Source: Alphaproteobacteria bacterium (lineage in GTDB: Bacteria; Pseudomonadota; Alphaproteobacteria; Reyranellales; Reyranellaceae). From it: a DNA stretch of 64,000 bases. Under the pieces are notes generated by a model. That model had not been told where the DNA came from, ran no database searches, and was given only the letters and a program-made list of their open reading frames with translations. Within the stretch, counting starts at the first letter, position 1. The number at the start of each line of letters is the position of its first letter. Positions 1 through 64,000 of this stretch are shown in pieces. The translations under genes and the position numbers were made by a program. Where the stretch lies: NCBI GenBank assembly GCA_017307275.1, contig JAFKFK010000018.1, forward strand, positions 124,001 to 188,000. Reading direction: 5' to 3'.

Positions 1-2
1 TG

Positions 3-491
3 CCGGCAATCCTGGCGCGCCTCGGCTATCGCAACGTACTGGTCGGCAACACGATCGTCGTCGGCCTGATGATCATGTCCTTCGCCACGGTGGGGGCCCA
101 CACGCCGATCTGGCTGATCGTGATGCAGGCCTTCATCCTCGGCTTCTTCACGTCGATGCAATACACCAGCATGAACACTCTGGTGTACGCCGACGTCAAC
201 GCGTCGCAAACCAGCGGCGCCAGCACCATCGCTGCGACCGGTCAGCAACTGGCCATCAGCTTCGGCGTGGCAGGCGCCGGCCTCATCGCCGCCATCTTCG
301 TACCGCCATCGATGCATTCGCATCCCGATGCGCTGATCCACGGCGTGCAGCAGTCCTTTCTGGCATTGGGCATCCTGACGGTCGTATCGTCGGTCGTCTT
401 CATGGAGCTTCGGAAGGACGATGGAGAATCCATCAGCCAGCACGACTCCCAAAAACACCGCGCTGCCCATCCCGAAAGCGCGGAGCATTAG
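3..491 (+). CDS. DHA2-family MFS drug exporter, C-terminal part (cut by window edge)
   Basis: The reading frame is open from the window edge and ends in TAG, so only the last 162 residues are present. They hold about four hydrophobic membrane segments and the stretch FTSMQYTSMNTLVYADV, which is typical of the 14-TM EmrB/QacA (DHA2) proton-driven exporters, followed by a polar tail rich in His, Ser and Glu. The family pumps drugs or other small molecules out across the inner membrane. The Shine-Dalgarno of the next gene (AGGAGG) overlaps this stop codon, so the two genes are probably co-transcribed and coupled. The substrate cannot be told from this fragment. Confidence 0.85.
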   Translation, partial: PAILARLGYRNVLVGNTIVVGLMIMSFATVGAHTPIWLIVMQAFILGFFTSMQYTSMNTLVYADVNASQTSGASTIAATGQQLAISFGVAGAGLIAAIFVPPSMHSHPDALIHGVQQSFLALGILTVVSSVVFMELRKDDGESISQHDSQKHRAAHPESAEH

Positions 492-501
492 GAGGAAATG
501 A

Positions 502-2004
502 ATGCTGCTACCGCTCGCCGACGTGCCGCGCTGGTATGCCGACCACAAACCGAGCGGCACGGTTGCCGTTCGGCATGAAGGACAGGAGCTCACCTGGGAC
601 GCCCTCGAACGCGGCGCCAACCGGCGCGCACGGGCGTTTGCCGAGCAAGGTGTCAAAGCCGGCGACTTCGTCGCCATCGGGCTGCCCAACGGCAATGCGT
701 TCTACGAGACCAGCTTTGCCATCTGGAAGCTGGGCGCGACACCGACGTCGCTTTCACATCGGCTGCCGCGCGGTGAAGTCGCCGCGATCCTGGACGTCCT
801 GAAGCCCGCCCTCGTCGTCGGTGGCGAACCGGACTGGAACGCCCCGAACGCCCTGCCGCAGGACTTCGTGCCCGAGGGCGTTTCCGACGAGCCGCTCGAC
901 CGGCCGGTCGCGCGCTACTGGAAGGCGATGACCAGCGGCGGCTCGACGGGACGCCCCAAGATCATCCTCGATCATCAACCGGCCGTCATCGAACTCACGG
1001 CGCCCGCGCCGCTCGGCATCGTGCCCGACGTGGCGCTGCTCAACCCCGGCCCACTCTATCACAACGCTCCATTCCTGGTGAGCCATTACGCGCTGTTCGC
1101 AGGCGGCAGCGTCACTGGCCTGAAGAAATTCGACGCGGAGGAAGCGCTGCGGTTGATCGAGGCACACAAGCTCGAATGGGTGAACTTCGTCCCGACGATG
1201 ATGCATCGGATCTGGGCATTGCCGGAAGACGTTCGCAACCGCTACGACCTGTCGAGCCTCAAGGTCGTCTTCCACATGGCCGCCCCCATGCCGCCCTGGC
1301 TGAAGGAAAAGTGGATCGAATGGCTGGGGCCCGAGCGGATCTTCGAACTCTATGGCGGGACCGAACGTCAAGGCAGCACCGTGATTTCGGGCACCGAATG
1401 GCTCGCCCACAAGGGATCGGTCGGGCGGCCCGACCCCGCAGTCTGCAAGATCCGGATCATCGGGGAGGACGGCAACGAGGTGGCTCCCGGTGAAACGGGC
1501 GAGATCTACTTCCTGCCCGCCTCCGGCTCCGGCAGCACCTATCATTATCTCGGGGCGAATCCGAAGCGGCGGCAGGACGGCTGGGAATCGATCGGCGATG
1601 TCGGACGCTTCGATGCCGACGGCTACCTCTACCTGGGCGACCGGCTCAGCGACATGATCCTGCGCGGCGGCGCCAATATCTACCCAGCGGAGGTCGAAGC
1701 GGCCGTAGTGGCGCATCCGGACGTGCGCTCAAGCATCGTCGTCGGCCTGCCCGACGCCGAACTCGGCAACCGCCTCCACGCCATCATCGAGATCAGGGAA
1801 GGCGCCGATCCTCGAAGCGTCATCGACGGGATGGGGCCTGTTCTGGCGGACCTGCTCAGCCGCAACAAACATCCCGAAAGCTATGAGATCGCCACCGCGA
1901 GCCTGCGCGACGATTCCGGCAAGGCGCGCCGGACGCTGCTGCGCGACGAACGGCTGGCGTGGCTGAAGGCTGGCCAGGAGTTCCAACTGCGCGCGAAACG
2001 CTGA
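502..2004 (+). CDS. AMP-dependent acyl-CoA synthetase (ANL superfamily)
   Basis: A 500-residue ligase that activates a carboxylic acid through an acyl-AMP to the CoA thioester. The ANL motifs are all visible: the phosphate loop TSGGSTGRPK at residues 144-153, the A5 motif YGGTE near 284, GDVGRFDADGY near 366-376, the hinge and C-domain start LRGGANIYPAE near 388-398, and the catalytic Lys in SGKARR near 475. It starts with ATG 5 bases after a strong AGGAGG that overlaps the stop of the upstream exporter. The overall look is like the bile-acid or medium/aryl acid CoA ligases of soil proteobacteria. The exact acid is unknown. Confidence 0.88.
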   Translation: MLLPLADVPRWYADHKPSGTVAVRHEGQELTWDALERGANRRARAFAEQGVKAGDFVAIGLPNGNAFYETSFAIWKLGATPTSLSHRLPRGEVAAILDVLKPALVVGGEPDWNAPNALPQDFVPEGVSDEPLDRPVARYWKAMTSGGSTGRPKIILDHQPAVIELTAPAPLGIVPDVALLNPGPLYHNAPFLVSHYALFAGGSVTGLKKFDAEEALRLIEAHKLEWVNFVPTMMHRIWALPEDVRNRYDLSSLKVVFHMAAPMPPWLKEKWIEWLGPERIFELYGGTERQGSTVISGTEWLAHKGSVGRPDPAVCKIRIIGEDGNEVAPGETGEIYFLPASGSGSTYHYLGANPKRRQDGWESIGDVGRFDADGYLYLGDRLSDMILRGGANIYPAEVEAAVVAHPDVRSSIVVGLPDAELGNRLHAIIEIREGADPRSVIDGMGPVLADLLSRNKHPESYEIATASLRDDSGKARRTLLRDERLAWLKAGQEFQLRAKR

Positions 2005-2025
2005 AGCGTAGCGCGCGCAGAGCCG

Positions 2026-2685
2026 TCAGATCAGGCTGGCGCCGACATTGATGGTCAGCGCCAGGATCGCCGTGTTGAAGGCGAAGGCGACGATGCCGTG
2101 CAGGAGGCTGAGCCGGCGCATCGCGCGCGACTCGGTCGCGACATCGCCGGTCTGCGCTGCGCAGCCGATGACGAACGAGTAGTAGAGAAAATCCCGGTAA
2201 TCCGGCGGCCGGTCGCCAGGAAAGCGCAGCCCGCCCGGCCCGTCATCGTCCGGTCGGTAGTAGATGTTCGCGTAATGAAGCGCGAAGACCATGTGCGTGA
2301 ACGACCACGACAGCGCCACGGTGCCTCCGGAAATCAGGAGCGCCTGCCAGAGCGAGCCGTGCGGTGTCTTGAGCAATGCCAGCTCGGCAAAGATCGCGGC
2401 AAAGCTCGCCGCCCCGCTCACCACCACGATGAGAATGATCAACCAATCGCCCTCATCGTAGAGCTCGGCTCGGGTCCTGCAGGTCGTAACCGTCGATGTC
2501 GATATCATCCGCAGAGTGCTGCCGATGTAGAGCAGCGCCATCAGGTCCCAACCAAGCAGGCATCTCGTTTCTATGCGCATGCCCTGGGGCAGCAGCAGGA
2601 ACAGTACGAGCCCGGCCGCGAAGGACAGCAGCAGACGGGGGTGGGCATGGAGGAACCGAGGTGCTCGAACTTTCATGGTTCTCAT
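2026..2685 (-). CDS. DUF1345 integral membrane protein
   Basis: About 219 residues with several hydrophobic segments (LLLSFAAGLVLFLLL near the N-terminus, then WLIILIVVVSGAASFAAI, a third near the middle and a C-terminal VAFAFNTAILALTINVGASLI) and the motifs TCRTRAELYDEGDW and HYANIYYRPDD, which recall the DUF1345 family of inner-membrane proteins of unknown function. The frame extends upstream to a possible start at 2802, but that segment would overlap the divergent TRIC gene and lacks family-like sequence. I therefore chose ATG 2685; ATG 2676 is equally possible. It shares a 45-base divergent promoter region with the next gene. Confidence 0.75.
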   Translation of the reverse strand: MRTMKVRAPRFLHAHPRLLLSFAAGLVLFLLLPQGMRIETRCLLGWDLMALLYIGSTLRMISTSTVTTCRTRAELYDEGDWLIILIVVVSGAASFAAIFAELALLKTPHGSLWQALLISGGTVALSWSFTHMVFALHYANIYYRPDDDGPGGLRFPGDRPPDYRDFLYYSFVIGCAAQTGDVATESRAMRRLSLLHGIVAFAFNTAILALTINVGASLI

Positions 2686-2730
2686 TCTGCCATCTCGGCA
2701 ACCCAGGGTAATCGTTGTAATGTCCGTGCG

Positions 2731-3360
2731 ATGCTCTTCACCGCCATGGATCTCGCTGCAACGTTCGTGTTTGCCATCAGCGGCGCGACACGCGGGGTGC
2801 ATAAGCGCCTCGATCTATTCGGCGTCCTGGTGGTCGCCTGGGCGGCGGCCGTCGCGGGCGGCATTGCACGCGACCTTCTGATCGGCGCCGTGCCACCGGC
2901 CGCCATCGCCAACTGGCACTACCTCGCTGCCGCCCTCGCCGCCGGCCTGCTCGGCTTCTTCACCTCCGATTTGATCGACCGGCTGCGCACGCCGGTCATG
3001 CTCTTCGACGCGGCGGGTCTCTGCCTGTTCGCGGTGACCGGCACGCAGAAGGCGTTGGCCTACGGCCTGAACCCGGTCATGGCCGCTGCCCTGGGGGTCG
3101 TGACGTGCGTGGGTGGTGGCGTGGCGCGCGACCTGCTCACCCTACAGGTGCCGACGGTGCTGCGGTCGGAACTCTATGCAGTGGCCGCCCTCGCCGGGGC
3201 GGGAACGGTTGCGTTGGGAACATGGCTCGGCCTGCCCAGCCTGCCAGTAGCCCTTGCCGGAGCAGGGCTTTGCCTCTTCCTCCGGCTGATGTCGATCTAC
3301 CGGGGGTGGCATTTGCCTATCGCAGCCACCAGAAGACGGTCTTTTGACAAAACCGACTAA
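2731..3360 (+). CDS. TRIC cation channel family protein (UPF0126, YicG/YadS-like)
   Basis: A 209-residue membrane protein built of two similar halves, each with three hydrophobic segments and a glycine-rich GG..RD motif: GGIARDLLIG in the first half and GGGVARDLL in the second. This duplicated arrangement marks bacterial members of the trimeric intracellular cation channel family, which in characterised cases conduct monovalent cations. The frame is open upstream but that part is a shadow of the opposite-strand DUF1345 gene; ATG 2731 places the first membrane segment at the usual N-terminal position. No partner gene suggests a more specific role. Confidence 0.85.
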   Translation: MLFTAMDLAATFVFAISGATRGVHKRLDLFGVLVVAWAAAVAGGIARDLLIGAVPPAAIANWHYLAAALAAGLLGFFTSDLIDRLRTPVMLFDAAGLCLFAVTGTQKALAYGLNPVMAAALGVVTCVGGGVARDLLTLQVPTVLRSELYAVAALAGAGTVALGTWLGLPSLPVALAGAGLCLFLRLMSIYRGWHLPIAATRRRSFDKTD

Positions 3361-3462
3361 ATTCCAACGACTGAATCCTCGCCCCGCCCTTGCCGGTCTT
3401 CTGGATGAACGCTAAACAACCGGCCGTCATTTTGTCGCAAGCGGCGTGGGGGAAAAAGCAGC

Positions 3463-4245
3463 ATGGCGACGAAGAAGAAAGCATCATCGCCTGGCACTGC
3501 ACCTGCGGACAAGGCGGCCAAGAACTTGAACGGCAAGGCACATCCGGATCGTACCAGCGGTACGGCGGAAGCCCGGGACACGGCGCGCCTCCTCCTGGAG
3601 ATCGAGGCGATCCACTGCCGGCCCGATAATCCGTACATTTTCACATCGGGACGAGCGAGCCCGGTTTACATCGACTGTCGCAAGATCATCTCCTTCCCGG
3701 AGGCCCGTGCCAAGATCATGGCACACGCGCTGAAGGCGATCGAAAAGTCGATCGGCTGGAGCAAGATCGACGTGGTGGCCGGTGGCGAAACCGCGGGCAT
3801 CCCCTTCGCCGCCTTCCTGGCGGCGCTGGCCAAAAAGCCGATGATCTACGTGCGCAAGCAGCCCAAAGGCTTCGGGCGCATGGCGCAGATCGAAGGTGAG
3901 CTGAAGCCGGGCAAGCGTGTCCTGCTGGTCGAAGATCTCGCCACCGATGGGGGCAGCAAGCTGGTCTTCATCGAGGCGCTCCGAAAGGCCGAAGCCAAGG
4001 TTTCCGACTGCTTCGTGATCTTCCACTACGGCATCTTCCCGCAGAGCATCGAGATGCTGTCGTCTACCGGCGTGAAGCTGCATGCGCTCGCCACGTGGTG
4101 GGATGCGCTGGAAGCTGCGCAGAAGCACAAATACTTCGACGAGAAGGGCCTCACCGAGACCCGCGCTTTCCTCGAAGCGCCGGAGCAATGGTCGGCCAGC
4201 CACGGCGGCCGCCCGCCTGCGCCGCGTCCGACGCTCGGACGGTGA
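3463..4245 (+). CDS. pyrE: Orotate phosphoribosyltransferase
   Basis: PyrE joins orotate to PRPP to make OMP in pyrimidine synthesis. The 260-residue protein carries the type I PRTase PRPP-binding motif in VLLVEDLATDGGS (about residues 152-164) and the ISFPEARA and YVRKQPKGFG segments seen in alphaproteobacterial PyrE. It has about 30 extra N-terminal residues rich in Lys and Ala (MATKKKASS...) and a Pro-rich tail, so it is longer than the compact 210-230 residue enzymes. ATG is preceded by GGGGGAAAAA. It stands alone, 102 bases after the channel gene and with 56 bases before the ABC cluster. Confidence 0.9.
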   Translation: MATKKKASSPGTAPADKAAKNLNGKAHPDRTSGTAEARDTARLLLEIEAIHCRPDNPYIFTSGRASPVYIDCRKIISFPEARAKIMAHALKAIEKSIGWSKIDVVAGGETAGIPFAAFLAALAKKPMIYVRKQPKGFGRMAQIEGELKPGKRVLLVEDLATDGGSKLVFIEALRKAEAKVSDCFVIFHYGIFPQSIEMLSSTGVKLHALATWWDALEAAQKHKYFDEKGLTETRAFLEAPEQWSASHGGRPPAPRPTLGR

Positions 4246-4301
4246 ACATCGGACGGCGAACAAGGGACGCTGCTAGACTCTTTTGCTACGGTACGGCGGA
4301 C

Positions 4302-5954
4302 ATGATCCGCCGTTTCCTTGCCAGCCTTCTGGCCCTCGCCGCCCTCGTTGCCAGTCCAGCCCAAGCCAAGGACGAGCTTGTCGTCGCCTTGACGCAGATG
4401 CCCGGGACCTGGAATCCGGTCATCAGCTCGATGCTGGCCAAGTCGCTCATCGCCAACATGACGGCCCGCCCGCTCACGGCCTACGACGCGGACTGGAAGC
4501 TCGTTTGCCTCGCCTGCACGGAGCTGCCGACGGTCGAGAACGGCAAGGCGCGGGTGATCGACCTGCCCGACGGCAAGAAGGGCATGGAGATCGACGTCGA
4601 GCTGCGCGACCTGCGTTGGGGCGACGGCGTGCCGGTGACGACCAAGGATGTCGCCTTCACCCTGGAGGTCGGCAAGCATCCTCTGTCGGGGGTCGCCTCT
4701 TCCGAAGGCTACAAGCGGGTCCTGAAACTCGACGTCAAAGACGATCGCCGCTTCACCATGACGATCGACCGCGTGACCTTCGACTACAACAGCAGTGCTC
4801 TGCTGCTCCTGCCGGCACATATCGAAAAACCGATCTTCGAGGCGAACCCGGCCGAGTATCGCAACAAGACGGCCTACGACACGCAGTCGACCAATCCGGG
4901 CCTGGCCTTCGGTCCCTACCGCATCGTCGAGATCGTGCCGGGCAGCAGGATCACCCTGGAGCAGAACTCGACCTGGACCGGCGAGAAGCCCTACTTCAAG
5001 CGCATCGTCGTGAAGATCATCGAGAACACGGCGGCGCTGGAAGCCAATCTTCTTTCGGGAGGTGTCGACTATGTACTGGGCGAACTCGGCCTCTCGCTCG
5101 ATCAGGCCATCGCCTTCGAAAAGCGCCACGGCGCCAAGTACAACGTCATCTACAAGCCGGCGCTGATCTGGGAACACATCGACGTCAATCTCGACAACAA
5201 GCTGCTGGCCGACAAACGGGTGCGGCAGGCCATGCTGCTCGCCATCGACCGCAAGGCCATCTCGGAGAAGCTGTTCGACGGCAAGCAGCCGATCGCGCAC
5301 GGCGGCATCAGCGATCTCGATCCGATGTTCAGCCCGACAGCGCGGCAATACAATTACGATCCTACTGCCGCCAAGAAGCTACTCGACGACGCGGGCTTCT
5401 CGACCATCCGCAACAACGTGCGCCAGAACGCGGCGGGTGAACGACTCTCGATCGAGCTCGGAACGACCGCCGGCAATCGCGTGCGCGAACTGGTGGCGCA
5501 GGTCATCCAGAGCCAGCTCCGCCAGGTCGGCATCGAGGCCCGGATCAAGGCCGATCCGCCGCGCCTCTTCTTCGAGGTGATGAATAGGCGGAACTACGGC
5601 GGGCTCGGCATGTATGCCTGGGTGCAGCGCCCCGGCGGCGTGCCGCGCTCGACCCTGCATTCCAAGGAAATCCCCACCGCCGAAAATGGCTGGAGCGGGC
5701 AGAACTATCCCGGCTACGCCAACCCGCAGATGGACAAGGCACTCGACGATGCCGAACGCGAACTCGACGTCGACAAGCGTCGCGCCTTCTTCGCCGAGAT
5801 CCAGAAGCTCGCCGCCGACGACCTGCCGTCCCTGCCCCTCTTCTTCCGCGTCGATCCCTTCGTGATCCCCAAGGCGCTGAAGGGCGTCACTCCTACCGGG
5901 ACACTGAACAGCTCGACACTCTGGATCGAGCAGTGGCGGTGGGAAGGCCCGTGA
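4302..5954 (+). CDS. ABC transporter substrate-binding protein, family 5 (peptide/opine type)
   Basis: A 550-residue periplasmic solute-binding protein (SBP_bac_5). Residues 1-22 form a signal peptide (basic MIRR, hydrophobic core, SPAQA cleavage site). The mature part has the family hallmarks: PLTAYDADWKLVCLACTELP near the N-terminus, LRDLRWGDGVPVTTKDVAFT near 115, and the VRQAMLLAIDRKAI segment near 308. The frame runs upstream into the pyrE region, but the signal peptide fixes ATG 4302. It is the first gene of a binding protein-permease-permease-deacylase operon that has no ATPase genes of its own. Ligands of the family are peptides, opines, glycosides or metal chelates; none can be named here. 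Confidence 0.88.
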   Translation: MIRRFLASLLALAALVASPAQAKDELVVALTQMPGTWNPVISSMLAKSLIANMTARPLTAYDADWKLVCLACTELPTVENGKARVIDLPDGKKGMEIDVELRDLRWGDGVPVTTKDVAFTLEVGKHPLSGVASSEGYKRVLKLDVKDDRRFTMTIDRVTFDYNSSALLLLPAHIEKPIFEANPAEYRNKTAYDTQSTNPGLAFGPYRIVEIVPGSRITLEQNSTWTGEKPYFKRIVVKIIENTAALEANLLSGGVDYVLGELGLSLDQAIAFEKRHGAKYNVIYKPALIWEHIDVNLDNKLLADKRVRQAMLLAIDRKAISEKLFDGKQPIAHGGISDLDPMFSPTARQYNYDPTAAKKLLDDAGFSTIRNNVRQNAAGERLSIELGTTAGNRVRELVAQVIQSQLRQVGIEARIKADPPRLFFEVMNRRNYGGLGMYAWVQRPGGVPRSTLHSKEIPTAENGWSGQNYPGYANPQMDKALDDAERELDVDKRRAFFAEIQKLAADDLPSLPLFFRVDPFVIPKALKGVTPTGTLNSSTLWIEQWRWEGP

Positions 5955-5963
5955 GCCCTTAAG

Positions 5964-6944
5964 GTGAGCCGCTACTTCGCGTCGCGAGCCGTCCAGACGC
6001 TCCTCACGCTCACCGTGATGAGTCTGGTCGTCTTCGTGCTGATCGGACTGATGCCGGGCGATCCGATCGATCTGATGATCTCGGGCGACCCCAACATGAA
6101 GAGCGAGGACGCGGCCCGGCTGCGCGCAGCCTATGGGCTCGATAAGCCGCTGCTCGAACGCTATCTCGCCTGGGCGAGCGAGGCAGTGCAGGGCAACTTC
6201 GGCTACTCGCGCTCGTTCGGCCAGCCGGTGCTCACCATCCTGTGGCCACGCCTCCTCAACACCCTGCTTCTGGCGGGCTCGGCCTTCGTATTGTCTGTCG
6301 CGATTGCCCTGCCTCTCGGCATCTGGGCGGCCGCCCATCCGCGCAGCCGCGCCGATTACCTGATCAACCTCTTCTGCTTCGCCGGCATTTCCACGCCGCC
6401 GTTCTGGCTGGCGCTGCTGCTGATCACCTTGTTTGCCGTTTTCCTGGGCTGGCTACCGGCCGGTGGCATGGCGTATCCGCGGCCCGGCACGCCCTGGAGC
6501 GTCGCGCTTGCCGAGCAGCTTCGCCATCTCGTGCTGCCGGTGGTGACGTTGACCCTGGTCCAGCTCGGGCCGTACACGCGCTTCATGCGCGGCGCGATGA
6601 TCGAGGCGCTGCGCCAGGACTATGTTCGTACGGCACGCGCCAAGGGTGCCCCGGAACGGACCGTCCTGTGGCGGCATGCCTTCGCCAATGCGCTGGCGCC
6701 GGTGCTCACGATCCTGGCCCTGTCGTTCGGCGGGTTGTTCTCCGGTGCGGTGATCACCGAGACCATGTTCGCGTGGCCGGGAATGGGCAAGGCGATCTAT
6801 CAGGCCATCCTCGAGAACGACTACAACCTCGCCCTGGTCGGCCTGCTTCTGGCAACGGCGGCAACCATCGCCGGCAACCTGCTGGCCGACCTTGGCTATG
6901 CCTGGGTCGATCCGCGTGTCTCGTTGGCAGCAGATCAGCCATGA
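5964..6944 (+). CDS. ABC transporter permease, DppB/OppB type
   Basis: A 326-residue inner-membrane permease with six hydrophobic segments. The N-terminal SLVVFVLIGLMPGDPIDLM is the usual DppB opening, and the EAA loop that contacts the ATPase reads DYVRTARAKGAPERTVLWRH (about residues 218-237). The start is GTG, nine bases after the binding-protein stop. The gene overlaps the next permease by four bases (ATGA), so translation is coupled. It is an intact counterpart to the frameshifted DppB gene at 19357-20323. Confidence 0.9.
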   Translation: MSRYFASRAVQTLLTLTVMSLVVFVLIGLMPGDPIDLMISGDPNMKSEDAARLRAAYGLDKPLLERYLAWASEAVQGNFGYSRSFGQPVLTILWPRLLNTLLLAGSAFVLSVAIALPLGIWAAAHPRSRADYLINLFCFAGISTPPFWLALLLITLFAVFLGWLPAGGMAYPRPGTPWSVALAEQLRHLVLPVVTLTLVQLGPYTRFMRGAMIEALRQDYVRTARAKGAPERTVLWRHAFANALAPVLTILALSFGGLFSGAVITETMFAWPGMGKAIYQAILENDYNLALVGLLLATAATIAGNLLADLGYAWVDPRVSLAADQP

Positions 6945-7825
6945 CCCGCGGCTGGAACCGTTTGCGGCGCCATCATCTGGCACGCGCCTCGCTGGTCTTC
7001 CTGATCGTCATCATGGTGCTGTCGCTCGCCGCTCCGTTGATCGCGGAGCTGCGCGGTGTCGATCCCACCCAGACCGACCTCTTCCGCCGCTTCGAGCCGC
7101 CCTCGGCCGCTTACTGGCTCGGCACCGACGATGTCGGCCGCGACCTCTTCCAGCGCCTGCTCGACGGCGGGCGGGTGTCGCTGCTGGTCGGTCTTGCGGG
7201 CGCCCTTCTCTCGGGTCTGCTCGGGGCCCTGATCGGCGTGGCGGCCGGCTATCTCGGCGGCCGGCTCGACGCCTTCCTGATGCGCTTCACCGACGGCGTG
7301 ATCGCCCTGCCGCTGCTGCCTCTGCTGATCGTCGTGGCCGCCGTCGATCCCCGAAAGCTCGGCGTACCGGCGGAACTGGCGCAATCCGAAGCCTTCTCGC
7401 TCTACCGCATCGTGGTGATCATCGCGCTTACAGGCTGGACGACGGTCGCGCGACTGGTGCGCGCCGAAACGCTGTCGCTCAAGGCGCGCGACTTCTCGCG
7501 GGCAGCCCAGGCGCTGGGTGCCCGGCCGGTCCGCATCATGCTGCGTCACATCCTGCCTAACACCGCGGGATCCCTGATCGTCGCCACGACGATCTCGATG
7601 GGCACGCTCATCCTGCTGGAATCGACCCTGTCGTTCCTCGGCCTCGGCATCCAGCCGCCGGCCGCGAGCTGGGGCAACATGCTAACCGGCACGCAGGAAC
7701 TCCTGCAGGAAGCGCCCTTGCTGGCGCTGTGGCCCGGCCTCCTGATTTTCCTGACCGTGATCGCCTTCAATTTCCTTGGAGACGGCCTGCAGGATGCCCT
7801 CGACCCCCGAAGCGAGAGACGCTGA
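6941..7825 (+). CDS. ABC transporter permease, DppC/OppC type
   Basis: A 294-residue permease that pairs with the preceding DppB-like protein. It shows the DppC features: an N-terminal membrane segment, the LGTDDVGRDLFQRLLDGGRVSL motif region near residues 59-80, and the EAA loop DFSRAAQALGARPVRIMLRH near 184-203, then FLGLGIQPPAASWGNML. It starts at ATG inside an ATGA overlap with the upstream permease and its stop TGA overlaps the ATG of the deacylase gene by one base. Tight overlaps through the operon imply balanced co-expression. Confidence 0.9.
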   Translation: MTRGWNRLRRHHLARASLVFLIVIMVLSLAAPLIAELRGVDPTQTDLFRRFEPPSAAYWLGTDDVGRDLFQRLLDGGRVSLLVGLAGALLSGLLGALIGVAAGYLGGRLDAFLMRFTDGVIALPLLPLLIVVAAVDPRKLGVPAELAQSEAFSLYRIVVIIALTGWTTVARLVRAETLSLKARDFSRAAQALGARPVRIMLRHILPNTAGSLIVATTISMGTLILLESTLSFLGLGIQPPAASWGNMLTGTQELLQEAPLLALWPGLLIFLTVIAFNFLGDGLQDALDPRSERR

Positions 7826-8859
7826 TGACCGATGCAACGTTGAAATCCGCCGAATTCACTGCGCTCAGCCGACTGTCGGCCGACATCGACCTCAATGCCG
7901 AGGGCAAGGCCACCGGCTTCGTGCGGGTGCCGCATTCCGTACATCGCTCCGCCTATGGCTGGATCCCGATCCCCATCGTGCGCATCAAGAACGGCGATGG
8001 TCCGAACGTGCTGATGCAGGCCGGCAACCACGGCGACGAATGGGAAGGCCAGATCGGGCTGGGCAACCTGATCCGGAGCATAGAGCCCAAGGACATCAAG
8101 GGCCGGCTGGTCATCCTGCCTTCCGCGAACTTCCCTGCCGCGATGGAAGGCCGACGCACCTCGCCGATCGACGAGGGCAATCTGAACCGTTCCTTCCCCG
8201 GCGACGCCGAAGGCACGATCACGCAGCAGATCGCGTACTGGATCGAGCACGCCCTGCTACCGGGCTTCGATTACGCCTTCGACTTCCATTCCGGCGGCAG
8301 CTCCCTCACCTACATTCCGAGCGCGCTGGCCCCACGTCATCAGGACGCCGCACGCATGGAGAAAGTCACCGGCCTGCTGAAAGCCTTCGGCGCCCCGGTG
8401 AGCTACATCTCTGCCGCCCCTCAGGGGGGCGGCCGCACCTTCACCTCGGCCGCCTATCGCGCGGGCGTGATCGCCATGGGCACGGAGCTGGGCGGCGGCG
8501 GACTGGTGACGCCAGGCTCCCTCAAGGTCGCGGAGAGCGGCATGCGGCGCGTGCTGGCCCATGTCGGCCTGTTGCAGGGCCCCGCTCCCGCTCCGTCGCC
8601 GACGCGGCTCACGGAAATCGGCGGCGATGACTACTACGTCTATGCCACCGATGGCGGGCTCTTCGAACCGTTGGTCGAGCTGGGCGACGAGGTGAAGGCC
8701 GGCCAGCCGGCCGCCCGCATCCACTTCCACCATACGCCGTGGCGCGAACCCGAGGTCGTGCCGTTCAAGCGCGCCGGCCTCGTGCTCTGCAAGCGAGTCC
8801 CCGCGCGCTGCGAGCGCGGCGACTGCCTGTTCCATCTCGCCACGGATATCGCGGGCTAG
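7825..8859 (+). CDS. Succinylglutamate desuccinylase/aspartoacylase-family zinc deacylase
   Basis: A 344-residue zinc hydrolase of the AspA/AstE family (M14-like carboxypeptidase fold). The zinc ligands fit H69..E72 in GNHGDEW and H155 in FDFHSGG; a likely catalytic Glu is E221 in GTELGGG. A C-terminal biotinyl-lipoyl-like beta domain (DGGLFEPLVELGDEVKAGQPAARI) is typical of the subgroup found beside ABC importers. Such enzymes remove acyl groups from N-acyl amino acids, so the transporter encoded with it may import N-acylated or modified amino acids. It overlaps the upstream permease stop by one base, and its stop shares the palindrome CTAG with the convergent CMD gene. Confidence 0.87.
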   Translation: MTDATLKSAEFTALSRLSADIDLNAEGKATGFVRVPHSVHRSAYGWIPIPIVRIKNGDGPNVLMQAGNHGDEWEGQIGLGNLIRSIEPKDIKGRLVILPSANFPAAMEGRRTSPIDEGNLNRSFPGDAEGTITQQIAYWIEHALLPGFDYAFDFHSGGSSLTYIPSALAPRHQDAARMEKVTGLLKAFGAPVSYISAAPQGGGRTFTSAAYRAGVIAMGTELGGGGLVTPGSLKVAESGMRRVLAHVGLLQGPAPAPSPTRLTEIGGDDYYVYATDGGLFEPLVELGDEVKAGQPAARIHFHHTPWREPEVVPFKRAGLVLCKRVPARCERGDCLFHLATDIAG

Positions 8860-9413
8860 GAAACCTTCTCGGGGAAGCGAGCCGCGCCCTCTTCCAACGC
8901 GACGCCGGTCGCGTTCAGGAAGAAGGCTGCCATGTGGTAGTAGCCAATGGTCAGGATCAGCTCGACAAGCTGCTCCTCCGGCCAGGCAGCAGCCAGCTCC
9001 TTCCAGAGCATATCCGAGACCGTCGACGTGTCATGCAGCTCGTCGACGGTGCGGAGCACGAGTTGCTCGCGTGCCGTCCATACGGGATCGTTCCATTTGC
9101 CCTCGCGAGTCGCGGTGACCTGCGCATCGGTGAGATTGCAGCTCTCCTGGTAGAGCCGCACATGCATGCCCCACTCGTATTCCGAACGGGTGCGTGCGCC
9201 GGTGCGCATGATGGCGATCTCGCGCTCTCGTGCCGGCAGCTTGCCGCGGAAGAGCAGCGTCCCGCCCATCGCCTGGAAGCGCATCAGGAACTTTGGCGAA
9301 TGTGCCAATGCTTGCATGAGGTGCCGTGGCGCCGGCCCATCGAAACGCATGCCCTCCATCAACTTCTCGATCTCGGGTTCGTAGGGCCGCGGACGTGATG
9401 GCAGACGGGACAT
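8856..9413 (-). CDS. Carboxymuconolactone decarboxylase-family (CMD/AhpD-fold) protein
   Basis: A 185-residue protein of the CMD family. It holds the family core REREIAIMRTGARTRSEYEWGMH and later EEQLVELILTIGYYHMAAFFLNATGV. The CxxC redox pair of AhpD is absent (the position reads EYEW), so it is not a peroxidase partner of that type; many such proteins act on lactones or have unknown roles in catabolic clusters. I chose the ATG with AGGAG seven bases upstream; a longer frame begins at 9467. It is transcribed away from the LacI regulator and has a LacI-type palindrome just upstream of its Shine-Dalgarno, so it is probably under that regulator's control. Confidence 0.85.
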   Translation of the reverse strand: MSRLPSRPRPYEPEIEKLMEGMRFDGPAPRHLMQALAHSPKFLMRFQAMGGTLLFRGKLPAREREIAIMRTGARTRSEYEWGMHVRLYQESCNLTDAQVTATREGKWNDPVWTAREQLVLRTVDELHDTSTVSDMLWKELAAAWPEEQLVELILTIGYYHMAAFFLNATGVALEEGAARFPEKVS

Positions 9414-9422
9414 TTGCTCTCC

Positions 9423-9434
9423 TGAAACGTTTCC
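9423..9434. promoter_or_regulatory. LacI-family operator-like palindrome (site 1)
   Basis: The sequence TGAAACGTTTCC contains the perfect palindrome GAAACGTTTC with a central CG, the form typical of LacI/GalR-family operators. It lies 10 bases upstream of the CMD gene start on the minus strand, close to its Shine-Dalgarno, in the 90-base gap shared with the divergent lacI-type gene. The related site 2 lies 66 bases away, which would allow looping. The assignment to this regulator is inference from position and form. Confidence 0.6.
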
Positions 9435-9488
9435 AATTCTTCTTGCCAATTCGGATATCCAGGTCAATATTCAAAGAAATATTGGGTA

Positions 9489-9501
9489 GGAAATCGTTTC
9501 C
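9489..9501. promoter_or_regulatory. LacI-family operator-like palindrome (site 2), over the regulator's ribosome binding region
   Basis: GGAAATCGTTTCC has five-base inverted arms (GGAAA/TTTCC) around TCG and ends two bases before the ATG of the LacI-type gene. A repressor bound here would block transcription of, or sit in the leader of, its own gene, suggesting tight autoregulation of the lacI-bug-voc-sdr operon. The arms match site 1. Confidence 0.55.
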
Positions 9502-9503
9502 AA

Positions 9504-10538
9504 ATGGGTCGAATCACGATCCGCGACGTTGCACAGGCGGCCGGGGTTTCCCTGGGTTCGGCCTCGCGGGCACTGAACGGCGGCAAGCATGTCAGCGCGC
9601 GCATTGCGCGCGACGTGGCGGCGGCCGCCAAGCAGCTCGGCTACGAGCCCGACTTCCTCGCCCGCAGCCTGCGTACGCGCTCCAGCGGCATGATCGGCTG
9701 CCTGGTATCGGACGTCGCCAACCCTCTCTACGCCGGCACCGTCCAGGCGGCAGAAGCGCGGCTGCGCGACGCCGGCTATCTGCTGGTCATCGCCAATACC
9801 GCCAACGAACCGGCACGCGAGCGGGCCGCCGCGGCAGAATTCCGGGGCCGCCGCCTCGACGGCGTGCTCGTCGCTCCCGGCAGTGACGCCAACAACGAAA
9901 CCTGGCGTGGCCTCGTCGCCGGCGGTTCTCCCGTCGTCATCCTCGACCGCGACGCGCCGGATGGGGATGGCGACGATTCTCCCTGGCCTGCCGTGCTGGT
10001 CGACCACCGCGGCGGCGCACAGGCTGCGACCCGCTATCTGATCGGTCTCGGTCATCGCCGCATTGCGCTGCTCACCCCCGGCGCGCGCATGCGGCCGGGC
10101 CGCGAGCGCATCGCGGGCTTTCAGGCAGCGTTCACCGAGGCCGGTCTCGATCCCGCGGGAGCGATCGTCTCGACGCAGGAATCGTCGATGGATTTTGCGC
10201 ACGGCGATGCGTTGGCGCTGCTGGGCGGGTCCAACCGGCCAACAGCATTGATCGCGCTCGGCACGCGCATTCTGGCCGGTGCGCTTCGGGCCGCGCGCGA
10301 CCTCAACCTCTCCCTGCCAAACGATCTATCCGTTCTGTCGGTCGGCGATACCGATCTTGCAGCGGTTCACGCGCCAGCCATCACGGCGTTGCGCTGGAGC
10401 CTGGAAGACGTCGGCCGCGCCGCTGCCGAGCTGCTGCTGCAACGCTTGCGTGGCGACGGAGCCGGAGCCGCAACACGCGCCCTGCTGCCTGTCGATCTCG
10501 TGCTGCGCGAGTCCTGCGCCGCACCTGCCAAAACCTGA
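9504..10538 (+). CDS. LacI-family transcriptional regulator
   Basis: A 344-residue regulator. Residues 2-55 are the LacI-type helix-turn-helix and hinge (ITIRDVAQAAGVSLGSASRAL, then HVSARIARDVAAAAKQLGYEP), followed by a periplasmic-binding-protein-like effector domain (SGMIGCLVSDVANPLYAG onward). It should bind a small catabolite and release two palindromes in the intergenic gap. It is the first gene of an operon with the Bug protein only 23 bases downstream. The effector is not recognisable; the downstream enzymes hint at a carboxylic acid or related carbon source. Confidence 0.92.
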   Translation: MGRITIRDVAQAAGVSLGSASRALNGGKHVSARIARDVAAAAKQLGYEPDFLARSLRTRSSGMIGCLVSDVANPLYAGTVQAAEARLRDAGYLLVIANTANEPARERAAAAEFRGRRLDGVLVAPGSDANNETWRGLVAGGSPVVILDRDAPDGDGDDSPWPAVLVDHRGGAQAATRYLIGLGHRRIALLTPGARMRPGRERIAGFQAAFTEAGLDPAGAIVSTQESSMDFAHGDALALLGGSNRPTALIALGTRILAGALRAARDLNLSLPNDLSVLSVGDTDLAAVHAPAITALRWSLEDVGRAAAELLLQRLRGDGAGAATRALLPVDLVLRESCAAPAKT

Positions 10539-10561
10539 AGGACATCGAGGGGAAGGAAACA

Positions 10562-11536
10562 ATGAAGATGCTTCGCAGAACGATGGCGTTTGCTCTGGCC
10601 GCAGGCTTTGCGGTACCGGCATTCGGCCAAGGCGCCGATGCCAACTGGCCGAGCGCCAAGCCCATCAAGATGATCGTCCCGTTTGCCGCGGGCGGCGGCA
10701 CGGACCTGGTGGCGCGCGCGCTCGCCGAGAAGCTCGGTGCTGCCCTCGGCCAGACGATCATCGTCGACAACAAGCCCGGCGCCTCGGGCGTCATTGCCAT
10801 GGAAGCCGCCGCCAAGTCGGCGCCCGACGGTTACACTTTGGTGCTGGGCTCTGCGAGCACCGTCGTCGTCAATCCCGCCGTGCTGCCCGACCTGCCCTAC
10901 GATCCGGTGAAAGACTTCGAGCACCTCGGTGATGTCGGCTCCGGCTCCGTCGTGCTGGTCGCCCATCCAGACTTTCCGGTCAAGGATCTGCGCGACGTGA
11001 TCGCACTGGCCAAGGCCAAGCCCGGCGAACTGAACTACGGCACCTGGGGCAATGGCTCGACCGGCCATATATGCGCCGAGATGGTGAGGGCAGCGACCGG
11101 CATCCAGATGACACATGTCCCCTACAAGGGCGCGGCACCTGTGTTGAACGACATTGCCGCCGGACACATCAAGCTCGGCTTCGCCGACGTACAGTCCGTC
11201 GTGCCGATGGCCAAGTCGGGCAAGGTCAAGGTGGTAGCCTCCTGCGCCCGTCGCTCGATCAACTTCCCGGATGTGCCGGGTTACGTGGAACAAGGCGTGC
11301 CGTTCGACTTCGTCTGGCGCTACGACTTGATGGCCCCGGCCAAGACCCCGCAGCCGATCGTCGATCGCCTGCATGCCGAACTGATGAAGGTCCTGGCCCT
11401 GCCCGACATCAAAGCGCGCTGGATCGAGTTCGGCATGACCCCGTCGACCATCAGCCCGGCCGAACTCAAGGCGCAGACCGGCCGAGACATCGAAATCCTG
11501 ACCAAACTGGCGCGCGATGCGGGGGTCCGTCCATGA
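10562..11536 (+). CDS. Bug/TctC-family tripartite tricarboxylate transporter binding protein
   Basis: A 324-residue periplasmic binding protein with a signal peptide (MKMLRRTMAFALAAGFAVPAFG). The mature protein begins with the Bug signature WPSAKPIKMIVPFAAGGGTD, then ALGQTIIVDNKPGASGVIAME, and later PYKGAAPVLNDIAAGHI. Bug proteins bind carboxylates and usually serve TctAB permeases, none of which lies in this window; many Bug genes are orphans. It follows the LacI regulator closely and overlaps the VOC gene by four bases (ATGA), so its ligand is probably the compound the operon degrades. Confidence 0.92.
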   Translation: MKMLRRTMAFALAAGFAVPAFGQGADANWPSAKPIKMIVPFAAGGGTDLVARALAEKLGAALGQTIIVDNKPGASGVIAMEAAAKSAPDGYTLVLGSASTVVVNPAVLPDLPYDPVKDFEHLGDVGSGSVVLVAHPDFPVKDLRDVIALAKAKPGELNYGTWGNGSTGHICAEMVRAATGIQMTHVPYKGAAPVLNDIAAGHIKLGFADVQSVVPMAKSGKVKVVASCARRSINFPDVPGYVEQGVPFDFVWRYDLMAPAKTPQPIVDRLHAELMKVLALPDIKARWIEFGMTPSTISPAELKAQTGRDIEILTKLARDAGVRP

Positions 11537-12054
11537 GCCGCCTGCTGGGCCCCGTCCGTCAGAACGGCTATATCGTTCACGACATCGAGAAGGCCATGAA
11601 ATACTGGTCGGAGACCATGGGCGTCGGCCCCTGGTACTATATCGACAAGCCGCCGGTCGAAGCCTTCGAATACAAGGGCCAGCCATCGCAGCCCGACATC
11701 TCGATTGCTCTCGCCAACTCCGGCCCGCTACAGATCGAGCTGATCCAGCAGCGCAACGACGCGCCGTCGATGTATCGCGACTTCCTGCAGGCGGGACACG
11801 AGGGCTTGCAGCATGTCGCCTACTGGACCACCGACTTCGACGGCACGCTCGCCAAGTGCCTCGACGCCGGCTGGCGCATCGGCCATCGCGGCCACATCGG
11901 CGCGCGCGGGCGCTTCCTCTACTTCGAAAGCACCGGCCATCCGGGAACGGTGATCGAGCTGTCCGAGATCTCGGGCAACAAGGGCAAGTTCTTCGAGAAG
12001 ATCGCCCGCGAAGCCGAGAACTGGGACGGCAGCAACCCGATCCGCAGGCTCTGA
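11533..12054 (+). CDS. VOC-superfamily (glyoxalase/methylmalonyl-CoA epimerase-like) protein
   Basis: A 173-residue protein with two beta-alpha-beta modules of the vicinal oxygen chelate fold: GPVRQNGYIVHDIEKAMKYW at the start with GVGPWYY, and EGLQHVAYWTTDFDGTLAKC in the second half, ending in FESTGHPGTVIELSEIS. The pattern is that of glyoxalase, epimerase and extradiol dioxygenase relatives that chelate a divalent metal. Translation is coupled to the Bug gene by an ATGA overlap. Its reaction is unknown; the context suggests isomerisation or ring/lactone chemistry on an imported carboxylate. Confidence 0.82.
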   Translation: MSRLLGPVRQNGYIVHDIEKAMKYWSETMGVGPWYYIDKPPVEAFEYKGQPSQPDISIALANSGPLQIELIQQRNDAPSMYRDFLQAGHEGLQHVAYWTTDFDGTLAKCLDAGWRIGHRGHIGARGRFLYFESTGHPGTVIELSEISGNKGKFFEKIAREAENWDGSNPIRRL

Positions 12055-12059
12055 TCGTC

Positions 12060-12818
12060 ATGTCCGATCCCTCCCCGTCCCGGTCGTTGTCCGGACAAGT
12101 GGCCGTCGTCACGGGCGCAGCGTCGGGCCTGGGGCTCGCCATCGCCGAACGGCTGACCGAGGAAGGTGTGCACGCGGCACTGTGGGATCGCGATCCCACA
12201 GGCCTCGGGCGTGCCAGGGAGAGGATCGGCGCCACGGCAGGCGCCGTCGTCGCAGACGTCACCGATGCGAAAGCCGTACGTGCGGCCTGGACCAAGACGA
12301 AGGAGTTGCTCGGCACACCTTCGATCCTGGTCAACAGTGCCGGTATCCTGGGCCCGAGCGCCGCCTTTGCCGACTATCCCGAAGAAGCGTGGCAGCGGGT
12401 GCTCGACGTCAATCTCAACGGCACCTTCCGCTGCTGCCAGGCCGCCGTGCCGGACATGGTGGCGGCAGGCTATGGCCGTATCGTCAACATTGCCTCGGTC
12501 GCCGGCAAGGACGGCAACCCGTACGTCGCAGGCTATGTCGCCTCGAAGGCAGCGGTAATCGGCCTCACGAAATCGATGGGCAAGGAACTCGCGACACGCG
12601 GCGTACTGGTCAACGCCATCGCGCCGTCGGCGTCCGAAACCGCGATCTTCGGTGAGCTCACCGACGCTTATCGTGCCCGCCTGATCGCCAACGTGCCGAT
12701 GAACCGCTTCGTGGCGCCGCGCGAGATCGCCGAGATGGCCTTGTGGCTCGCTTCGCCGGCCTGCAGCTTTTCGACCGGCGCCACCTTCGACATCTCCGGC
12801 GGCCGCGCGACCTTCTAG
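12060..12818 (+). CDS. Short-chain dehydrogenase/reductase
   Basis: A 252-residue classical SDR. The NAD(P)-binding TGAASGLG lies at residues 18-25, the NSAG motif near 96, a catalytic Ser in NIASVAG near 145, and YVASK (Tyr159, Lys163) completes the active site. It oxidises or reduces a secondary alcohol or keto group. It begins six bases after the VOC stop and is the last gene of the lacI-bug-voc-sdr operon. Substrate unknown. Confidence 0.9.
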   Translation: MSDPSPSRSLSGQVAVVTGAASGLGLAIAERLTEEGVHAALWDRDPTGLGRARERIGATAGAVVADVTDAKAVRAAWTKTKELLGTPSILVNSAGILGPSAAFADYPEEAWQRVLDVNLNGTFRCCQAAVPDMVAAGYGRIVNIASVAGKDGNPYVAGYVASKAAVIGLTKSMGKELATRGVLVNAIAPSASETAIFGELTDAYRARLIANVPMNRFVAPREIAEMALWLASPACSFSTGATFDISGGRATF

Positions 12819-12840
12819 GTCCTCATCGGAACGCGTGACA

Positions 12841-13425
12841 TCATCGCGAGCGCCGCATCTCGCGCACGACCTCGGCCACCTGCGCGGGCGAGGCACCCTT
12901 GATCCGTGCGTTCGGGCGCGTGCCGCCGAGGAATGCCACGATCAGGAGGATCTCGTCGGGACGCGGCGCGTCAGGGACGGAGACCGTCATCGTGTCCATG
13001 GCGTCGTAGTCCCACGCATCCTCGAGTCCACCGAAAAGAACGTCGATCTGCGTGCCGGGGCCACCGACCTTGCCGTTGCCCGGAATCAAGGCCGGTCCCC
13101 CGCCGGCGCCTTGGCGCATGGCAAGCCCAATGCGCACGTGGATCATGCTGGCACCATGCTCGAGGTCGCCGGCGGTGCCCACAATCACCGCCTTGCCGTA
13201 GCCGCGTGGTTTCAATGGCACGAGCGCCTCAAGAGCGCGCGCGGTAAGCACCTTCCCGGCCTCGACCGAAAGATCGACCAATCCGGTGAAGTCGTCGATC
13301 GACGCCTTGCCGGCATGTGGATTGCGCAGCACTCCGCACGCCGCGACGCGCTTGGATGGCGTCACCACATCGCGACCACCTTCGCTGTAGATGTCCTGGC
13401 AGACGACGGTAACTTGCCTAAACAT
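12841..13425 (-). CDS. AA_synth-family protein (amino acid synthesis protein, function unproven)
   Basis: A 194-residue protein resembling the Pfam family AA_synth: VVTPSKRVAACGVLRNPHAG near the N-terminus, YGKAVIVGTAGDLEHGASMIH in the middle, and GGPALIPGNGKVG. The family's name comes from indirect data and its reaction is not established. The ATG is preceded by GGAGG; a longer frame begins at 13458. It lies downstream of the XRE-cupin regulator gene on the same strand, and a near-perfect palindrome pair lies in the gap between them, so it is a likely target of that regulator. Confidence 0.75.
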   Translation of the reverse strand: MFRQVTVVCQDIYSEGGRDVVTPSKRVAACGVLRNPHAGKASIDDFTGLVDLSVEAGKVLTARALEALVPLKPRGYGKAVIVGTAGDLEHGASMIHVRIGLAMRQGAGGGPALIPGNGKVGGPGTQIDVLFGGLEDAWDYDAMDTMTVSVPDAPRPDEILLIVAFLGGTRPNARIKGASPAQVAEVVREMRRSR

Positions 13426-13460
13426 CGTTCCCTCCATCCCTGCGCCGCAAATTCTCATAC

Positions 13461-13489
13461 TAGAGAATATTCTCTATCTAGAGAATATT
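13461..13489. promoter_or_regulatory. Operator-like palindrome TAGAGAATATTCTCTA plus partial second copy
   Basis: Bases 13461-13476 form a perfect 16-base palindrome, TAGAGAATATTCTCTA, and 13479-13489 repeat its first 11 bases (TAGAGAATATT). The AT-rich element sits about 35 bases upstream of the AA_synth start, where a promoter is expected, and downstream of the XRE-cupin gene. It looks like a dimer-binding site with a second half-site. Assignment to the neighbouring XRE regulator is inference. Confidence 0.6.
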
Positions 13490-13532
13490 TGCACGAGTCA
13501 AGCGCATTGAGATCGGCGTTGAAGCCGTACCG

Positions 13533-14096
13533 TCAGCGCAGTCGCGTGCTGTCGATGACGATGAAATACTCGCAGACGGTGGCCGCGAGGTTCTCGAAGG
13601 TGTGATTCAGATCGCCACGAAACAATAGGAAGTCGCCAGTTTCGAGGACATGCTCGTCGCCATCGAGCGTGACCTTGAGACGCCCCTTGGTCACATAGAG
13701 ATGCTCTTCGACGCCCCGACGATGCGATGGGAACGGTCCCGTCTTTGCTTTGGGCGGCAGCCGGTTGAGGACGAAATCGATGCCACGTCCAAGGTACATC
13801 GGTGACAGGGAGCGGCGCTGGAACCCCGTCGCTTCCTCGACGAAGACCGGCTGCCTGTCCCGCGGAATACGAAGCACGGGCTCACTCGACCGCCCCCCGA
13901 CCAGCTGGGAAATGCTGAGGTTCAACGCTTCGGCCAACTTGCCGAGCACCGGCGTCGAGGCACCGCTATCGCCGCGCTCGATCTTCGAGATGGCGGCGCG
14001 GCTGACGCCGCTCTTGGCGGAGAGCTGTTCGAGGGTCAGGTTCTGTTCGAGGCGCCGCCGTTTCAGCGCCTCGGCGAATTTCGAGGGATTGGCCAC
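13533..14096 (-). CDS. XRE-family transcriptional regulator with C-terminal cupin domain
   Basis: A 187-residue regulator with an N-terminal Cro/C1-type helix-turn-helix (about residues 10-65, containing LTLEQLSAKSGVSRAAISKIERG) and a C-terminal cupin (about 110-180, with HRRGVEEHLYVTKGRLKVTLDGDEHVLETGDFL). HTH-cupin proteins usually sense a small metabolite, often an amino acid or polyamine derivative. The start is GTG with no strong Shine-Dalgarno visible. Its probable target is the AA_synth gene, whose upstream gap carries the TAGAGAATATTCTCTA palindrome. Confidence 0.9.
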   Translation of the reverse strand: MANPSKFAEALKRRRLEQNLTLEQLSAKSGVSRAAISKIERGDSGASTPVLGKLAEALNLSISQLVGGRSSEPVLRIPRDRQPVFVEEATGFQRRSLSPMYLGRGIDFVLNRLPPKAKTGPFPSHRRGVEEHLYVTKGRLKVTLDGDEHVLETGDFLLFRGDLNHTFENLAATVCEYFIVIDSTRLR

Positions 14097-14168
14097 AGTA
14101 GAGGAAACATCTCTGGCATCGATCTGCCTGACAAGCCCTCAGATCGTCGCCGCGCGCGCAGACTGAAT

Positions 14169-15023
14169 TCAGCAAGCCTTGCAGGAAAGCTTCGGTGCAG
14201 TCCTGCGGCCATCCTTGCGCGACCGCGCTTCGGCATGGCCGCAGACCGAGCAGCCGTCTATTTCGAAGTCTATCCAGTGAGTGGGCGCGCTGCAGGCCTC
14301 GCAGGGCAGCCCGCGGCGGGACTGGATGGAGCCAAAACCCGGCACCTTGCACTTGGGGCACAGCCGCTCCAGGCGCTTGGCGAGCTTCCACGACAATGCC
14401 CGCAGCACCTGCATACGCGTCGGATTGCGATGCGCGCGCATGTCGGCCAGCAGCACCGCAAGGCCATCCTCCGACCGACGGGCTTCGCGATCCATCGCCG
14501 CCAGCACCTCGGCTTCCGTTTCCAGGCCCTTGATCGGATGCTCCATGTCGCTGGAGCAAATCACGAACACGCCGTAACGCGGGAATCCCATGGCCTTGAG
14601 GACGCCCGGAACTGCCGGATCACCCGCGGGGAAGCGCTGCAGTCGCCAGTTCGTGCGATGCGTCGCCAGGGTCTCGACCAGGCGGAGACCGTGCTTGCGG
14701 TCGACGAAGGCCATGATCTCGACGCCGCAGGACGTCAACGGCACGCGCTCGATCGGCCCATAGCTGCCCTCGCTCGCCAGGGCGCAATCGACGTCCATGG
14801 TCTTGAAGACCATCTCGGCCTTGATGGCGCAGGTCTCGACCAGCGCGTCGGGCCGCGGCACCTCGCCCGAGAAAGTGCCCAGCTTGTCGGTATCGAGATC
14901 CGGCGCGACCATGACCTCCGCATCCAACACGCGCCGGAACGCGGGCGCAGCCGCCTGCTCCTTGGCGTGGATGGTAGCGAGGCCGACGCGCGCGCCGGCA
15001 TAAGGGTGAGCTACGACAGACAC
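14169..15023 (-). CDS. DUF6671-like protein with four CxxC zinc-binding pairs
   Basis: A 284-residue protein that I place tentatively in the DUF6671 group. The N-terminal two thirds (GARVGLATIHAKEQAAAPAF, TFSGEVPR, ALASEGSYGP) form an alpha/beta domain of unknown role. The C-terminal 65 residues hold four CxxC pairs at 222/225, 241/244, 258/261 and 281/284, enough for two zinc ribbons, the last pair ending exactly at the C-terminus. The start codon is GTG. It is monocistronic between the XRE regulator and the M20 gene. No enzymatic or regulatory role can be assigned. Confidence 0.65.
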   Translation of the reverse strand: MSVVAHPYAGARVGLATIHAKEQAAAPAFRRVLDAEVMVAPDLDTDKLGTFSGEVPRPDALVETCAIKAEMVFKTMDVDCALASEGSYGPIERVPLTSCGVEIMAFVDRKHGLRLVETLATHRTNWRLQRFPAGDPAVPGVLKAMGFPRYGVFVICSSDMEHPIKGLETEAEVLAAMDREARRSEDGLAVLLADMRAHRNPTRMQVLRALSWKLAKRLERLCPKCKVPGFGSIQSRRGLPCEACSAPTHWIDFEIDGCSVCGHAEARSRKDGRRTAPKLSCKAC

Positions 15024-15048
15024 AACAGAGCCAGTTGAACGCTACACT

Positions 15049-16242
15049 TTACTCCGCAGCTTGCGGCAGGGCTTCACGGCCGAGCTGCTGCTCGACGAGG
15101 GTCGCCCAGTAAGACGCGCCGATGGGCAGGATCTCGTCGTTGAAGTCGTAACCCGGATTGTGAACCATGCAGCTGCCGACACCGTCACCGTTGCCGATCC
15201 AGATGTAGCAGCCCGGCTTCTTGAGAAGCATCCAGGCAAAATCCTCGCTGCCCATGGCGGGCGTCGGGTTGCGGTTCACGTTCTCGAGGCCGACCAGCGC
15301 CGAGGCGGCCTTGGCGGCAAATTCGGTCTCCTGCTCGCTGTTCACGGTCGCCGGGTAGCGCCGCTCGTAGCGCCACTTGGTGACTTCTGCACCGAAGCCC
15401 GCGGCGACGTTGCGCGCGATCTTCTCGATATGCTTCTCGATCATGTCCTGCACCGGCTTCTTGAAGGTGCGGACCGTGCCCCGCAGCACACATTCCTGCG
15501 GGATGACGTTCCAGGTATCGCCGGCATGGATCTGTGTCGTCGAGACAACAGCGGTGTCCATCGGATCGACGTTGCGCGCCACGATCGACTGCAGCGCCGT
15601 CACGATGTGCGAGCCGACCACGACGGGGTCGATGCCGTGATGCGGCATGGCGCCGTGCGCGCCAACGCCCTTCACCACCACTTCGAAGATATCGTACGCC
15701 GCCATCATCGGCCCGGGACGGACGGCGAAGCGGCCGACCGGGATGCCCGGGATATTGTGCATGCCGTAGACGCCCTCGACCGGGAACTTGTCGAACAGCC
15801 CCTCCTCGACCATGACGCGGCCGCCGCCCTCGTTCTCCTCGGCCGGCTGGAAGATGAAATAGACCGTGCCGTCGAAGTTCTTGGTCTCGGCGAGATACTT
15901 GGCCGCGCCCAGTAGCATGACCGTGTGACCGTCATGGCCGCAGGCGTGCATCTTGCCCGGGATCGTCGACTTGTGATCGAACTCGTTGGTCTCGTGGACG
16001 TCGAGCGCATCCATGTCGGCGCGCAGCCCGATCGCCCGCTTGGAATTGCCGGCGCGCAGCACGCCGACCACACCGGTCTTGGCCAGGCCGCGGTGCACTT
16101 CGAGGCCGAACGACTTCAGCTTCTCGGCAACGACGTCGGCCGTCCGCACTTCCTCGAAAGCCGTCTCGGGGTGGCTATGGATATCGTGGCGCCACGCCGT
16201 CATGTCCTTGTGGAACGAGGCAATGCGGTTGATGACCGGCAT
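15049..16242 (-). CDS. M20-family amidohydrolase (hippurate hydrolase/N-acyl amino acid deacylase type)
   Basis: A 397-residue M20D peptidase-family enzyme. The metal-site motifs are visible: MHACGHDGHTVMLLGAA (Cys and His ligands near residue 100), the Glu pair in PAEENEGGGRVMVEEGLFD near 135, and MHNIPG near 160. Related enzymes deacylate N-acyl amino acids such as hippurate, or IAA conjugates. It lies downstream of the second peptide ABC operon on the same strand, 108 bases from the OppF-type ATPase, and probably processes the imported substrate. Confidence 0.9.
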   Translation of the reverse strand: MPVINRIASFHKDMTAWRHDIHSHPETAFEEVRTADVVAEKLKSFGLEVHRGLAKTGVVGVLRAGNSKRAIGLRADMDALDVHETNEFDHKSTIPGKMHACGHDGHTVMLLGAAKYLAETKNFDGTVYFIFQPAEENEGGGRVMVEEGLFDKFPVEGVYGMHNIPGIPVGRFAVRPGPMMAAYDIFEVVVKGVGAHGAMPHHGIDPVVVGSHIVTALQSIVARNVDPMDTAVVSTTQIHAGDTWNVIPQECVLRGTVRTFKKPVQDMIEKHIEKIARNVAAGFGAEVTKWRYERRYPATVNSEQETEFAAKAASALVGLENVNRNPTPAMGSEDFAWMLLKKPGCYIWIGNGDGVGSCMVHNPGYDFNDEILPIGASYWATLVEQQLGREALPQAAE

Positions 16243-16350
16243 TTAGAATCTCCGAAATGAGTTAGGTCGGATCGTAAGCCCGCGCAGCAGGGGGTCAAGC
16301 TTCCTCGGCATGCGCCGATGCACACCCTGTCGTGCAAGAAGACAGAAAGG

Positions 16351-17379
16351 TCAGTAGGTGCGGTCTTCGACCGGCAGCCTGCCCTCTTCGATGGCATGGC
16401 ATGCGACCGTGCCGCCCTCGATCGGCAGCGCCTGCGGCCGCTCGGTCTTGCAGCGCTCGTTGGCGAAGGGACACCGCGGATGGAAGGTGCAGCCCGAAGG
16501 CGGGTTGATCGGACTCGGCACCTCGCCTGCAACCGGGCTGCGCTGGCGGCCGGTCATATCGAGATCGGGGATCGTGTCGAGCAACATCCGCGTATAGGGA
16601 TGCTTGGGCCGGCGGAACAGCGTCTCGGTCGGCGCCACCTCGACCAGGCGGCCAAGGTACATCACGCCCACTCGCGTGGAGATGTGATAGACGACCGCGA
16701 GATTGTGCGAGATGAAAAGATAGGTGAGCTGCAGACGCCGCTGCAGGTCGACCATCAGGTTCAAAATCTGCGCCTGCACCGACACGTCGAGCGCCGAGGT
16801 CGGCTCGTCGCAAACGAGGAACTCCGGCTGGCTCGCGAGCGCGCGGGCGATGGAGATGCGCTGGCGCTGGCCGCCGGAAAACTCATGCGGATACTTGCGA
16901 CCGTCGGCCGGCGTCAGGCGGACCTGGCGCAACAGGTCGCCGACCTGCTTCTCCAGGTCGGCGCGATCCTTGGAAAGACCGAAGGCGCGGATCGGCTCGG
17001 CGATGATGTCGAACACCCGCCAGCGCGGATTGAGGCTGGCATAGGGGTCCTGGAAGATCATCTGCATGCGCCGCTTGAGCGAGGCCGTCTCCGCCCTGCT
17101 GCGTCGCGACGCCATGTCGTTGCCGTCGAACTCGATACGGCCGTCGGTCGGCGGGAAGAGCCCCACCACCAGCCGTGCCACCGTCGACTTCCCGCAGCCC
17201 GACTCGCCGACCAGCGAGAAGGTCTCGCCCTTGGCGATCTCGATATCGATACCGTCGACCGCCTGCACGATCTGCCGTGGCTTGCCTTCGAGCGCGCGCA
17301 CCAGCCAGGGCGGCGACACGTCGAAGTAACGCTTCAGCCCTTCGAGCTGGACGAAATGGTTCTGGCTGCCATCAGGCAT
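16351..17379 (-). CDS. Peptide-type ABC transporter ATPase, OppF/DppF type
   Basis: A 342-residue ATPase with Walker A GESGCGKST, signature FSGGQRQRISIARAL, and Walker B FLVCDEPTSALD. The C-terminal extension CTFHPRCPFANERC supplies the cysteine cluster of the oligopeptide-transporter C-terminal domain, which in relatives binds an iron-sulfur cluster. I chose ATG 17379, which overlaps the upstream OppD gene by eight bases; a longer frame to 17421 lies inside that gene. It energises the permeases of this operon and could also serve the ATPase-less transporter at 4302-7825. Confidence 0.92.
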   Translation of the reverse strand: MPDGSQNHFVQLEGLKRYFDVSPPWLVRALEGKPRQIVQAVDGIDIEIAKGETFSLVGESGCGKSTVARLVVGLFPPTDGRIEFDGNDMASRRSRAETASLKRRMQMIFQDPYASLNPRWRVFDIIAEPIRAFGLSKDRADLEKQVGDLLRQVRLTPADGRKYPHEFSGGQRQRISIARALASQPEFLVCDEPTSALDVSVQAQILNLMVDLQRRLQLTYLFISHNLAVVYHISTRVGVMYLGRLVEVAPTETLFRRPKHPYTRMLLDTIPDLDMTGRQRSPVAGEVPSPINPPSGCTFHPRCPFANERCKTERPQALPIEGGTVACHAIEEGRLPVEDRTY

Positions 17380-18394
17380 CGACCATCTCCTTCGAGATGG
17401 GTTGGCCCACCCCGCCGGCATCGTGCCGCCAGCAAGCCGCGCGGCTCGATCCGGCCGTCATCAGCTCCGGCCGTTCGACGAGGCAGCGCGCGCCATGGAC
17501 GGTGCAGCGCGGGTTGAAGGCGCACCCCTTGGGAATTTCGGTGAGCCGCGGCATGGCGCCATCGATCTGGGTCAACCGCTCGTGACGCACGCCGAGGCTC
17601 GGGATCGAGCCCATCAGCCCCTTGGTGTAGGGATGCTGCGCGTGTTTGACGACGTCGCGCACCGGGCCGATCTCGGCCACGCGACCGGCATACATCACCG
17701 CCACGCGGTCGGCAGTCTCGGCAATCACGCCCATATCATGCGTCACCAGCATCACGGCCGTCTGATGCTCGCGGCAGAGGCGCTTCAGCAGCGCGATGAT
17801 CTGCGCCTGGATGGAAACGTCGAGCGCCGTCGTAGGTTCGTCGGCCACGATCAGCCGCGGCCCCGCACACAAGGCAAGGGCGATTACGACCCTCTGACGC
17901 ATGCCACCGGAGAACTGGTGCGGATAGTGATCGATACGCATCTCCGCACCGGGAATGCCGACCTCCTTCAGGAGATCGATCGCACGGGTTCGCGCGGCCG
18001 CATTCGACAGCGAGAGATGCGTCTGGATCGTCTCGATGAGCTGGCGCCCCACCGAATAGAGCGGATTGAGGCTGGTCAGCGGATCCTGAAAGATGGCGCC
18101 GATGCGCGCGCCGCGGATCTTGCGCATCTCCTCGTAGGCCAGATTGTCAATGCGGCGACCTTCGAGCCTGATCTCGCCACCGGCAATGCGGCCCGGCGGT
18201 TCGAGCAAGCCGATGATGGCATTGCCGGTCAGCGACTTGCCGGCGCCCGATTCACCCACGACGCCGAGCACCTCGCCCGGCGCGATGTCGAACGACACGT
18301 CGTCGACGGCCAACAGAGTGCCTCGACGTGTCGGGAACTCGACGCGAAGGTTGCGGACCTCGAGAAGCGGCGGGTTGTTCGATGCGGCGGCCAT
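17372..18394 (-). CDS. Peptide-type ABC transporter ATPase, OppD/DppD type
   Basis: A 340-residue ATPase partner of the OppF-type protein. Walker A is GESGAGKSLTG, the signature FSGGMRQRVVIALAL and Walker B LIVADEPTTALD. The C-terminal CAFNPRCTVHGARC is the oligopeptide ATPase cysteine motif. ATG 18394 lies 13 bases after the DppC-type stop. It overlaps the downstream ATPase gene by eight bases, indicating coupled synthesis of the heterodimer. Confidence 0.92.
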   Translation of the reverse strand: MAAASNNPPLLEVRNLRVEFPTRRGTLLAVDDVSFDIAPGEVLGVVGESGAGKSLTGNAIIGLLEPPGRIAGGEIRLEGRRIDNLAYEEMRKIRGARIGAIFQDPLTSLNPLYSVGRQLIETIQTHLSLSNAAARTRAIDLLKEVGIPGAEMRIDHYPHQFSGGMRQRVVIALALCAGPRLIVADEPTTALDVSIQAQIIALLKRLCREHQTAVMLVTHDMGVIAETADRVAVMYAGRVAEIGPVRDVVKHAQHPYTKGLMGSIPSLGVRHERLTQIDGAMPRLTEIPKGCAFNPRCTVHGARCLVERPELMTAGSSRAACWRHDAGGVGQPISKEMVDA

Positions 18395-18407
18395 CTCTCG
18401 TCCAACC

Positions 18408-19355
18408 TCAACGCAGTTTGGGATTGAGGGCGTCGCGCAGCCAATCGCCCAGAAGATTGACCGCGAGCACGAGGGCCGCGAGCGTCACGCCGGGGAACAC
18501 GGTGATCCACCAGTCGCCCGACTGCAGCACCTCGTTGCCGAGCCGGATCAGGGTGCCGAGCGACGGTTCGGTCGAGGGCAGCCCGACGCCGAGGAACGAC
18601 AGCGTCGCCTCGGTGATGATGGCGAGGCCGAGATTGATGGTGGCGATGACGAGCACAGGTCCGGTGACGTTGGGCAGGACGTGACGGACCATAATCACCA
18701 GCGGCGACAGGCCGATCACCCTCGCCGCCTGCACGTACTCCTTGTTCTTCTCGACCAGCACCGAGCCGCGCACGGTACGGGCGTACTGGACCCAGAAGGA
18801 GAGCCCGATGGCGCCCACGATGACGAACAGGGCAATCTCGTCGTGGCGCTGCACCGAGATCACGGTGCGCACGACACCGTCGATCAGCAAGGCCACCAGA
18901 ATGGCCGGAAAGGTGAGCTGCACATCGGCGATGCGCATGATCACCGCATCGACGGCACCGCCGAGATAGCCGCTGAGCAGGCCCAGCGTGATGCCGAGGG
19001 TCATCGCGACGACCACCGAGGCAATGCCTACGACCAGGGAAAGCCGCGTGCCGTACATGATCGACGAAAGGATGTCCCTGCCCTGATCGTCCGTACCGAG
19101 CGGGAAGGTCCAGTCGCCGTCGGACGAGACAAAAACTGGCGGCTTCAGGCCGTCGCTGAGACTCAAAGTTGCCGGATCGAAGGGCGTGTGTGGCGCCAGG
19201 ATCGGCGACAGGAAGGCAACGACCACGATCAGGATGGTGGCGACAGCGGCCGCCACGGTCAGCGGCGAAGACTTGAAGCTCCACCACACGTCGCTGTCCG
19301 TCATGCGATGCAGCCAGCCGGGCGATGCCCCAGGTGGTGCCGATGAGTCAGCCAT
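18408..19355 (-). CDS. ABC transporter permease, DppC/OppC type (second peptide operon)
   Basis: A 315-residue permease with the family's FPLGTDDQGRDILSSIMYGTR segment, the EAA loop EYVQAARVIGLSPLVIMVRH, and FLGVGLPSTEPSLGTLI. The start at ATG 19355 lies one base past the stop of the frameshifted DppB-type gene; a longer frame to 19391 would overlap that gene. Intact in itself, its partner permease is broken, so the transporter is functional only if the frameshift is an artefact or another DppB substitutes. Confidence 0.9.
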   Translation of the reverse strand: MADSSAPPGASPGWLHRMTDSDVWWSFKSSPLTVAAAVATILIVVVAFLSPILAPHTPFDPATLSLSDGLKPPVFVSSDGDWTFPLGTDDQGRDILSSIMYGTRLSLVVGIASVVVAMTLGITLGLLSGYLGGAVDAVIMRIADVQLTFPAILVALLIDGVVRTVISVQRHDEIALFVIVGAIGLSFWVQYARTVRGSVLVEKNKEYVQAARVIGLSPLVIMVRHVLPNVTGPVLVIATINLGLAIITEATLSFLGVGLPSTEPSLGTLIRLGNEVLQSGDWWITVFPGVTLAALVLAVNLLGDWLRDALNPKLR

Positions 19356-19356
19356 A

Positions 19357-20323
19357 TCAGTGCCCCGCGGCGCGCGCCGTGCCCTGCGCACGCAGGCGCG
19401 GATCGACGGCGAAGTAGAGAAGATCGACGGTGAGGTTGATCAGCACGAACAGCAGGCCGATCAGCATCAGGTAGGCCGCCATCACCGGAATATCGGAGAA
19501 CTGGACGGACTGGATGAAGAGCTGCCCCACGCCCGGCCACGCAAAGACCGTCTCGGTGACGATGGCGAAGGCGATCAAGGCGCCAAGTTGCAGGCCTGTC
19601 ACGGTGATCACCGGCACCAGCGTGTTCTTCAGGGCATGGCCGAAGTTCACGGCACGATTGGAGAGGCCTCGGGCACGCGCGAACTTGATGTAGTCGGTAC
19701 GCATCACCTCCAGCATCTCCGAGCGCACCAGGCGCATCAGCAGGGTGAGCTGGAACAGGCCGAGCGTGATCGACGGCAGGATCAGCGCCTGCAGGCCCTT
19801 CACGGTCAGGAAGTTGGTCGTCCACCAGCCGATCTGCACCGTCTCCCCTCGCCCGAACGAGGGCAGCCAATGGAGCCAGACGGCGAAGACCAGGATCAGC
19901 AGGATGCCGATCAGGAAGGTGGGTAAGGAGATGCCGATCAGGGATACGGCCTGGAACAGCCGGCTCGACCAGTGATTGGGGTAGAGGCCGGTATAGACGC
20001 CCATGGGAACGCCTACGAGCAAAGCGAACATTGCCGCGCAGAAAGAGCTCGACGATCATGCTGCCGACCGGTTCGGAGGTTCGGTAGCTCAGGCCGAACT
20101 TGCCTTGCGCGGCGTTGGCAATGAAGCGGACGAACTGCACAGGCGGCGAATCATTGAGGCCGAGCTTCTCGCGCAGCGCCTCGCGTTCCTGGGCCGGCGT
20201 GTCCTGGCCGACCATCGCGTTGATCGGATCGCCGACGTAACGAAACAGAGAAAAGGCGACCAGCCCGACCGTCAGCAAGACTGCGATCGATTGCAAAAGT
20301 CGTCTCAGAATGAAGGCAAGCAT
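19357..20323 (-). pseudogene. DppB/OppB-type permease, frameshifted
   Basis: Two reading frames together encode one DppB-type permease. From ATG 20323 the first frame gives a normal N-terminus (MLAFILRRLLQSIAVLL, FGLSYRTSEPVGSMIVE, residues 1-92) and then turns to Arg-rich nonsense after about 20048. The second frame resumes with SFCAAMFALLVGVPMGVYTG from about 20045 and runs to 19357, with the EAA loop DYIKFARARGLSNRAV. The segment normally between them (RLPxTLEL in relatives) is missing, so a net loss of about two dozen bases that is not a multiple of three is inferred. Either a real inactivating deletion or an assembly error. Confidence 0.8.
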
Positions 20324-20398
20324 ACGTTGTCTTTTTTATCAGGCGCCAACGCCCCTGCGCGTTGGATCACCCCTAGCAGGATTAAGGCCAAAAAAGAA

Positions 20399-20427
20399 GT
20401 AGCGCCGGGGCCTGGCCCCAGCGCTAC
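20399..20427 (-). terminator. Rho-independent terminator/attenuator after the binding-protein gene
   Basis: The arms GTAGCGC and GCGCTAC enclose a second GC-rich pairing (GGGGCC/GGCCCC). On the minus strand the hairpin is followed by CTTCTTTTTT, the T-run of an intrinsic terminator. It lies between the binding-protein gene and the permease genes of the same operon, so it probably lets most transcripts stop after the binding protein, which is needed in excess. Confidence 0.75.
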
Positions 20428-20447
20428 AGCGTCGATTGAGCGAGATT

Positions 20448-20469
20448 GCGCTACTCGTGAGAGTAGCGC
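20448..20469. repeat. Perfect inverted repeat near the end of the binding-protein gene
   Basis: GCGCTACTC and GAGTAGCGC form nine-base arms around GTGA just after the binding-protein stop on the minus strand. There is no T-run. The arms share GCGCTAC with the terminator 20 bases further on, so the two could form alternative structures or protect the 3' end of the short transcript. Confidence 0.6.
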
Positions 20470-20477
20470 GCACCCTG

Positions 20478-22094
20478 CTACTTGATGTTCACGTACCGCA
20501 GCGGGAAGCTGTTATCCGCAGGCTGCACGAGGTCGATGTTCTTGCGCGATGCCCAGACCAGCGCCTGCTGGTGCAGCGGGACGTAGGCGAAGTCGTCGAC
20601 GTAGATCTTCGTCGCTTCACGGATCATGGCGTCGCGCTTGGCCTTGTCGGTCTCCACTTCGACGGCGTTCGAGAGCTCGTCGAACTTCTTGCTGGAGTAG
20701 CCGCCGGCATTATAGAGGCCCTTCTTGGCCTTCACGTCCGGCGTCTGAATGATCTGCTCGAAGACGTTGTGCACGTCGTAGGTCGTCGCCGGCGACCAGC
20801 CCAGCATGTAGAAGCTGGTGTTGCTCGGCTTGCCGTCCGCCGTGCTGCGCAGGATCTTGGCGAAGTAGAGGTTACGCGTCTGGGCGCGCAGGTTCACCTT
20901 CACGCCGATCTTCGCCAGCATCGAGACGACTGCCTGACAGATCTTCTCGTCGTTGACGTAGCGGTCGTTCGGGCAATCCATGCCGACCTCGAAGCCGTTG
21001 GGATAACCGGCATCGGCCAGCATCTTCTTGGCTTCCTCGGGCTTCAGCAGCGCCGGACGCTTGTCGAGATCCTTGGTGTAGCCGTTGATGCCCGGCGCGA
21101 CCATCAGGTTGGTCGGGAACGACTGGCCGCGCATCACGGTGCGCTTGATGGCGTCGACGTCGATCGAGCGGTGAATCGCCTCACGGACCTTCTTGTCCTT
21201 GAACGGGTTCTTGCCCTTGACGTTGGACTCCACCAGCTCGTCGCGCTCCTGGTCGAAGCCCAGGAAGACGATGCGGGTTTCCGGCCCTTCGAGGACCTTG
21301 ATGTTGGCGTCCTTCTTGAGGTTGTCGGTATCGGCCGGCGGCACCTCGTAGGTCATGTCGATATCGCCTGCCTTCAGCGCGGCGATACGGGTCGCAGCGT
21401 TCGGCACCGGCGTGAAGATCACCTCGGTGATGTTGTGCTCCGGCTTGTCCCACCACGTCGGGTTGGCGACGAGGATCGTCTTCTCGCCCGCGCGGCGCTC
21501 CTTCAGCATGAAGGGCCCGGTGCCCATGGCATTGCGGGTCGCGAAGTTCTCTTCGTTCTTGATCATGTCGGCCGGCTGGACGGCGTTGTTCTTCTCCGCC
21601 CAGGCCTTCGACATGATGCTGATCGAGGCCCACTTGTCGGCGAGCAGCGGATCGGGAACGCTCGTCGTCACTTCGACGCGATAGTCGTTGATCTTCTTGA
21701 TCTCCTTCATCGAGGAGAAGTTGCCGTTGACGTTCGACCCCGGGCCGTTGGCGCGGTTGATCGAGAAGATCACGTCGTCGGCGGTGAACGGCGTGCCGTC
21801 GCTGAACTTCACGCCTTCGCGCAGGTCGAAGAACCAGCTCGTCGGGCTGGTCTGCCCCCACTTGGTGGCGAGCGCCGGCTCGAGCTTCAGCTCCTTGTTA
21901 CGACGCACCAGCGGGTCGTAGATGTTCGCCGTGAAGGTCAGCAGGAAGGTTTCCTGCCGGGCGTAGGGGTCCATCGAGCTGACATCGCCCGAGTTGGCCC
22001 ACTTGAAGGTCTTGGCATTGGCCATCGGCGCAAACGCCGCGCTCGCGCAGACGAGCGCCGTCAGCGCCACTGTATGTCGCAGATTGAAGTACAT
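20478..22094 (-). CDS. ABC transporter substrate-binding protein, family 5 (DppA type)
   Basis: A 538-residue periplasmic binding protein with a signal peptide (cleavage after ANA, residue 27). The mature protein shows WANSGDVSSMDPYARQETF, LREGVKFSDGTPFTADDVIFS near residue 97, and VREAIHRSIDVDAIKRTVM near 307, all standard for SBP_bac_5. ATG 22094 has a G-rich Shine-Dalgarno (AGGGGG). It is the first gene of a minus-strand operon: binding protein, terminator hairpin, frameshifted DppB, DppC, OppD, OppF, then an M20 amidohydrolase. Confidence 0.92.
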   Translation of the reverse strand: MYFNLRHTVALTALVCASAAFAPMANAKTFKWANSGDVSSMDPYARQETFLLTFTANIYDPLVRRNKELKLEPALATKWGQTSPTSWFFDLREGVKFSDGTPFTADDVIFSINRANGPGSNVNGNFSSMKEIKKINDYRVEVTTSVPDPLLADKWASISIMSKAWAEKNNAVQPADMIKNEENFATRNAMGTGPFMLKERRAGEKTILVANPTWWDKPEHNITEVIFTPVPNAATRIAALKAGDIDMTYEVPPADTDNLKKDANIKVLEGPETRIVFLGFDQERDELVESNVKGKNPFKDKKVREAIHRSIDVDAIKRTVMRGQSFPTNLMVAPGINGYTKDLDKRPALLKPEEAKKMLADAGYPNGFEVGMDCPNDRYVNDEKICQAVVSMLAKIGVKVNLRAQTRNLYFAKILRSTADGKPSNTSFYMLGWSPATTYDVHNVFEQIIQTPDVKAKKGLYNAGGYSSKKFDELSNAVEVETDKAKRDAMIREATKIYVDDFAYVPLHQQALVWASRKNIDLVQPADNSFPLRYVNIK

Positions 22095-22300
22095 CGGAAA
22101 TTACCCCCTCGATGATCGCCGTCGCTGCCGCAGGGGCAAACCTCCCCGGCCGCCATCCCATGCGTGGACGCATATCTCAGTTACGTTGCACCTGCCGTGA
22201 GACGGCGTCAATTGCACAAAAAATTTGCATGTCCAGATAGAGTGAACTTAGGCCTCAGGCGGGCTATCGTGGCTAAATTCACAGTACTAGGGGTACGGCC

Positions 22301-23713
22301 ATGAACGACGTTTCTCGCAGCTTCCGCGGCAATTCCAATGCTTCGCGGGATATCGCACACCATCTGCACCCCTATACCAATTTCAAGAAGCACGAGGCGA
22401 CGGGTCCGCTGACCATCGTGCGCGGTCGCGGCGTCTACGTGATGGACGACGACGGCAAGGAATACATCGAGGGCATGGCCGGTCTCTGGTCGGCCGCACT
22501 CGGCTTCAGCAACGAGCGACTGGCGACTGTCGCCTACGAGCAGATGAAGCAGCTCCCCTTCTATCACGCCTTCAACCAGCGCAGCCATGAGCCCGCGATC
22601 AACCTCGCGGAGAAACTCAAGTCGATGGCGCCGGTGCCGATGTCGAAGGTGTTCTTCGCCAACTCCGGCTCCGAGGCCAACGACACCGTCGTGAAGATGG
22701 TGTGGTACATGAACAACGCGCTCGGCCGTCCGAAGAAGAAGAAGATCGTCGGCCGCCTCAAGGGCTATCACGGCATCACCGTGGCGTCGGGCAGCCTCAC
22801 CGGCCTTCCGACCAACCATCGCTCCTTCGACCTTCCGATCCAGGGCATCGTCCACACGAGCTGCCCGCACTTCTACCGCTTCGGCAAGGACGGTGAGACC
22901 GAGGAGCAGTTCGCGACGCGCTGCGCCGAGGAACTCGAGCAGCTCATCATCAAGGAAGGCGGCGCCGACGAGGTTGCCGCGATGATCGCCGAGCCGGTGA
23001 TGGGCGCAGGTGGCGTGATCGTCCCGCCCAAGGGCTACTACGAGAAGATCCAGGCGGTTTGCAAAAAGTACGACATGCTGTTCATCGCCGACGAGGTGAT
23101 CTGCGGCTTCGGTCGTACCGGCAACGTCTGGGGCAGCCAGACGATGGGCATCAAGCCGGACATCCTGACCTGCGCCAAGGCGCTGTCGGCATCGTTCCTG
23201 CCTATCTCGGCCGTGATGATCAACGAGGCGGTCTATCAGGCGCTGATGAGCGAGAGCGACAAGATCGGCACCTGGGGCCACGGCTTCACCTACTCCGGTC
23301 ATCCCGTTGCCGCCGCCGTCGCGCTGGAGGCTCAGAAGATCTACGACGAGACCGACCTGTTCGGTCACGCCAAGCGTCTCAGCCCGGCCTTCCAGAAGCA
23401 CGTCCAGTCGTTCGCCAACCATCCGCTGGTCGGCGAGGCGATGAGCGTCGGCATGATGGGAGCGATCGAGATCGTGGCCGACAAGAAGACCAAGGCGTCG
23501 TTCGAGATCGGCGCCGTCGGCGCCGCCGGCACCAAGGTCTACAATCACGCCGTCTCGCGCGGCCTGTTCATCCGCAACATGGGCGACCGTGTCGCGATTT
23601 GCCCGCCGCTGGTGATCAACGAGACCGAGCTCGCGGACCTGTTCGGCCGCCTCCACGAGGCCTTCGACGCGACCTTGGCCGAACTCAAGTCGGAAGGCCA
23701 CTTCAAGGGCTGA
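22301..23713 (+). CDS. Class III (omega) aminotransferase
   Basis: A 470-residue PLP enzyme of the omega-amino acid:pyruvate aminotransferase group. Landmarks are NSGSEANDTVVKM, the PLP-ring Asp in FIADEVICGFGRTG near residue 263, and the Schiff-base Lys293 in CAKALSAS. It moves an amino group from a terminal amine (beta-alanine, GABA, polyamine or similar) to pyruvate or another keto acid. A 206-base divergent gap separates it from the peptide-binding protein gene. The small membrane protein gene starts one base after its stop codon and may be co-expressed. Confidence 0.92.
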   Translation: MNDVSRSFRGNSNASRDIAHHLHPYTNFKKHEATGPLTIVRGRGVYVMDDDGKEYIEGMAGLWSAALGFSNERLATVAYEQMKQLPFYHAFNQRSHEPAINLAEKLKSMAPVPMSKVFFANSGSEANDTVVKMVWYMNNALGRPKKKKIVGRLKGYHGITVASGSLTGLPTNHRSFDLPIQGIVHTSCPHFYRFGKDGETEEQFATRCAEELEQLIIKEGGADEVAAMIAEPVMGAGGVIVPPKGYYEKIQAVCKKYDMLFIADEVICGFGRTGNVWGSQTMGIKPDILTCAKALSASFLPISAVMINEAVYQALMSESDKIGTWGHGFTYSGHPVAAAVALEAQKIYDETDLFGHAKRLSPAFQKHVQSFANHPLVGEAMSVGMMGAIEIVADKKTKASFEIGAVGAAGTKVYNHAVSRGLFIRNMGDRVAICPPLVINETELADLFGRLHEAFDATLAELKSEGHFKG

Positions 23714-23714
23714 G

Positions 23715-24062
23715 ATGACCTCCGGCCCAGATAACGCTGGCGCAGTATCCGGCGGAACGCTGCCATCGGGCACGTATCGCCATATTCGCATCGGCGTTGT
23801 CTGGGCGCTGGTTCTTTTCGCGATTGCCATCGTGCCGATCGTCATTGCGACGCTCGGCATGGTGGACAACGCGCCCATTCGCCTTCCGCTGCTGTTCGCC
23901 GTGTCATTGTGGGCGCTGGGCATTCTGGTCGCCTTGTGGGCCGCGCTGCCGGCCCTGCGCCACTGGAGCACTCTCCCCCGCGAAGTGCGTTCGTTGGCCA
24001 TCACCCCGCTTCTCTTCATTGGCTTGCCCCAGGCCGTCGCGTTGCTCGTGCTTTGGCTTTGA
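23715..24062 (+). CDS. Small three-segment membrane protein (paralogue A of a tandem pair)
   Basis: A 115-residue protein of unknown function with three hydrophobic segments at about residues 26-48, 58-80 and 92-115. It starts one base after the aminotransferase stop. Its middle (LWALGILVALWAALPALRHW, then LPREVR) closely matches the next gene (FWAVGLLFALWAAVPALRYW, then LPAQTR), so the two arose by duplication. Its stop TGA overlaps the TTG start of the paralogue. I know no characterised relative. Confidence 0.65.
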   Translation: MTSGPDNAGAVSGGTLPSGTYRHIRIGVVWALVLFAIAIVPIVIATLGMVDNAPIRLPLLFAVSLWALGILVALWAALPALRHWSTLPREVRSLAITPLLFIGLPQAVALLVLWL

Positions 24063-24376
24063 CTGAACCGCCGTTCGGCACGGGCCGCCGCATCCGCAAC
24101 CGGGCTATCTGGGCCGTCGCTTTGTTCGGCGCCTCGATCGCGCCGGCCATCATCGGGCTCGGCGTCGCGACGGCGACCGAAGACCAGATCAACACCGCCC
24201 AGCCGTTGGCCCTCCTGTTTTGGGCCGTGGGCCTGCTCTTCGCGCTGTGGGCCGCCGTTCCGGCCTTGCGCTACTGGGACGGCCTGCCTGCCCAGACACG
24301 CTGGCTCGGCACACTTCCCCTTCTCTCGGTTTCCCTGTTCCTGAGCGTGGCTCTGGTCGTGCCATTGCTGATGTGA
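24059..24376 (+). CDS. Small three-segment membrane protein (paralogue B, TTG start)
   Basis: A 105-residue protein starting at TTG within a TTGA overlap with paralogue A. The N-terminus RRIRNRAIWAVALFGASIAP aligns with RHIRIGVVWALVLFAIAIVP of paralogue A, and the central LFALWAAVPALRYWDGLP matches LVALWAALPALRHWSTLP. No ATG or GTG lies at a suitable position, so expression probably depends on translational coupling. Located 86 bases upstream of hemA, but without a known link to heme synthesis. Confidence 0.6.
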   Translation: MTEPPFGTGRRIRNRAIWAVALFGASIAPAIIGLGVATATEDQINTAQPLALLFWAVGLLFALWAAVPALRYWDGLPAQTRWLGTLPLLSVSLFLSVALVVPLLM

Positions 24377-24378
24377 TC

Positions 24379-24393
24379 TGCGAGCGATTCGCA
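24379..24393. promoter_or_regulatory. Fur-like inverted repeat upstream of hemA
   Basis: TGCGAGCGATTCGCA has arms TGCGAG/TTCGCA (five of six pairs) around CGA, 69 bases before the hemA ATG. The 19 bases beginning here match those beginning at the element upstream of the ECF sigma gene (31494) at 17 positions. The form resembles Fur-type boxes. Iron control is inference. Confidence 0.5.
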
Positions 24394-24462
24394 ACTGGAG
24401 AGCGCGTCCGCGACTAAATTGTGTCTGCTGTAGAAGCGGCAACACGACTAAAATCAGCCTCG

Positions 24463-25686
24463 ATGGATTACGAGGCATTCTTCACCGACCATCTCGGACG
24501 CCTGCGCGACGAAGGACGGTATCGTGTCTTCGCCGAACTGGAGCGGATCGTGGGGGCCTTCCCGCGGGCGCGCCTGCATTGCGAAGGCAAGCCGCCGCGC
24601 GACGTCACCGTCTGGTGCAGCAACGACTATCTCGCGATGGGCCAGCACCCGGCCGTCGTCGAGGCCATGCAGGCCGCGATCGGCGCGCAAGGATCGGGCG
24701 CCGGCGGCACGCGCAACATCTCCGGCACCAACACGCTGCACGCCGCGCTCGAGCGCGAACTGGCCTCCCTTCACAACAAGCAGGCGGCCCTCGTCTTTAC
24801 GTCGGGCTATGTCGCCAACGAGACGACCCTGCAGACGCTCGGCGCCATGTTGCCGGGCTGCGAGCTCTACTCCGACGCCTTCAACCACGCCTCGATGATC
24901 GCGGGCATCCGCCACTCCGGTGCCGTCCGCAAGATCTTCCGCCACAACGACGTGCGTCACCTCGAGGAGTTGTTGGCCGCAGCCGATCCGGCGACGCCCA
25001 AGATCGTGGCGTTCGAATCGGTCTACTCGATGGATGGCGACATCTCGCCGATCAACGAGATCTGCGACGTCGCCCATCGCTACGACGCCCTCACCTATCT
25101 CGACGAAGTCCATGCCGTCGGCATGTACGGAGATGGCGGTGGCGGCGTTGCCGAGCGCGACGGCGCTCTCGACAAGGTCGACATCGTGCAGGCCACGCTC
25201 GCCAAGGCTTTCGGCGTCGTGGGCGGCTACATCGCCTCGACCGAGGCGACGATCGACTTCGTGCGCTCCTGTGGCTCCGGTTTCATCTTCACGACGTCGC
25301 TGCCGCCGGCCATTGCCGCTGCGGCACTTGCCAGCGTGCGCCTCGTGCGCAGCCAGCCGGAATTGCGCGCCCGCCATCAGGAACGCGCCGCGACCCTGAA
25401 GCGCCGCCTCGCCGCGGCGGGACTACCGGTGATGCCGTCGGTCACGCACATCGTGCCGCTGTTCGTGGGCGATGCCGCGCTCTGCAAGCAGGCGAGCGAC
25501 CTGCTGATGGAGCGTCACGCAATCTACGTGCAGCCGATCAACTATCCGACGGTGCCGCGCGGCACCGAGCGGCTGCGCCTCACGCCGACGCCGCTGCACG
25601 GCGACGAGGATATGTCTTGCCTGGTCGATGCCCTTCAAGATGTCTGGCAGACGCTGGGCCTCGCCTCGAAGGCCGCGGCGGAGTAG
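24463..25686 (+). CDS. hemA: 5-aminolevulinate synthase
   Basis: HemA condenses glycine and succinyl-CoA to 5-aminolevulinate, the first step of heme synthesis by the C4 route found in alphaproteobacteria. The 407-residue protein begins MDYEAFF, matching the usual N-terminus, and places the PLP lysine at residue 248 in LAKAFGVVGGY, the standard position. Other landmarks are VWCSNDYLAMGQHP, GSGAGGTRNISGT and TYLDEVHAVGMYG. An in-frame GTG at 24421 would add 14 residues without homology. An inverted repeat upstream resembles that before the iron-uptake sigma factor gene. It converges with the MFS gene three bases away. Confidence 0.96.
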   Translation: MDYEAFFTDHLGRLRDEGRYRVFAELERIVGAFPRARLHCEGKPPRDVTVWCSNDYLAMGQHPAVVEAMQAAIGAQGSGAGGTRNISGTNTLHAALERELASLHNKQAALVFTSGYVANETTLQTLGAMLPGCELYSDAFNHASMIAGIRHSGAVRKIFRHNDVRHLEELLAAADPATPKIVAFESVYSMDGDISPINEICDVAHRYDALTYLDEVHAVGMYGDGGGGVAERDGALDKVDIVQATLAKAFGVVGGYIASTEATIDFVRSCGSGFIFTTSLPPAIAAAALASVRLVRSQPELRARHQERAATLKRRLAAAGLPVMPSVTHIVPLFVGDAALCKQASDLLMERHAIYVQPINYPTVPRGTERLRLTPTPLHGDEDMSCLVDALQDVWQTLGLASKAAAE

Positions 25687-25689
25687 CGA

Positions 25690-26931
25690 CTACTCCACCG
25701 TCCGCATCGTCCAGAGACGCGAGCGGACCAGCACGACGCCGATCAGCACCAGCATGGCCCCGGCCGGCAGAAGCATCGCCACCTTCAGGCCCCACATCGA
25801 ACAGATCGTTCCCGTCAGGAAGGCGCCGATCGGGCCGCCGCCGCTCAATCCCAACTGGAAGAGCGACATCAGCCGGGCGCGATGCGTCGCCGGCGCCACG
25901 ATCTGCACCACCGTCCGGCTCTGCGTCATGGTGATGCCGGCGCCGATGCCCCACACGAAATTCAGGGCCACGAACACCGGGAAAGGCGGCAACGTTGCCA
26001 TGGCGAACAGCACCGCCGCGCCGACCATCACCGCAACCCCGATCAACCGGCCGCGCAGGGTGAAGCGCCGCGCCAGCCCGACCAGCGCCATGCTGGCCAC
26101 GATGGTCGCCGCCCAGAAGGCCAAATTGACATAGGAAAGTTCGAGCGCGCCGCCGTGATAGTTGTCGCGCACGACCAGCGGCAGCACGGCCATGAACGGC
26201 CCGACATAGAAGATGCCGACGCCGAAATTCAACAGCAGCACCGGCCAGATCTGGTCCGACTTGGCGGCCGCCGATACGCCCTCCCCGACGCTGCGCCAGA
26301 AACCGGCATGTGCGCCCGGCGGATGCGGCGGCGGATCGGGCAGCTTCTTCACGGCAAGGCAGCCCACCAGCACCATGCCCGCGTGCAGCAACAGCAGAGG
26401 CACGGCGCCGAAGCGGTCAGCCGAAGAGGCGAAGCCGATGCCCAGGAGTTGTCCGCCGAACTGGAGTGCCGTGGCCAGCGCGACCGCCTTCGGCAAGGCT
26501 CCCTTCGGCGCGACCACCGGCAGCAGCGCATCACGAGTCGGGATGGCGAACGCACCGATCGCGCCGGCGGCAATACCGTAAGCGATCAGCAGTGGATAGC
26601 TCAGTGCGCCCTCGCCGCCCGACCACAGCAGCGCCGCCAGCGCCAGCGGCGGAGCGGCATAGAGCATGTGATAGAGCAGCAGCAGGCGGCGGGGATTGCC
26701 GCGGTCGGCGACCAAGCCCCCCAGCGGCAGAAACAGCAGCGAGGGCGCCATGACGGCCGCCTGTGCGACGCCGACAGCAAAGGCGTCCATGTGCAGCACC
26801 ACCGCGACCAGCCACGGGAACAGCACCATCTGGATGCCGAGCGGCACAAACCAGGTGCCGAGGCCGGCGAGGTAGACAGGGAAGGCCGAAGACGCGTCTG
26901 GGGAAGGCAGTGGGCTCTTGGCTTGATCCAA
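25690..26931 (-). CDS. MFS transporter (EntS/DHA3-like exporter)
   Basis: A 413-residue major facilitator with about 12 hydrophobic segments. It has the loop motif LGGLVADRGNPRRLLL between segments 2 and 3 and GIGAGITMTQSRTVVQIVAP in the second half, as in the enterobactin exporter EntS and related macrocycle or siderophore exporters. The start appears to be TTG 26931 with a weak Shine-Dalgarno. It is near the FecI/FecR/TonB receptor genes, so siderophore export is conceivable, but no siderophore synthesis genes are present. Confidence 0.8.
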   Translation of the reverse strand: MDQAKSPLPSPDASSAFPVYLAGLGTWFVPLGIQMVLFPWLVAVVLHMDAFAVGVAQAAVMAPSLLFLPLGGLVADRGNPRRLLLLYHMLYAAPPLALAALLWSGGEGALSYPLLIAYGIAAGAIGAFAIPTRDALLPVVAPKGALPKAVALATALQFGGQLLGIGFASSADRFGAVPLLLLHAGMVLVGCLAVKKLPDPPPHPPGAHAGFWRSVGEGVSAAAKSDQIWPVLLLNFGVGIFYVGPFMAVLPLVVRDNYHGGALELSYVNLAFWAATIVASMALVGLARRFTLRGRLIGVAVMVGAAVLFAMATLPPFPVFVALNFVWGIGAGITMTQSRTVVQIVAPATHRARLMSLFQLGLSGGGPIGAFLTGTICSMWGLKVAMLLPAGAMLVLIGVVLVRSRLWTMRTVE

Positions 26932-26955
26932 GGCAAATCCATCTATATCTTGTAG

Positions 26956-26966
26956 GCACTTAGTGC
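26956..26966. promoter_or_regulatory. Short palindrome in divergent promoter region
   Basis: GCACTTAGTGC is a perfect five-base-arm inverted repeat in the AT-rich 71-base gap between the MFS gene and the divergent 135-residue protein gene. Its place suggests an operator, but at 11 bases chance is possible. Confidence 0.3.
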
Positions 26967-27002
26967 ACGTTGCTCATTCATTAGTCAAAGGCACATATTT
27001 TC

Positions 27003-27410
27003 GTGTCGACCTTCAATCGTAACACCCTGGTCAAGGTTCTGGAGATTCTGGACAGCAGCCACGCCGAGGAGGCGCTGGCGGCCGCCAAGCTTGCTTCGGC
27101 CATGGTGCGCGAAGCCGGTCTCACCTGGGACCAGGTGATTGATGCCGCCGTGCTTCCGCGCCCGGCTTCCGCGCCTTCCCTGCCGCCGGCTCCGCAGCCG
27201 CGTGCCGTCAGCGCGGGACCGTTCGGCTATCGCCGCGAACGCGACCTCTCGCCCCATGAGCAGTTCTTCATGGTGCTGCTGAGCCCGCGCACGCCAGCCG
27301 ACATCAAGCGCAAGCTCAGGAACTGGGAAGCACGCGTGCTCGACGGCGAGATCACCCCGCAGGAAAGCCAGGACCTGCAGTTCATGTATCAGAGTTTCGT
27401 CGTCGGCTGA
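27003..27410 (+). CDS. Hypothetical protein, 135 residues, possible DUF2786-like N-terminus
   Basis: Starts at GTG. The N-terminal 45 residues (VLEILDSSHAEEALAAAKLASAMVREAG) resemble the helical repeat found in DUF2786-type proteins of phages and bacteria. A Pro/Ala linker follows (about residues 50-70), then a charged C-terminal helical part (LSPHEQFFMVLLSPRTPADIKRKLRNWEARVL). No signal peptide or membrane segment. It is a single gene between the MFS exporter and the TonB receptor, transcribed opposite to both. The function is unknown and the family link is weak. Confidence 0.6.
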   Translation: MSTFNRNTLVKVLEILDSSHAEEALAAAKLASAMVREAGLTWDQVIDAAVLPRPASAPSLPPAPQPRAVSAGPFGYRRERDLSPHEQFFMVLLSPRTPADIKRKLRNWEARVLDGEITPQESQDLQFMYQSFVVG

Positions 27411-27436
27411 CCCAATGGCTCTGTCGCTCCTGGCGA

Positions 27437-29842
27437 TCAGAAGTTGAACGAGGTCGAGAGACGGAAGGTCCGCGGCGCCCCCAGGAGTAAGGAGGTCGCG
27501 CCGCCTCCGCCGGCCCAATAGGTCGTGTCGAGAACGTTGTCGACGTTGAAGCGGATGGTGATCGGCTTCGCGGTGGGGCTGCGAAGATTGTCGAACGTAT
27601 AGCGCAGACCAAGGTCGAAGCGCGTCCAGTCCGGCAGCATGCGGCGCGGATAGGTCGTGTCGATGTACTGGGCGCCGGTGTAGATGGCACGGCCGGTCAA
27701 GGTCAGCCCGGGCACGAAGGGAATGTCCACTTCGGTGCCGAGATTGAGTTGCACCCCCGGCGTCAAAGGCGCGATCCAGCCATCGGTGAGACCGCCCTGG
27801 GTCTTCGTGAGAACGGCACTCAGGAACATCGCACCACCGACGATGCGAACGCCCTCCGTTGCCTCGCCGAAGAAGTTGAACTCCAGCCCCTGGTTGCGCT
27901 GCTCGCCCGCCAGGACCTGCGAGTTGGTGGCAACGTCCGTGATGACACTCGGCTGGTTGATCTGGAAGACGCTCGCGGTCGTGGTCAGCTTGCCCCAGTC
28001 GACCTTCACGCCGGCCTCGAACTGCGTCGACTTGTAGGGCGGGAAGATCGTACCGGCATTGGTGAAATTGGCCGGCACCACGATGCCCTGCTGCAAGCCC
28101 TGGATGAAGTTGCCGTAGATCGAGACGTTCTCCCAGGGCTTGAAGACCAGAGCGACGGCCGGCGTCAGTGCACTCTGGTCGTAGCTGTTGACCACCGCCC
28201 CCGAGGCCGCGACGAAGTTCGTGGCTTGCACCCGTTGCAGGCGCGCGCCGACGGTGAGTTGGATGCGCTTCTCGGCGGCGGTCAGCGTATCGGCGATGGC
28301 GAAGCTGCTCTGCTCCAGCGACGACACCTTGTTGGATTGAGGCTGCGCGAGATTGGGCCGCGCGATGACGGTGGGATTGTAGATGTTTGAGGCGAAAGGC
28401 GTGCCGTTCACGACACCGAGCCCGTCCTCGCGCCGGAAGCCCGTCGCCGACAGCGCGAACTCGTGCCCGATCGGGCCAGTCTCGGCCCTTCCCCGCAGGC
28501 CCACCTCGCCGGTGAGATACTGCGTGTAGACACTCTGATTGTAGGGCGAGGACGTGACGTTGCCGTTGAAGTTGGTGACCGTGAGCCGAGCGCCGCCGGA
28601 AAGTGCCGCGCGCCGGTTGTCGTGCGCCCCGAAGGCGGCGTACGCCGTGATGCGCTCGGTGAGGTCGAATTCGCCCCTTACGACACCGAACAGATCCTTG
28701 CGTTCGCTGAAGTTCCAGGGCTCGCCTGGATTCGAGCTGGCCTTGGGCGCCCAGGGAAGTGGAATGCCCGGCGACAGGCCGAGATATGGCAGGGCGCCGC
28801 TGATGTACTGGTACTGATAGCCAAGATCGGCCGACAGCCGCACCCGGTCGCCGCGATAGTCGAGGCCGAACAATGCCAGCGCCCGCGTATCGGCCATCCA
28901 CTCCACCGGCGTCTGGCCGCCGCGATAGACGCCGTTGAAACGCACACCGAACTGCTTGTCCGCACCGAAGCGGCGCCCGATGTCGGCATGGCCGCTGAAC
29001 TGCGTGTTCGAGGTATAGGCGGCCGTCACCTGGGTAAGGTCATGGTCGGGCGCGCGCTTGGGAACGATATTGACCGTACCGCCAATCGCGGTCGCCGGCG
29101 GCATGCCGTTGACCATCGCGCTCGGTCCCTTCAGGACCTCGATGCGCTCCGCCAATTCCGCCATGACCGAGAAGGTCGGCAACATGCCGTAGAGACCGCC
29201 ATAGGAGAACGTGTCGGCCGGAACGGTGAAGCCGCGAATGTAGATCGTATCGTCGGCGGCCGTGCCGTCGGCATAGGTCGTGCGCACCGAAGGATCGTCG
29301 ATCAGCACGTCGCGAACGGTCTGGGCCTGTTGGTCCTGCGCCTTCTTCGCCGTGTAGTTGGTCTGGTTGAAGGGCGTGTCCATGACATCGCGATTGCCGA
29401 GCAAACCAAGTTGGCCACCGGTCGCGACCTGGCCACCCGCATAGGGTGCCGGGATATTGTCGATCATCGCCTGCGCCGGGACGTGGGCGCCCTGCACCTG
29501 TACGGGATCGATCTGAAGGACACCCGATCCTGCTCCCGGCACACCCGAGACCGTTACCGCATTTGCCGACGTGAAATGGAAGGTGAGGCCCGTGCCGGCG
29601 AGAAGCTGCCGCAACGCCTGCTCCGACGTCATGGCGCCATTGATGCCGCTGCTGGTCTTACCCGTGACCGACGCCGTATCGACCGCGATCTGCGTACCGG
29701 ACTGCCGGCCGAATGCCGTCAAGGCCTGCGCGAGGGGCTGTGCTGCAATATCGAAGTTCGACGTCCGATCAGCCTGCGCCCATGCCGTCGTCCCGTTCAG
29801 TATTGCCAGCACGATCGCGGCAACGAGAAAGCCTTTGAACAC
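27437..29842 (-). CDS. TonB-dependent siderophore receptor with STN signalling domain
   Basis: An 801-residue outer-membrane receptor of the FecA/FpvA type. After a signal peptide (to about residue 22) comes a secretin/TonB N-terminal (STN) domain (FDIAAQPLAQALTAFGRQSG to about residue 100), which contacts FecR. The plug domain includes VRDVLIDDPSVRTTYADGT, IYIRGF and IEVLKGPSAMVNG, and the rest is a 22-strand barrel ending in the expected terminal Phe (STSFNF). Starts at GTG. With the upstream fecR and sigma genes it forms a cell-surface signalling system for ferric-siderophore uptake. The ligand is unknown. Confidence 0.93.
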   Translation of the reverse strand: MFKGFLVAAIVLAILNGTTAWAQADRTSNFDIAAQPLAQALTAFGRQSGTQIAVDTASVTGKTSSGINGAMTSEQALRQLLAGTGLTFHFTSANAVTVSGVPGAGSGVLQIDPVQVQGAHVPAQAMIDNIPAPYAGGQVATGGQLGLLGNRDVMDTPFNQTNYTAKKAQDQQAQTVRDVLIDDPSVRTTYADGTAADDTIYIRGFTVPADTFSYGGLYGMLPTFSVMAELAERIEVLKGPSAMVNGMPPATAIGGTVNIVPKRAPDHDLTQVTAAYTSNTQFSGHADIGRRFGADKQFGVRFNGVYRGGQTPVEWMADTRALALFGLDYRGDRVRLSADLGYQYQYISGALPYLGLSPGIPLPWAPKASSNPGEPWNFSERKDLFGVVRGEFDLTERITAYAAFGAHDNRRAALSGGARLTVTNFNGNVTSSPYNQSVYTQYLTGEVGLRGRAETGPIGHEFALSATGFRREDGLGVVNGTPFASNIYNPTVIARPNLAQPQSNKVSSLEQSSFAIADTLTAAEKRIQLTVGARLQRVQATNFVAASGAVVNSYDQSALTPAVALVFKPWENVSIYGNFIQGLQQGIVVPANFTNAGTIFPPYKSTQFEAGVKVDWGKLTTTASVFQINQPSVITDVATNSQVLAGEQRNQGLEFNFFGEATEGVRIVGGAMFLSAVLTKTQGGLTDGWIAPLTPGVQLNLGTEVDIPFVPGLTLTGRAIYTGAQYIDTTYPRRMLPDWTRFDLGLRYTFDNLRSPTAKPITIRFNVDNVLDTTYWAGGGGATSLLLGAPRTFRLSTSFNF

Positions 29843-29937
29843 GAAACAGTCCCCCGGATAGTCCGTGCCGGCGGGTCACGGTAGTCGCTCAAAGGACGGC
29901 CAAGGGCAGTTGGATTTAAGGGACGGTCCGCAAATTT

Positions 29938-30942
29938 TTACTGCGGCGATACGATCAGTAGATAGGGCGTGATCTCGACGACAGACGCCTGCTGCGTCCG
30001 TGCCACCGCCTGCAAGGCCTCGACCGGATGACGCAGATCGAAGACGCCGGTGATGCGGCGGTCGCCCAGCGAGCGATCGCGCAGCACGATCATACCGGAA
30101 TGATGCCGGTCCAGTTCCGCAACGACCTCGCCCAGTGTCGCGCCATCGACGATCAGGCGGCGCTCGCGCCACGATGCGACGTCTTCGGGCGCGATCTCTG
30201 ACTTCGCAATCTGTTTGCCCTCCCCGCTCACTCTGAGCCGCTCACCGCGCGTCAGCGTCGCCGCCAGTCGCGTACCGCGATCGACCCGGACCTCGACGGT
30301 TCCGGACTGTACGCCGACCGTCACACTGTCGCCGTATGACCGAACGTCGAAAGCCGTTCCCGTGACGGTGACGCTTACGTCGCCGGCCGTGACGACGAAG
30401 GGCCGGTCTTTGGCCGGCACGACCTCAAAGAAGGCTTGTCCGGCAAGCAGTACGATCTCCCGCCGCCCCGCCTCGTATCGGACGGCAACGGCGCTCTCGG
30501 CGTCGAGATGAACACTCGTGCCGTCTTCCAGAGTGAGCGTGCGCAGCTCGGCGACGCTCGTCATATGGTCGGCCTGGAGGCGAAGCTGGACCACGGGAAA
30601 GAGGTAGAATGCCAGGCAGGCGACAAGAGCGAACCCGGCAAGCCCCATGGCACGACGCACGCGCCCGGCGCGCCGAACTGGAATCGTGGGAAGCTCGACA
30701 GGACCAATCGAAGGAAGGGCAGCCGATACACGCCAGACCCGCTCGACGCTGCGATAGGCGCGCCGATGCGATTCGCTGGCGGACAACCAGGCCTCGAGGC
30801 CGGCGCGCACGACCGCATCGCCCGGCGACGCCTGCAGGCGCAGCAGCCAGTCCGCGGCCTCGTCGCGTAGTGAGTCTCCGTTGTCCGCTGCTGGGTCCAC
30901 CGATCTCTCTTTTGCCTCGTACGAACAGACTGGCGTCGCCAT
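29938..30942 (-). CDS. FecR-family anti-sigma regulator
   Basis: A 334-residue inner-membrane protein. The N-terminal cytoplasmic part (EAADWLLRLQASPGD, WLSASESHRRAYRSVERVW) is the DUF4880 anti-sigma domain; a membrane segment follows (GLAGFALVACLAFYLFPVVQL, about residues 95-115); the periplasmic FecR domain includes LTLEDGTSVHLDAESAV and FEVVPAKDRPFVV. The C-terminal end resembles a secretin-like short domain that meets the receptor's STN domain. Gene order sigma, fecR, receptor on the minus strand is classic. It lies 26 bases after the sigma gene. Confidence 0.92.
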   Translation of the reverse strand: MATPVCSYEAKERSVDPAADNGDSLRDEAADWLLRLQASPGDAVVRAGLEAWLSASESHRRAYRSVERVWRVSAALPSIGPVELPTIPVRRAGRVRRAMGLAGFALVACLAFYLFPVVQLRLQADHMTSVAELRTLTLEDGTSVHLDAESAVAVRYEAGRREIVLLAGQAFFEVVPAKDRPFVVTAGDVSVTVTGTAFDVRSYGDSVTVGVQSGTVEVRVDRGTRLAATLTRGERLRVSGEGKQIAKSEIAPEDVASWRERRLIVDGATLGEVVAELDRHHSGMIVLRDRSLGDRRITGVFDLRHPVEALQAVARTQQASVVEITPYLLIVSPQ

Positions 30943-30968
30943 CGACTTTTAAGGGCCGCTCGAAAAAA

Positions 30969-31472
30969 TCAATGCTCGGAACGATCGAGCCGCTTGGCGG
31001 CGTGAACGATGGCTTCCTTCACGAGCTGATGGGCGCGCACGACGGAAACCCCGAGATGGTTGGCAATCTGCTGCAGGGTCTGCCCTTCCAGTCGATACAT
31101 CCGGAAGGCGGTTTGCGTGCGCTCCGGCAACTCGACCAGCGCCTCCTGGAGCAGGCGCAGCTCGTCCCGAAACAACAGCACATGCTCGGCCGAGGGGGCG
31201 TCGTGAGGTACCGCCTCCAGCGTATCGGAGACGGCCCCATCAGGCCGATCCGTCGAGGAGCGGCGCGCCCAATCGAGCGCCAGATTGCGCACGATGCGAT
31301 ACAGATAACCAACGGGGTGGCTGATTTCCTGGCTGACCGTGCCGAGGCGGAGATAGGCCTCCTGAACGACGTCCTCGGCCCCTGCCCGGTCCCGAACGAT
31401 GCCGTTGGCGTAATTCACCAGGGCTCTACGATGCTCCAGGTAAAGCGCAAGCATCTGGTCCGCCGGGGCCAC
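30969..31472 (-). CDS. ECF sigma factor, FecI-like
   Basis: A 167-residue sigma-70-family ECF factor. Region 2 reads YANGIVRDRAGAEDVVQEAYLRL (shortly after the start) and region 4 includes LPERTQTAFRMYRLEG and QQIANHLGVSVVRAHQLV. It should direct RNA polymerase to the receptor promoter when the receptor is occupied. The start is GTG 31472 with TAGGAG upstream; ATG 31454 is an alternative. A Fur-like palindrome covers the promoter region, so low iron probably switches it on. Confidence 0.92.
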   Translation of the reverse strand: MAPADQMLALYLEHRRALVNYANGIVRDRAGAEDVVQEAYLRLGTVSQEISHPVGYLYRIVRNLALDWARRSSTDRPDGAVSDTLEAVPHDAPSAEHVLLFRDELRLLQEALVELPERTQTAFRMYRLEGQTLQQIANHLGVSVVRAHQLVKEAIVHAAKRLDRSEH

Positions 31473-31493
31473 GCCGTCCGTCCACTCCTAATA

Positions 31494-31508
31494 TGCGAAT
31501 GATTCGCA
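31494..31508. promoter_or_regulatory. Fur-like palindrome upstream of ECF sigma gene
   Basis: TGCGAATGATTCGCA is a perfect inverted repeat with six-base arms around TGA, 21 bases upstream of the sigma gene start, between a possible minus-strand -10 box (TATAAC, 31514-31519) and the Shine-Dalgarno. It resembles the Fur boxes seen at fecI promoters in other proteobacteria. A bound repressor here would block transcription. Confidence 0.65.
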
Positions 31509-31564
31509 ACTGCGTTATAGGCGGACATTTTTCCGGCAGCAAGCAGACTCACTATCGACAGCTC

Positions 31565-32194
31565 TCAGGCCGCCAGGAGGATGCTCTGCTCGCGCTCCAG
31601 GACCCGCTTCACGGCCGGACGCGCCAGCATGCGGTCCTTCCAGGCGGTGTAGTTCTTCAGCTCGCCAACGGGCAGGCCGATGCGCTTGCCCCAGCCGTAG
31701 AAGACCAGCGCGTAGCCGTCGACGACCGAGAACTCGTCGCCCAGGAACCAGGTCTTGCCGGCCAGCAGCCCGTCGATCTCCTTGAGGTTGGCGTGGAAGT
31801 TCTCCCGCCCCACTGCCTTCAGGTGATCGAACACGGCCGTATCGGTGGCGAAGCGCTCGGGCCGGCCGATATGGGTGAAGTTCGGATGCACGCCGTTGGA
31901 GAACCAGGCCATCATCGAGATCGCCCGCGCCCGCTGAACGGGATCCTTGGGCATGAGCTGCGGCGCGTACTTGGCTGCCACATAGTCGAGGATCGCCGTG
32001 TTCTCGACGATCGTGCCCTCGTCCACCACCAGCGCCGGCACGCGGCCGCGCGGGTTCACCTTGAGATACTCCGGCGTCCGCTGCTCGCTCTTGGCGAAGC
32101 TCAAGGCCTGCGATTCGTAGGCGGCACCACTCTCTTCGAGGCCAATGTGCGACGCCGTCGAGCAGGCGCCCGGTGCGTAATAGAGCTTGAGCAT
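31565..32194 (-). CDS. Glutathione S-transferase
   Basis: A 209-residue two-domain GST. The thioredoxin-fold N-domain begins MLKLYYAPGACSTASHIGLEE, where the YAPGACS stretch is the usual beta/theta-class bacterial GST active-site region, and carries the cis-Pro motif GRVPALVVDEG and ENTAILDYVA. The helical C-domain includes FLGDEFSVVDGYAL. It conjugates glutathione to electrophiles or has a peroxidase role. It follows the nicotinate phosphoribosyltransferase gene by 17 bases and is probably co-transcribed. Confidence 0.92.
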   Translation of the reverse strand: MLKLYYAPGACSTASHIGLEESGAAYESQALSFAKSEQRTPEYLKVNPRGRVPALVVDEGTIVENTAILDYVAAKYAPQLMPKDPVQRARAISMMAWFSNGVHPNFTHIGRPERFATDTAVFDHLKAVGRENFHANLKEIDGLLAGKTWFLGDEFSVVDGYALVFYGWGKRIGLPVGELKNYTAWKDRMLARPAVKRVLEREQSILLAA

Positions 32195-32211
32195 GACGGT
32201 CTCCCGAAGGC

Positions 32212-33363
32212 TTAGAGCGGCTTGGTGCTGCCGTTGGGCCGGACGCGATGCAGGAACTCGCGGCCGATCTTCACGCGCTTCTCGCCGTTGTATTCGACGA
32301 TGTCGGCGGTCGCGTAGGTCTCGGTCCAGTTGGACGGCAGGAACGAGCCCGTGCCCACCACGTCGATGGGCGCCTTGGCTTCGGCCATGACGCGGCACTT
32401 GGCCGGCCCGAAGCCCGAAGAGGCAACGATCTTCACGGCATTGAAGCCTGCACGATCCAGTTCGGCGCGCAGATGGAAAATCGCGGCGGCGGAAACACCC
32501 GTACCGACGAGGTAGCGCAACTCCTCTTCGCTCCTGTAGCCGCGAATCGATTCGGGCGAGAAGCGCTCCAGCACGGCATAGGACGAAGCCGGATCGAGGC
32601 CCTCGACATAACGGCCACCCGTCGTGTCGAGCCGGAAGGAGAGCATTCCCTTGGCGGCAAGCTCTGGGAAACGACGGCAGACCTCGAGCGAGTCCGAGAC
32701 TTCGTGCGCGAAGTAGTCGACCAGCACGGTCATGGGCTCGCCGGGGAACGTCTCGGCAAACATTTCCGCAGCCCGCAAGGTCGAGCCGGCATAGCCGATC
32801 AAGGCATGCGGCATGGTGCCGAGCCCCTGCTCGCGGCCGAAGAAGTGCGCCGTGGCGTGCGTGGCGTTGCCGATGAAGCCGACGGCACCCACCTTGCGCT
32901 TGGCACGGGCGGAGCCGACGGACGCGGCATAGGCCATCATCTCCGCCATCTCGCGCCCCGCGCAATGGCGTGCATCCATGGCAAGGAAGGCCGCCTTCGG
33001 CAGATCGGCGCACATGGTCCAGGCGTTGTAGGCCGCGACGCAGGACGGACCCAGCTTCTGCAGGAAGATCGTCTCCAGATCGACGAGATGAAAGAAGGAG
33101 CCGGTGATGTACATCATCGGCTCGCCGGCGCCGACCCACTTGCCTTCGCCGTAGCGCAGGTCGAGTTCGACCTTGGTGTTGCGCTGCCGACCGGTCTCCT
33201 CCAGCCACTCCAGCGCCAGCCGCGGCGCGAAGACCACCGGCCGCCGCATAAAGATGGCGTAGGTTACACGGACGTCGCCAAAGCGGCCGATCACTTGTTT
33301 CGTGCGATTGAAATAGTGATCGGTATAGCGCTCGATCTCGCCGTTGCTCGGCTGCGTCGTCAT
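32212..33363 (-). CDS. pncB: Nicotinate phosphoribosyltransferase
   Basis: A 383-residue type II phosphoribosyltransferase-fold enzyme of the Preiss-Handler NAD salvage route, making nicotinate mononucleotide from nicotinate and PRPP. Landmarks are YFNRTKQVIGRFGD near the N-terminus, FIGNATHATAHFFG, GTMPHALIGYAG (about residues 182-193, with the active-site His region), and IVASSGFGPAKCR in the C-terminal half. It lies 38 bases after the DAHP synthase gene on the same strand. It could in principle be another NAPRT-family enzyme, but the motifs fit NAPRT well. Confidence 0.87.
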   Translation of the reverse strand: MTTQPSNGEIERYTDHYFNRTKQVIGRFGDVRVTYAIFMRRPVVFAPRLALEWLEETGRQRNTKVELDLRYGEGKWVGAGEPMMYITGSFFHLVDLETIFLQKLGPSCVAAYNAWTMCADLPKAAFLAMDARHCAGREMAEMMAYAASVGSARAKRKVGAVGFIGNATHATAHFFGREQGLGTMPHALIGYAGSTLRAAEMFAETFPGEPMTVLVDYFAHEVSDSLEVCRRFPELAAKGMLSFRLDTTGGRYVEGLDPASSYAVLERFSPESIRGYRSEEELRYLVGTGVSAAAIFHLRAELDRAGFNAVKIVASSGFGPAKCRVMAEAKAPIDVVGTGSFLPSNWTETYATADIVEYNGEKRVKIGREFLHRVRPNGSTKPL

Positions 33364-33401
33364 CGACTTCCCCCGGCTCGCCTACGCTGCCTTCTTATTG
33401 T

Positions 33402-34838
33402 TCAGACGGCTGGACGCGCCTTCGTCACCGACAGACGCTCGGCCTTGAGCTGCTCTGCCAGCAGGAACGCAAGTTCCAGCGCCTGGCTGGCGTTGAGCCG
33501 CGGGTCGCATTGCGTCTCGTAGCGCTCGTTCAGGTTATCGACCGTGATGTCGGTCGAGCCGCCGATGCACTCCGTCACTTCCTGGCCGGTCATCTCGAAA
33601 TGCACGCCACCGGGATGTGTTCCCTCAGCACGGTGCACCGCGAAGAAGGCTTTCACCTCGTTCAGGATGGCATCGAAGTGGCGGGTCTTCTTGCCGTTCG
33701 ATGCCGTGACCGTGTTGCCATGCATCGGATCGCACGACCACACCACCGAGCGACCTTCGCGCTTCAACGTGCGCACCAAGGCCGGCAGCTTGTCACCCAC
33801 CTTGTCGGCGCCCATGCGCGCGATGATGACGATGCGGCCCGCCTCGTTGCTCGGGTTCAATGTATCGATCAGACGCAGCAGGTCGTCGGTCGGCATCGTC
33901 GGGCCGGCCTTGAAGCCGATCGGGTTGCGAACGCCGCGCATGAACTCGACGTGCGCGCCGTCGGGCTGACGCGTGCGATCGCCGATCCACAGCATATGAG
34001 CCGAGCAGTCGTACCAGTCGCCCGAGGTCGAATCGACGCGGGTCAGCGCCTCTTCGTACTGCAGCAGCAGCGCCTCGTGGCTGGTGAAGAAATCAGTCTC
34101 GGCGATCTGCGGCGTCGTCGCGGAGGTAAGGCCGCACGCCGCCATGAAGTTCAAAGTCTCGTCGAGACGGGCCGCGAGATCGTGATAGCGCTCCGACGAT
34201 GGCGAGTTGCGCACGAAGTCGAGGTTCCAGCGGTTGACCTCGTGCAGGTCGGCATAGCCGCCCTGGGCGAAGGCACGCAGCAGATTCAGGGTCGCGGCCG
34301 ACTGGTTGTAGGCCTGCACCATGCGTTCCGGATCGGGCAGGCGCGCGCCGGCGGTGAACTCGAAGCCGTTGACGTTGTCGCCACGATAGGACGGCAGCTC
34401 GACGTCGCCGATCTTCTCGACATTGGACGAGCGCGGCTTGGCGAACTGGCCGGCCATGCGACCAACCTTCACCACAGGGACGCCGGCGCCATAGGTCAGC
34501 ACGACGGCCATCTGCAGCAGCACACGGAACGTGTCGCGGATGTTGTTGGCGGTGAAGTCGGCAAAGCTCTCGGCGCAGTCGCCGCCCTGCAGGAGGAAGG
34601 CCTCGCCGTTGGCGACCTTGGCCAGGGCGCCCTTGAGCTTGCGCGCCTCGCCGGCAAAGACCAGCGGCGGATAGCGGCGCAGACGCGCTTCGGCGTTCGC
34701 CAGTACGGCGGCGTCGGGATAGACCGGCATCTGCAAGGCCGGCCGGCTGCGCCAGCTGGTCAGTGACCAGTCGGCCGAGCTCGAACTGCGGGACTGCGCT
34801 TTCGCGGCCACCTTGGATGGGCCCTGAATCGCGGTCAT
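33402..34838 (-). CDS. 3-deoxy-D-arabino-heptulosonate 7-phosphate synthase, class II
   Basis: A 478-residue plant-type (class II) DAHP synthase, which joins PEP and erythrose 4-phosphate in the first step of the shikimate pathway. Characteristic segments are [37 protein letters not shown] (metal-binding Cys), [28 protein letters not shown] and [18 protein letters not shown] is preceded by CAGGAGGAG. It is transcribed with the NAPRT and GST genes downstream, although these pathways are unrelated. Confidence 0.95.
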
Positions 34839-34943
34839 CGACTCCTCCTGAACCCGGCGACCAGGAACAAAGGGGCCGCTTCGGGGGTGGTGAACCTATA
34901 CGCGCTGTGGATAAAAGACCAGCCGGGCCGAAAGGCCCTAAAA

Positions 34944-36338
34944 TCACTCTGCGGCTGCCCTTTTGGGGGTCGAATCGGCCCGAGCCGTCCGCATGGTGAC
35001 GAACTCCTCGCCGGCCGTGGGATGGATACCCACTGTGGCGTCGAACTGGGCCTTGGTGGCGCCCGCCTTCACGGCCACGGCCAGCCCCTGGATCAGCTCG
35101 GCTGCATCGTCGCCGACCATGTGGACTCCCACGACCTTGTCGGTCGCGGCCTCGACGATCAGCTTCATGAAGGTCCGCTGGTGCCGGCCGGAGATCGTGT
35201 ACTTCATCGGCCGGAACGCAGCCGTAAAGACGCGCAGCTCGCCCAGTTGCAGCCTGGCCTGCTCCTCGGTCAGGCCGACGCTGGCCAGCTCCGGCTGGCA
35301 GAAGACGGCCGACGGCACGTCGCGATGGTCGGCCTTGCGCGGCTTCTTGCCGAACTCGGTGTCGGCGAAGCAGTGGCCTTCCATGATGGCCACAGGCGTC
35401 AGGTTGATGCGGTCAGTGACATCGCCCACCGCCCAGATGTTTTCCGCCGTCGTCTTCGACCACTCGTCGACCGCGATGGCGCCCGCCTTGTCGAGCTGGA
35501 CGCCCGCCTTCTCGAGCCCAATGCCCGACGTGTTGGGCGCGCGGCCGGTCGCGTACAGCACGCAGTCGGTTTCGAACATGCCGCCATGCGGCGTGTGGAT
35601 CTCGAAGGGGCCGCTCTTGCCATCCGCGCCCTTCGCCACGATGCGGCCGATCTCCATTTCGGTACGGAGCCGGATACCGCTGTTGCCCAGTGCCTCATGG
35701 ACGAAGGTGCGGCACTCCTCGTCGAAGCCGCGCAGCACGCGATCGCGCCGCAGCACCAGATCGACCTTGGCGCCCAGCCCGTTGAAGATGCCCGCGAACT
35801 CTACGGCGATGTAGCCGGCGCCGACGATGGTGATGCGCTTGGGGAATTCCTTGAGGTGAAATGCCTCGTTCGAGGTGATGGCGTGTTCTCGGCCCGGAAT
35901 CGGCGGGATCACGGGATGGCCGCCCGTCGCAATCAGGATCTTGTCGGCGGTGATCGTCTCCTCGCCGACCTGGATCGTGTGGCGATCCATCAGGCGGCCG
36001 CGGCCCATGTGGAGCTTCACGCCCGCGCCGTCGAGCAGCCGCAGGTAGACCGCATTCAGCCGATCCACTTCCTTGTTCACGTTGTCACGCAAGGTCGGCC
36101 AGGAATGGGTGGGCGCCGGAACGGTCCAGCCGAAAGCCTCGGCGTCCTCGAATTCGTGCGCAAACTTCGAGCCGTAGACCAGGAGCTTCTTCGGCACGCA
36201 GCCGCGGATCACGCAGGTACCGCCGACCCGATAATCCTCGCAGATGCCGACGCGAGCGCCGTGGCCCGCCGCAATGCGCGAGGCGCGGACGCCGCCTGAA
36301 CCAGCACCGATGACAAATAGATCGTAGTCGTAGGCCAT
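34944..36338 (-). CDS. gor: Glutathione-disulfide reductase
   Basis: A 464-residue FAD/NADPH disulfide reductase. The FAD fold starts DYDLFVIGAGSGGVRAS, the redox-active disulfide is Cys42/Cys47 in GGTCVIRGCVPKK, and the second nucleotide site is VGAGYIAVEFAGIFNGLGA. The C-terminal HPTAGEEFVTMR provides the active-site His-Glu. The GSGG and VIRGC spellings are those of bacterial glutathione reductase rather than lipoamide dehydrogenase or mercuric reductase. It keeps glutathione reduced in the cytoplasm. It stands alone with 105 bases before the DAHP synthase gene. Confidence 0.95.
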   Translation of the reverse strand: MAYDYDLFVIGAGSGGVRASRIAAGHGARVGICEDYRVGGTCVIRGCVPKKLLVYGSKFAHEFEDAEAFGWTVPAPTHSWPTLRDNVNKEVDRLNAVYLRLLDGAGVKLHMGRGRLMDRHTIQVGEETITADKILIATGGHPVIPPIPGREHAITSNEAFHLKEFPKRITIVGAGYIAVEFAGIFNGLGAKVDLVLRRDRVLRGFDEECRTFVHEALGNSGIRLRTEMEIGRIVAKGADGKSGPFEIHTPHGGMFETDCVLYATGRAPNTSGIGLEKAGVQLDKAGAIAVDEWSKTTAENIWAVGDVTDRINLTPVAIMEGHCFADTEFGKKPRKADHRDVPSAVFCQPELASVGLTEEQARLQLGELRVFTAAFRPMKYTISGRHQRTFMKLIVEAATDKVVGVHMVGDDAAELIQGLAVAVKAGATKAQFDATVGIHPTAGEEFVTMRTARADSTPKRAAAE

Positions 36339-36476
36339 GGGATATCCCCAGAGGAGAACAAAACCTCAACGCGGCCATAATTCGGTCGCGGCCCGGACTA
36401 TATCGGGGCTCAGAAGGCGCGGTAAGGAGACTCAGGATTGCATAGGTAGTCTTCGATACAACCTTAAGGATAGGAT

Positions 36477-36905
36477 ATGCCCCGACTCGTCCTTTTCGCC
36501 ACCGCCCTGCTCATACTGGCCGCACCCGCCCTCGCCCAGCAGCCGCGCAATAGCACTGGCGGCGTCATGCGCTACGACACCAACAAGGATGGTGCGGTCG
36601 ATCGCGACGAATGGAATGCAGGCCAGGAGGCGCGCTTTAAGCGTCTGGACGCCAACGGCGACGGCAAGTTGAGTCAGGACGAGCTCTTTGCCCGCACCCC
36701 GGCCGCCGGCAACAGTGTCCTGCCAAGCGACCGCCAGGCCGGCCGGCAGTCGAGTTACTTCCAGCGCCTCGACATGGACAAAGACGGTTTCGTGACGCTT
36801 ACCGAGTTCATGGCCCAGGGCGAGCGCAACTTCGTCCGCTGCGATCTCGACAAGAACGGCCGCATCGACACCGCCGAGTGCCGCCAGGCGCTACAGCGCA
36901 AGTAG
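36477..36905 (+). CDS. Secreted EF-hand protein with four calcium loops
   Basis: A 142-residue protein with a signal peptide (cleavage after residue 20) and four EF-hand loops at residues 34-45, 58-69, 99-110 and 123-134. All four have acidic or Asn ligands at positions 1, 3, 5 and Glu at 12, so they should bind calcium in the periplasm. The ATG follows TAAGGATAGG. A strong hairpin ends the transcript. It is a smaller relative of the seven-loop protein at 44785-45912, with which it flanks the branched-chain ABC region. Function beyond calcium binding is unknown. Confidence 0.85.
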   Translation: MPRLVLFATALLILAAPALAQQPRNSTGGVMRYDTNKDGAVDRDEWNAGQEARFKRLDANGDGKLSQDELFARTPAAGNSVLPSDRQAGRQSSYFQRLDMDKDGFVTLTEFMAQGERNFVRCDLDKNGRIDTAECRQALQRK

Positions 36906-36907
36906 GT

Positions 36908-36937
36908 CCCTCCGCTCCCGGATCGGGAAGCGGAGGG
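36908..36937. terminator. Bidirectional terminator hairpin between convergent genes
   Basis: CCCTCCGCT and AGCGGAGGG form nine-base arms around CCCGGATCGGG-like inner pairing, three bases after the EF-hand gene stop and ahead of the end of the convergent binding-protein gene. Only a short T-rich tail (ATTTCT) follows on the plus strand, so efficiency is uncertain. Confidence 0.6.
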
Positions 36938-36946
36938 ATTTCTGGA

Positions 36947-38167
36947 TCAGGTGCTTTCGGCGTGCATGACGTCGCCGAACAGATGCCAGGTATCGCCCTG
37001 GAAGCGCTGAAGCTGGACCGCCTGGATTGGATAGAAATCCGTCGGACTGGTGCTGACGGTGATGCCCGGCAGCGCCAGCGGCAGCTTGAGCTTTTGGTGG
37101 TTGGCCGCCTGGCGCATGAGATTCTCGCGCGTCAGGTTGTCACCGCACTTCTTCAGCGTCTCGTGCATCAGGAACGAGACGGCATAGGCAAAGACGTTCG
37201 ACGCATCGGTCACGTTGCCCTGCGGATTGGACTTGGCCATCCAGGCCCGCCACGCCTTCATGTCGGCATTGTCGTCCCACTGCTTGTCGGTGGGGTCCAT
37301 CAGGTAGGCCGCGGTGAGGATGCCCTGGCTGTTCTCGAAGCCTGCCGGCTTCATGGTCGAAGCGACCGAGGCCGACACGTTGTTGAGATACTGCGCCGGC
37401 TTCCAGCCGATATCGGCCACCTTGCGGATCGCCTGCGCCGCGAACTTCGGCGTCGCGATGTTGAAGAAGACGTTGGCGCCGGAGTCCTTGAGCTGGATCA
37501 CCTGACTGTCGACCGTCGGGTCCGTCACCTCGTAGGTGACGTGCTTGACGACCTTGTTGGCATCCTTGCCCAAACCTTCCCTGAAGCCTTCCCAGTAGTC
37601 CTTGCCGTAATCGTCGTTCTGCATCAGCACGCCGATCTTCGGATCCTTGACGTTGGCCAGGATGTGCTTGGCATAGATCACGCCCTCGGTGTGGTAGTCG
37701 GGCTGGAAGCCCATCGTCCACGGGAACTCCTTGGGCTTGCCCCACTTCGACGCGCCGGTGGCGACGAACAGCATCGGCACCTTCTTCTGGTTCATGTATT
37801 TGTGAATCGCCGTATTGGTCGGCGTGCCAAGCGTATTGAAGGTGCAGAGAACCTTCTCCTGCTCGACCAGCTCGCGGATCATCTCGACGGTCTTGGCTGG
37901 ATTGTAGCCGTCGTCGCGAGTGATGAACTTGACCATGCGGCCGTTGATGCCACCGGCTTCGTTCACGCTCTTCCAATAGGCCTCGATCGTCTTGCCGATC
38001 ACGCCATAGGCCGAGGCCGGCCCGCTATAGGGATTGGTGTGACCGATCTTGATCTCCTTGTCGGTCGCTCCGTCGTCGTATTTCTTCTGGGCAAACGCTA
38101 CGCCTGACGCGGACAAAACGGCGGCAGTGGACACCCCGCCGAGGAAAGTACGCCTGCTGGTCTTCAA
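36947..38167 (-). CDS. Branched-chain-type ABC substrate-binding protein, paralogue 1
   Basis: A 406-residue periplasmic binding protein (Peripla_BP_6 type) with signal peptide MKTSRRTFLGGVSTAAVLSASGVAFA, whose RRTFLGG suggests Tat export. The mature part begins KKYDDGATDKEIKIGHTNPYSGP and has VPMLFVATGASKWGKPKEFP and LMQNDDYGKDYWEGF. It starts at TTG after a near-ideal AAGGAGG. It is the last of three tandem paralogues, most like paralogue 3. It probably feeds the livHMGF permease encoded upstream. Ligands of this subgroup include branched-chain amino acids, amides and aromatic acids. Confidence 0.9.
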   Translation of the reverse strand: MKTSRRTFLGGVSTAAVLSASGVAFAQKKYDDGATDKEIKIGHTNPYSGPASAYGVIGKTIEAYWKSVNEAGGINGRMVKFITRDDGYNPAKTVEMIRELVEQEKVLCTFNTLGTPTNTAIHKYMNQKKVPMLFVATGASKWGKPKEFPWTMGFQPDYHTEGVIYAKHILANVKDPKIGVLMQNDDYGKDYWEGFREGLGKDANKVVKHVTYEVTDPTVDSQVIQLKDSGANVFFNIATPKFAAQAIRKVADIGWKPAQYLNNVSASVASTMKPAGFENSQGILTAAYLMDPTDKQWDDNADMKAWRAWMAKSNPQGNVTDASNVFAYAVSFLMHETLKKCGDNLTRENLMRQAANHQKLKLPLALPGITVSTSPTDFYPIQAVQLQRFQGDTWHLFGDVMHAEST

Positions 38168-38315
38168 CGTTGCCTCCTTGGTTAAACGCGCTTCAACTCC
38201 CCGATCTGTGTTTTGTGCAGAACAGGGTTGCGCGAAACCCGAGGCTTGAAAAGTAAAAAACTCGCCAGGCGGCTACGACCATTCGTGATGGTGCAGCGCA
38301 AAAGGAAAGAAAAAG

Positions 38316-38339
38316 GCCGCCAACTGGCGCTGGCGGCCC
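38316..38339 (-). terminator. Rho-independent terminator after binding-protein paralogue 2
   Basis: GGCCGCCA and TGGCGGCC form perfect eight-base arms around an eight-base loop; on the minus strand a T-rich tract (TTTTTCTTTCC) follows. It ends transcripts of paralogue 2 in the 196-base gap before paralogue 1, which therefore needs its own promoter or read-through. Confidence 0.8.
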
Positions 38340-38363
38340 TTAACTCGCGCTGGATATCAGCTT

Positions 38364-39578
38364 TCAGGCACTCTCGGCGTGCAGCACGTCGCCGAACAGA
38401 TCCCAGCTCTCCCCCTTGAAACGAGCGAGCCGCATGGACTGGACGGGATAGAAATCCGTGGCGCTGGTGTTGACGGTGATCCCTGGCAGCAGCAGCGGTA
38501 CACGCAGATTCCGATGATTGGCGGCCTGGCGCATCAGATTCTCGCGCGTGAGCTCGTCGCCACACTTCTTCAGTGTCTCGTGCATCAGCGACGTGACCGC
38601 ATAGGCAAAGACGTAGTTGGCGTCGGCTTGCACAGCGCCCGGCATCCACCTGCTCATCCAGGCACGCCACATCTTCAACTCGGGATCGTCAGCCCACTGC
38701 GGATCGGTCGGGTCTTTGAGATACTGCGCGGTGATGGTGCCCTGCCCGTTCTCCAGCCCGGCAGGCTTCATCACGGTTCCGACCGACGCCGAGACGATGT
38801 TGAGGTAATGCGCGGGCTTCCAGCCGAGGTCGGCCGCCTTGCGGATCGCCTGCGCCGCCGCCTTGGGCGTCGTGATGTTGAAGAAGACATTGGCGCCAGA
38901 GGCGGCAAGCTGGATCACCTGGCTATCGACCGTAGGATCGGCGACTTCGTAGGTCACGCGCTTCACGACCTTGCCCACCGCATCGGCGCCGAGGCCCTGC
39001 TTGAAGCCCTCCCAGTAGTCCTTTCCGTAGTCGTCGTTCTGCATCAGGACGGCGATGCGCGGTTCCTTGACGTTGGCCAGGATGTGGCGTGCGTAGATCG
39101 CCCCCTCGGTGTGGTAGTCGGGCTGGAAGCCCATCGTCCACGGGAACTCTTTAGGTTTGCCCCACTTCGACGCAGCCGAGGCGACGTAAAGCTGCGGCAC
39201 CTTCTTTTGATTGAGATATTTGTGGATCGCCGTATTGCTGGGCGTTCCGAGCGTGTCGAACAGGCAAAGCACCTTTTCCTGTTCGACGAGCTGGCGTACC
39301 AGTTCCACGGTCTTCGCGGGCGAATAGCCATCGTCGAGAGAGATGAAACGGACCTTGCGGCCGTTGATGCCTCCCGCGTCGTTCACGCTCTTCCAGTAAG
39401 CGTCGATGCACTTGCCGATGATGCCGAGGGAAGACGCAGGGCCGCTGTAGGGACCGGTGTGACCGATCTTGATTTCGGTATCGCTGGCGCCGTCATCATA
39501 TTTCTTCTGGCCGGCCGCTCCCGAAGCAAGGAGCAACACCGCGGCCGATACGCCGCCTACCAAACCACGCCTGCGCAT
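38364..39578 (-). CDS. Branched-chain-type ABC substrate-binding protein, paralogue 2
   Basis: A 404-residue relative of paralogues 1 and 3, with signal peptide MRRRGLVGGVSAAVLLLASGAAG. The mature part reads KKYDDGASDTEIKIGHTGPYSGP, VPQLYVASAASKWGKPKEFP and LMQNDDYGKDYWEGF. I chose ATG 39578 (GGGGAAC upstream); a TTG at 39599 would add seven residues. It differs from its sisters at several pocket-like positions (VASAASK in place of VATGASK, QLAASGANVFFNI in place of QLKDSGANVFFNI), so it may bind a different ligand. It is flanked by terminators on both sides. Confidence 0.9.
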   Translation of the reverse strand: MRRRGLVGGVSAAVLLLASGAAGQKKYDDGASDTEIKIGHTGPYSGPASSLGIIGKCIDAYWKSVNDAGGINGRKVRFISLDDGYSPAKTVELVRQLVEQEKVLCLFDTLGTPSNTAIHKYLNQKKVPQLYVASAASKWGKPKEFPWTMGFQPDYHTEGAIYARHILANVKEPRIAVLMQNDDYGKDYWEGFKQGLGADAVGKVVKRVTYEVADPTVDSQVIQLAASGANVFFNITTPKAAAQAIRKAADLGWKPAHYLNIVSASVGTVMKPAGLENGQGTITAQYLKDPTDPQWADDPELKMWRAWMSRWMPGAVQADANYVFAYAVTSLMHETLKKCGDELTRENLMRQAANHRNLRVPLLLPGITVNTSATDFYPVQSMRLARFKGESWDLFGDVLHAESA

Positions 39579-39640
39579 ACGCTTGTTCCCCGTCGTCAAA
39601 AGCCGGGCGCGTGCTTGCCTGCGGAATAGGGCAAAAAAGA

Positions 39641-39664
39641 GAAGGCCGCCTTTCGGCGGCCTTC
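39641..39664 (-). terminator. Rho-independent terminator after binding-protein paralogue 3
   Basis: GAAGGCCGCC and GGCGGCCTTC form ten-base perfect arms around TTTC; on the minus strand TCTTTTTTGCC follows. This is a textbook intrinsic terminator placed between paralogues 3 and 2. Confidence 0.85.
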
Positions 39665-39686
39665 CCGGTATTGATCTTGGCTGGTT

Positions 39687-40907
39687 TCAGGAACCTTCGG
39701 CCGACATGACGTCGCCGAACAGATCCCAGCTCTCGCCCTTGAAGCGGGCAAGCTGCACCGACTGGATCGGGTAGAAATCCGTCGGGCTGGTGTTGATGGT
39801 GATGCCGGGCAGCAGCAGCGGCAGCTTGTACTTCTGGAAGTTGGCTGCCTGGCGCATGACGTTTTCACGCGTCAGCTCGTCGCCACACTTCTTCAGCGTC
39901 TCGTGCATCAACGAAGCGACGGCATACCCGAACACATGGTTGGCGTCGGCCTTGTTGGAGCCGGGCATCCACTTGTCCATCCAGGCCACCCAGGCCTTGA
40001 AGTCGTCGGTGTTCTCCCACTGCTTGTCGGTGGGGTCCTTGAGGTACTGCGCCGTGATGATGCCCTGGCTGTTTTCCAGTCCGGCCGGCTTCATCACCGA
40101 GCCGACCGATGCCGACACGTTGTTGAGGTACTGCACCGGCTTCCAGCCGATATCGGCCGCCTTGCGGATCGCCTGGGCAGCAGCCTTCGGCGTCGCGATG
40201 TTGAAGAAGACGTTGGCGCCCGAGTCCTTCAGCTGGATCACCTGGCTGTCGACCGTCGGGTCCGTCACTTCGAAGGTGACGTGCTTGACGACCTTGCCGG
40301 CCTCCTTGCCAAGGCCTTCCTTGAAGCCTTCCCAGTAGTCCTTGCCGTAATCGTCGTTCTGCATCAGCACGCCGATCTTCGCATCCTTCACATTCGCCAG
40401 AATGTGCTTGGCGTAGACCACGCCCTCAGTGTGGTAGTCGGGCTGGAAGCCCATCGTCCACGGGTACTCCTTGGGCTTGCCCCACTTCGAAGCACCGGTC
40501 GCTACATAGAGCTGCGGCACCTTCTTCTGGTTCATGTACCTGTGAATGGCGGTGTTGTTCGCCGTGCCCAGCGTATTGAAGAGGCACAACACCTTCTCTT
40601 GCTCGACGAGCTGGCGAGTGAGCTCGACGATCTTCGCTGGATTGTAACCGTCGTCGAGCGTGATGAACTTGATCTTGCGGCCCTTGACGCCGCCGGCCTC
40701 GTTCACGCTCTTCCAATAGGCTTCGAGAGTCTTGCCGATCTGTCCATAGGACGAAGCCGGTCCGCTGTACGGGCCGGTGTGGCCGATCTTGATTTCCGCG
40801 TCGGTCGCGCCATCGGAATACTTCTTCTGGGCGAATGCGGCAGTCGAGCCAGAGAACAACGCCAGCGCGGACGCACCACCCACAAAACCACGTCTACTCG
40901 TCTTCAC
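39687..40907 (-). CDS. Branched-chain-type ABC substrate-binding protein, paralogue 3
   Basis: A 406-residue periplasmic binding protein. The frame is open to an ATG at 40931, but the Shine-Dalgarno AAAGGGAGG lies inside that extension and is followed by GTG 40907, which gives MKTSRRGFVGGASALALFSG, the same opening and exact length as paralogue 1. The mature protein starts KKYSDGATDAEIKIGHTGPYSGP. It is nearest the permease genes, 189 bases after the livM-type stop, and ends in a strong terminator. Probably the original partner of the transporter. Confidence 0.9.
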   Translation of the reverse strand: MKTSRRGFVGGASALALFSGSTAAFAQKKYSDGATDAEIKIGHTGPYSGPASSYGQIGKTLEAYWKSVNEAGGVKGRKIKFITLDDGYNPAKIVELTRQLVEQEKVLCLFNTLGTANNTAIHRYMNQKKVPQLYVATGASKWGKPKEYPWTMGFQPDYHTEGVVYAKHILANVKDAKIGVLMQNDDYGKDYWEGFKEGLGKEAGKVVKHVTFEVTDPTVDSQVIQLKDSGANVFFNIATPKAAAQAIRKAADIGWKPVQYLNNVSASVGSVMKPAGLENSQGIITAQYLKDPTDKQWENTDDFKAWVAWMDKWMPGSNKADANHVFGYAVASLMHETLKKCGDELTRENVMRQAANFQKYKLPLLLPGITINTSPTDFYPIQSVQLARFKGESWDLFGDVMSAEGS

Positions 40908-41050
40908 GTTTATAGCCTCCCTTTTATTCATAGGCTGGGAACGATGTTCGCTCGAAATATTGGCGAATTAAAGAGGCTTCGATGGCATGCGACGCCGCGT
41001 CTGGTGGGAAGGGAGTCTGCCTCACTTGCCCGCGATTCACGCAGGTCGCC

Positions 41051-41079
41051 CTTCTCCACTCGCATAGCGAGTGGAGAAG
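41051..41079. repeat. Long perfect hairpin, REP-like
   Basis: CTTCTCCACTCGC and its exact complement form 13-base arms around ATA, 17 bases beyond the livM-type stop. No T-run follows in either direction. A second hairpin of like design (TCTCC...CGC, loop ATC) lies at 45930-45956, suggesting a dispersed palindromic repeat family. It may also protect or end the operon mRNA. Confidence 0.6.
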
Positions 41080-41096
41080 GCTAAGCTTGTTTCTCC

Positions 41097-42101
41097 CTAG
41101 CGGGCGCCCCTGATCTTGCGCCATGCCATGAAGAGACCACCGGCAATTCCCATCGGCATCAGGTAGATAATGGCGATCAAGAGGACGCCGAACACGGTGT
41201 AGGCCGAGAGGTCAAACGGCAGGCCGAGATCGTTCTTCACGAACTGCGACAATGCCTGAGCGGAGTTGTCGACCAGCACGTAGAAGATGCCGCCGATCAC
41301 CGAACCAGTCAGCGAACCGATACCGCCCACCACCAGACCGATCAGGAACTTGATCGACAGGAAGATGTTGAAGCTGTCGGGTGCCACGAAGGCGATGGCC
41401 GAGGCCGAGAGCGCACCGGCGATGCCCGTGTAGGCGGCGCTGATGCCGAAGGTGACCGTCTTGTAGAGGGCGGTATCGATGCCCATCGTGTCAGCTGCCA
41501 TGTACTGGTCGCGGATCGCCATCATGGCGCGGCCGCTGCGGCTGTTCAGCATGTTGGCCGCCGCCCAGAAGAGGATGACCATCACGACCAGGCAGAAGTA
41601 GTAGAGCCACTGGTCTTCCGTCAGCGGCAGGCCGAACGGCACCTCGGGCTTCATCAGCACGATGCCCTGCACGCCGCCGGTCAGGCCTTCGAGCCATTTG
41701 TATTTCAGGATCTGCGGGACCGCCAAAGCGAGCGCAAAGGTTGCGAGCGCAAGGTAGTGGCCCTCGAGCTTCAACGCCGGCAGGCCGAACAGGTAGCCCA
41801 CGATGAAGCAGACGATCGCGGCCGCCGGGATCGTGGCCCAATAGGGCACATTCAATTGATCCATCAACACGGCGGCGGTGTAGGCACCCACCGCGTAGAA
41901 CGCGCCGTGGCCCAGCGAGAACTGGCCGTTGAACCCGGTCAGCAGGTTCAGCCCCAGCACCGCGATCGAGGCGATGATCATGGTGCTGACCAGGAACAGC
42001 CGATAGTCCGAGATCGCATCTGGAAAGATCGGCTTCAGAAGCGGCACCACGAACGCCAAGACGACGATGCCGAGGACCCACTTTTTCGACGTGCTGGCCA
42101 T
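41097..42101 (-). CDS. livM: Branched-chain amino acid-type ABC permease, LivM type
   Basis: A 334-residue inner-membrane permease with about ten hydrophobic segments. Landmarks are LGLNLLTGFNGQFSLGHGAFYAVGAYTAA near residues 48-76 and VGGIGSLTGSVIGGIFYVL in the C-terminal half. It begins three bases after the LivH-type stop and is the last gene of the livG-livF-livH-livM order operon. It pairs with LivH to form the channel. Confidence 0.92.
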   Translation of the reverse strand: MASTSKKWVLGIVVLAFVVPLLKPIFPDAISDYRLFLVSTMIIASIAVLGLNLLTGFNGQFSLGHGAFYAVGAYTAAVLMDQLNVPYWATIPAAAIVCFIVGYLFGLPALKLEGHYLALATFALALAVPQILKYKWLEGLTGGVQGIVLMKPEVPFGLPLTEDQWLYYFCLVVMVILFWAAANMLNSRSGRAMMAIRDQYMAADTMGIDTALYKTVTFGISAAYTGIAGALSASAIAFVAPDSFNIFLSIKFLIGLVVGGIGSLTGSVIGGIFYVLVDNSAQALSQFVKNDLGLPFDLSAYTVFGVLLIAIIYLMPMGIAGGLFMAWRKIRGAR

Positions 42102-42104
42102 GTC

Positions 42105-43010
42105 TCAGACTCTCTTCACGACGACGCGGCCGAACAGGCCGGCGGGTCTCACAGTCAACACGAAGATCACGATGATCAGGGCCACGGTGAGCTTTTCGCC
42201 GTTGCCGATGATGTAGATGCCGGTCGCCTTCTCGATCTGGTTACCGGCGTAGGCCACCATGTTTTCGAGCACGCCGACGATGAAGCCGCCCGCGACGGCG
42301 CCCGCCGGGTTCGAGATGCCGCCGACCAGGGCGCTGGCGAAGGCATAGAGCAGGATGCCGGCCATCATGTTGGGATCGAGGTAGACGATATGCGCCACCA
42401 TGATGCCTGCGACCGCTCCGATCGAGGACGCAAGGCCCCACCCCAGCGCCAGCATCCAGTCGACGCGCACGCCGACCAGCCGCGCCATCTGCGGGTTCTG
42501 CGCTGCCGCCCGCATCGCCAATCCGAGCGGCGTGTAGCGGAAGAAGACGAACAGGAGCCCCAGCACGATCAGCGTGACCAGCACGACACCCAACTGGTGC
42601 GGCCCGATCACGCCGGCGATGCCGAAGCTCGACTTCGGAAACGGCGAGGGATACTCCTTGATCAGGTAGCTCCAGATGGCGCCAGCGACTGAATTGAAGA
42701 TCGCCAGCAGGCCAATGAACACCACGATGATCGAAAGCACCGGCGCACTATGCAGCGGTCTTAGGATCAACCGTTCGATCACCACCCCCATGACGAAGGA
42801 GAGCGCCACGGCCAGGATGAAAGCCGCCCAGAAGCTCAAGCCCCAGGTCATGAGCTGCCAGCTCAGGTAGGTCGAGAACATCGCCATCTCGCCCTGGGCG
42901 AAATTGATGTGGTCCGTCGACACGTAGATCATCACCAGCGCCAGGGCGACGCAGGCATAGATGGCGCCGTTGGCCAGGCCCGAGGCGATCTGCTGGAGGA
43001 ACTGTTCCAT
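42105..43010 (-). CDS. livH: Branched-chain amino acid-type ABC permease, LivH type
   Basis: A 301-residue permease with about eight hydrophobic segments. The N-terminal LANGAIYACVALALVMIY and NFAQGEMAMFSTYLSW are LivH hallmarks, as are NPQMARLVGVRVDWMLALGW and GGISNPAGAVAGGFIVGVLEN. ATG 43010 lies ten bases after the LivF-type stop. Together with LivM it forms the membrane part of the transporter. Confidence 0.93.
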   Translation of the reverse strand: MEQFLQQIASGLANGAIYACVALALVMIYVSTDHINFAQGEMAMFSTYLSWQLMTWGLSFWAAFILAVALSFVMGVVIERLILRPLHSAPVLSIIVVFIGLLAIFNSVAGAIWSYLIKEYPSPFPKSSFGIAGVIGPHQLGVVLVTLIVLGLLFVFFRYTPLGLAMRAAAQNPQMARLVGVRVDWMLALGWGLASSIGAVAGIMVAHIVYLDPNMMAGILLYAFASALVGGISNPAGAVAGGFIVGVLENMVAYAGNQIEKATGIYIIGNGEKLTVALIIVIFVLTVRPAGLFGRVVVKRV

Positions 43011-43020
43011 TGTTTGCGCC

Positions 43021-43734
43021 TCAGTAGCCGAGATAGGACTTACGGACGTTCTCGTCGTTCTTCACGACGTCGGACGGACCGGACATCACGACCTTGCCGG
43101 TCTCGAGAACGTAGGCGTGGGTGGCGAGGTCGAGCGCCAGGGCGGCATTCTGCTCGACCAGCAGGATGCTCACCTTCTCCTCCTCGTTGATGCGCCGCAG
43201 GATGCGGAAGATTTCCTGCACGATCAGCGGCGCCAGGCCGAATGACGGTTCGTCGAGCAGCATCAGCCGGGGCTTCAGCATCAGCGCGCGGGCAATCGCC
43301 AGCATCTGCTGCTCACCACCCGACAGCGTGCCGGCCTGTTGCTGGATGCGCTCCTTGAGGCGAGGAAAGTAGGCAAAGACACGATCGAGCTCGTCCTTGA
43401 CCCCCTGCTTGTCGCGCCGCGTATAGGCAGCGATTCGCAAATTCTCGTCGACCGTGAGCGTTGTGAAGGTGCCGCGGCCCTCGGGCACATGGGCGATCCG
43501 CTGACGCACGATTTCCTCGGTCGCCATGCCGCGGATGTTCTTGCCATCGAAGCGGATTGTGCCGTCGGTGCGCACCATGTTGCAGATGGCGCGGAGGGTC
43601 GTCGTCTTGCCGGCACCGTTCGCGCCCAGCAGGGTGGTGATGCCGCCCGTCGGGATATCGAACCCGACATCGTAGAGAGACTGGGTCTGGCCGTAGAAGG
43701 CCTTCAGCCCACTGACTTCAAGCAGTGCCGCCAT
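43021..43734 (-). CDS. livF: Branched-chain amino acid-type ABC ATPase, LivF type
   Basis: A 237-residue ATPase with Walker A GANGAGKTT, signature LSGGEQQMLAIARALM and Walker B LMLLDEPSFGLAP, the last being the usual LivF wording. It begins directly after the LivG-type stop codon (no gap). Its ATP hydrolysis, with LivG, drives the permease. Confidence 0.94.
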   Translation of the reverse strand: MAALLEVSGLKAFYGQTQSLYDVGFDIPTGGITTLLGANGAGKTTTLRAICNMVRTDGTIRFDGKNIRGMATEEIVRQRIAHVPEGRGTFTTLTVDENLRIAAYTRRDKQGVKDELDRVFAYFPRLKERIQQQAGTLSGGEQQMLAIARALMLKPRLMLLDEPSFGLAPLIVQEIFRILRRINEEEKVSILLVEQNAALALDLATHAYVLETGKVVMSGPSDVVKNDENVRKSYLGY

Positions 43735-44523
43735 TTACGCAGTCCCCAGATAGGCGCGGATCACTTCGGGATCGCGCTGCACTTCCGCCGGCGTGCCGTC
43801 GGCGATCTTCTTGCCGAAGTCGATGGCGACCACCTTGTCGGACACCGACATGACGAGGCTCATGTGATGCTCGACCAACAGCACGGTGACATGCTGGGTT
43901 TCGCGCACCCGCTTGATCTGCCCCTTCAACACCTCGATCTCGTCGTGGTTCAGGCCGGCCGCCGGCTCGTCCAGCAGCAGCAGCTTGGGGCTGGAGGCCA
44001 GCGCGCGCGCCAGCTCGACACGCTTGCGGATGGGGAATGGCAACGGCCCGGCCATCGCTGTCGTGAACGGCAGCAGGTCCATGAATTCGATCAACTCCAT
44101 GGCCCGCTTGGTAATCCGCTCCTCCTCGCCCTTGACCTTGGGCAGGCGCAGCGCGTTCTCGAAGAAGGAAGTGGAACTGACGGAGTGACAACCGACTTTC
44201 ACGTTGTCGAGAACGGTCATCTTGTCGAACAGCGCCACGTTCTGGAACGTGCGGCCGATCCCGACATGAGGGATGTCGTGGCGTGGGCGCTTCAAAATCG
44301 ACTGCCCCTCGAAGAGGACGTCGCCGCTGTGCGGCGTATAGAGACGACTAAGGCAATTGAAGAGCGTCGTCTTGCCCGCCCCGTTGGGGCCGATCAGACC
44401 GGCGATCTGGCCGGGAAAAACGTCAAAACTGACGCCGTCGAGGGCCACGATTCCCCCGAAGCGGACGGAGACGTCACGGACGCTCAAAAGCGCCGAGCCG
44501 CGAGATGAGGACGGTGCTGCCAT
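43735..44523 (-). CDS. livG: Branched-chain amino acid-type ABC ATPase, LivG type
   Basis: A 262-residue ATPase with Walker A GPNGAGKTTLFNCL, HVGIGRTFQNVALFDKMTVLDNV, Walker B LLLLDEPAAGLN, and the LivG-type C-terminal AEVQRDPEVIRAYLG. The start is uncertain: ATG 44523 gives the usual length, while ATG 44559 would add 12 residues; neither has a strong Shine-Dalgarno. It heads the liv operon, whose promoter should lie in the 261-base gap shared with the divergent EF-hand gene. Confidence 0.92.
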   Translation of the reverse strand: MAAPSSSRGSALLSVRDVSVRFGGIVALDGVSFDVFPGQIAGLIGPNGAGKTTLFNCLSRLYTPHSGDVLFEGQSILKRPRHDIPHVGIGRTFQNVALFDKMTVLDNVKVGCHSVSSTSFFENALRLPKVKGEEERITKRAMELIEFMDLLPFTTAMAGPLPFPIRKRVELARALASSPKLLLLDEPAAGLNHDEIEVLKGQIKRVRETQHVTVLLVEHHMSLVMSVSDKVVAIDFGKKIADGTPAEVQRDPEVIRAYLGTA

Positions 44524-44784
44524 GATTATGCCGGTTTCGACAGTCGGCACAAAACACATGCCAACGTGCCGAAATTACCCTTGCCTCCCAAGTACTTGCG
44601 ACCCTTCTTCGGAGTCATCTCGATGATTCACGATGGCGTATCCCAATGTGGGACGCAACTCAAATGGCGCGACGCCATGCTTTGGGCGTGATTGCGCCGC
44701 AGGATACCGCCGCTCTGCGGACATTGACAGCGAACGCATTGCAACCGATACGAAACCTCCCCTCCCAAAGCGGGTCTACCGCCG

Positions 44785-45912
44785 ATGCATCGTCTTTTCC
44801 GTCCGTCGCTTTTCCTTCTCACTGCTACTTGCCTCGCCGGCCCCGCAGTCGCTCAGCAGACACCGGCACAGCCGCAGACGCCGCCCACTCAGGGATGGCC
44901 CGCGAATAAGCCGCCTACAGCCGCGACTCCTCCCGCAGCCAGCCCTCCGGCTGCAGCTGCCACGCCTCCTGCAGCCGGCGCTCCCAACGCACCAGCGCAG
45001 GCCGGGGCGACTCCACCGGCAATTCCCCTGCCGCAGTGGTTCGTCGAGATCGACGTCAACAAGAAGGGCGAGGTCACACGCGCGGACTTCCTGAAGTACC
45101 GCATGAAGTCGTTCGAGCAGCTCGACGGCAACAAGGACAATAAGCTGTCGCTCGACGAGTTCCTCAAGGTCACGGAACCGCCACTCACTCCCGATGTGCC
45201 GAATCTGCCGCCGCTCGAAGAGCGCAAGGCACGGGCACGAGCTGAGTTCCAGAACCTCGACACCAACCGCGATGGCTTTGTCGAGCGCGGCGAGGCCGAA
45301 GCGCTGGTTCACTCCGAATTCAACAATTACGACACCGACCGCGACAACAAGGTCACGGAGCCGGAAGTCCGCCTGATCGTCCAGCGTTCTTTGCAGCGCG
45401 AGGCTCAGGAGCGCCAGCAGGCCGAGGCACGTCGTCGCCAGGGCCTGATGACCTTGAACGAGTTCATCGACATGCAGATGCGCTCGGCCGACCAGCTCGA
45501 CAAGAATAACGACGGTAAGGTCAACCAGGCGGAATATCTGGTGATGGCCGGCCCGGCCGACGGCCCGCAGGCCAAGAACCTCCTGCCCTTCGACCTGCGC
45601 AAGCAGATCGCGCTGCGCAAGTTCGCCGAGATCGATACCAACAAGGACGGTCAGCTCGACCGCGTCGAACTCACGGCCTATGCGTTGAAGCAGTTCCTCG
45701 AGATCGACAGCAACAAGGATCGCTTCCTGAGCGAAGACGAGTTCAAGAAGGCGCAGGAAAGCGAAGCTGCCAAGGTCCGTGCGCTCATCCAGACGCTGCA
45801 GCCGGCCCAGCCCGCGCAGCCGCGTCCGGCTCAGCCGCGCGGTGGCCAGCCTGCTCCGGCCCCCGCTCCCGCGCCGGGCATGGCGCCGGGCCTGCCGCAA
45901 GGCACGCGCTAA
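44785..45912 (+). CDS. Secreted seven-loop EF-hand protein with Pro/Ala-rich linkers
   Basis: A 375-residue exported protein: signal peptide (to about residue 23), a Pro/Ala-rich stretch (about 25-83), seven EF-hand loops at residues 90-101, 114-125, 159-170, 183-194, 239-250, 284-295 and 308-319, then a Pro/Ala/Gly-rich tail. Loop 1 has Lys at position 5 and Asp at 12, so it may be weak; loops 2, 4 and 7 lack the central Gly but keep the ligands. The charged helices between loops 4 and 5 are probably coiled. It may buffer or sense periplasmic calcium. It is divergent from the liv operon. Confidence 0.85.
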   Translation: MHRLFRPSLFLLTATCLAGPAVAQQTPAQPQTPPTQGWPANKPPTAATPPAASPPAAAATPPAAGAPNAPAQAGATPPAIPLPQWFVEIDVNKKGEVTRADFLKYRMKSFEQLDGNKDNKLSLDEFLKVTEPPLTPDVPNLPPLEERKARARAEFQNLDTNRDGFVERGEAEALVHSEFNNYDTDRDNKVTEPEVRLIVQRSLQREAQERQQAEARRRQGLMTLNEFIDMQMRSADQLDKNNDGKVNQAEYLVMAGPADGPQAKNLLPFDLRKQIALRKFAEIDTNKDGQLDRVELTAYALKQFLEIDSNKDRFLSEDEFKKAQESEAAKVRALIQTLQPAQPAQPRPAQPRGGQPAPAPAPAPGMAPGLPQGTR

Positions 45913-45929
45913 CCATTCCGGATCTACTG

Positions 45930-45956
45930 CCATCTCCCCGCATCGCGGGGAGATGG
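45930..45956. repeat. Long perfect hairpin, REP-like, between convergent genes
   Basis: CCATCTCCCCGC and its exact complement form 12-base arms around ATC, between the EF-hand gene and glmS, which converge. It resembles the hairpin at 41051-41079 (TCTCC then CGC, AT-containing three-base loop). It can act as a bidirectional terminator, though no T-run is present. Confidence 0.6.
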
Positions 45957-45960
45957 AGGG

Positions 45961-47784
45961 TCACTCGACCGTAACGCTTTTTGCGAGATTGCGGGGCTGG
46001 TCGACGTCGGTGCCTTTGGCGACCGCCGTGTAGTAGGCCAGCAACTGCACCGGCACCGTGTAGAGAATGGGCGCCACCACCGGATCGACGGTGGGCAAGG
46101 TCAGCGCAACCACAGCCTGATTGCCGAGACGCCCCACGCCTGCTGCATCGCTCAGCAGCACGAGCTTGCCGCCGCGCGCCTTGGCCTGCTCGAAGTTCGA
46201 AGCGGTCTTGTCGAAGATCGCGTCCGTCGGCGCGACCACGACCACCGGCACCGACTCGTCGATCAGGGCGATCGGCCCGTGCTTCATCTCGCCGGCGGCA
46301 TAGCCTTCGGCGTGGATGTAGGAGATCTCCTTCAGCTTCAACGCCCCCTCGAGCGCAACCGGGAAGGACGAGCCGCGGCCGAGATAGAGCACGTCGCGTG
46401 CCTCGGCGAGGACCGTCTCGGCGACACGCTGGTACTCCTCCTCCATGTTCAGCGCCTGGTTGACGTGCGCCGGCAGCTCGATCAGCGCCAGCGCCAGCCG
46501 CGCCTCGGTCTCGGCGGAGAGCGTCCCCCTGGCCCGGCCCGCGGCAATCGCCAGGCTGAGCAGCACCGTGAGCTGCGTCGTCGTGGCCTTGGTCGAGGCG
46601 ACGCTGATCTCCGGTCCCGCAAGCGTGGGCAGCACCAGGTGCGATTCACGGGCGATCGCGCTTTCCGGCACGTTCACCACGGAGAGAATCGTCTGCTTGT
46701 TGGCCTTGGCGTAGCGGATGGCCGCCAGGGTATCGACGGTCTCGCCCGACTGGGAGACGGCGATGCAGACGCCTCCTGCCGGCAGCGGCGGCTCGCGATA
46801 GCGCAGTTCCGAAGCGACCTCGACCTCGACCGGCAGCCGGGCCAGCCCCTCCAACCAATACTTGGCGACCATGCAGGCATAGTAGGCCGTGCCGCAGGCC
46901 GTCATGGTGATGCGGCTCACCTTGTTCCAGTCGAACGGCAGGGCCGGCAGGGTGACGGAGCGCGTGGCAGGATCGAGATAGGTCTGCAGGGTGTCGCCGA
47001 TCACCGCCGGCTGTTCGTGGATCTCCTTCAGCATGAAGTGGCGGTGGTTGCCCTTGCCGATCATCGCCCCCGAGATTCCGCTCTGGCGGATCTCGCGCTT
47101 CACTTCCCAGCCGCCCTGATAGACGGTGCAGCCATCGGCGCGCAGCACGACCCAGTCGTCATCTTCGAGATAGCTGACCTGTCGCGTGAACGGCGCCAGG
47201 GCCAGCGCGTCGGTGCCGACGTACATTTCGCCATCGCCGTAGCCGACCGCCAGCGAACTGCCGCGACGGGCGCCCATCAGGATGTCGTGGCGGCCGCTGA
47301 ACAGGATGGCGAGGGCGAAGGCCCCGCGCAGGCGTTCCATCGCCTTGCCCATCGCCTGTTCCGGCGACATCTGCTTCTCGAGATAGGAGGTGATGAGCTG
47401 GGCCACGACCTCAGTATCGGTGTCGCTCTCGAAGCGACGGCCCTCGGCCGACAACTCGTCCTTCAGCTCCTGAAAGTTCTCGATGATGCCGTTGTGCACC
47501 ACCGCGACGCGGTCGGTGGCGATGGGATGAGCGTTGCGCTCCGACGGCTTGCCGTGCGTCGCCCAGCGCGTATGGCCGATGCCGATGGTGCCGGGCAGCG
47601 GCTCGGCCGCCAGCCGGGCCTCCAGGTTGACCAGCTTGCCCTCGGCCCGGCGGCGATCGATGTGGCCGTTCACCAGGGTCGCAACACCTGCCGAGTCATA
47701 ACCGCGATATTCGAGCCGTTTCAGCGCGTCGACGAGCAGAGGCGTAACGGGCGCTTTGCCGATGATGCCGATAATGCCGCACAT
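45961..47784 (-). CDS. glmS: Glutamine-fructose-6-phosphate aminotransferase (isomerizing)
   Basis: A 607-residue GlmS, which makes glucosamine 6-phosphate from fructose 6-phosphate and glutamine for cell-wall precursors. The N-terminal glutaminase starts MCGIIGIIG with nucleophile Cys2, then GIGHTRWATHGKPSERNAHP. Two SIS domains follow, with CGTAYYACMVAKYW and SQSGETVDTLAAIRYA, and the C-terminus ends DQPRNLAKSVTVE as expected. It lies 27 bases downstream of glmU. No glmS ribozyme or small-RNA site is evident. Confidence 0.97.
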   Translation of the reverse strand: MCGIIGIIGKAPVTPLLVDALKRLEYRGYDSAGVATLVNGHIDRRRAEGKLVNLEARLAAEPLPGTIGIGHTRWATHGKPSERNAHPIATDRVAVVHNGIIENFQELKDELSAEGRRFESDTDTEVVAQLITSYLEKQMSPEQAMGKAMERLRGAFALAILFSGRHDILMGARRGSSLAVGYGDGEMYVGTDALALAPFTRQVSYLEDDDWVVLRADGCTVYQGGWEVKREIRQSGISGAMIGKGNHRHFMLKEIHEQPAVIGDTLQTYLDPATRSVTLPALPFDWNKVSRITMTACGTAYYACMVAKYWLEGLARLPVEVEVASELRYREPPLPAGGVCIAVSQSGETVDTLAAIRYAKANKQTILSVVNVPESAIARESHLVLPTLAGPEISVASTKATTTQLTVLLSLAIAAGRARGTLSAETEARLALALIELPAHVNQALNMEEEYQRVAETVLAEARDVLYLGRGSSFPVALEGALKLKEISYIHAEGYAAGEMKHGPIALIDESVPVVVVAPTDAIFDKTASNFEQAKARGGKLVLLSDAAGVGRLGNQAVVALTLPTVDPVVAPILYTVPVQLLAYYTAVAKGTDVDQPRNLAKSVTVE

Positions 47785-47811
47785 GGGAGGGGGTCCGGGC
47801 TGAAGGAGTGG

Positions 47812-49170
47812 CTACTTTTTCTTGCCGCGCTTGGCCGCTGCTGCGCGGGCCTTGAGTTTTACACGAAGCGCCGCCGCCCGCCCCTTCTTTGTCACCTGGC
47901 GGGCCCGCCCGAAGGCCAGGCCATCGGCGGGAACATCCTCGGTGACGACGCTGCCGGCCGACACGTTGGCCCCTTTGCCGATGCGGACCGGCGCCACCAG
48001 CGAGCTGTTGGAGCCGATAAAAACGTCGTCCGCAATCACGGTGCGCCATTTGCCGAAGCCGTCGTAGTTCACCGCGATCGTGCCAGCCCCGATATTGCTC
48101 GCTGCACCAATGTCGGCATCGCCAAGATAGGCCAGGTGGTTGGCCTTGGCGCCGCGGCCCATGCGCGTAGCTTTGAGCTCGACGAAGTTGCCGATATGGA
48201 CGTCCTCGGCCACCTCCGAGCCCGGCCGGATGCGCGTGAAGGGCCCGACGATGGCGCCGCGCCCGATGCGCGCGCCTTCGATGTCGCAGAACGCCCTGAT
48301 TTCGACGTTGGCCGCAATCTCGACGCCCGGACCGAAGCGCACGTTGGGGCCGATGACGATGTCACTGGCCAATTTGGTGTCGGCCGACAACCAGACGGTG
48401 TCAGGATCAATCATGGTGACGCCGCCCATCATCGCCGCAGCTCGCAGGCGCTGCTGGAGTGCACGTTCGGCGACCGCCAGTTCGGCGCGCGAGTTGATCC
48501 CCTGGAACTCCGCTTCCTCCCCCTCGACGGCGATGGCCTTGTGGCCAGCGGCGCGCGCCAGGGCGACCGCGTCCGTGAGATAGAACTCGCGCTTGGCATT
48601 GTTGTTCTTGATGCCGGCCAGGAGGCCAGCGATCAGGCGACCATCGAGGCACATCACGCCGGAATTGCAGAAGTCGACGGTCTGCTCGATCTCGTCGGCA
48701 TCCTTGCTCTCGACGATCTTCTCCAGCATGCCGCGATGGACGATCAATCGGCCATAGGGCGACGGATCGCCGGCGACGAAACCCAGCACGCCCACGGCTG
48801 CACGCTCCTTGGCGCAGGCAGACAGCAGACGCTTCAAGGAGGTCGACGTCACCAGCGGCGCATCGCCGAAGACCACGAGAACCGGGCCGGTATGGCCCCG
48901 CAATGCGCCAAGGGCCGCTCGTGCCGCATCGCCGGTGCCTAGAGGCTTCTTCTGCACAACGGTCGCATGCGGGACGAAAGCCGCCGCCACATCGTGGGCG
49001 CCAAGTGCCACGACCCCCACGACGCGGGCCGGCTTCAGGGCCGCCACATTATCCAGCACGTGCCGCAGCATCGGCCGGTTGGCCAACGGATGCAGGACCT
49101 TCGGCAGGGCCGACTTCATGCGCGTGCCGGCTCCGGCAGCCAGTACGACTACAGCGATAGGCGATTTCAT
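47812..49170 (-). CDS. glmU: Bifunctional glucosamine-1-phosphate acetyltransferase/N-acetylglucosamine-1-phosphate uridyltransferase
   Basis: A 452-residue GlmU, making UDP-GlcNAc in two steps. The N-terminal uridyltransferase has LAAGAGTRMKSALPKVLHPL (residues 10-29), and the C-terminal left-handed beta-helix shows repeated hexapeptides (VEIRAFCDIEGARIGRGAIVG onward) with the acetyltransferase segment NYDGFGKWRTVIAD and a Lys-rich tail. ATG 49170 begins MKSPIAVVVLAAG, the usual N-terminus; the open frame continues upstream without homology. It is transcribed with glmS and is divergent from the phosphatase gene, a frequent alphaproteobacterial order. Confidence 0.97.
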   Translation of the reverse strand: MKSPIAVVVLAAGAGTRMKSALPKVLHPLANRPMLRHVLDNVAALKPARVVGVVALGAHDVAAAFVPHATVVQKKPLGTGDAARAALGALRGHTGPVLVVFGDAPLVTSTSLKRLLSACAKERAAVGVLGFVAGDPSPYGRLIVHRGMLEKIVESKDADEIEQTVDFCNSGVMCLDGRLIAGLLAGIKNNNAKREFYLTDAVALARAAGHKAIAVEGEEAEFQGINSRAELAVAERALQQRLRAAAMMGGVTMIDPDTVWLSADTKLASDIVIGPNVRFGPGVEIAANVEIRAFCDIEGARIGRGAIVGPFTRIRPGSEVAEDVHIGNFVELKATRMGRGAKANHLAYLGDADIGAASNIGAGTIAVNYDGFGKWRTVIADDVFIGSNSSLVAPVRIGKGANVSAGSVVTEDVPADGLAFGRARQVTKKGRAAALRVKLKARAAAAKRGKKK

Positions 49171-49230
49171 GCTCCGTCGGATGCCATGGGGCTGGCAGCC
49201 GGGCAAGACGGATGTGCTAGAGGAGTTTGC

Positions 49231-49938
49231 ATGGATACCGACATCGACAAGCTCATCGCCGCCCGCTTCGACACCGTCCTCTACGACCTCGATGGCACCC
49301 TGATCGACAGCGCCAAGGACATGGAACTGGCCGTCAGCCACGTCCTGGCCGACCACGGCCTGCCGCCGGTCTCCGACGAAGACGTACGGATCTTCATGGG
49401 CCAGGGCAGCAAAGTCACCATGGGCAAGGCCTTCGCTAAGTACGGCAAGGTGCTGGACGAGGCGGCATTGAGTGCCGTGACGCGCGAATTCGTGCGCTAC
49501 TACGAAGCCGACCCGGTCAGCAACACGACGGCCTTCGCAGGCGTCGCAGAGGTCGTGGCCCGCTTCTCCCGGCTGGGACTGAAGCAGGGTGTCTGCACCA
49601 ACAAATTCGAGAAGCCCTCGCGCATGATCCTGGAGCACCTGAAGCTGATGCCACCGATCAGCGACGTGGCAGGCGCCGATAGCTTTCCCGTCCGCAAGCC
49701 TGACCCTCGCCATATCCTGATGTTGCTGGAACGCATGGGATGCGATCCCAAGCGGGCCGTGATGATCGGCGATTCGATCCACGACGCCGAGGCTGCGCGC
49801 GGGGCGGGCCTGCCGGCAGTGCTGGTGAGCTGGGGCTACACGTCCCGCCCGGCCAGCGAACTCGGGGCCGATGCCGTCATCGACCGATTCGATGCTCTGC
49901 CCGCGACGCTGGGCAAACTTGCGACTGGGCCCCGTTGA
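49231..49938 (+). CDS. gph: HAD-family phosphatase, phosphoglycolate phosphatase type
   Basis: A 235-residue HAD hydrolase of subfamily IA. The nucleophile motif is DLDGT (residues 19-23, within VLYDLDGTLIDS), motif II is in CTNK, and motif III/IV is RKPDPRHILMLLERMG and IGDSIHDAEAARGAG. Phosphoglycolate phosphatase is the usual role, though other sugar phosphates are possible. ATG follows AGAGGAG. It is divergent from glmU and lies 36 bases upstream of the tRNA gene. Confidence 0.85.
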   Translation: MDTDIDKLIAARFDTVLYDLDGTLIDSAKDMELAVSHVLADHGLPPVSDEDVRIFMGQGSKVTMGKAFAKYGKVLDEAALSAVTREFVRYYEADPVSNTTAFAGVAEVVARFSRLGLKQGVCTNKFEKPSRMILEHLKLMPPISDVAGADSFPVRKPDPRHILMLLERMGCDPKRAVMIGDSIHDAEAARGAGLPAVLVSWGYTSRPASELGADAVIDRFDALPATLGKLATGPR

Positions 49939-49974
49939 CGATTCGGCCGACAGGCCCTATACGCGCCCCTTCCC

Positions 49975-50049
49975 GGGCGCTTAGCTCAGCGGGAGAGCAC
50001 ACCCTTCACACGGGTGGGGTCGTAGGTTCAATCCCTACAGCGCCCACCA
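49975..50049 (+). tRNA. tRNA-Val (anticodon CAC)
   Basis: A 75-base tRNA folds by eye: acceptor GGGCGCT/AGCGCCC, D arm GCTC/GAGC, anticodon stem CACCC/GGGTG with loop TTCACAC (anticodon CAC), T arm GTAGG TTCAATC CCTAC, discriminator A and encoded CCA. It reads GTG valine codons. Confidence 0.95.
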
Positions 50050-50058
50050 TGGTTTCAT

Positions 50059-50088
50059 AGGGCTCCGAGGCATTTGCTTCGGGGCCCT
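50059..50088 (+). terminator. Hairpin downstream of tRNA-Val
   Basis: AGGGCTCCGAGGCA and TGCTTCGGGGCCCT pair over 14 positions with two G-U wobbles and a two-base loop, nine bases after the CCA end. It probably ends the tRNA transcript, though the T-run is short. Confidence 0.65.
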
Positions 50089-50116
50089 AGTTCCCTGTTG
50101 CGTGGCCGACCGATCC

Positions 50117-51169
50117 ATGACCAACGCCCTGTCGCTCCGAGTCGGTGATCGCCTCCCGGATTTCGTGCTGCCGGGCCTCGACGGCAAGCTGCGCAAGTTC
50201 GTCTGGTCCTTCACCGGTGATCCGGTGTTGCTGTTGGCAGTCGCCGATCTCGGCCTGATCGATGCGGAACCTTTCGCGGCGTTGCGCGCCGCGTGCACGG
50301 CAGCCGCGACGCGACTGGTCGTGGTCTCTCCCAACCAGACTCCGGCGGCGGCCGCGTCCTGGAAGAAGTTGGGCGCCGAGCCGGAAAACCCGCTGCTGCT
50401 GCTCGACCAGAAGGGGCAGTTTCTGCCTGCCCTGCTTTCTCAGGGCGGTGCCGTCTCCTTCGGCCAGAGCATGGGCCTGCGTCAGCGCGCAATCGTGCTC
50501 GATCCCAACCAGCGCGTCGCCGGGACCTTCGACACGCGCGTGCTCGCAGCGACCACCGAAGCCATCGGTGCGCTGGCCGATTCCGTGCGCGCCAACGCGG
50601 GCTCGGACGTACGGCTCAACACCGCAATGGCGCCAGTGCTGATCCTGCCGCGCGTCTTCGAGCCGGATTTCTGTACCCAGCTCATCCGCCTCTGGAACAA
50701 AGGCGACCGCCAGGATGGCGGCGTCTCCAGCCGCTACGGCAACGTCAACATGACCGAGCTGAAGCGCACCGAAGACTACATGATCGTCGAGCCGATGATG
50801 CAGAAGGCGGTTTCCGACCGCTTGGCCTACCGCATCGGACCGGAGCTCACCAAGGTCTTCGCCTTCGACCAGCAGTTCACCTTCGATGCCCACGTGGTCC
50901 TGTCCTACAGCGCCGAAGGTGAGCATTTCTTCGGCGCCCATCGCGACAATGGTGCGCCGACCACGGCCGACCGCGCCTTCGCCGTGTCTCTGAACCTCAA
51001 TGACGATTTCGACGGCGGCGAGCTGGTGTTCCCCGAATATGCCGGCGTGCGCGTCAGCCCGCCCGCGGGCGCCGCTGCTGTCTTCTCCTGCTCGCTCCTG
51101 CACAAGGTCGGCCCGGTGAGCCGGGGCCGCCGCTATGTGCTGACGACGTTCTTTCGCCAGAAGCGTTGA
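50117..51169 (+). CDS. Peroxiredoxin-like / 2-oxoglutarate-Fe(II) oxygenase fusion protein
   Basis: A 350-residue fusion. The N-terminal 150 residues (LSLRVGDRLPDFVLPGLDGKLRKF, then a thioredoxin-like fold ending RQRAIVLDPNQRVAGTF) resemble AhpC/TSA peroxiredoxins, but the peroxidatic Cys region reads LLAVADLGLIDAEPF without Cys, so it cannot act as a thiol peroxidase. The C-terminal half is a prolyl-4-hydroxylase-type 2OG oxygenase with the iron triad His275-x-Asp277 (AHRDN) and His329 (LLHKV) and the 2OG-binding Arg in SRGRRY. GTG 50102 is an alternative start. It converges with a TauD-type gene 12 bases away. Confidence 0.82.
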   Translation: MTNALSLRVGDRLPDFVLPGLDGKLRKFVWSFTGDPVLLLAVADLGLIDAEPFAALRAACTAAATRLVVVSPNQTPAAAASWKKLGAEPENPLLLLDQKGQFLPALLSQGGAVSFGQSMGLRQRAIVLDPNQRVAGTFDTRVLAATTEAIGALADSVRANAGSDVRLNTAMAPVLILPRVFEPDFCTQLIRLWNKGDRQDGGVSSRYGNVNMTELKRTEDYMIVEPMMQKAVSDRLAYRIGPELTKVFAFDQQFTFDAHVVLSYSAEGEHFFGAHRDNGAPTTADRAFAVSLNLNDDFDGGELVFPEYAGVRVSPPAGAAAVFSCSLLHKVGPVSRGRRYVLTTFFRQKR

Positions 51170-51180
51170 GAGGTCGTAGC

Positions 51181-52056
51181 CTAAGCCGAAGCCGGCAGCG
51201 GCAGGTCTAGCGTCGTGGTGCGCCGAAGCTCGCGGCGATGGGTCTTGTCATCGAACGGCCGAGCGCGATGCATGGTGCACCGATTGTCCCAGATCACGAA
51301 ATCATGCGGCCGCCAAATGTGGCGATAGACGAACCGCGACTGTGTGGCGTGGTCGATCAGGTCGCGCAGAAGCAGCCGACCCTCCGGTACCGGCCAGTCG
51401 ACGACATGGGCGGCGTGCGAGGCAAGGTAGAGCGCTCGGCGACCGGAGCCTGGGATGGTACGCACCAGCGGATGGACGGCCCCCTTCAGTTTATCCTGCT
51501 CATCGTCGCTGAAATCGAAACCGAGTACGTGGCGCGAGTAGACGATGGAATGATAAACGCGCAGCCCTTCAATAGACGCGCGGGCTTCTTCGTCGAGTGC
51601 ATCGTAGGCGGCGCGCATGTCGGCGAACTCTGTATCGGCACGCACCGGCGGCACCACCCGAGCCGACAGCATTGAGTAGCGCCCCGGCGGATCGACGAAC
51701 GACGCATCGGTGTGCCACAGGCGATTGGCAACCGAGGAGGCGCGCATCCGGTTGTTCGCGTCCCGGATATTGCCGTCCTTGTCGACGTTGGAGACATCGG
51801 CCAACGCCTCGTTGCCGAACCGGTTATTGCCAATGGCCGAGGAGGAAGTGCGGGCGTGCAGCATGCCGTCGAAACGTTGGGCGAAGTCGAGCTGCTCTTC
51901 ATTGGTGAAATTCTGATCGCGAAACACCAGCACGGCGTATCTGTCCATGCCGGCGCGAATCGCCTCCAGCGACTCGCGATCATGGATCCGGCGCAGGTCA
52001 ATCGCGTCAACTTCGCCGGCGAATACGGATGTAAGCGGCGTGATGGTGACGGCCAT
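51181..52056 (-). CDS. TauD/TfdA-family dioxygenase 1
   Basis: A 291-residue Fe(II)/2OG dioxygenase. The iron-binding motif is LWHTDASF (His-x-Asp) in the middle and WDNRCTMHRA (distal His) near the C-terminus, followed by RRTTTLD with the 2OG-binding Arg. The family oxidises sulfonates, aryloxyacetates, carnitine precursors and other substrates. I chose ATG 52056 after GGAAGGGG; a long upstream extension lacks homology. It is downstream of a second dioxygenase of the same family with a 148-base gap. Confidence 0.9.
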   Translation of the reverse strand: MAVTITPLTSVFAGEVDAIDLRRIHDRESLEAIRAGMDRYAVLVFRDQNFTNEEQLDFAQRFDGMLHARTSSSAIGNNRFGNEALADVSNVDKDGNIRDANNRMRASSVANRLWHTDASFVDPPGRYSMLSARVVPPVRADTEFADMRAAYDALDEEARASIEGLRVYHSIVYSRHVLGFDFSDDEQDKLKGAVHPLVRTIPGSGRRALYLASHAAHVVDWPVPEGRLLLRDLIDHATQSRFVYRHIWRPHDFVIWDNRCTMHRARPFDDKTHRRELRRTTTLDLPLPASA

Positions 52057-52204
52057 GACGGACCCCTTCCTGGAGAACGAGTGGATCATCTTGGCCGATG
52101 AACGCATTACAGCCAACTCGCTTGTTCCGCGGACGTCGGCCGCAGTGCCACAAGCTATCGAATGGCGATTTCGCGGTGCTATGGACCTCTTGCTCGAAAC
52201 ATCC

Positions 52205-53221
52205 CTAGGCTGCCGGAATCCAGCTCTTGGCTTCGCCGGCATAGGGCGCGCCGGGATTGCCGTGCACCGTCGTGCGCCACATCAGGCGCTGCTCCGTCTC
52301 GCCATCGAACCAGGTCGCGGCGTGAATAAGGCAGCGATTGTCCCAGATCAGGACATCGCCCTGCGTCCATTCATGGGCGTAGCAGAAGCGCCGCTCGGTC
52401 AGGTGGGCCATGATCTCGTCGAGCAGGGCTGCTCCGGCGCCATGCGGGCCAGGCTCCATGCCGACGAAGGGTCCCTCGAACCAATCCATCTGGCCCCATT
52501 CGCAGAGATAAAGCGAACGCTCGCCCGTGACGGGATGCGTGCGCACCACCGGCTGGGGCTGCGAGCGCTCGTGAGGTGCAAAGGCGCGCGGCGGCCGGCC
52601 GGTGAGCGCCGCCTCACGTCCACGGCCGCTGCCGGGCTGGGCGTGCAGGCCCTGGAGCCCTTCAATCTTTGCCTTGAGATGAGGCGGCAATGCCTCGTAG
52701 GCCAGGATGCCATTGGCGAACAGCGTCTGACCGGTGTCCGGTGTCGCCGGCGTCACGGCATAGAAGAGCGAGATGTCGGGCGGCGGGCGACGATAGCTCT
52801 GGTCGGTATGCCAGCCCTTGCGGTGTGGATACTGCACCGGAATCAGCCCGTCGGCCGCCAGCGGCGGTTCCGGCCGCTTGGGCGGCGCCTTGCTGACCGG
52901 TGGCATGTTCGACACCAGCAGGATCTCCGGCACCGACACATGCACCGCCTTGAGGTCGGTCAGATTGTGGCGATAGTCCTCGACCTCCGGCCCGAACAAT
53001 CGGCTGAAGCGAATGAGCAGCTGGGGATCGTCGGCGATATCGTTGAGGCCCTGTACCAGCAGCAGCCCTTTTGCCTCGGCCAGCAAAGCGGCCAATTCAT
53101 CGGGCGCCGCTTCAGCCGCCGCGACGACGGCTGCTGCCCCCTGCTCGCCGTCGCGCAACCGCACCGTGCTGCCGAATGCTGCGCCCGGCAGCGGACCCTT
53201 TGCCTCGAACCTGGGGCTCAT
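52205..53221 (-). CDS. TauD/TfdA-family dioxygenase 2
   Basis: A 338-residue dioxygenase with the iron motif GWHTDQSYR (His-x-Asp), distal His in WDNRCLIHAATWF and the Arg motif RLMWRTTVHG. It is longer than dioxygenase 1 in the N-terminal part (LAALLAEAKGLLLVQG, LIRFSRLFGPEVEDYRHN). Its ATG overlaps the M81 stop by four bases (ATGA), so it is translated with that gene. The pairing with MlrC suggests oxidation of a small peptide- or amino acid-like compound; this is inference. Confidence 0.9.
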   Translation of the reverse strand: MSPRFEAKGPLPGAAFGSTVRLRDGEQGAAAVVAAAEAAPDELAALLAEAKGLLLVQGLNDIADDPQLLIRFSRLFGPEVEDYRHNLTDLKAVHVSVPEILLVSNMPPVSKAPPKRPEPPLAADGLIPVQYPHRKGWHTDQSYRRPPPDISLFYAVTPATPDTGQTLFANGILAYEALPPHLKAKIEGLQGLHAQPGSGRGREAALTGRPPRAFAPHERSQPQPVVRTHPVTGERSLYLCEWGQMDWFEGPFVGMEPGPHGAGAALLDEIMAHLTERRFCYAHEWTQGDVLIWDNRCLIHAATWFDGETEQRLMWRTTVHGNPGAPYAGEAKSWIPAA

Positions 53222-54744
53222 GCACGCGCTCCTGCTCCTGCATAAGGATCGTTCACCCCGTCCAACGGCCAGATTGGCCGGCGCAGCTTGGTGAACTTCA
53301 GCCGCGTGATGTCGGGTGAGCAGATGCCGCCGGAATCGACCAGAATCACCTCGCGCGCAATCGGCGCGTAGGCGGCACGGAAGTGCTGGACGCTCTTCAC
53401 CACCACCACGCTCTTGGTGCGCGGGTCGATGCCCTGGCTCAGGAACACCTGCAGGTCGATCGTCTGGATGCGGTTGGAGATCGTCACCACGTCGATGCCG
53501 CCGATGCGCAGCACCGCCGTCGGCCCCATCGAGGTGCCGACACCGGCATTCATCGGCCCGTCGTTCTTGAACTCGCCGTCCGAGAGCATCTTGACGATGG
53601 CCTTGGCCTTGACCGGCCCGCCCATCGACGGATCGGTATGACCGCCCAACACGACGTCGATCTCCGCGCCGACGCCCGCCTTGATGGCCTGCTGCACCGT
53701 GCCCGGATCGAAGATCGTTCCGAAGGCCACGTTCTCGACCTTGGCGTCGATCAGCGCCTGCAGCACCGGCGTCGTGTCGTTGTAGCCACCACCGCCCGGA
53801 TTGTCAGTGCCGTCGGCCACGACCAGCGGCCCCTCCTTGCCGACACCCGCACGCGCGGCGGCAATGGCATCGGAGATCGGCCGATAGTCCGACGAGCTTT
53901 CGTCGCGGCGCTTCCAGATCTCGTCGAGGATCGCCGCCGCCACGGCCTTGGCACGCGCTTCGGCGGCGGGCTCATGGCTCACGGCGATCGACGGGCCTGT
54001 GTAGGGGATGTCGGCCCAGGTGAAACCGGCCTGGATGCTGACGACATTGATGCCGGGTTCCTTCTCGAAGGCATCAGCCTTGGCAAGCAGGTCGCGCATC
54101 AGGCCGGGCTGCGTCGTGCGGCCGTGGTCGGCGCCTTCCAGCATGGCCGGCTGCACCAGCAGGCAGCGCGGCTGCTTCTTGCCTTCCAGCGCTTCCTGCA
54201 CCAGCGCCGCCGCCTGCACGGCGCGCTCGTAGCCGTCGATATGCGGATAGGTGCGATAGCTCACCAGCGCATTGGCATGCTTTGCCATCTTCACCGTGGC
54301 ATTGGCGTGCAGGTCGAGCGTGGCGACCAGCGGCACGTCGGGGCCGACCACGCCGCGCAGCGCTTCGATCAGCGCGCCCTCGGCATCGTCCTCGGTCTCC
54401 GTCACCATGGCACCGTGCAGCGAGAGGCAGACCGCGTCGAGCTTGCCCACGGCTTTCGCCTTCTTCGCCGCACCCACGATCATGTCGCGAATGTGCTCCC
54501 AGGTTTCTTTGGTGAGCTTGCCCGACGGCGTGGCATTGGCGGCGCCGGCCCAGACCGGCTCCCAGCCATACTTCTTGGCAGCGTCGATGTAGCCGCCGAT
54601 CTCGTTCTTCGTGCCGGTGAAGCGGGGCACCATCGCCTCGCCTTCGATCAGCCAGCGCTTGCGATAGTCCTCGAGCGTGGTCGGCAGTTTGCTGAAGGTG
54701 TTGGTCTCGTGCATGAACTGCGCGACCAGAACGCGATACGCCAT
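53218..54744 (-). CDS. M81-family metallopeptidase (MlrC/microcystinase C type)
   Basis: A 508-residue M81 zinc peptidase. It begins RVLVAQFMHETNTFSKLPTTLEDYR and contains LSLHGAMVTETEDDAEGALIEAL, VATLDLHANATVKMAKHANALVSYRTYPHIDGYER and FGTIFDPGTVQQAIKAGVG, all typical of the family. MlrC hydrolyses the linear microcystin tetrapeptide, but most members occur in bacteria without mlrA and probably act on other compounds. No MlrA or MlrB is present. It lies between the CMD and dioxygenase genes in one minus-strand run. Confidence 0.92.
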   Translation of the reverse strand: MAYRVLVAQFMHETNTFSKLPTTLEDYRKRWLIEGEAMVPRFTGTKNEIGGYIDAAKKYGWEPVWAGAANATPSGKLTKETWEHIRDMIVGAAKKAKAVGKLDAVCLSLHGAMVTETEDDAEGALIEALRGVVGPDVPLVATLDLHANATVKMAKHANALVSYRTYPHIDGYERAVQAAALVQEALEGKKQPRCLLVQPAMLEGADHGRTTQPGLMRDLLAKADAFEKEPGINVVSIQAGFTWADIPYTGPSIAVSHEPAAEARAKAVAAAILDEIWKRRDESSSDYRPISDAIAAARAGVGKEGPLVVADGTDNPGGGGYNDTTPVLQALIDAKVENVAFGTIFDPGTVQQAIKAGVGAEIDVVLGGHTDPSMGGPVKAKAIVKMLSDGEFKNDGPMNAGVGTSMGPTAVLRIGGIDVVTISNRIQTIDLQVFLSQGIDPRTKSVVVVKSVQHFRAAYAPIAREVILVDSGGICSPDITRLKFTKLRRPIWPLDGVNDPYAGAGARA

Positions 54745-54772
54745 CTCTCGAACTCTCCTATTCCATCCCGTC

Positions 54773-55321
54773 TCAGAGCTTTGCCGTCTTCAGCCATTCG
54801 GCTTGGCCTTCCTCGCCATCGACACCCATCGATTCGAGGAAGCGGCAGACCATCATGTAGTAGCCAATCGTAAGCGTGAGCTCGACCAATGCGCCCGGCG
54901 TCAGGAAAGCCTGCACCGCCTTGAGCGCCTTGTCCGAGGCCCGGACGTTGCGCACCACGTCGTCAGTGTAGCGCAGCACGGCCTTTTCGTTGTCGGTGAA
55001 GGCCGCAGCCTCGATGGTGGCCTCGCGCAGGGCCGCGATCTTGTCCTCGGTCACGCCAACGTCGCGGCCGATCCGTTCGTGCTGGAAAACCTCGTAGGCC
55101 GTGCGCGAAAGCCGCCCCACGCGAATGATCGCCAGCTCGCGCAGCACCGGATCGAGTTCACAGCGATGCAGCAGTGCGTTACCCATGCGCAGGAAGCCCT
55201 TCGCACCCTGCTCCGAGTTCGCCAGCATGCGATAGATGTTCAGCATGGGGTCGAGCTTGCCCAGGAACTCGGCATGCTTGCCGGTGGCGTTCTCGACTTC
55301 GTAGTACGGAATACGGGGCAT
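54773..55321 (-). CDS. Carboxymuconolactone decarboxylase-family protein (second copy)
   Basis: A 182-residue CMD-family protein with PRIPYYEVENATGKHAEFLGK at the start, LAIIRVGRLSRTAYEVFQHE in the core and LVELTLTIGYYMMVCRFLES at the end. As in the copy at 8856-9413, the AhpD CxxC pair is absent (TAYEVFQH). ATG 55321 has a good GGAGA Shine-Dalgarno and lies 28 bases upstream of the M81 gene. Its role in the cluster is unknown. Confidence 0.88.
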   Translation of the reverse strand: MPRIPYYEVENATGKHAEFLGKLDPMLNIYRMLANSEQGAKGFLRMGNALLHRCELDPVLRELAIIRVGRLSRTAYEVFQHERIGRDVGVTEDKIAALREATIEAAAFTDNEKAVLRYTDDVVRNVRASDKALKAVQAFLTPGALVELTLTIGYYMMVCRFLESMGVDGEEGQAEWLKTAKL

Positions 55322-55424
55322 CTGTTCTCCTCTTCGCGCAGCTCACGCGATCATAGCCGTCATTCGCCAGGGGCGCGTCGTCAATACGCAGCGCCCGAGG
55401 CGTCGTTGGATCAACCTTCCAGCG

Positions 55425-56816
55425 TTACACGCGTCCGGCGGCGCCGAGGTCCCAGAACAGGCCCGTCATCAGCCGCAATCCATCGCGCGCCACCGGTGTC
55501 AGGAGATGCTCGTTGGGCGCATGCTGCGAGCAGGCCGCGTAGGAGTGCGGCACCCAGACCGTCGGCATGCCGAGAATGTCGGTGAAGACTTCGTTGGGCA
55601 GCGAACCGCCGAGATTGGGCAGCATGTTGGGCTTCTGGCCGGCGGTCTTCTCAATCGAGGATGCGGCGAACTTGGCCCAGGGATTCTCCGGGTCGAGCCG
55701 AGTCGCGTTCATGATCACATCTCGTGCCGGCTCGATTTCGATCTGGCCGAAGCCGTGCTTCTCGAGATGCCGGCGCAAGGCGGGCACGATGTCGTGCGGA
55801 TCGGTGCCGACGACGAAACGGAGTTGGCAGTAGGCAATCGCGCTGGGTGGGATCGCATTCACCGGCCGGTCGGGATTGCCGGTCTTGAAGGCCAGCACCT
55901 CGAAGCTGTTCCAGCCGAACACGCGCTCGACGGGCGTCAGCGACTTTTCACCCCATTCCGGATTGATCTCCGGTGCACCCTCGCCGGCATCGACATGGGC
56001 GTCGGCCAAAGCCGCCCGCACCGAGTTGGTCAGCGTCTTGGGTCGCCACTCCGGCACTTTGATCTGGCCGCGCTCGTCGGTGATGGTGGCGAGTGCGTGG
56101 GCCATGATGATGCCGGGATTGGCGAGGAGCCCACCCCAATTGCCCGAGTGATGCCCGCCTTCACGCATGTTGAGCTTGAGATTGAAGTTCATGGTGCCGC
56201 GCGTGCCGCCGAATATGGTCGGCCGGCGATGGTCGAGCCGAGGCCCGTCCGAGCCAATCAGCGCATCGGCCTTGAGGGCGGCCTTGTTGGCCTTGCAGAA
56301 ATCGGCGAGGCCTGGCGAGCCGGTCTCCTCGCCCGTCTCGATCAGGATCGTGGAGTTGAAGCCCAGCGAGCCGCGCTCCTGCAGCACACAGGCGAGAGCC
56401 GCGATATTGATCGTGTGCTGGCCCTTGTTATCGGCGGTGTCGCGCCCGTAGAGCCGGTCGCCTTCCACGACGATCTTCCAGGGCGACAGGCCCGAGCGCC
56501 ATTGCTCCTCCTGGCCGCGGATCACGTCGCCGTGGCCATAAGTCAGCACCGTCGGCTTGGCGGGATCCTCGACCCGGCGCGCGATCAGGAACGGACCATA
56601 TTCGGAGCGCGGATTGGGCAGGACGGTGCAGTCGTAGCCGAGCTTCTGCAGCGAATCGGTCATCTCGCCTGAGACGTACTCCTGTAGCGCCGGCATGGAG
56701 TCGGTTTCCTGGCTGGTCGTCGGGATCGCCACGCGACGCTGTAACTCCTCGAGGAAGCCGCCTTCGTCGAAGTATTTCTCTGCGCGGCCGATGGCGCCAT
56801 CCCGTGTCCCGGTCAT
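55425..56816 (-). CDS. M20-family metallopeptidase (ArgE/DapE/carboxypeptidase type)
   Basis: A 463-residue di-zinc hydrolase. The metal-site motifs are YGHGDVIRG (His), YGRDTADNKGQ (bridging Asp), IETGEETGSPG (Glu pair) and SDGPRLDHRRPT, and the C-terminal HAPNEHLL gives the last His. It resembles carboxypeptidase/dipeptidase members that act on small peptides. I chose ATG 56816, since the upstream extension lacks homology and overlaps the divergent Fe-ADH gene start. It leads the minus-strand run M20, CMD, M81, TauD-type. Confidence 0.92.
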   Translation of the reverse strand: MTGTRDGAIGRAEKYFDEGGFLEELQRRVAIPTTSQETDSMPALQEYVSGEMTDSLQKLGYDCTVLPNPRSEYGPFLIARRVEDPAKPTVLTYGHGDVIRGQEEQWRSGLSPWKIVVEGDRLYGRDTADNKGQHTINIAALACVLQERGSLGFNSTILIETGEETGSPGLADFCKANKAALKADALIGSDGPRLDHRRPTIFGGTRGTMNFNLKLNMREGGHHSGNWGGLLANPGIIMAHALATITDERGQIKVPEWRPKTLTNSVRAALADAHVDAGEGAPEINPEWGEKSLTPVERVFGWNSFEVLAFKTGNPDRPVNAIPPSAIAYCQLRFVVGTDPHDIVPALRRHLEKHGFGQIEIEPARDVIMNATRLDPENPWAKFAASSIEKTAGQKPNMLPNLGGSLPNEVFTDILGMPTVWVPHSYAACSQHAPNEHLLTPVARDGLRLMTGLFWDLGAAGRV

Positions 56817-56871
56817 GCTTTCCCTCGAGGTGTTTCGCGGCCACGATAGCACCCCTGCGCGGGAGGAGAGA

Positions 56872-58017
56872 ATGCCGTCATCCGGTCGAGTCGTATTCAG
56901 TCGCATGGACGAGGTCGTGTTCGGCAAGCCTGCCGCCGAGGCGGTATCCGAACTGGTCTCGCGTCACGGCGCGCAACGCGTATTCCTCATGGCGAGCGGG
57001 ACGCTCGACCGCGAAACCGACGAGGTCGAGAAGTTGCGCAAGGCACTCGGCAACAAGTGCGTCGGCACCTTTGCCAGCATGCCGGCCCATTCGCCGCGCT
57101 CGGCCGTGATCGCCGCCGCCGAACAGGCCCGCGAGGCCCGCACCGACCTGATCGTCACCCTGGGGGGCGGCTCGATCACCGACGGCGCCAAAGCGGTGCA
57201 GCTCTGCCTCGCCAACGACATCCGCACGCCTGCGGACATGGATCGAATCCGCGGCCAAACTGATGTGAAGCCACCCACCGTGCGGCAAATCTCGATCCCC
57301 ACCACCTTGTCGGCCGGCGAATTCTCCGCCATCGCGGGCGTCACCAACGAGGAAACCAAGGTGAAGGAGATATTCCGCCATCCCCTCACCATCCCGCAGG
57401 CCGTCGTTCTCGATCCCGAAGTGACGCGCCACACGCCGATGTGGCTCCTGCTCTCGACCGGCATCCGCGCCGTCGATCATTGTGTCGAGGGCGTGTGCTC
57501 CAACGAATCGACGGAGTACAGCAACGCCTCCTCCTTGCACGGCCTGTCTCTGCTGGCCCGCGGCTTGCCGCGCGTGAAGGCCGATCCTTCGGATATGGCC
57601 GCGCGGCTCGATTGCCAGACCGGCTCGTGGCTGTCGATGGCCGGCATCGCCGCCGGCGTTCCGATGGGCGCAAGCCACGGCATCGGCTACGTGCTGGGCG
57701 CCGTGTTCGACGTCCCGCACGGCCATACGTCGTGCATCATGCTGCCGTCGGTCATGCGCTGGAACAAGCCGGCCAATGCCGACCGCCAGGCCTTGATCGC
57801 GACGGCAATGGGCCATCCCGGCAAGGACGCGGGCGACGTGCTCGACCAGTTCATCCGCGGCCTCGACATGCCGCGCAGCCTTTCCGACGTGAAGATTGGC
57901 CGCGAGCATTTTGACCGCATCGCCAATCAGGCGATGGGCACACCGTGGGTGCCGCGCAACCCGCGGCCCATTCCCGGTCCCGCTCAGGTACGAGAGATCC
58001 TCGAACTCGCAGCCTGA
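56872..58017 (+). CDS. Iron-containing alcohol dehydrogenase family (maleylacetate reductase-like)
   Basis: A 381-residue Fe-ADH-type dehydrogenase. NAD(P) is bound by TLGGGSITDGAKA, and the metal ligands fit D/H in RAVDHCVEG, His in GASHGIGY and His in DVPHGHTS. The short N-terminus (GRVVFSRMDEVVFGKPAAEAV) is like maleylacetate reductases rather than long-chain alcohol dehydrogenases. ATG follows GGGAGGAGAG. It is divergent from the M20 gene over 55 bases, so it may belong to the same catabolic unit. Substrate unknown. Confidence 0.87.
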   Translation: MPSSGRVVFSRMDEVVFGKPAAEAVSELVSRHGAQRVFLMASGTLDRETDEVEKLRKALGNKCVGTFASMPAHSPRSAVIAAAEQAREARTDLIVTLGGGSITDGAKAVQLCLANDIRTPADMDRIRGQTDVKPPTVRQISIPTTLSAGEFSAIAGVTNEETKVKEIFRHPLTIPQAVVLDPEVTRHTPMWLLLSTGIRAVDHCVEGVCSNESTEYSNASSLHGLSLLARGLPRVKADPSDMAARLDCQTGSWLSMAGIAAGVPMGASHGIGYVLGAVFDVPHGHTSCIMLPSVMRWNKPANADRQALIATAMGHPGKDAGDVLDQFIRGLDMPRSLSDVKIGREHFDRIANQAMGTPWVPRNPRPIPGPAQVREILELAA

Positions 58018-58027
58018 GACCAGCGTC

Positions 58028-58492
58028 TTAAGGCCGCCGCGTACCGCTCACCTCGTCCAGCATCTCCATCAGGAGCGGCTCGGCCGTCGCACTCGCCTTG
58101 GCCACCGCCGCATCCGGATAGAGGGCGGCCATGTAGGCCGGATGCAGTATCGAGATCTCGGTCTTGCCGTCGCGCGAATAGACCCCGATGTTGCCGCACG
58201 GAAGCATGGCGCTGAGTTTCAGGTCGACGGCCCAGAGCTGCCGGCCCACTGAGGGAGCACAGAACTTCACGAACGTCACCTCGCCCTGCGGCGGCTTCAC
58301 CACGTTGACGCCGAGGTTCTGATAACTCTTGGCTTTGATGTGCGCCTCGATCGCCTCGACGACTTGCGCGACCGGCCGGTCGGACGTGCGCACGATGATG
58401 AAGTCGCGTGGACGTTCTGCTTGAGCAATGGCGGCCGGCGGCAAGACCAATATGGCCAGGATCATCGCGACGGCTCGCTTGAGGGTGGACAT
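58028..58492 (-). CDS. Exported DUF302-domain protein
   Basis: A 154-residue protein with a signal peptide (cleavage near residue 23, AIAQ) and a DUF302-like domain: DFIIVRTSDRPVAQVVEAIEAHIKAKSY and MLPCGNIGVYSRDGKTEISI. DUF302 proteins are small soluble folds of unknown role. It lies 25 bases downstream of the exported cupin gene and is probably co-transcribed with it. Confidence 0.8.
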   Translation of the reverse strand: MSTLKRAVAMILAILVLPPAAIAQAERPRDFIIVRTSDRPVAQVVEAIEAHIKAKSYQNLGVNVVKPPQGEVTFVKFCAPSVGRQLWAVDLKLSAMLPCGNIGVYSRDGKTEISILHPAYMAALYPDAAVAKASATAEPLLMEMLDEVSGTRRP

Positions 58493-58517
58493 TGCGGCTT
58501 CCTCCTTTTCGATGGGG

Positions 58518-59174
58518 TCAGTCGAGTTTGGCCGGCACGGAGAACGGCCGGGTCGCGTCCACGACGAACATGATCAGCGCGTCGAGGCCGGTCGTGCCGG
58601 CGTTGAAGACTTCCATGGGCATGTCGGGTGCATGTCCGTTCAGGGTCTGACCGGCCTCGACATGGGCGACGCCATGCGGCGTCCGTTGGCCGAGTCGGCC
58701 AGTCACGACATAGAAGGCCTCCGACCCAGGATGCGTGTGCGTCGGCGTCCTGGCGCCAGGCGGACCGGAGCCGTGATTGACACGCAGCAGGTATTCGGGC
58801 GCCGCGAGCACCGGGACCGGCCCGATTTCCGCGACCTTGGTGCCGCCGGGCGTCGCGCCACCTTTGGGAGCGAGGGTGAACACCCAGACCTTGCCCGCGA
58901 CTTCCGCGATCAGCGCGGTGGTGGTTTCATGTTTCACCGACGCCGGGTTCCAGCCGTCCGGGCCGACCGAAGCCTGGGCATCGGCAAGCGTGGGGAAATT
59001 CTCGACACGCCAGTAGAGCGGCCCCTCGGGAAGCTGCTTGATCTTCTTCTGGACCATCGGCTTCACGACATACTCTTGCGCGACCGCCCCGAAGGGACTG
59101 CCCAGGACGAGTAATGCGCAAATTGACAGAGCCAGGACAGCGGCGCGCACCATTCCGGTCATCGACTGCTTCAT
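58518..59174 (-). CDS. Exported cupin-domain protein
   Basis: A 218-residue protein with a signal peptide ending near residue 32 (AVAQ) and a cupin barrel in the second half: THTHPGSEAFYVVTGRLG carries the metal-binding His/Glu motif, followed by HVEAGQTLNGHAPD. A small N-terminal part (YVVKPMVQKKIKQLPEGPLYWRVENF) precedes it. It is divergent from the OmpR-type regulator gene over a 121-base gap, so it is a candidate target of that regulator. Ligand unknown. Confidence 0.85.
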   Translation of the reverse strand: MKQSMTGMVRAAVLALSICALLVLGSPFGAVAQEYVVKPMVQKKIKQLPEGPLYWRVENFPTLADAQASVGPDGWNPASVKHETTTALIAEVAGKVWVFTLAPKGGATPGGTKVAEIGPVPVLAAPEYLLRVNHGSGPPGARTPTHTHPGSEAFYVVTGRLGQRTPHGVAHVEAGQTLNGHAPDMPMEVFNAGTTGLDALIMFVVDATRPFSVPAKLD

Positions 59175-59295
59175 CTCTTCCTCCTCAGGGCTTGTCGGAC
59201 GCCCGCAGCAAGAATGGCCACGAGGCCGTGCCCGAGTCGTGAAAGGCCCCTGAAAGAGCGCTGAAATTCGTGGCAGAGCCTGCTACGGTCCCGTC

Positions 59296-60984
59296 ATGCC
59301 CGAGCAAAAGCGCTTGAAGTTCGGGGCGTTCGTCCTCGATCCGGCAGCCTGCAGCCTGACGCGCGCGGGCATGGCACTTCCGCTGCGGCCGAAGTCCTTC
59401 GATGTCCTGCTCTACCTTGCCCGCAACCCCGGCCGTGCCGTCTCCAAGGACGAGCTGATGGAGCGCATCTGGCCCGATGTGACGGTCACGGACAATTCCC
59501 TGGTGCAATGCACCAGCGACATCCGTGCCGTGCTCGGAGCCGACGCCCAGGCGATCCTCAAGACCATCCCCCGCCGCGGCTACCTGTTCACGGCAACCGT
59601 GACCGAAGCCGACGTCGAGAAGCACTCCCCAGGGTCGGTGGAATCGACAGCGCCGCCGACTTCGTCACGCCCGCGTCTCGTCCACATCAGTCTCGCTGCG
59701 GCAGCGGTCGTAGCAGTCGTCGCGGGCCTGTTCCTCTGGTCCCACAACTGGATCGCGCGGGAGCAGCCGTCTGTCGCCGCGACGGCCCCCGAACCGGCAG
59801 GGCAGGCGGCGCGCCTTTCGATTGCGGTGCTCCCGTTTGTCACCTTGGGCGACCGTCCGCAGGACGACTATTTCGCGCGTGGCCTTACCGAGGACGTCAT
59901 CTCCGCGCTGGGCCGCTTTCCCGATCTCAGCGTGAGGTCGGCCAATGCTGTCCTGCCCTATCAGGACAAGTCGAAGGACCCGATGGAGATCGGCCGCGAG
60001 CTCGGTGTGCGCTATCTCGCCGCCGGCACGATCCGCCAATCTGCGGGCCGCGTCCGCGTCTCCATCCAACTGGCCGACACGCGCAACGGATCCCTCCTCT
60101 GGGCCGATCACTACGATCGCGATCCGAGCGGCATCTTTATCATCCAGGACGACATCACCCGGCGCATCGCCGGGGCGCTGGCTGTCCGATTGACCCAGGC
60201 CGAGCAGGCCCGCGTCGCAGCGAAAGCTCCTGAAACTTTCGAAGCCTACGACTTCGTATTACGCGGACGTGGCCACCTGTCCCGACTGACGCGGTCCTCG
60301 ACATCCGAGGCCCGCCTGATGTTCGAACAGGCCGTCGCCCTCGATCCCAACTATGCCGCCGCCTACCTGGGCCTGGGCACTGTCGATCTGCGCGCGCTCC
60401 ATCACGGCTGGACATCGGACCCGACGGCGGCGCTGGAACGCGCCCTCGGCCATGCCTACAAGGCGATCACGCTCGATGAATTCAATCCGCAGGGCCATGC
60501 CCTGCTCGGCCGCATCTTCGTCCGCCTGCTCGAATACGATCGCGCCGCGGATGCGCTCCGGCGAGCGATGGCGCTCAATCCCAGCGATCCCGCCAACCAG
60601 GCGGGGCTGGGCGACGCGCTACTGTGGAGTGGCGACATAGAGGGTGCCATCGCGGCCCTGGAAGCCGCCGATCAGTCGGACCCGCAGATCTCGACGCAGG
60701 ATCTCTTCAACCTTGGCACGGCCTACTTCCTGTCCAGCGACTTTTCCTCGGCAGCGCGAGTCTTCGAGCGTGCGGCGGCCCGCAACGAAGGCAACCCCTT
60801 CGTCCAGGCAATGCTGGCCGCGATCTATCAGGAGGCGGCGCGTCCCGACGATGCCCGGCGCGCGATAGTCGAAATGCGCCGCCTCAATCCCCTGTTCGAC
60901 ATGGAAAGGTTCGGGTCTCTGCTGCGCAACCCGAAGCACCGCGGCAAGATCGAGCTTGCGCTGCAGAAGGCGGCGGCACCCTAG
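59296..60984 (+). CDS. Membrane-anchored OmpR-type winged-helix regulator with FlgO-like and TPR domains
   Basis: A 562-residue protein of the CadC-like type. Residues 1-102 are a winged helix (RPKSFDVLLYLARNPGRAVSKDEL, then IPRRGYLFTA), a membrane segment lies at about 130-148, an outside FlgO-like domain follows (SIAVLPFVTLGDRPQDDYFARGLTEDVI near 172-200), and TPR repeats fill about 320-550 (AYLGLGTVDL, EFNPQGHALLGRIF, LNPSDPANQAGLGDAL). It probably binds DNA at the membrane in response to an outside or peptide signal. It is divergent from the cupin/DUF302 operon, a natural target. No receiver domain is present. Confidence 0.88.
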   Translation: MPEQKRLKFGAFVLDPAACSLTRAGMALPLRPKSFDVLLYLARNPGRAVSKDELMERIWPDVTVTDNSLVQCTSDIRAVLGADAQAILKTIPRRGYLFTATVTEADVEKHSPGSVESTAPPTSSRPRLVHISLAAAAVVAVVAGLFLWSHNWIAREQPSVAATAPEPAGQAARLSIAVLPFVTLGDRPQDDYFARGLTEDVISALGRFPDLSVRSANAVLPYQDKSKDPMEIGRELGVRYLAAGTIRQSAGRVRVSIQLADTRNGSLLWADHYDRDPSGIFIIQDDITRRIAGALAVRLTQAEQARVAAKAPETFEAYDFVLRGRGHLSRLTRSSTSEARLMFEQAVALDPNYAAAYLGLGTVDLRALHHGWTSDPTAALERALGHAYKAITLDEFNPQGHALLGRIFVRLLEYDRAADALRRAMALNPSDPANQAGLGDALLWSGDIEGAIAALEAADQSDPQISTQDLFNLGTAYFLSSDFSSAARVFERAAARNEGNPFVQAMLAAIYQEAARPDDARRAIVEMRRLNPLFDMERFGSLLRNPKHRGKIELALQKAAAP

Positions 60985-61451
60985 CGCGTAGGAACTTTCG
61001 GAGCGCTTTCGCGAACAACCGGCCAGTTGGTGTCGGCCTTGCCGATGAAAGCGCTGGGATCGCGCTTGAACTCCTCGATCTTCTCCTTCTGCGCCACGAC
61101 ATAGAGCTTGCCACCGACGATCGCCCAGGCCTCCGGGTCAGGTTCTATCTTGATCCCCTTGGAGACGCCGGCGGCGCAGAAGCCCGCATACTGCGGCGCG
61201 TACTTCTCGGGATCGGCGGCGAACATCGCCCGATGCTCGGCGGTCTTGAAACGGTAGACCGCATCGTCGAAGGCGAATGAGAAGGTCTCCTCACCCTTCT
61301 CGGGACGGCCGAGCATGAAATAGGCGACCGGGTCGTAGCCGCGCAGCGCGAGCCTCCGGCCGCCAGTCGGCGTTTCCGCGCGAACGTCAGCAGCGCCCAG
61401 CGCGGTGCCTATGGACAGGGCAAGAAGCGATCGGCGGGCGACAAGAGACAT
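60981..61451 (-). CDS. Exported YHS-domain protein
   Basis: A 156-residue protein with an N-terminal RRSLLALSIGTALG signal (possibly Tat) and a YHS-like domain: LRGYDPVAYFMLGRPEKG, FAFDDAVYRFKTAEHRAMF and YAPQYAGFCAAGVSKG. YHS proteins are thought to bind metals. ATG 61451 follows GCGGAG; a longer frame begins at 61520. It begins 11 bases after the agmatinase stop, so it is probably the last gene of that operon. Its stop overlaps the regulator gene stop by four bases on the opposite strand. Confidence 0.85.
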   Translation of the reverse strand: MSLVARRSLLALSIGTALGAADVRAETPTGGRRLALRGYDPVAYFMLGRPEKGEETFSFAFDDAVYRFKTAEHRAMFAADPEKYAPQYAGFCAAGVSKGIKIEPDPEAWAIVGGKLYVVAQKEKIEEFKRDPSAFIGKADTNWPVVRESAPKVPTR

Positions 61452-61462
61452 CCTCCGCTCCC

Positions 61463-62437
61463 CTAGATCCGACCCTTCCGCCTGGCTACGGATTCGGCGA
61501 GCAGACAGAGGATCTCCCACATCATGGTGACACCGACCAAGGCGGTGTTGCCGCTCATGTCGAAGGGCGGCGAGACTTCGACGACGTCGCCGCCGACGAG
61601 ATCGAGCCCCCGCAGGCCGCGCAGCATGCGCTGCGCCTCGTGCGGCGTGTAACCGCCAATTTCCGGCGTGCCGGTGCCGGGCGCATAGGCTGGATCAAGG
61701 CCGTCGACGTCGAAGCTGACATAGGTCGGGCCAGTGCCCACGACCCGTCGCGCTTCGGCGATCACCTTTTCGACGCCGAGGTCGAAATATTCCTCGATGG
61801 TGATCACGCGCATGCCCTGGTCGACGGCCCATTGATTGTCGTCGCGCTTGTACATCGAGCCGCGAATGCCGATCTGCACCACCCGCTTGGGATCGAGCAG
61901 CCCCTCCTCCACGGCGCGGCGGAACGGCGTGCCGTGCGTGTACTTGTAGCCGCCAAAGTAGGTATCCCAGGTGTCGCTGTGGGCGTCGAAATGCACCATG
62001 CCAAGCGACGGCCCACCCTTCGCGATGCCGCGCATGATCGGCAGCGTGATCAGGTGATCGCCGCCTGCCGATAGCGGCACAACGCCGGCGGCATGGATTT
62101 TGGCGTAGTGCTTTTCGATCCGCTCCAGCGAATCGTCGACGCTGGCGGGATTGACCGGCGCATCGCCGAGATCGCCACATTTTGCCAGCTCATAGGGTGC
62201 CACGCCGGTCACATGATGAATGCGCCGCATCATCGTGGAGAGGTCGCGCATCTGGCGCGGCCCATGCCGGGCGCCGGGACGATTGGTCGTCCCGCCGTCC
62301 CAGGGTACGCCCACCATGCCGATCTCGACTTCGGCAGGATCGCGAAACAGCGGCAAGCGCATGAAGGTCGCGACGTCGCCGAAGCGCGGCACCACCGTGC
62401 CGGCGACCGGCTGGGGGAAGTTGCTGGTGTCGTTCAT
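61463..62437 (-). CDS. speB: Agmatinase (arginase/ureohydrolase family)
   Basis: A 324-residue ureohydrolase. The manganese-binding motifs are GGDHLITLPIMRG, HFDAHSDTWDTY and SFDVDGLDPAYAPGTGTPE. It should hydrolyse agmatine to putrescine and urea, although close relatives cleave guanidinobutyrate, guanidinopropionate or other guanidino compounds, so the substrate is not certain. The gene follows the GSAM-like aminotransferase by 20 bases. A small hairpin lies between the AGGAG Shine-Dalgarno and ATG. Confidence 0.88.
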   Translation of the reverse strand: MNDTSNFPQPVAGTVVPRFGDVATFMRLPLFRDPAEVEIGMVGVPWDGGTTNRPGARHGPRQMRDLSTMMRRIHHVTGVAPYELAKCGDLGDAPVNPASVDDSLERIEKHYAKIHAAGVVPLSAGGDHLITLPIMRGIAKGGPSLGMVHFDAHSDTWDTYFGGYKYTHGTPFRRAVEEGLLDPKRVVQIGIRGSMYKRDDNQWAVDQGMRVITIEEYFDLGVEKVIAEARRVVGTGPTYVSFDVDGLDPAYAPGTGTPEIGGYTPHEAQRMLRGLRGLDLVGGDVVEVSPPFDMSGNTALVGVTMMWEILCLLAESVARRKGRI

Positions 62438-62439
62438 GC

Positions 62440-62453
62440 CACCTATTTAGGTG
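62440..62453 (-). promoter_or_regulatory. Small hairpin between Shine-Dalgarno and ATG of the agmatinase gene
   Basis: CACCTA and TAGGTG form six-base arms around TT in the leader of the agmatinase gene, between AGGAG and ATG. Folding would shorten the otherwise long spacing. It may tune translation; no known riboswitch class fits. Confidence 0.35.
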
Positions 62454-62457
62454 CTCC

Positions 62458-63792
62458 TTACGGCTGCAAAAGAGCCTTGCGGGCCGAAACGAACTCTTCG
62501 ACCGCCGCCACGAAACGGTCACCTTCGGCATCGCCGATCATGACGTTCAGGGCGACGAAGCCGCGCCGTGCGATCCAGATGCCGGCGGTGCTCATGTCGA
62601 AGAAGAACAGCTCCTTGGCGTCCTGGTTGCCGGCCGCAATGTCGGCCGCCGACTTGATCGGCCGCGACGTGGCATGCGCCGTCATCATCGAACCGATGCC
62701 GGAGAACTGGAACGCCACCTTGTTCTTGGTGCAGATGGCGTTCAGCCGCTCGCGGATGCGCTCGCCGCGGTCGTTCAGCTCCTTGGCCGCCTCAGGCGTA
62801 TAGACCTCGCCGTAGCCCGCGACACCGGCCGCCATGGTCAGCGCGTTGTTGTTGAACGTCCCGGCGTGCGGCAGCGAGTCGGCCTTGGTCGGGTCGAACA
62901 GCTCCATGATCTCGCGCTTGCCGCCAAAGGCGCCGAACGACATGCCGCCGCCGATATACTTGCCGAGCGTCGTCATGTCGGGAATGACGCCGTAGAGGCC
63001 CTGCAAGCCACCCGGTGACAGCCGCGAAGTCATGACCTCGTCGAAGATCATGGTGATGCCGCGGGATGCCGTCTCCTCGCGCACCATCTTCAGGAAAGCG
63101 ACGTCGCCCGGCAGGCAGCCGTGGCTGCCCTGCATGGGCTCGAGCAGGACGGCGAACAGCTCCTCGCCATGCTTGGCGATCAGGGCCCGGGTGCCCTCGA
63201 TATCGTTATAGGGCGCCACGATGTACTCGTAGGGCACGTTCACCGGGCTGCCGCCGCTCACGAAGTAGAGCACGCCGCCGTGATAGCCGCCGTGGAACAC
63301 CATGACCTTGGTGGCCTTGGCCCGGCCCTTGCGCTGGGCAAAGACCTTGGCGCCCGCCAGCGCCATCACGTTGCCTTCGGTGCCGGAGTTGGTGAAGCGC
63401 ACCAGGTCGATCGACGGCATGCGGTCGGCGATCAGCTTGGCGAGCTTGCCTTCGTTGGCGTTGCGGCCGCCGTAGTTCCAGCCATGGTTCAGCGCGCGGT
63501 CGATGGCGGCGCGGATCACCGGATGGGAGTGGCCATAGATACCGGCGGTATATTCGCCCAACACGTCGATATATTCGTGGCCGTCGGCATCCCACAGGCG
63601 GCAGCCCTCGCCGCGCACGACGGTGAGCGGGAACGGCGAGTTGTGCAGCGTGGTGCGGGTGTTGCCGCCCGGCATCGCCTCGCAGGCCTCCTGGTGGCGG
63701 GCAAAGCTCTTGGGGTTGCGATCGATGTAGGCCTGCTTCGCTTCGGCGAGCGCGGACTGCAGATCTGAATTCACCAACGCTTGATCGGGCAC
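62458..63792 (-). CDS. Class III aminotransferase, glutamate-1-semialdehyde aminomutase-like
   Basis: A 444-residue PLP enzyme of the GSAM-like branch. It shows AMPGGNTRTTLHNSPFPL at the front, FTNSGTEGNVMAL, MIFDEVMTSRLSPGGLQG, Lys in LGKYIGGGMSFGAFGG, and HAGTFNNNALTMAAG. The organism makes aminolevulinate by HemA, so a role in heme synthesis is unlikely; such paralogues transaminate amines or amino acids. It starts at GTG 63792 with GAGGAG upstream, which lies in a stem-loop. It is followed by the agmatinase and YHS genes. Confidence 0.87.
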   Translation of the reverse strand: MPDQALVNSDLQSALAEAKQAYIDRNPKSFARHQEACEAMPGGNTRTTLHNSPFPLTVVRGEGCRLWDADGHEYIDVLGEYTAGIYGHSHPVIRAAIDRALNHGWNYGGRNANEGKLAKLIADRMPSIDLVRFTNSGTEGNVMALAGAKVFAQRKGRAKATKVMVFHGGYHGGVLYFVSGGSPVNVPYEYIVAPYNDIEGTRALIAKHGEELFAVLLEPMQGSHGCLPGDVAFLKMVREETASRGITMIFDEVMTSRLSPGGLQGLYGVIPDMTTLGKYIGGGMSFGAFGGKREIMELFDPTKADSLPHAGTFNNNALTMAAGVAGYGEVYTPEAAKELNDRGERIRERLNAICTKNKVAFQFSGIGSMMTAHATSRPIKSAADIAAGNQDAKELFFFDMSTAGIWIARRGFVALNVMIGDAEGDRFVAAVEEFVSARKALLQP

Positions 63793-63795
63793 GGC

Positions 63796-63822
63796 ACTCT
63801 CTCCTCACATGAGGAGGAGAGT
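63796..63822 (-). promoter_or_regulatory. Stem-loop holding the Shine-Dalgarno of the GSAM-like gene
   Basis: ACTCTCTCCTCA and TGAGGAGGAGAGT pair over 12 positions with one bulge and a short loop. On the minus strand the GAGGAG next to the GTG start lies in one arm, so the fold would hide the ribosome binding site. It also lies just after the upstream oxidoreductase stop and may mark its transcript end. Confidence 0.4.
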
Positions 63823-63823
63823 A

Positions 63824-64000
63824 TCACACTACGTTCAGCTCCCGGATAGGCCGGCCTGCGGATATGCGTTCATAACCGAAAGGACTGAGGTCCAGAGTCC
63901 GATAGCTGCCATGCACAATCAGCTCGGCAACGGCGCGGCCGACCGCAGGCGATTGCTGGATGCCGTGCCCCGAGAAGCCGGTGGCGAAGATCAGGCTCTC
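63824..64000 (-). CDS. FAD-dependent oxidoreductase, C-terminal end (cut by window edge)
   Basis: The last 58 residues of a reading frame entering from beyond the window end: [20 protein letters not shown], then [13 protein letters not shown] and a short tail. The [20 protein letters not shown] stretch is the C-terminal flavin-contact segment of D-amino acid dehydrogenase/glycine oxidase/sarcosine oxidase-type (DAO-family) enzymes. On the same strand as, and 31 bases upstream of, the GSAM-like aminotransferase, so probably part of the same amine or amino acid catabolic operon. Confidence 0.85.

Follow-up and report, generated by a model that had tools for sequence, protein, structure and literature searches.

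A row of three tandem genes for binding proteins (SBPs) behind one permease set in the window (the whole stretch of DNA analysed, 64,000 nucleotides) is probably a HAAT-type array in which many SBPs serve one importer, with 5′ modules fixed by position in the row, bodies that have moved between positions, separate transcription units, and a ligand of SBP2 that differs from the others. Under this reading, transcription of the SBP genes would be mostly in individual units, a single LivHMGF-like importer would be fed by all SBPs, and homologous recombination between the copies would give rise to body exchanges, gains and losses; SBP2 would bind a ligand different from that of SBP1 and SBP3. The initial annotation of this DNA was accurate in what it observed, and its interpretation gained partial support: for separate units from comparison with relatives, and, to a moderate degree, for a changed pocket.

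Organization of the transporter locus

The genes were found on the minus strand in the order livG, livF, livH, livM, SBP1, SBP2, SBP3. A complete HAAT-type set (two permeases, two ATPases and an SBP) is contained in this one cluster, and the permease set said to precede the binding proteins does lie upstream of them on the same strand. The features are as follows:

43735..44559, minus strand: LivG-like ATPase (ABC_tran and BCA_ABC_TP_C; 265 bits against the LivG cut-off of 362)
43021..43734, minus strand: LivF-like ATPase (ABC_tran; 245.5 bits against the LivF cut-off of 441)
42105..43010, minus strand: LivH-like permease (BPD_transp_2; 87.4 bits against the LivH cut-off of 379)
41097..42101, minus strand: LivM-like permease (BPD_transp_2; 122.9 bits against the LivM cut-off of 366)
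39687-40907, minus strand: SBP1, body clade J1, GTG start, 406 aa
38364-39578, minus strand: SBP2, body clade H2, ATG start, 404 aa
38168..38247, minus strand: last-position (T-type) upstream block and RBS of SBP3, conserved with the T-type upstreams of other body clades
36947-38167, minus strand: SBP3, body clade E3, TTG start, 406 aa

The three tandem binding proteins thus have the predicted lengths of 404-406 residues, and all belong to Peripla_BP_6 (Pfam PF13458; 190.3, 188 and 168.6 bits against a gathering score of 31.7). Alternative starts exist for SBP1 (an in-frame ATG upstream at 40931, giving 414 aa) and SBP2 (an upstream TTG, giving 411 aa). The description of their cores as near-identical was too strong. 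Identity to SBP1 is 77% for SBP2 and 80% for SBP3, with 81 and 71 of the 379 mature positions differing, respectively, and near-identity is confined to parts such as residues 140-200.

The host, described as a soil and water bacterium, has a genome of 5.3 Mb in 70 contigs (92% complete) with 34 Peripla_BP_6 matches. The best other relative of LivM in it is 44% identical, and a LivM search of the contigs returned no second close LivM. This, together with adjacency, suggests that all SBPs of the array would dock on the one permease. Seven proteins of the genome, SBP1 counted, exceed 50% identity to SBP1 (100, 80, 78, 67, 65, 53 and 52%). The last four are encoded elsewhere (C50:17194-18402, C10:57513-58733, C25:29622-30815 and C30:180203-181366, in that order), and as the genome LivM search listed nothing close to these four, they may be orphans served by the importer of the window. 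In the 18-kb stretches around the two closest orphans, no relative of LivM or LivH was found; one of the two held weak ATPase matches (26-30%), and their neighbours gave no hint of a substrate. Elsewhere in the window (29938-31472, minus strand), a FecR-like protein is encoded beside a sigma-70-family factor of ECF size, resembling a FecI/FecR pair.

The array in relatives

We compared 71 loci, namely the window and 70 others from Reyranella, Enhydrobacter, Vineibacter and related MAGs. Both LivM and the downstream marker were present in 46 of them, which were taken as complete; eight were partial, and 17 lacked flanking marker genes. The number of SBP copies in the complete loci was one in 11, two in 13, three in 6, four in 12, five in 2 and six in 2, where one of the twelve four-copy loci (L074) has two intact copies and a broken one counted as two pieces. 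Besides the window, 34 of the 45 other complete loci carry at least two SBPs beside one permease set. Several of the relatives are isolates, with three copies in R. massiliensis, five in R. soli, two in R. aquatilis, three in E. aerosaccus and six in Vineibacter. Assembly collapse is an unlikely source of this variation because even the closest copies within a genome (153 pairs) are only 87% identical in DNA. The single-copy loci carry a J1, D, B or E3 body.

The surroundings vary far less. All 46 complete loci have an EF-hand gene, 44 have a GOR-like reductase, 39 have DAHP synthase and 32 have glmS, where some neighbours fall beyond the end of the contig or of the fetched stretch. The locus recurs at a fixed site throughout Reyranella and its kin, with a variable number of SBPs. 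Traces of contraction or decay of the array are seen as a 44-residue C-terminal SBP remnant (L043:9944-10250) and as the broken copy of L074 (6310-7670). Gaps of 0.7-2.1 kb also occur in or beside the row (L039:12545-13410, L041:8963-9868, L084:7938-9998, L066:11221-11930); for these four loci and L095, a search of the gaps within or beside the row detected no SBP remnant at E 1e-3. The search of plasmids gave 21 records at E 1e-50, all below 60% identity.

Hairpins and transcription units

Each SBP gene of the window is followed by its own hairpin, as the initial annotation had stated, and those after SBP1 and SBP2 are intrinsic terminators:

39639..39666, minus strand: intrinsic terminator after SBP1 (12-bp stem, TTTTTT tail; -26.2 kcal/mol, z -4.2)
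38312..38341, minus strand: intrinsic terminator after SBP2 (13-bp stem, T-rich tail; -32.6 kcal/mol, z -5.0)
36907..36938, minus strand: hairpin after SBP3, between the convergent SBP3 and EF-hand genes (-27.0 kcal/mol, z -5.3)

The third hairpin is strong but has no T-run on the minus strand. The terminator after SBP1 is kept in the three nearest relatives. A loose terminator scan over the 10-kb region gave 10 sites where shuffles gave 7.0 (sd 3.1), and as a whole is not telling against chance; the two sites in the SBP spacers have its longest stems. Under a stricter rule (a stem of at least six pairs and a T-rich tail within 110 nt of the gene), applied to the window and its relatives, terminators followed 84 of the 123 intact SBP copies, compared with 1.7 in shuffled spacers, and 39 copies had none. 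Internal copies (53 of 77; 0.8 in shuffles) and last copies (31 of 46; 0.9 in shuffles) both had them, and coding controls gave 0. Since hairpins follow 84 of 123 copies where about two would be expected, separate SBP transcription units look like the norm across the relatives.

The stems are alike, with GGCCGCC or GGCGGCC in 74 of the 84 array terminators. In the genome of the window, AAGGCCGCC-N3-10-GGCGGCCTT occurs once, after SBP1, and GGCCGCC-N3-14-GGCGGCC occurs 21 times, compared with 8 for the control. On these counts, the array hairpin is not in common use as a terminator in this genome, and gene and terminator look inherited as one unit. Rfam returned six matches up to E 5, none of them over the gathering score; the best, BjrC68 (23.7 of 39 bits), lies over the SBP2 terminator. 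In L042, L044-L046, L048, L049, L060, L062 and L070 we noticed, by eye, a terminator-like hairpin of the AAAGTCGCCGG..GGCGGCCTTCTTT type before the first SBP, so in such loci SBP1 too may be a separate unit.

The hairpins could instead act as 3′-end stabilisers or attenuators in one read-through transcript, giving graded SBP levels and not separate units. All the genes are collinear, the spacers measure only about 108 nt (SBP1-SBP2) and 196 nt (SBP2-SBP3), with scant promoter room before SBP2, and the sigma-70 promoter scan gave 0 matches where 2.2 were expected by chance. Yet T-rich tails recur after the stems across relatives, and the conserved T-type upstream block of the last gene sits downstream of a terminator; we give read-through a real chance of being correct, though one clearly short of even. 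The earlier proposal of separately tuned units gains support from comparison: terminator-like hairpins are found after most copies across relatives, and upstream blocks and start codons are conserved by place in the row; the promoter scan came back empty.

Age and divergence of the copies

In a tree of 154 proteins, each SBP of the window grouped with a counterpart in each of the three nearest relatives, L039, L040 and L041 (starred supports of 99, 100 and 99). As each thus has orthologues there, the phylogeny places the duplications before the window species and those of L039, L040 and L041, and a recent duplication of the window genes is ruled out. The check that had been suggested, a phylogeny to time the duplications, accordingly returned old paralogues, with an orthologous clade for each window gene. 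DNA identity between the window and these relatives is 0.89-0.92 for SBP1, 0.84-0.89 for SBP2 and 0.90-0.92 for SBP3; SBP2, whose orthologues have the lowest identity, is the fastest changing of the three. Its clade stands on a long branch (0.32), and matches to SBP2 at E <= 1e-235 were present in 4 of the 75 genomes of the family, its own included.

Gene conversion, which was to be tested alongside, is not general among the copies. Across the 153 within-genome pairs, the longest identical run exceeded both cross-genome controls in 40 and fell below both in 39. Single long identical runs within the conserved core (154 nt in L050, 104 in L095 and 101 in L051) may reflect local conversion.

Ligand pocket

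Fourteen pocket sites of LivJ were mapped purely by sequence alignment with E. coli LivJ and LivK. As far as the accessible text of a docking study goes (PMC6983066), nine of the 14 LivJ sites are named there, plus Ala103 and Phe276. SBP1 and SBP3 are the same at all 14 mapped sites and at the equivalents of Ala103 and Phe276. SBP2 departs at four pocket-mapped sites (Y54L, T137S, G138A and N263I), and does so in all four members of its clade, the window included. Three of these sites do not vary at all among the 131 array copies outside this clade, and N263 is kept in 130 of them.

Simple enrichment of SBP1/SBP2 differences in the pocket was not significant (4 of 14 sites compared with 81 of 379, P 0.35). 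When only conserved sites were considered (210, of which 12 lie in the pocket), 4 of the 12 clade-specific changes of SBP2 fell in the pocket (P 0.0024, with the 14-site list, compiled ahead of the docking study); with the published LivJ contacts (9 or 11) alone, two changes (Y54L and G138A) fell in eight sites (P 0.069). The claim that the second paralogue differs at likely pocket positions thus receives moderate support from these alignments. A wider substrate range is plausible for SBP2 on account of its pocket changes; SBP1 and SBP3 share all mapped sites and for this reason may bind the same or similar ligands. We must also note that the SBP1 and SBP3 clades have fixed differences at positions 314, 319, 323 and 327; as these surround the residue aligned with Phe276, a second-shell difference between the two may exist.

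The agreement of SBP1 and SBP3 at the 14 mapped sites and the two further published ones would also be expected if the copies mainly served dosage, as redundant genes of one specificity for SBPs needed in excess over the permease, and single-copy loci with a J1, D, B or E3 body exist. We consider this account somewhat unlikely as a whole, given that the paralogues are old and have diverged by 20-23%, that the four changes of SBP2 affect sites conserved in other clades, and that the upstream blocks differ by position.

Fold and candidate substrates

The assignment to HAAT-type (hydrophobic amino acid/aromatic) ABC importers is firm; binding of Leu, Ile or Val is a candidate role. The label LivHMGF, given to the transporter earlier, holds as family homology and not at the level of the NCBIfam LIV models (LivF, LivG, LivH, LivM and PRK15404), whose cut-offs no component reaches; the SBPs score at most 59.4 of 477. 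SBP1, the one protein modelled, gave an AlphaFold2 model with pLDDT 86.9 and pTM 0.85. In the structure search, this model matched 3lkb_A with a VIA Z of 38.3 (364 aligned, rmsd 2.6), as well as binding proteins for amino acids, aromatic acids and fatty acids (15-22% identity). The ligand residues of LivJ are only partly kept in the array. At the position of LivJ Ser79 every classified array copy has Gly, and at that of Glu226, which has a role in binding the amino group, nearly all have Val.

An ordinary branched-chain amino acid (LIV) system would fit the families, which are those of LivHMGF and LivJ/K, and the fold, which matches valine- and leucine-bound SBPs. However, all NCBIfam LIV models stay below cut-off, both LivJ residues are replaced as described, and aromatic-acid and fatty-acid SBPs match about equally well, which makes an ordinary LIV system a rather unlikely description.

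Position-bound 5′ modules and exchanged bodies

The upstream regions sort into types by place in the row: first, middle and last. Slot classes were scored from seeds that we chose, and the groups were named once the first tree had been seen; the calls are uncertain for the deep genomes, some copies, and the first gene of the window, L039 and L040. Body clades were read by us off the 154-protein tree. With uncertain calls included, and with L058_1, scored otherwise, placed by hand in the first-type set for these counts and the 23-row tests below, the start codon was ATG in 24 of 26 first-type genes, GTG or ATG in 41 of 43 middle genes, and TTG in 38 of 45 last-type genes. The different start codon of each SBP (GTG, ATG, TTG), which had been pointed out for the window, is thus a conserved property of position in the row.

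The bodies do not follow the same division. Clade E3, that of SBP3, carries a first-type module in 9 genomes (one call uncertain) and a last-type module in 11; clade D carries a first-type module in 2 and a last-type module in 16. Over the first 40 alignment codons, nucleotide identity of E3-first genes is 0.72 to clade-B-first genes and 0.61 to E3-last genes, and over columns 60-100 the order is reversed (0.79 and 0.85, respectively). The changeover from module to body falls within about residues 22-56, where the signal peptide ends or shortly beyond it. The core (columns 120-200) no longer carries the clade signal.

Separate 5′ and C-terminal trees were built from 64 of the 154 rows, covering body clades B, D, E3 and G and excluding the remaining clades, the orphan SBPs and the deep genomes (L073, L081, L083, L088 and L095). 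In the tree of upstream region plus signal peptide, the 23 first-type rows formed one branch (starred support 99), a single E3 clade was rejected (dlnL 131.6; upstream alone, p 3e-8), and so was a single D clade (p 0.0012). Without L058_1, the first-type set was not one branch, yet a single branch was not rejected (p 0.203). Signal peptides alone (114 rows) also grouped the 23 first-type rows (starred support 95), and there an E3 clade was not rejected (p 0.069). In the C-terminal body, from codon 230, the E3 rows grouped on a single branch (unstarred support 91), and a clade of the 22 first-type rows was rejected (dlnL 77, p 0.018; LG+G4 without mixture). Judged from these trees, the 5′ module (upstream block, start codon and signal peptide) belongs to the position in the row, and the mature protein has another phylogeny.

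As the isolate E. aerosaccus has an E3-first gene and E3-last genes are found in R. massiliensis and R. soli, also isolates, MAGs are not the sole basis of the result. Within the family, the phylogenies show exchange of bodies between positions; independent exchanges were few, about two or more and not 20. In the own lineage of the window, such exchange is possible, and the last-type E3 genes as one 5′ clade were not rejected there (p 0.078). That the 5′ likeness by position arose from position-specific selection or 5′-end conversion, with bodies that never moved, is quite improbable: the trees give no direction of exchange and 5′ conversion would produce equal discordance, but the likeness runs at the DNA level through upstream block and signal peptide, and deletion fusions of first and last genes would explain the single-gene E3-first loci such as L072.

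A two-codon ORF (ATG-NNN-TAA/TGA) was observed 27-36 nt upstream of first-position SBPs (L047, L064, L056, L078 and others). It is carried by 18 of the 22 first-type upstreams and by none of the 113 others, its middle codon varies (GCG, GAG, GTG, ATC, ATG), and it may be a leader or minigene; the three SBP upstreams of the window do not have it.

Building on the preferred reading of moved bodies, we tentatively suggest, with less than even confidence, that the row consists of fixed expression slots (first, middle and last) that take recombined bodies, every slot bringing a separate leader, start codon and signal peptide, and the first slot perhaps being under the conserved two-codon leader ORF. 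If so, the specificity of the importer would be re-wired with regulation unchanged. The diet of an importer can be widened by changing its binding proteins, and the pairing of a new specificity with regulation is rarely visible. The 46 complete loci at one chromosomal site form a natural series of one to six genes, and because 5′ parts and bodies can be told apart in them, this pairing is testable here.

Comparison with known systems

In E. coli (NC_000913), LivJ and LivK, which are of the same fold family as the SBPs of the window, likewise use one LivHMGF set; unlike in the window, livJ and livK are separated by panZ, livK stands ahead of the permease genes, and the ligand residues differ.

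Borrelia burgdorferi has three tandem chromosomal binding proteins, oppA1-oppA2-oppA3, with one Opp importer, as in the window; available excerpts describe own promoters, mono-, bi- and tricistronic transcripts, and differing pockets (PMC5736914, PMC7822543). In contrast to the window, Opp takes up peptides, belongs to another family and has two heterodimeric permeases, and those excerpts report neither position-fixed 5′ modules with exchanged bodies nor a range of one to six copies.

Several SBPs per importer are also found in R. palustris where, according to the consulted portion of the report, 9 of the 72 ABC clusters have two SBPs and 1 has three, and in one cluster the two SBPs differ in their fatty/dicarboxylic acid profiles, which is proposed to give that cluster a wider range (PMC3223731). 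The solved SBPs of R. palustris show about 20% identity, and that portion does not describe array dynamics.

The staphylococcal esaG arrays, in the part of the source seen, are tandem paralogues that expand, shrink and recombine via shared blocks (PMC9484751). They consist of immunity genes and not of transporter parts, and the window array is different in that its joint divides a position-bound 5′ module from the body.

Our literature search of titles and abstracts found no paper on this array or on slot/body exchange in SBPs. Importers with multiple SBPs are already known, and the array of the window is a dynamic, modular version of them; what is new here is that position-bound 5′ modules are separable from exchanged SBP bodies.
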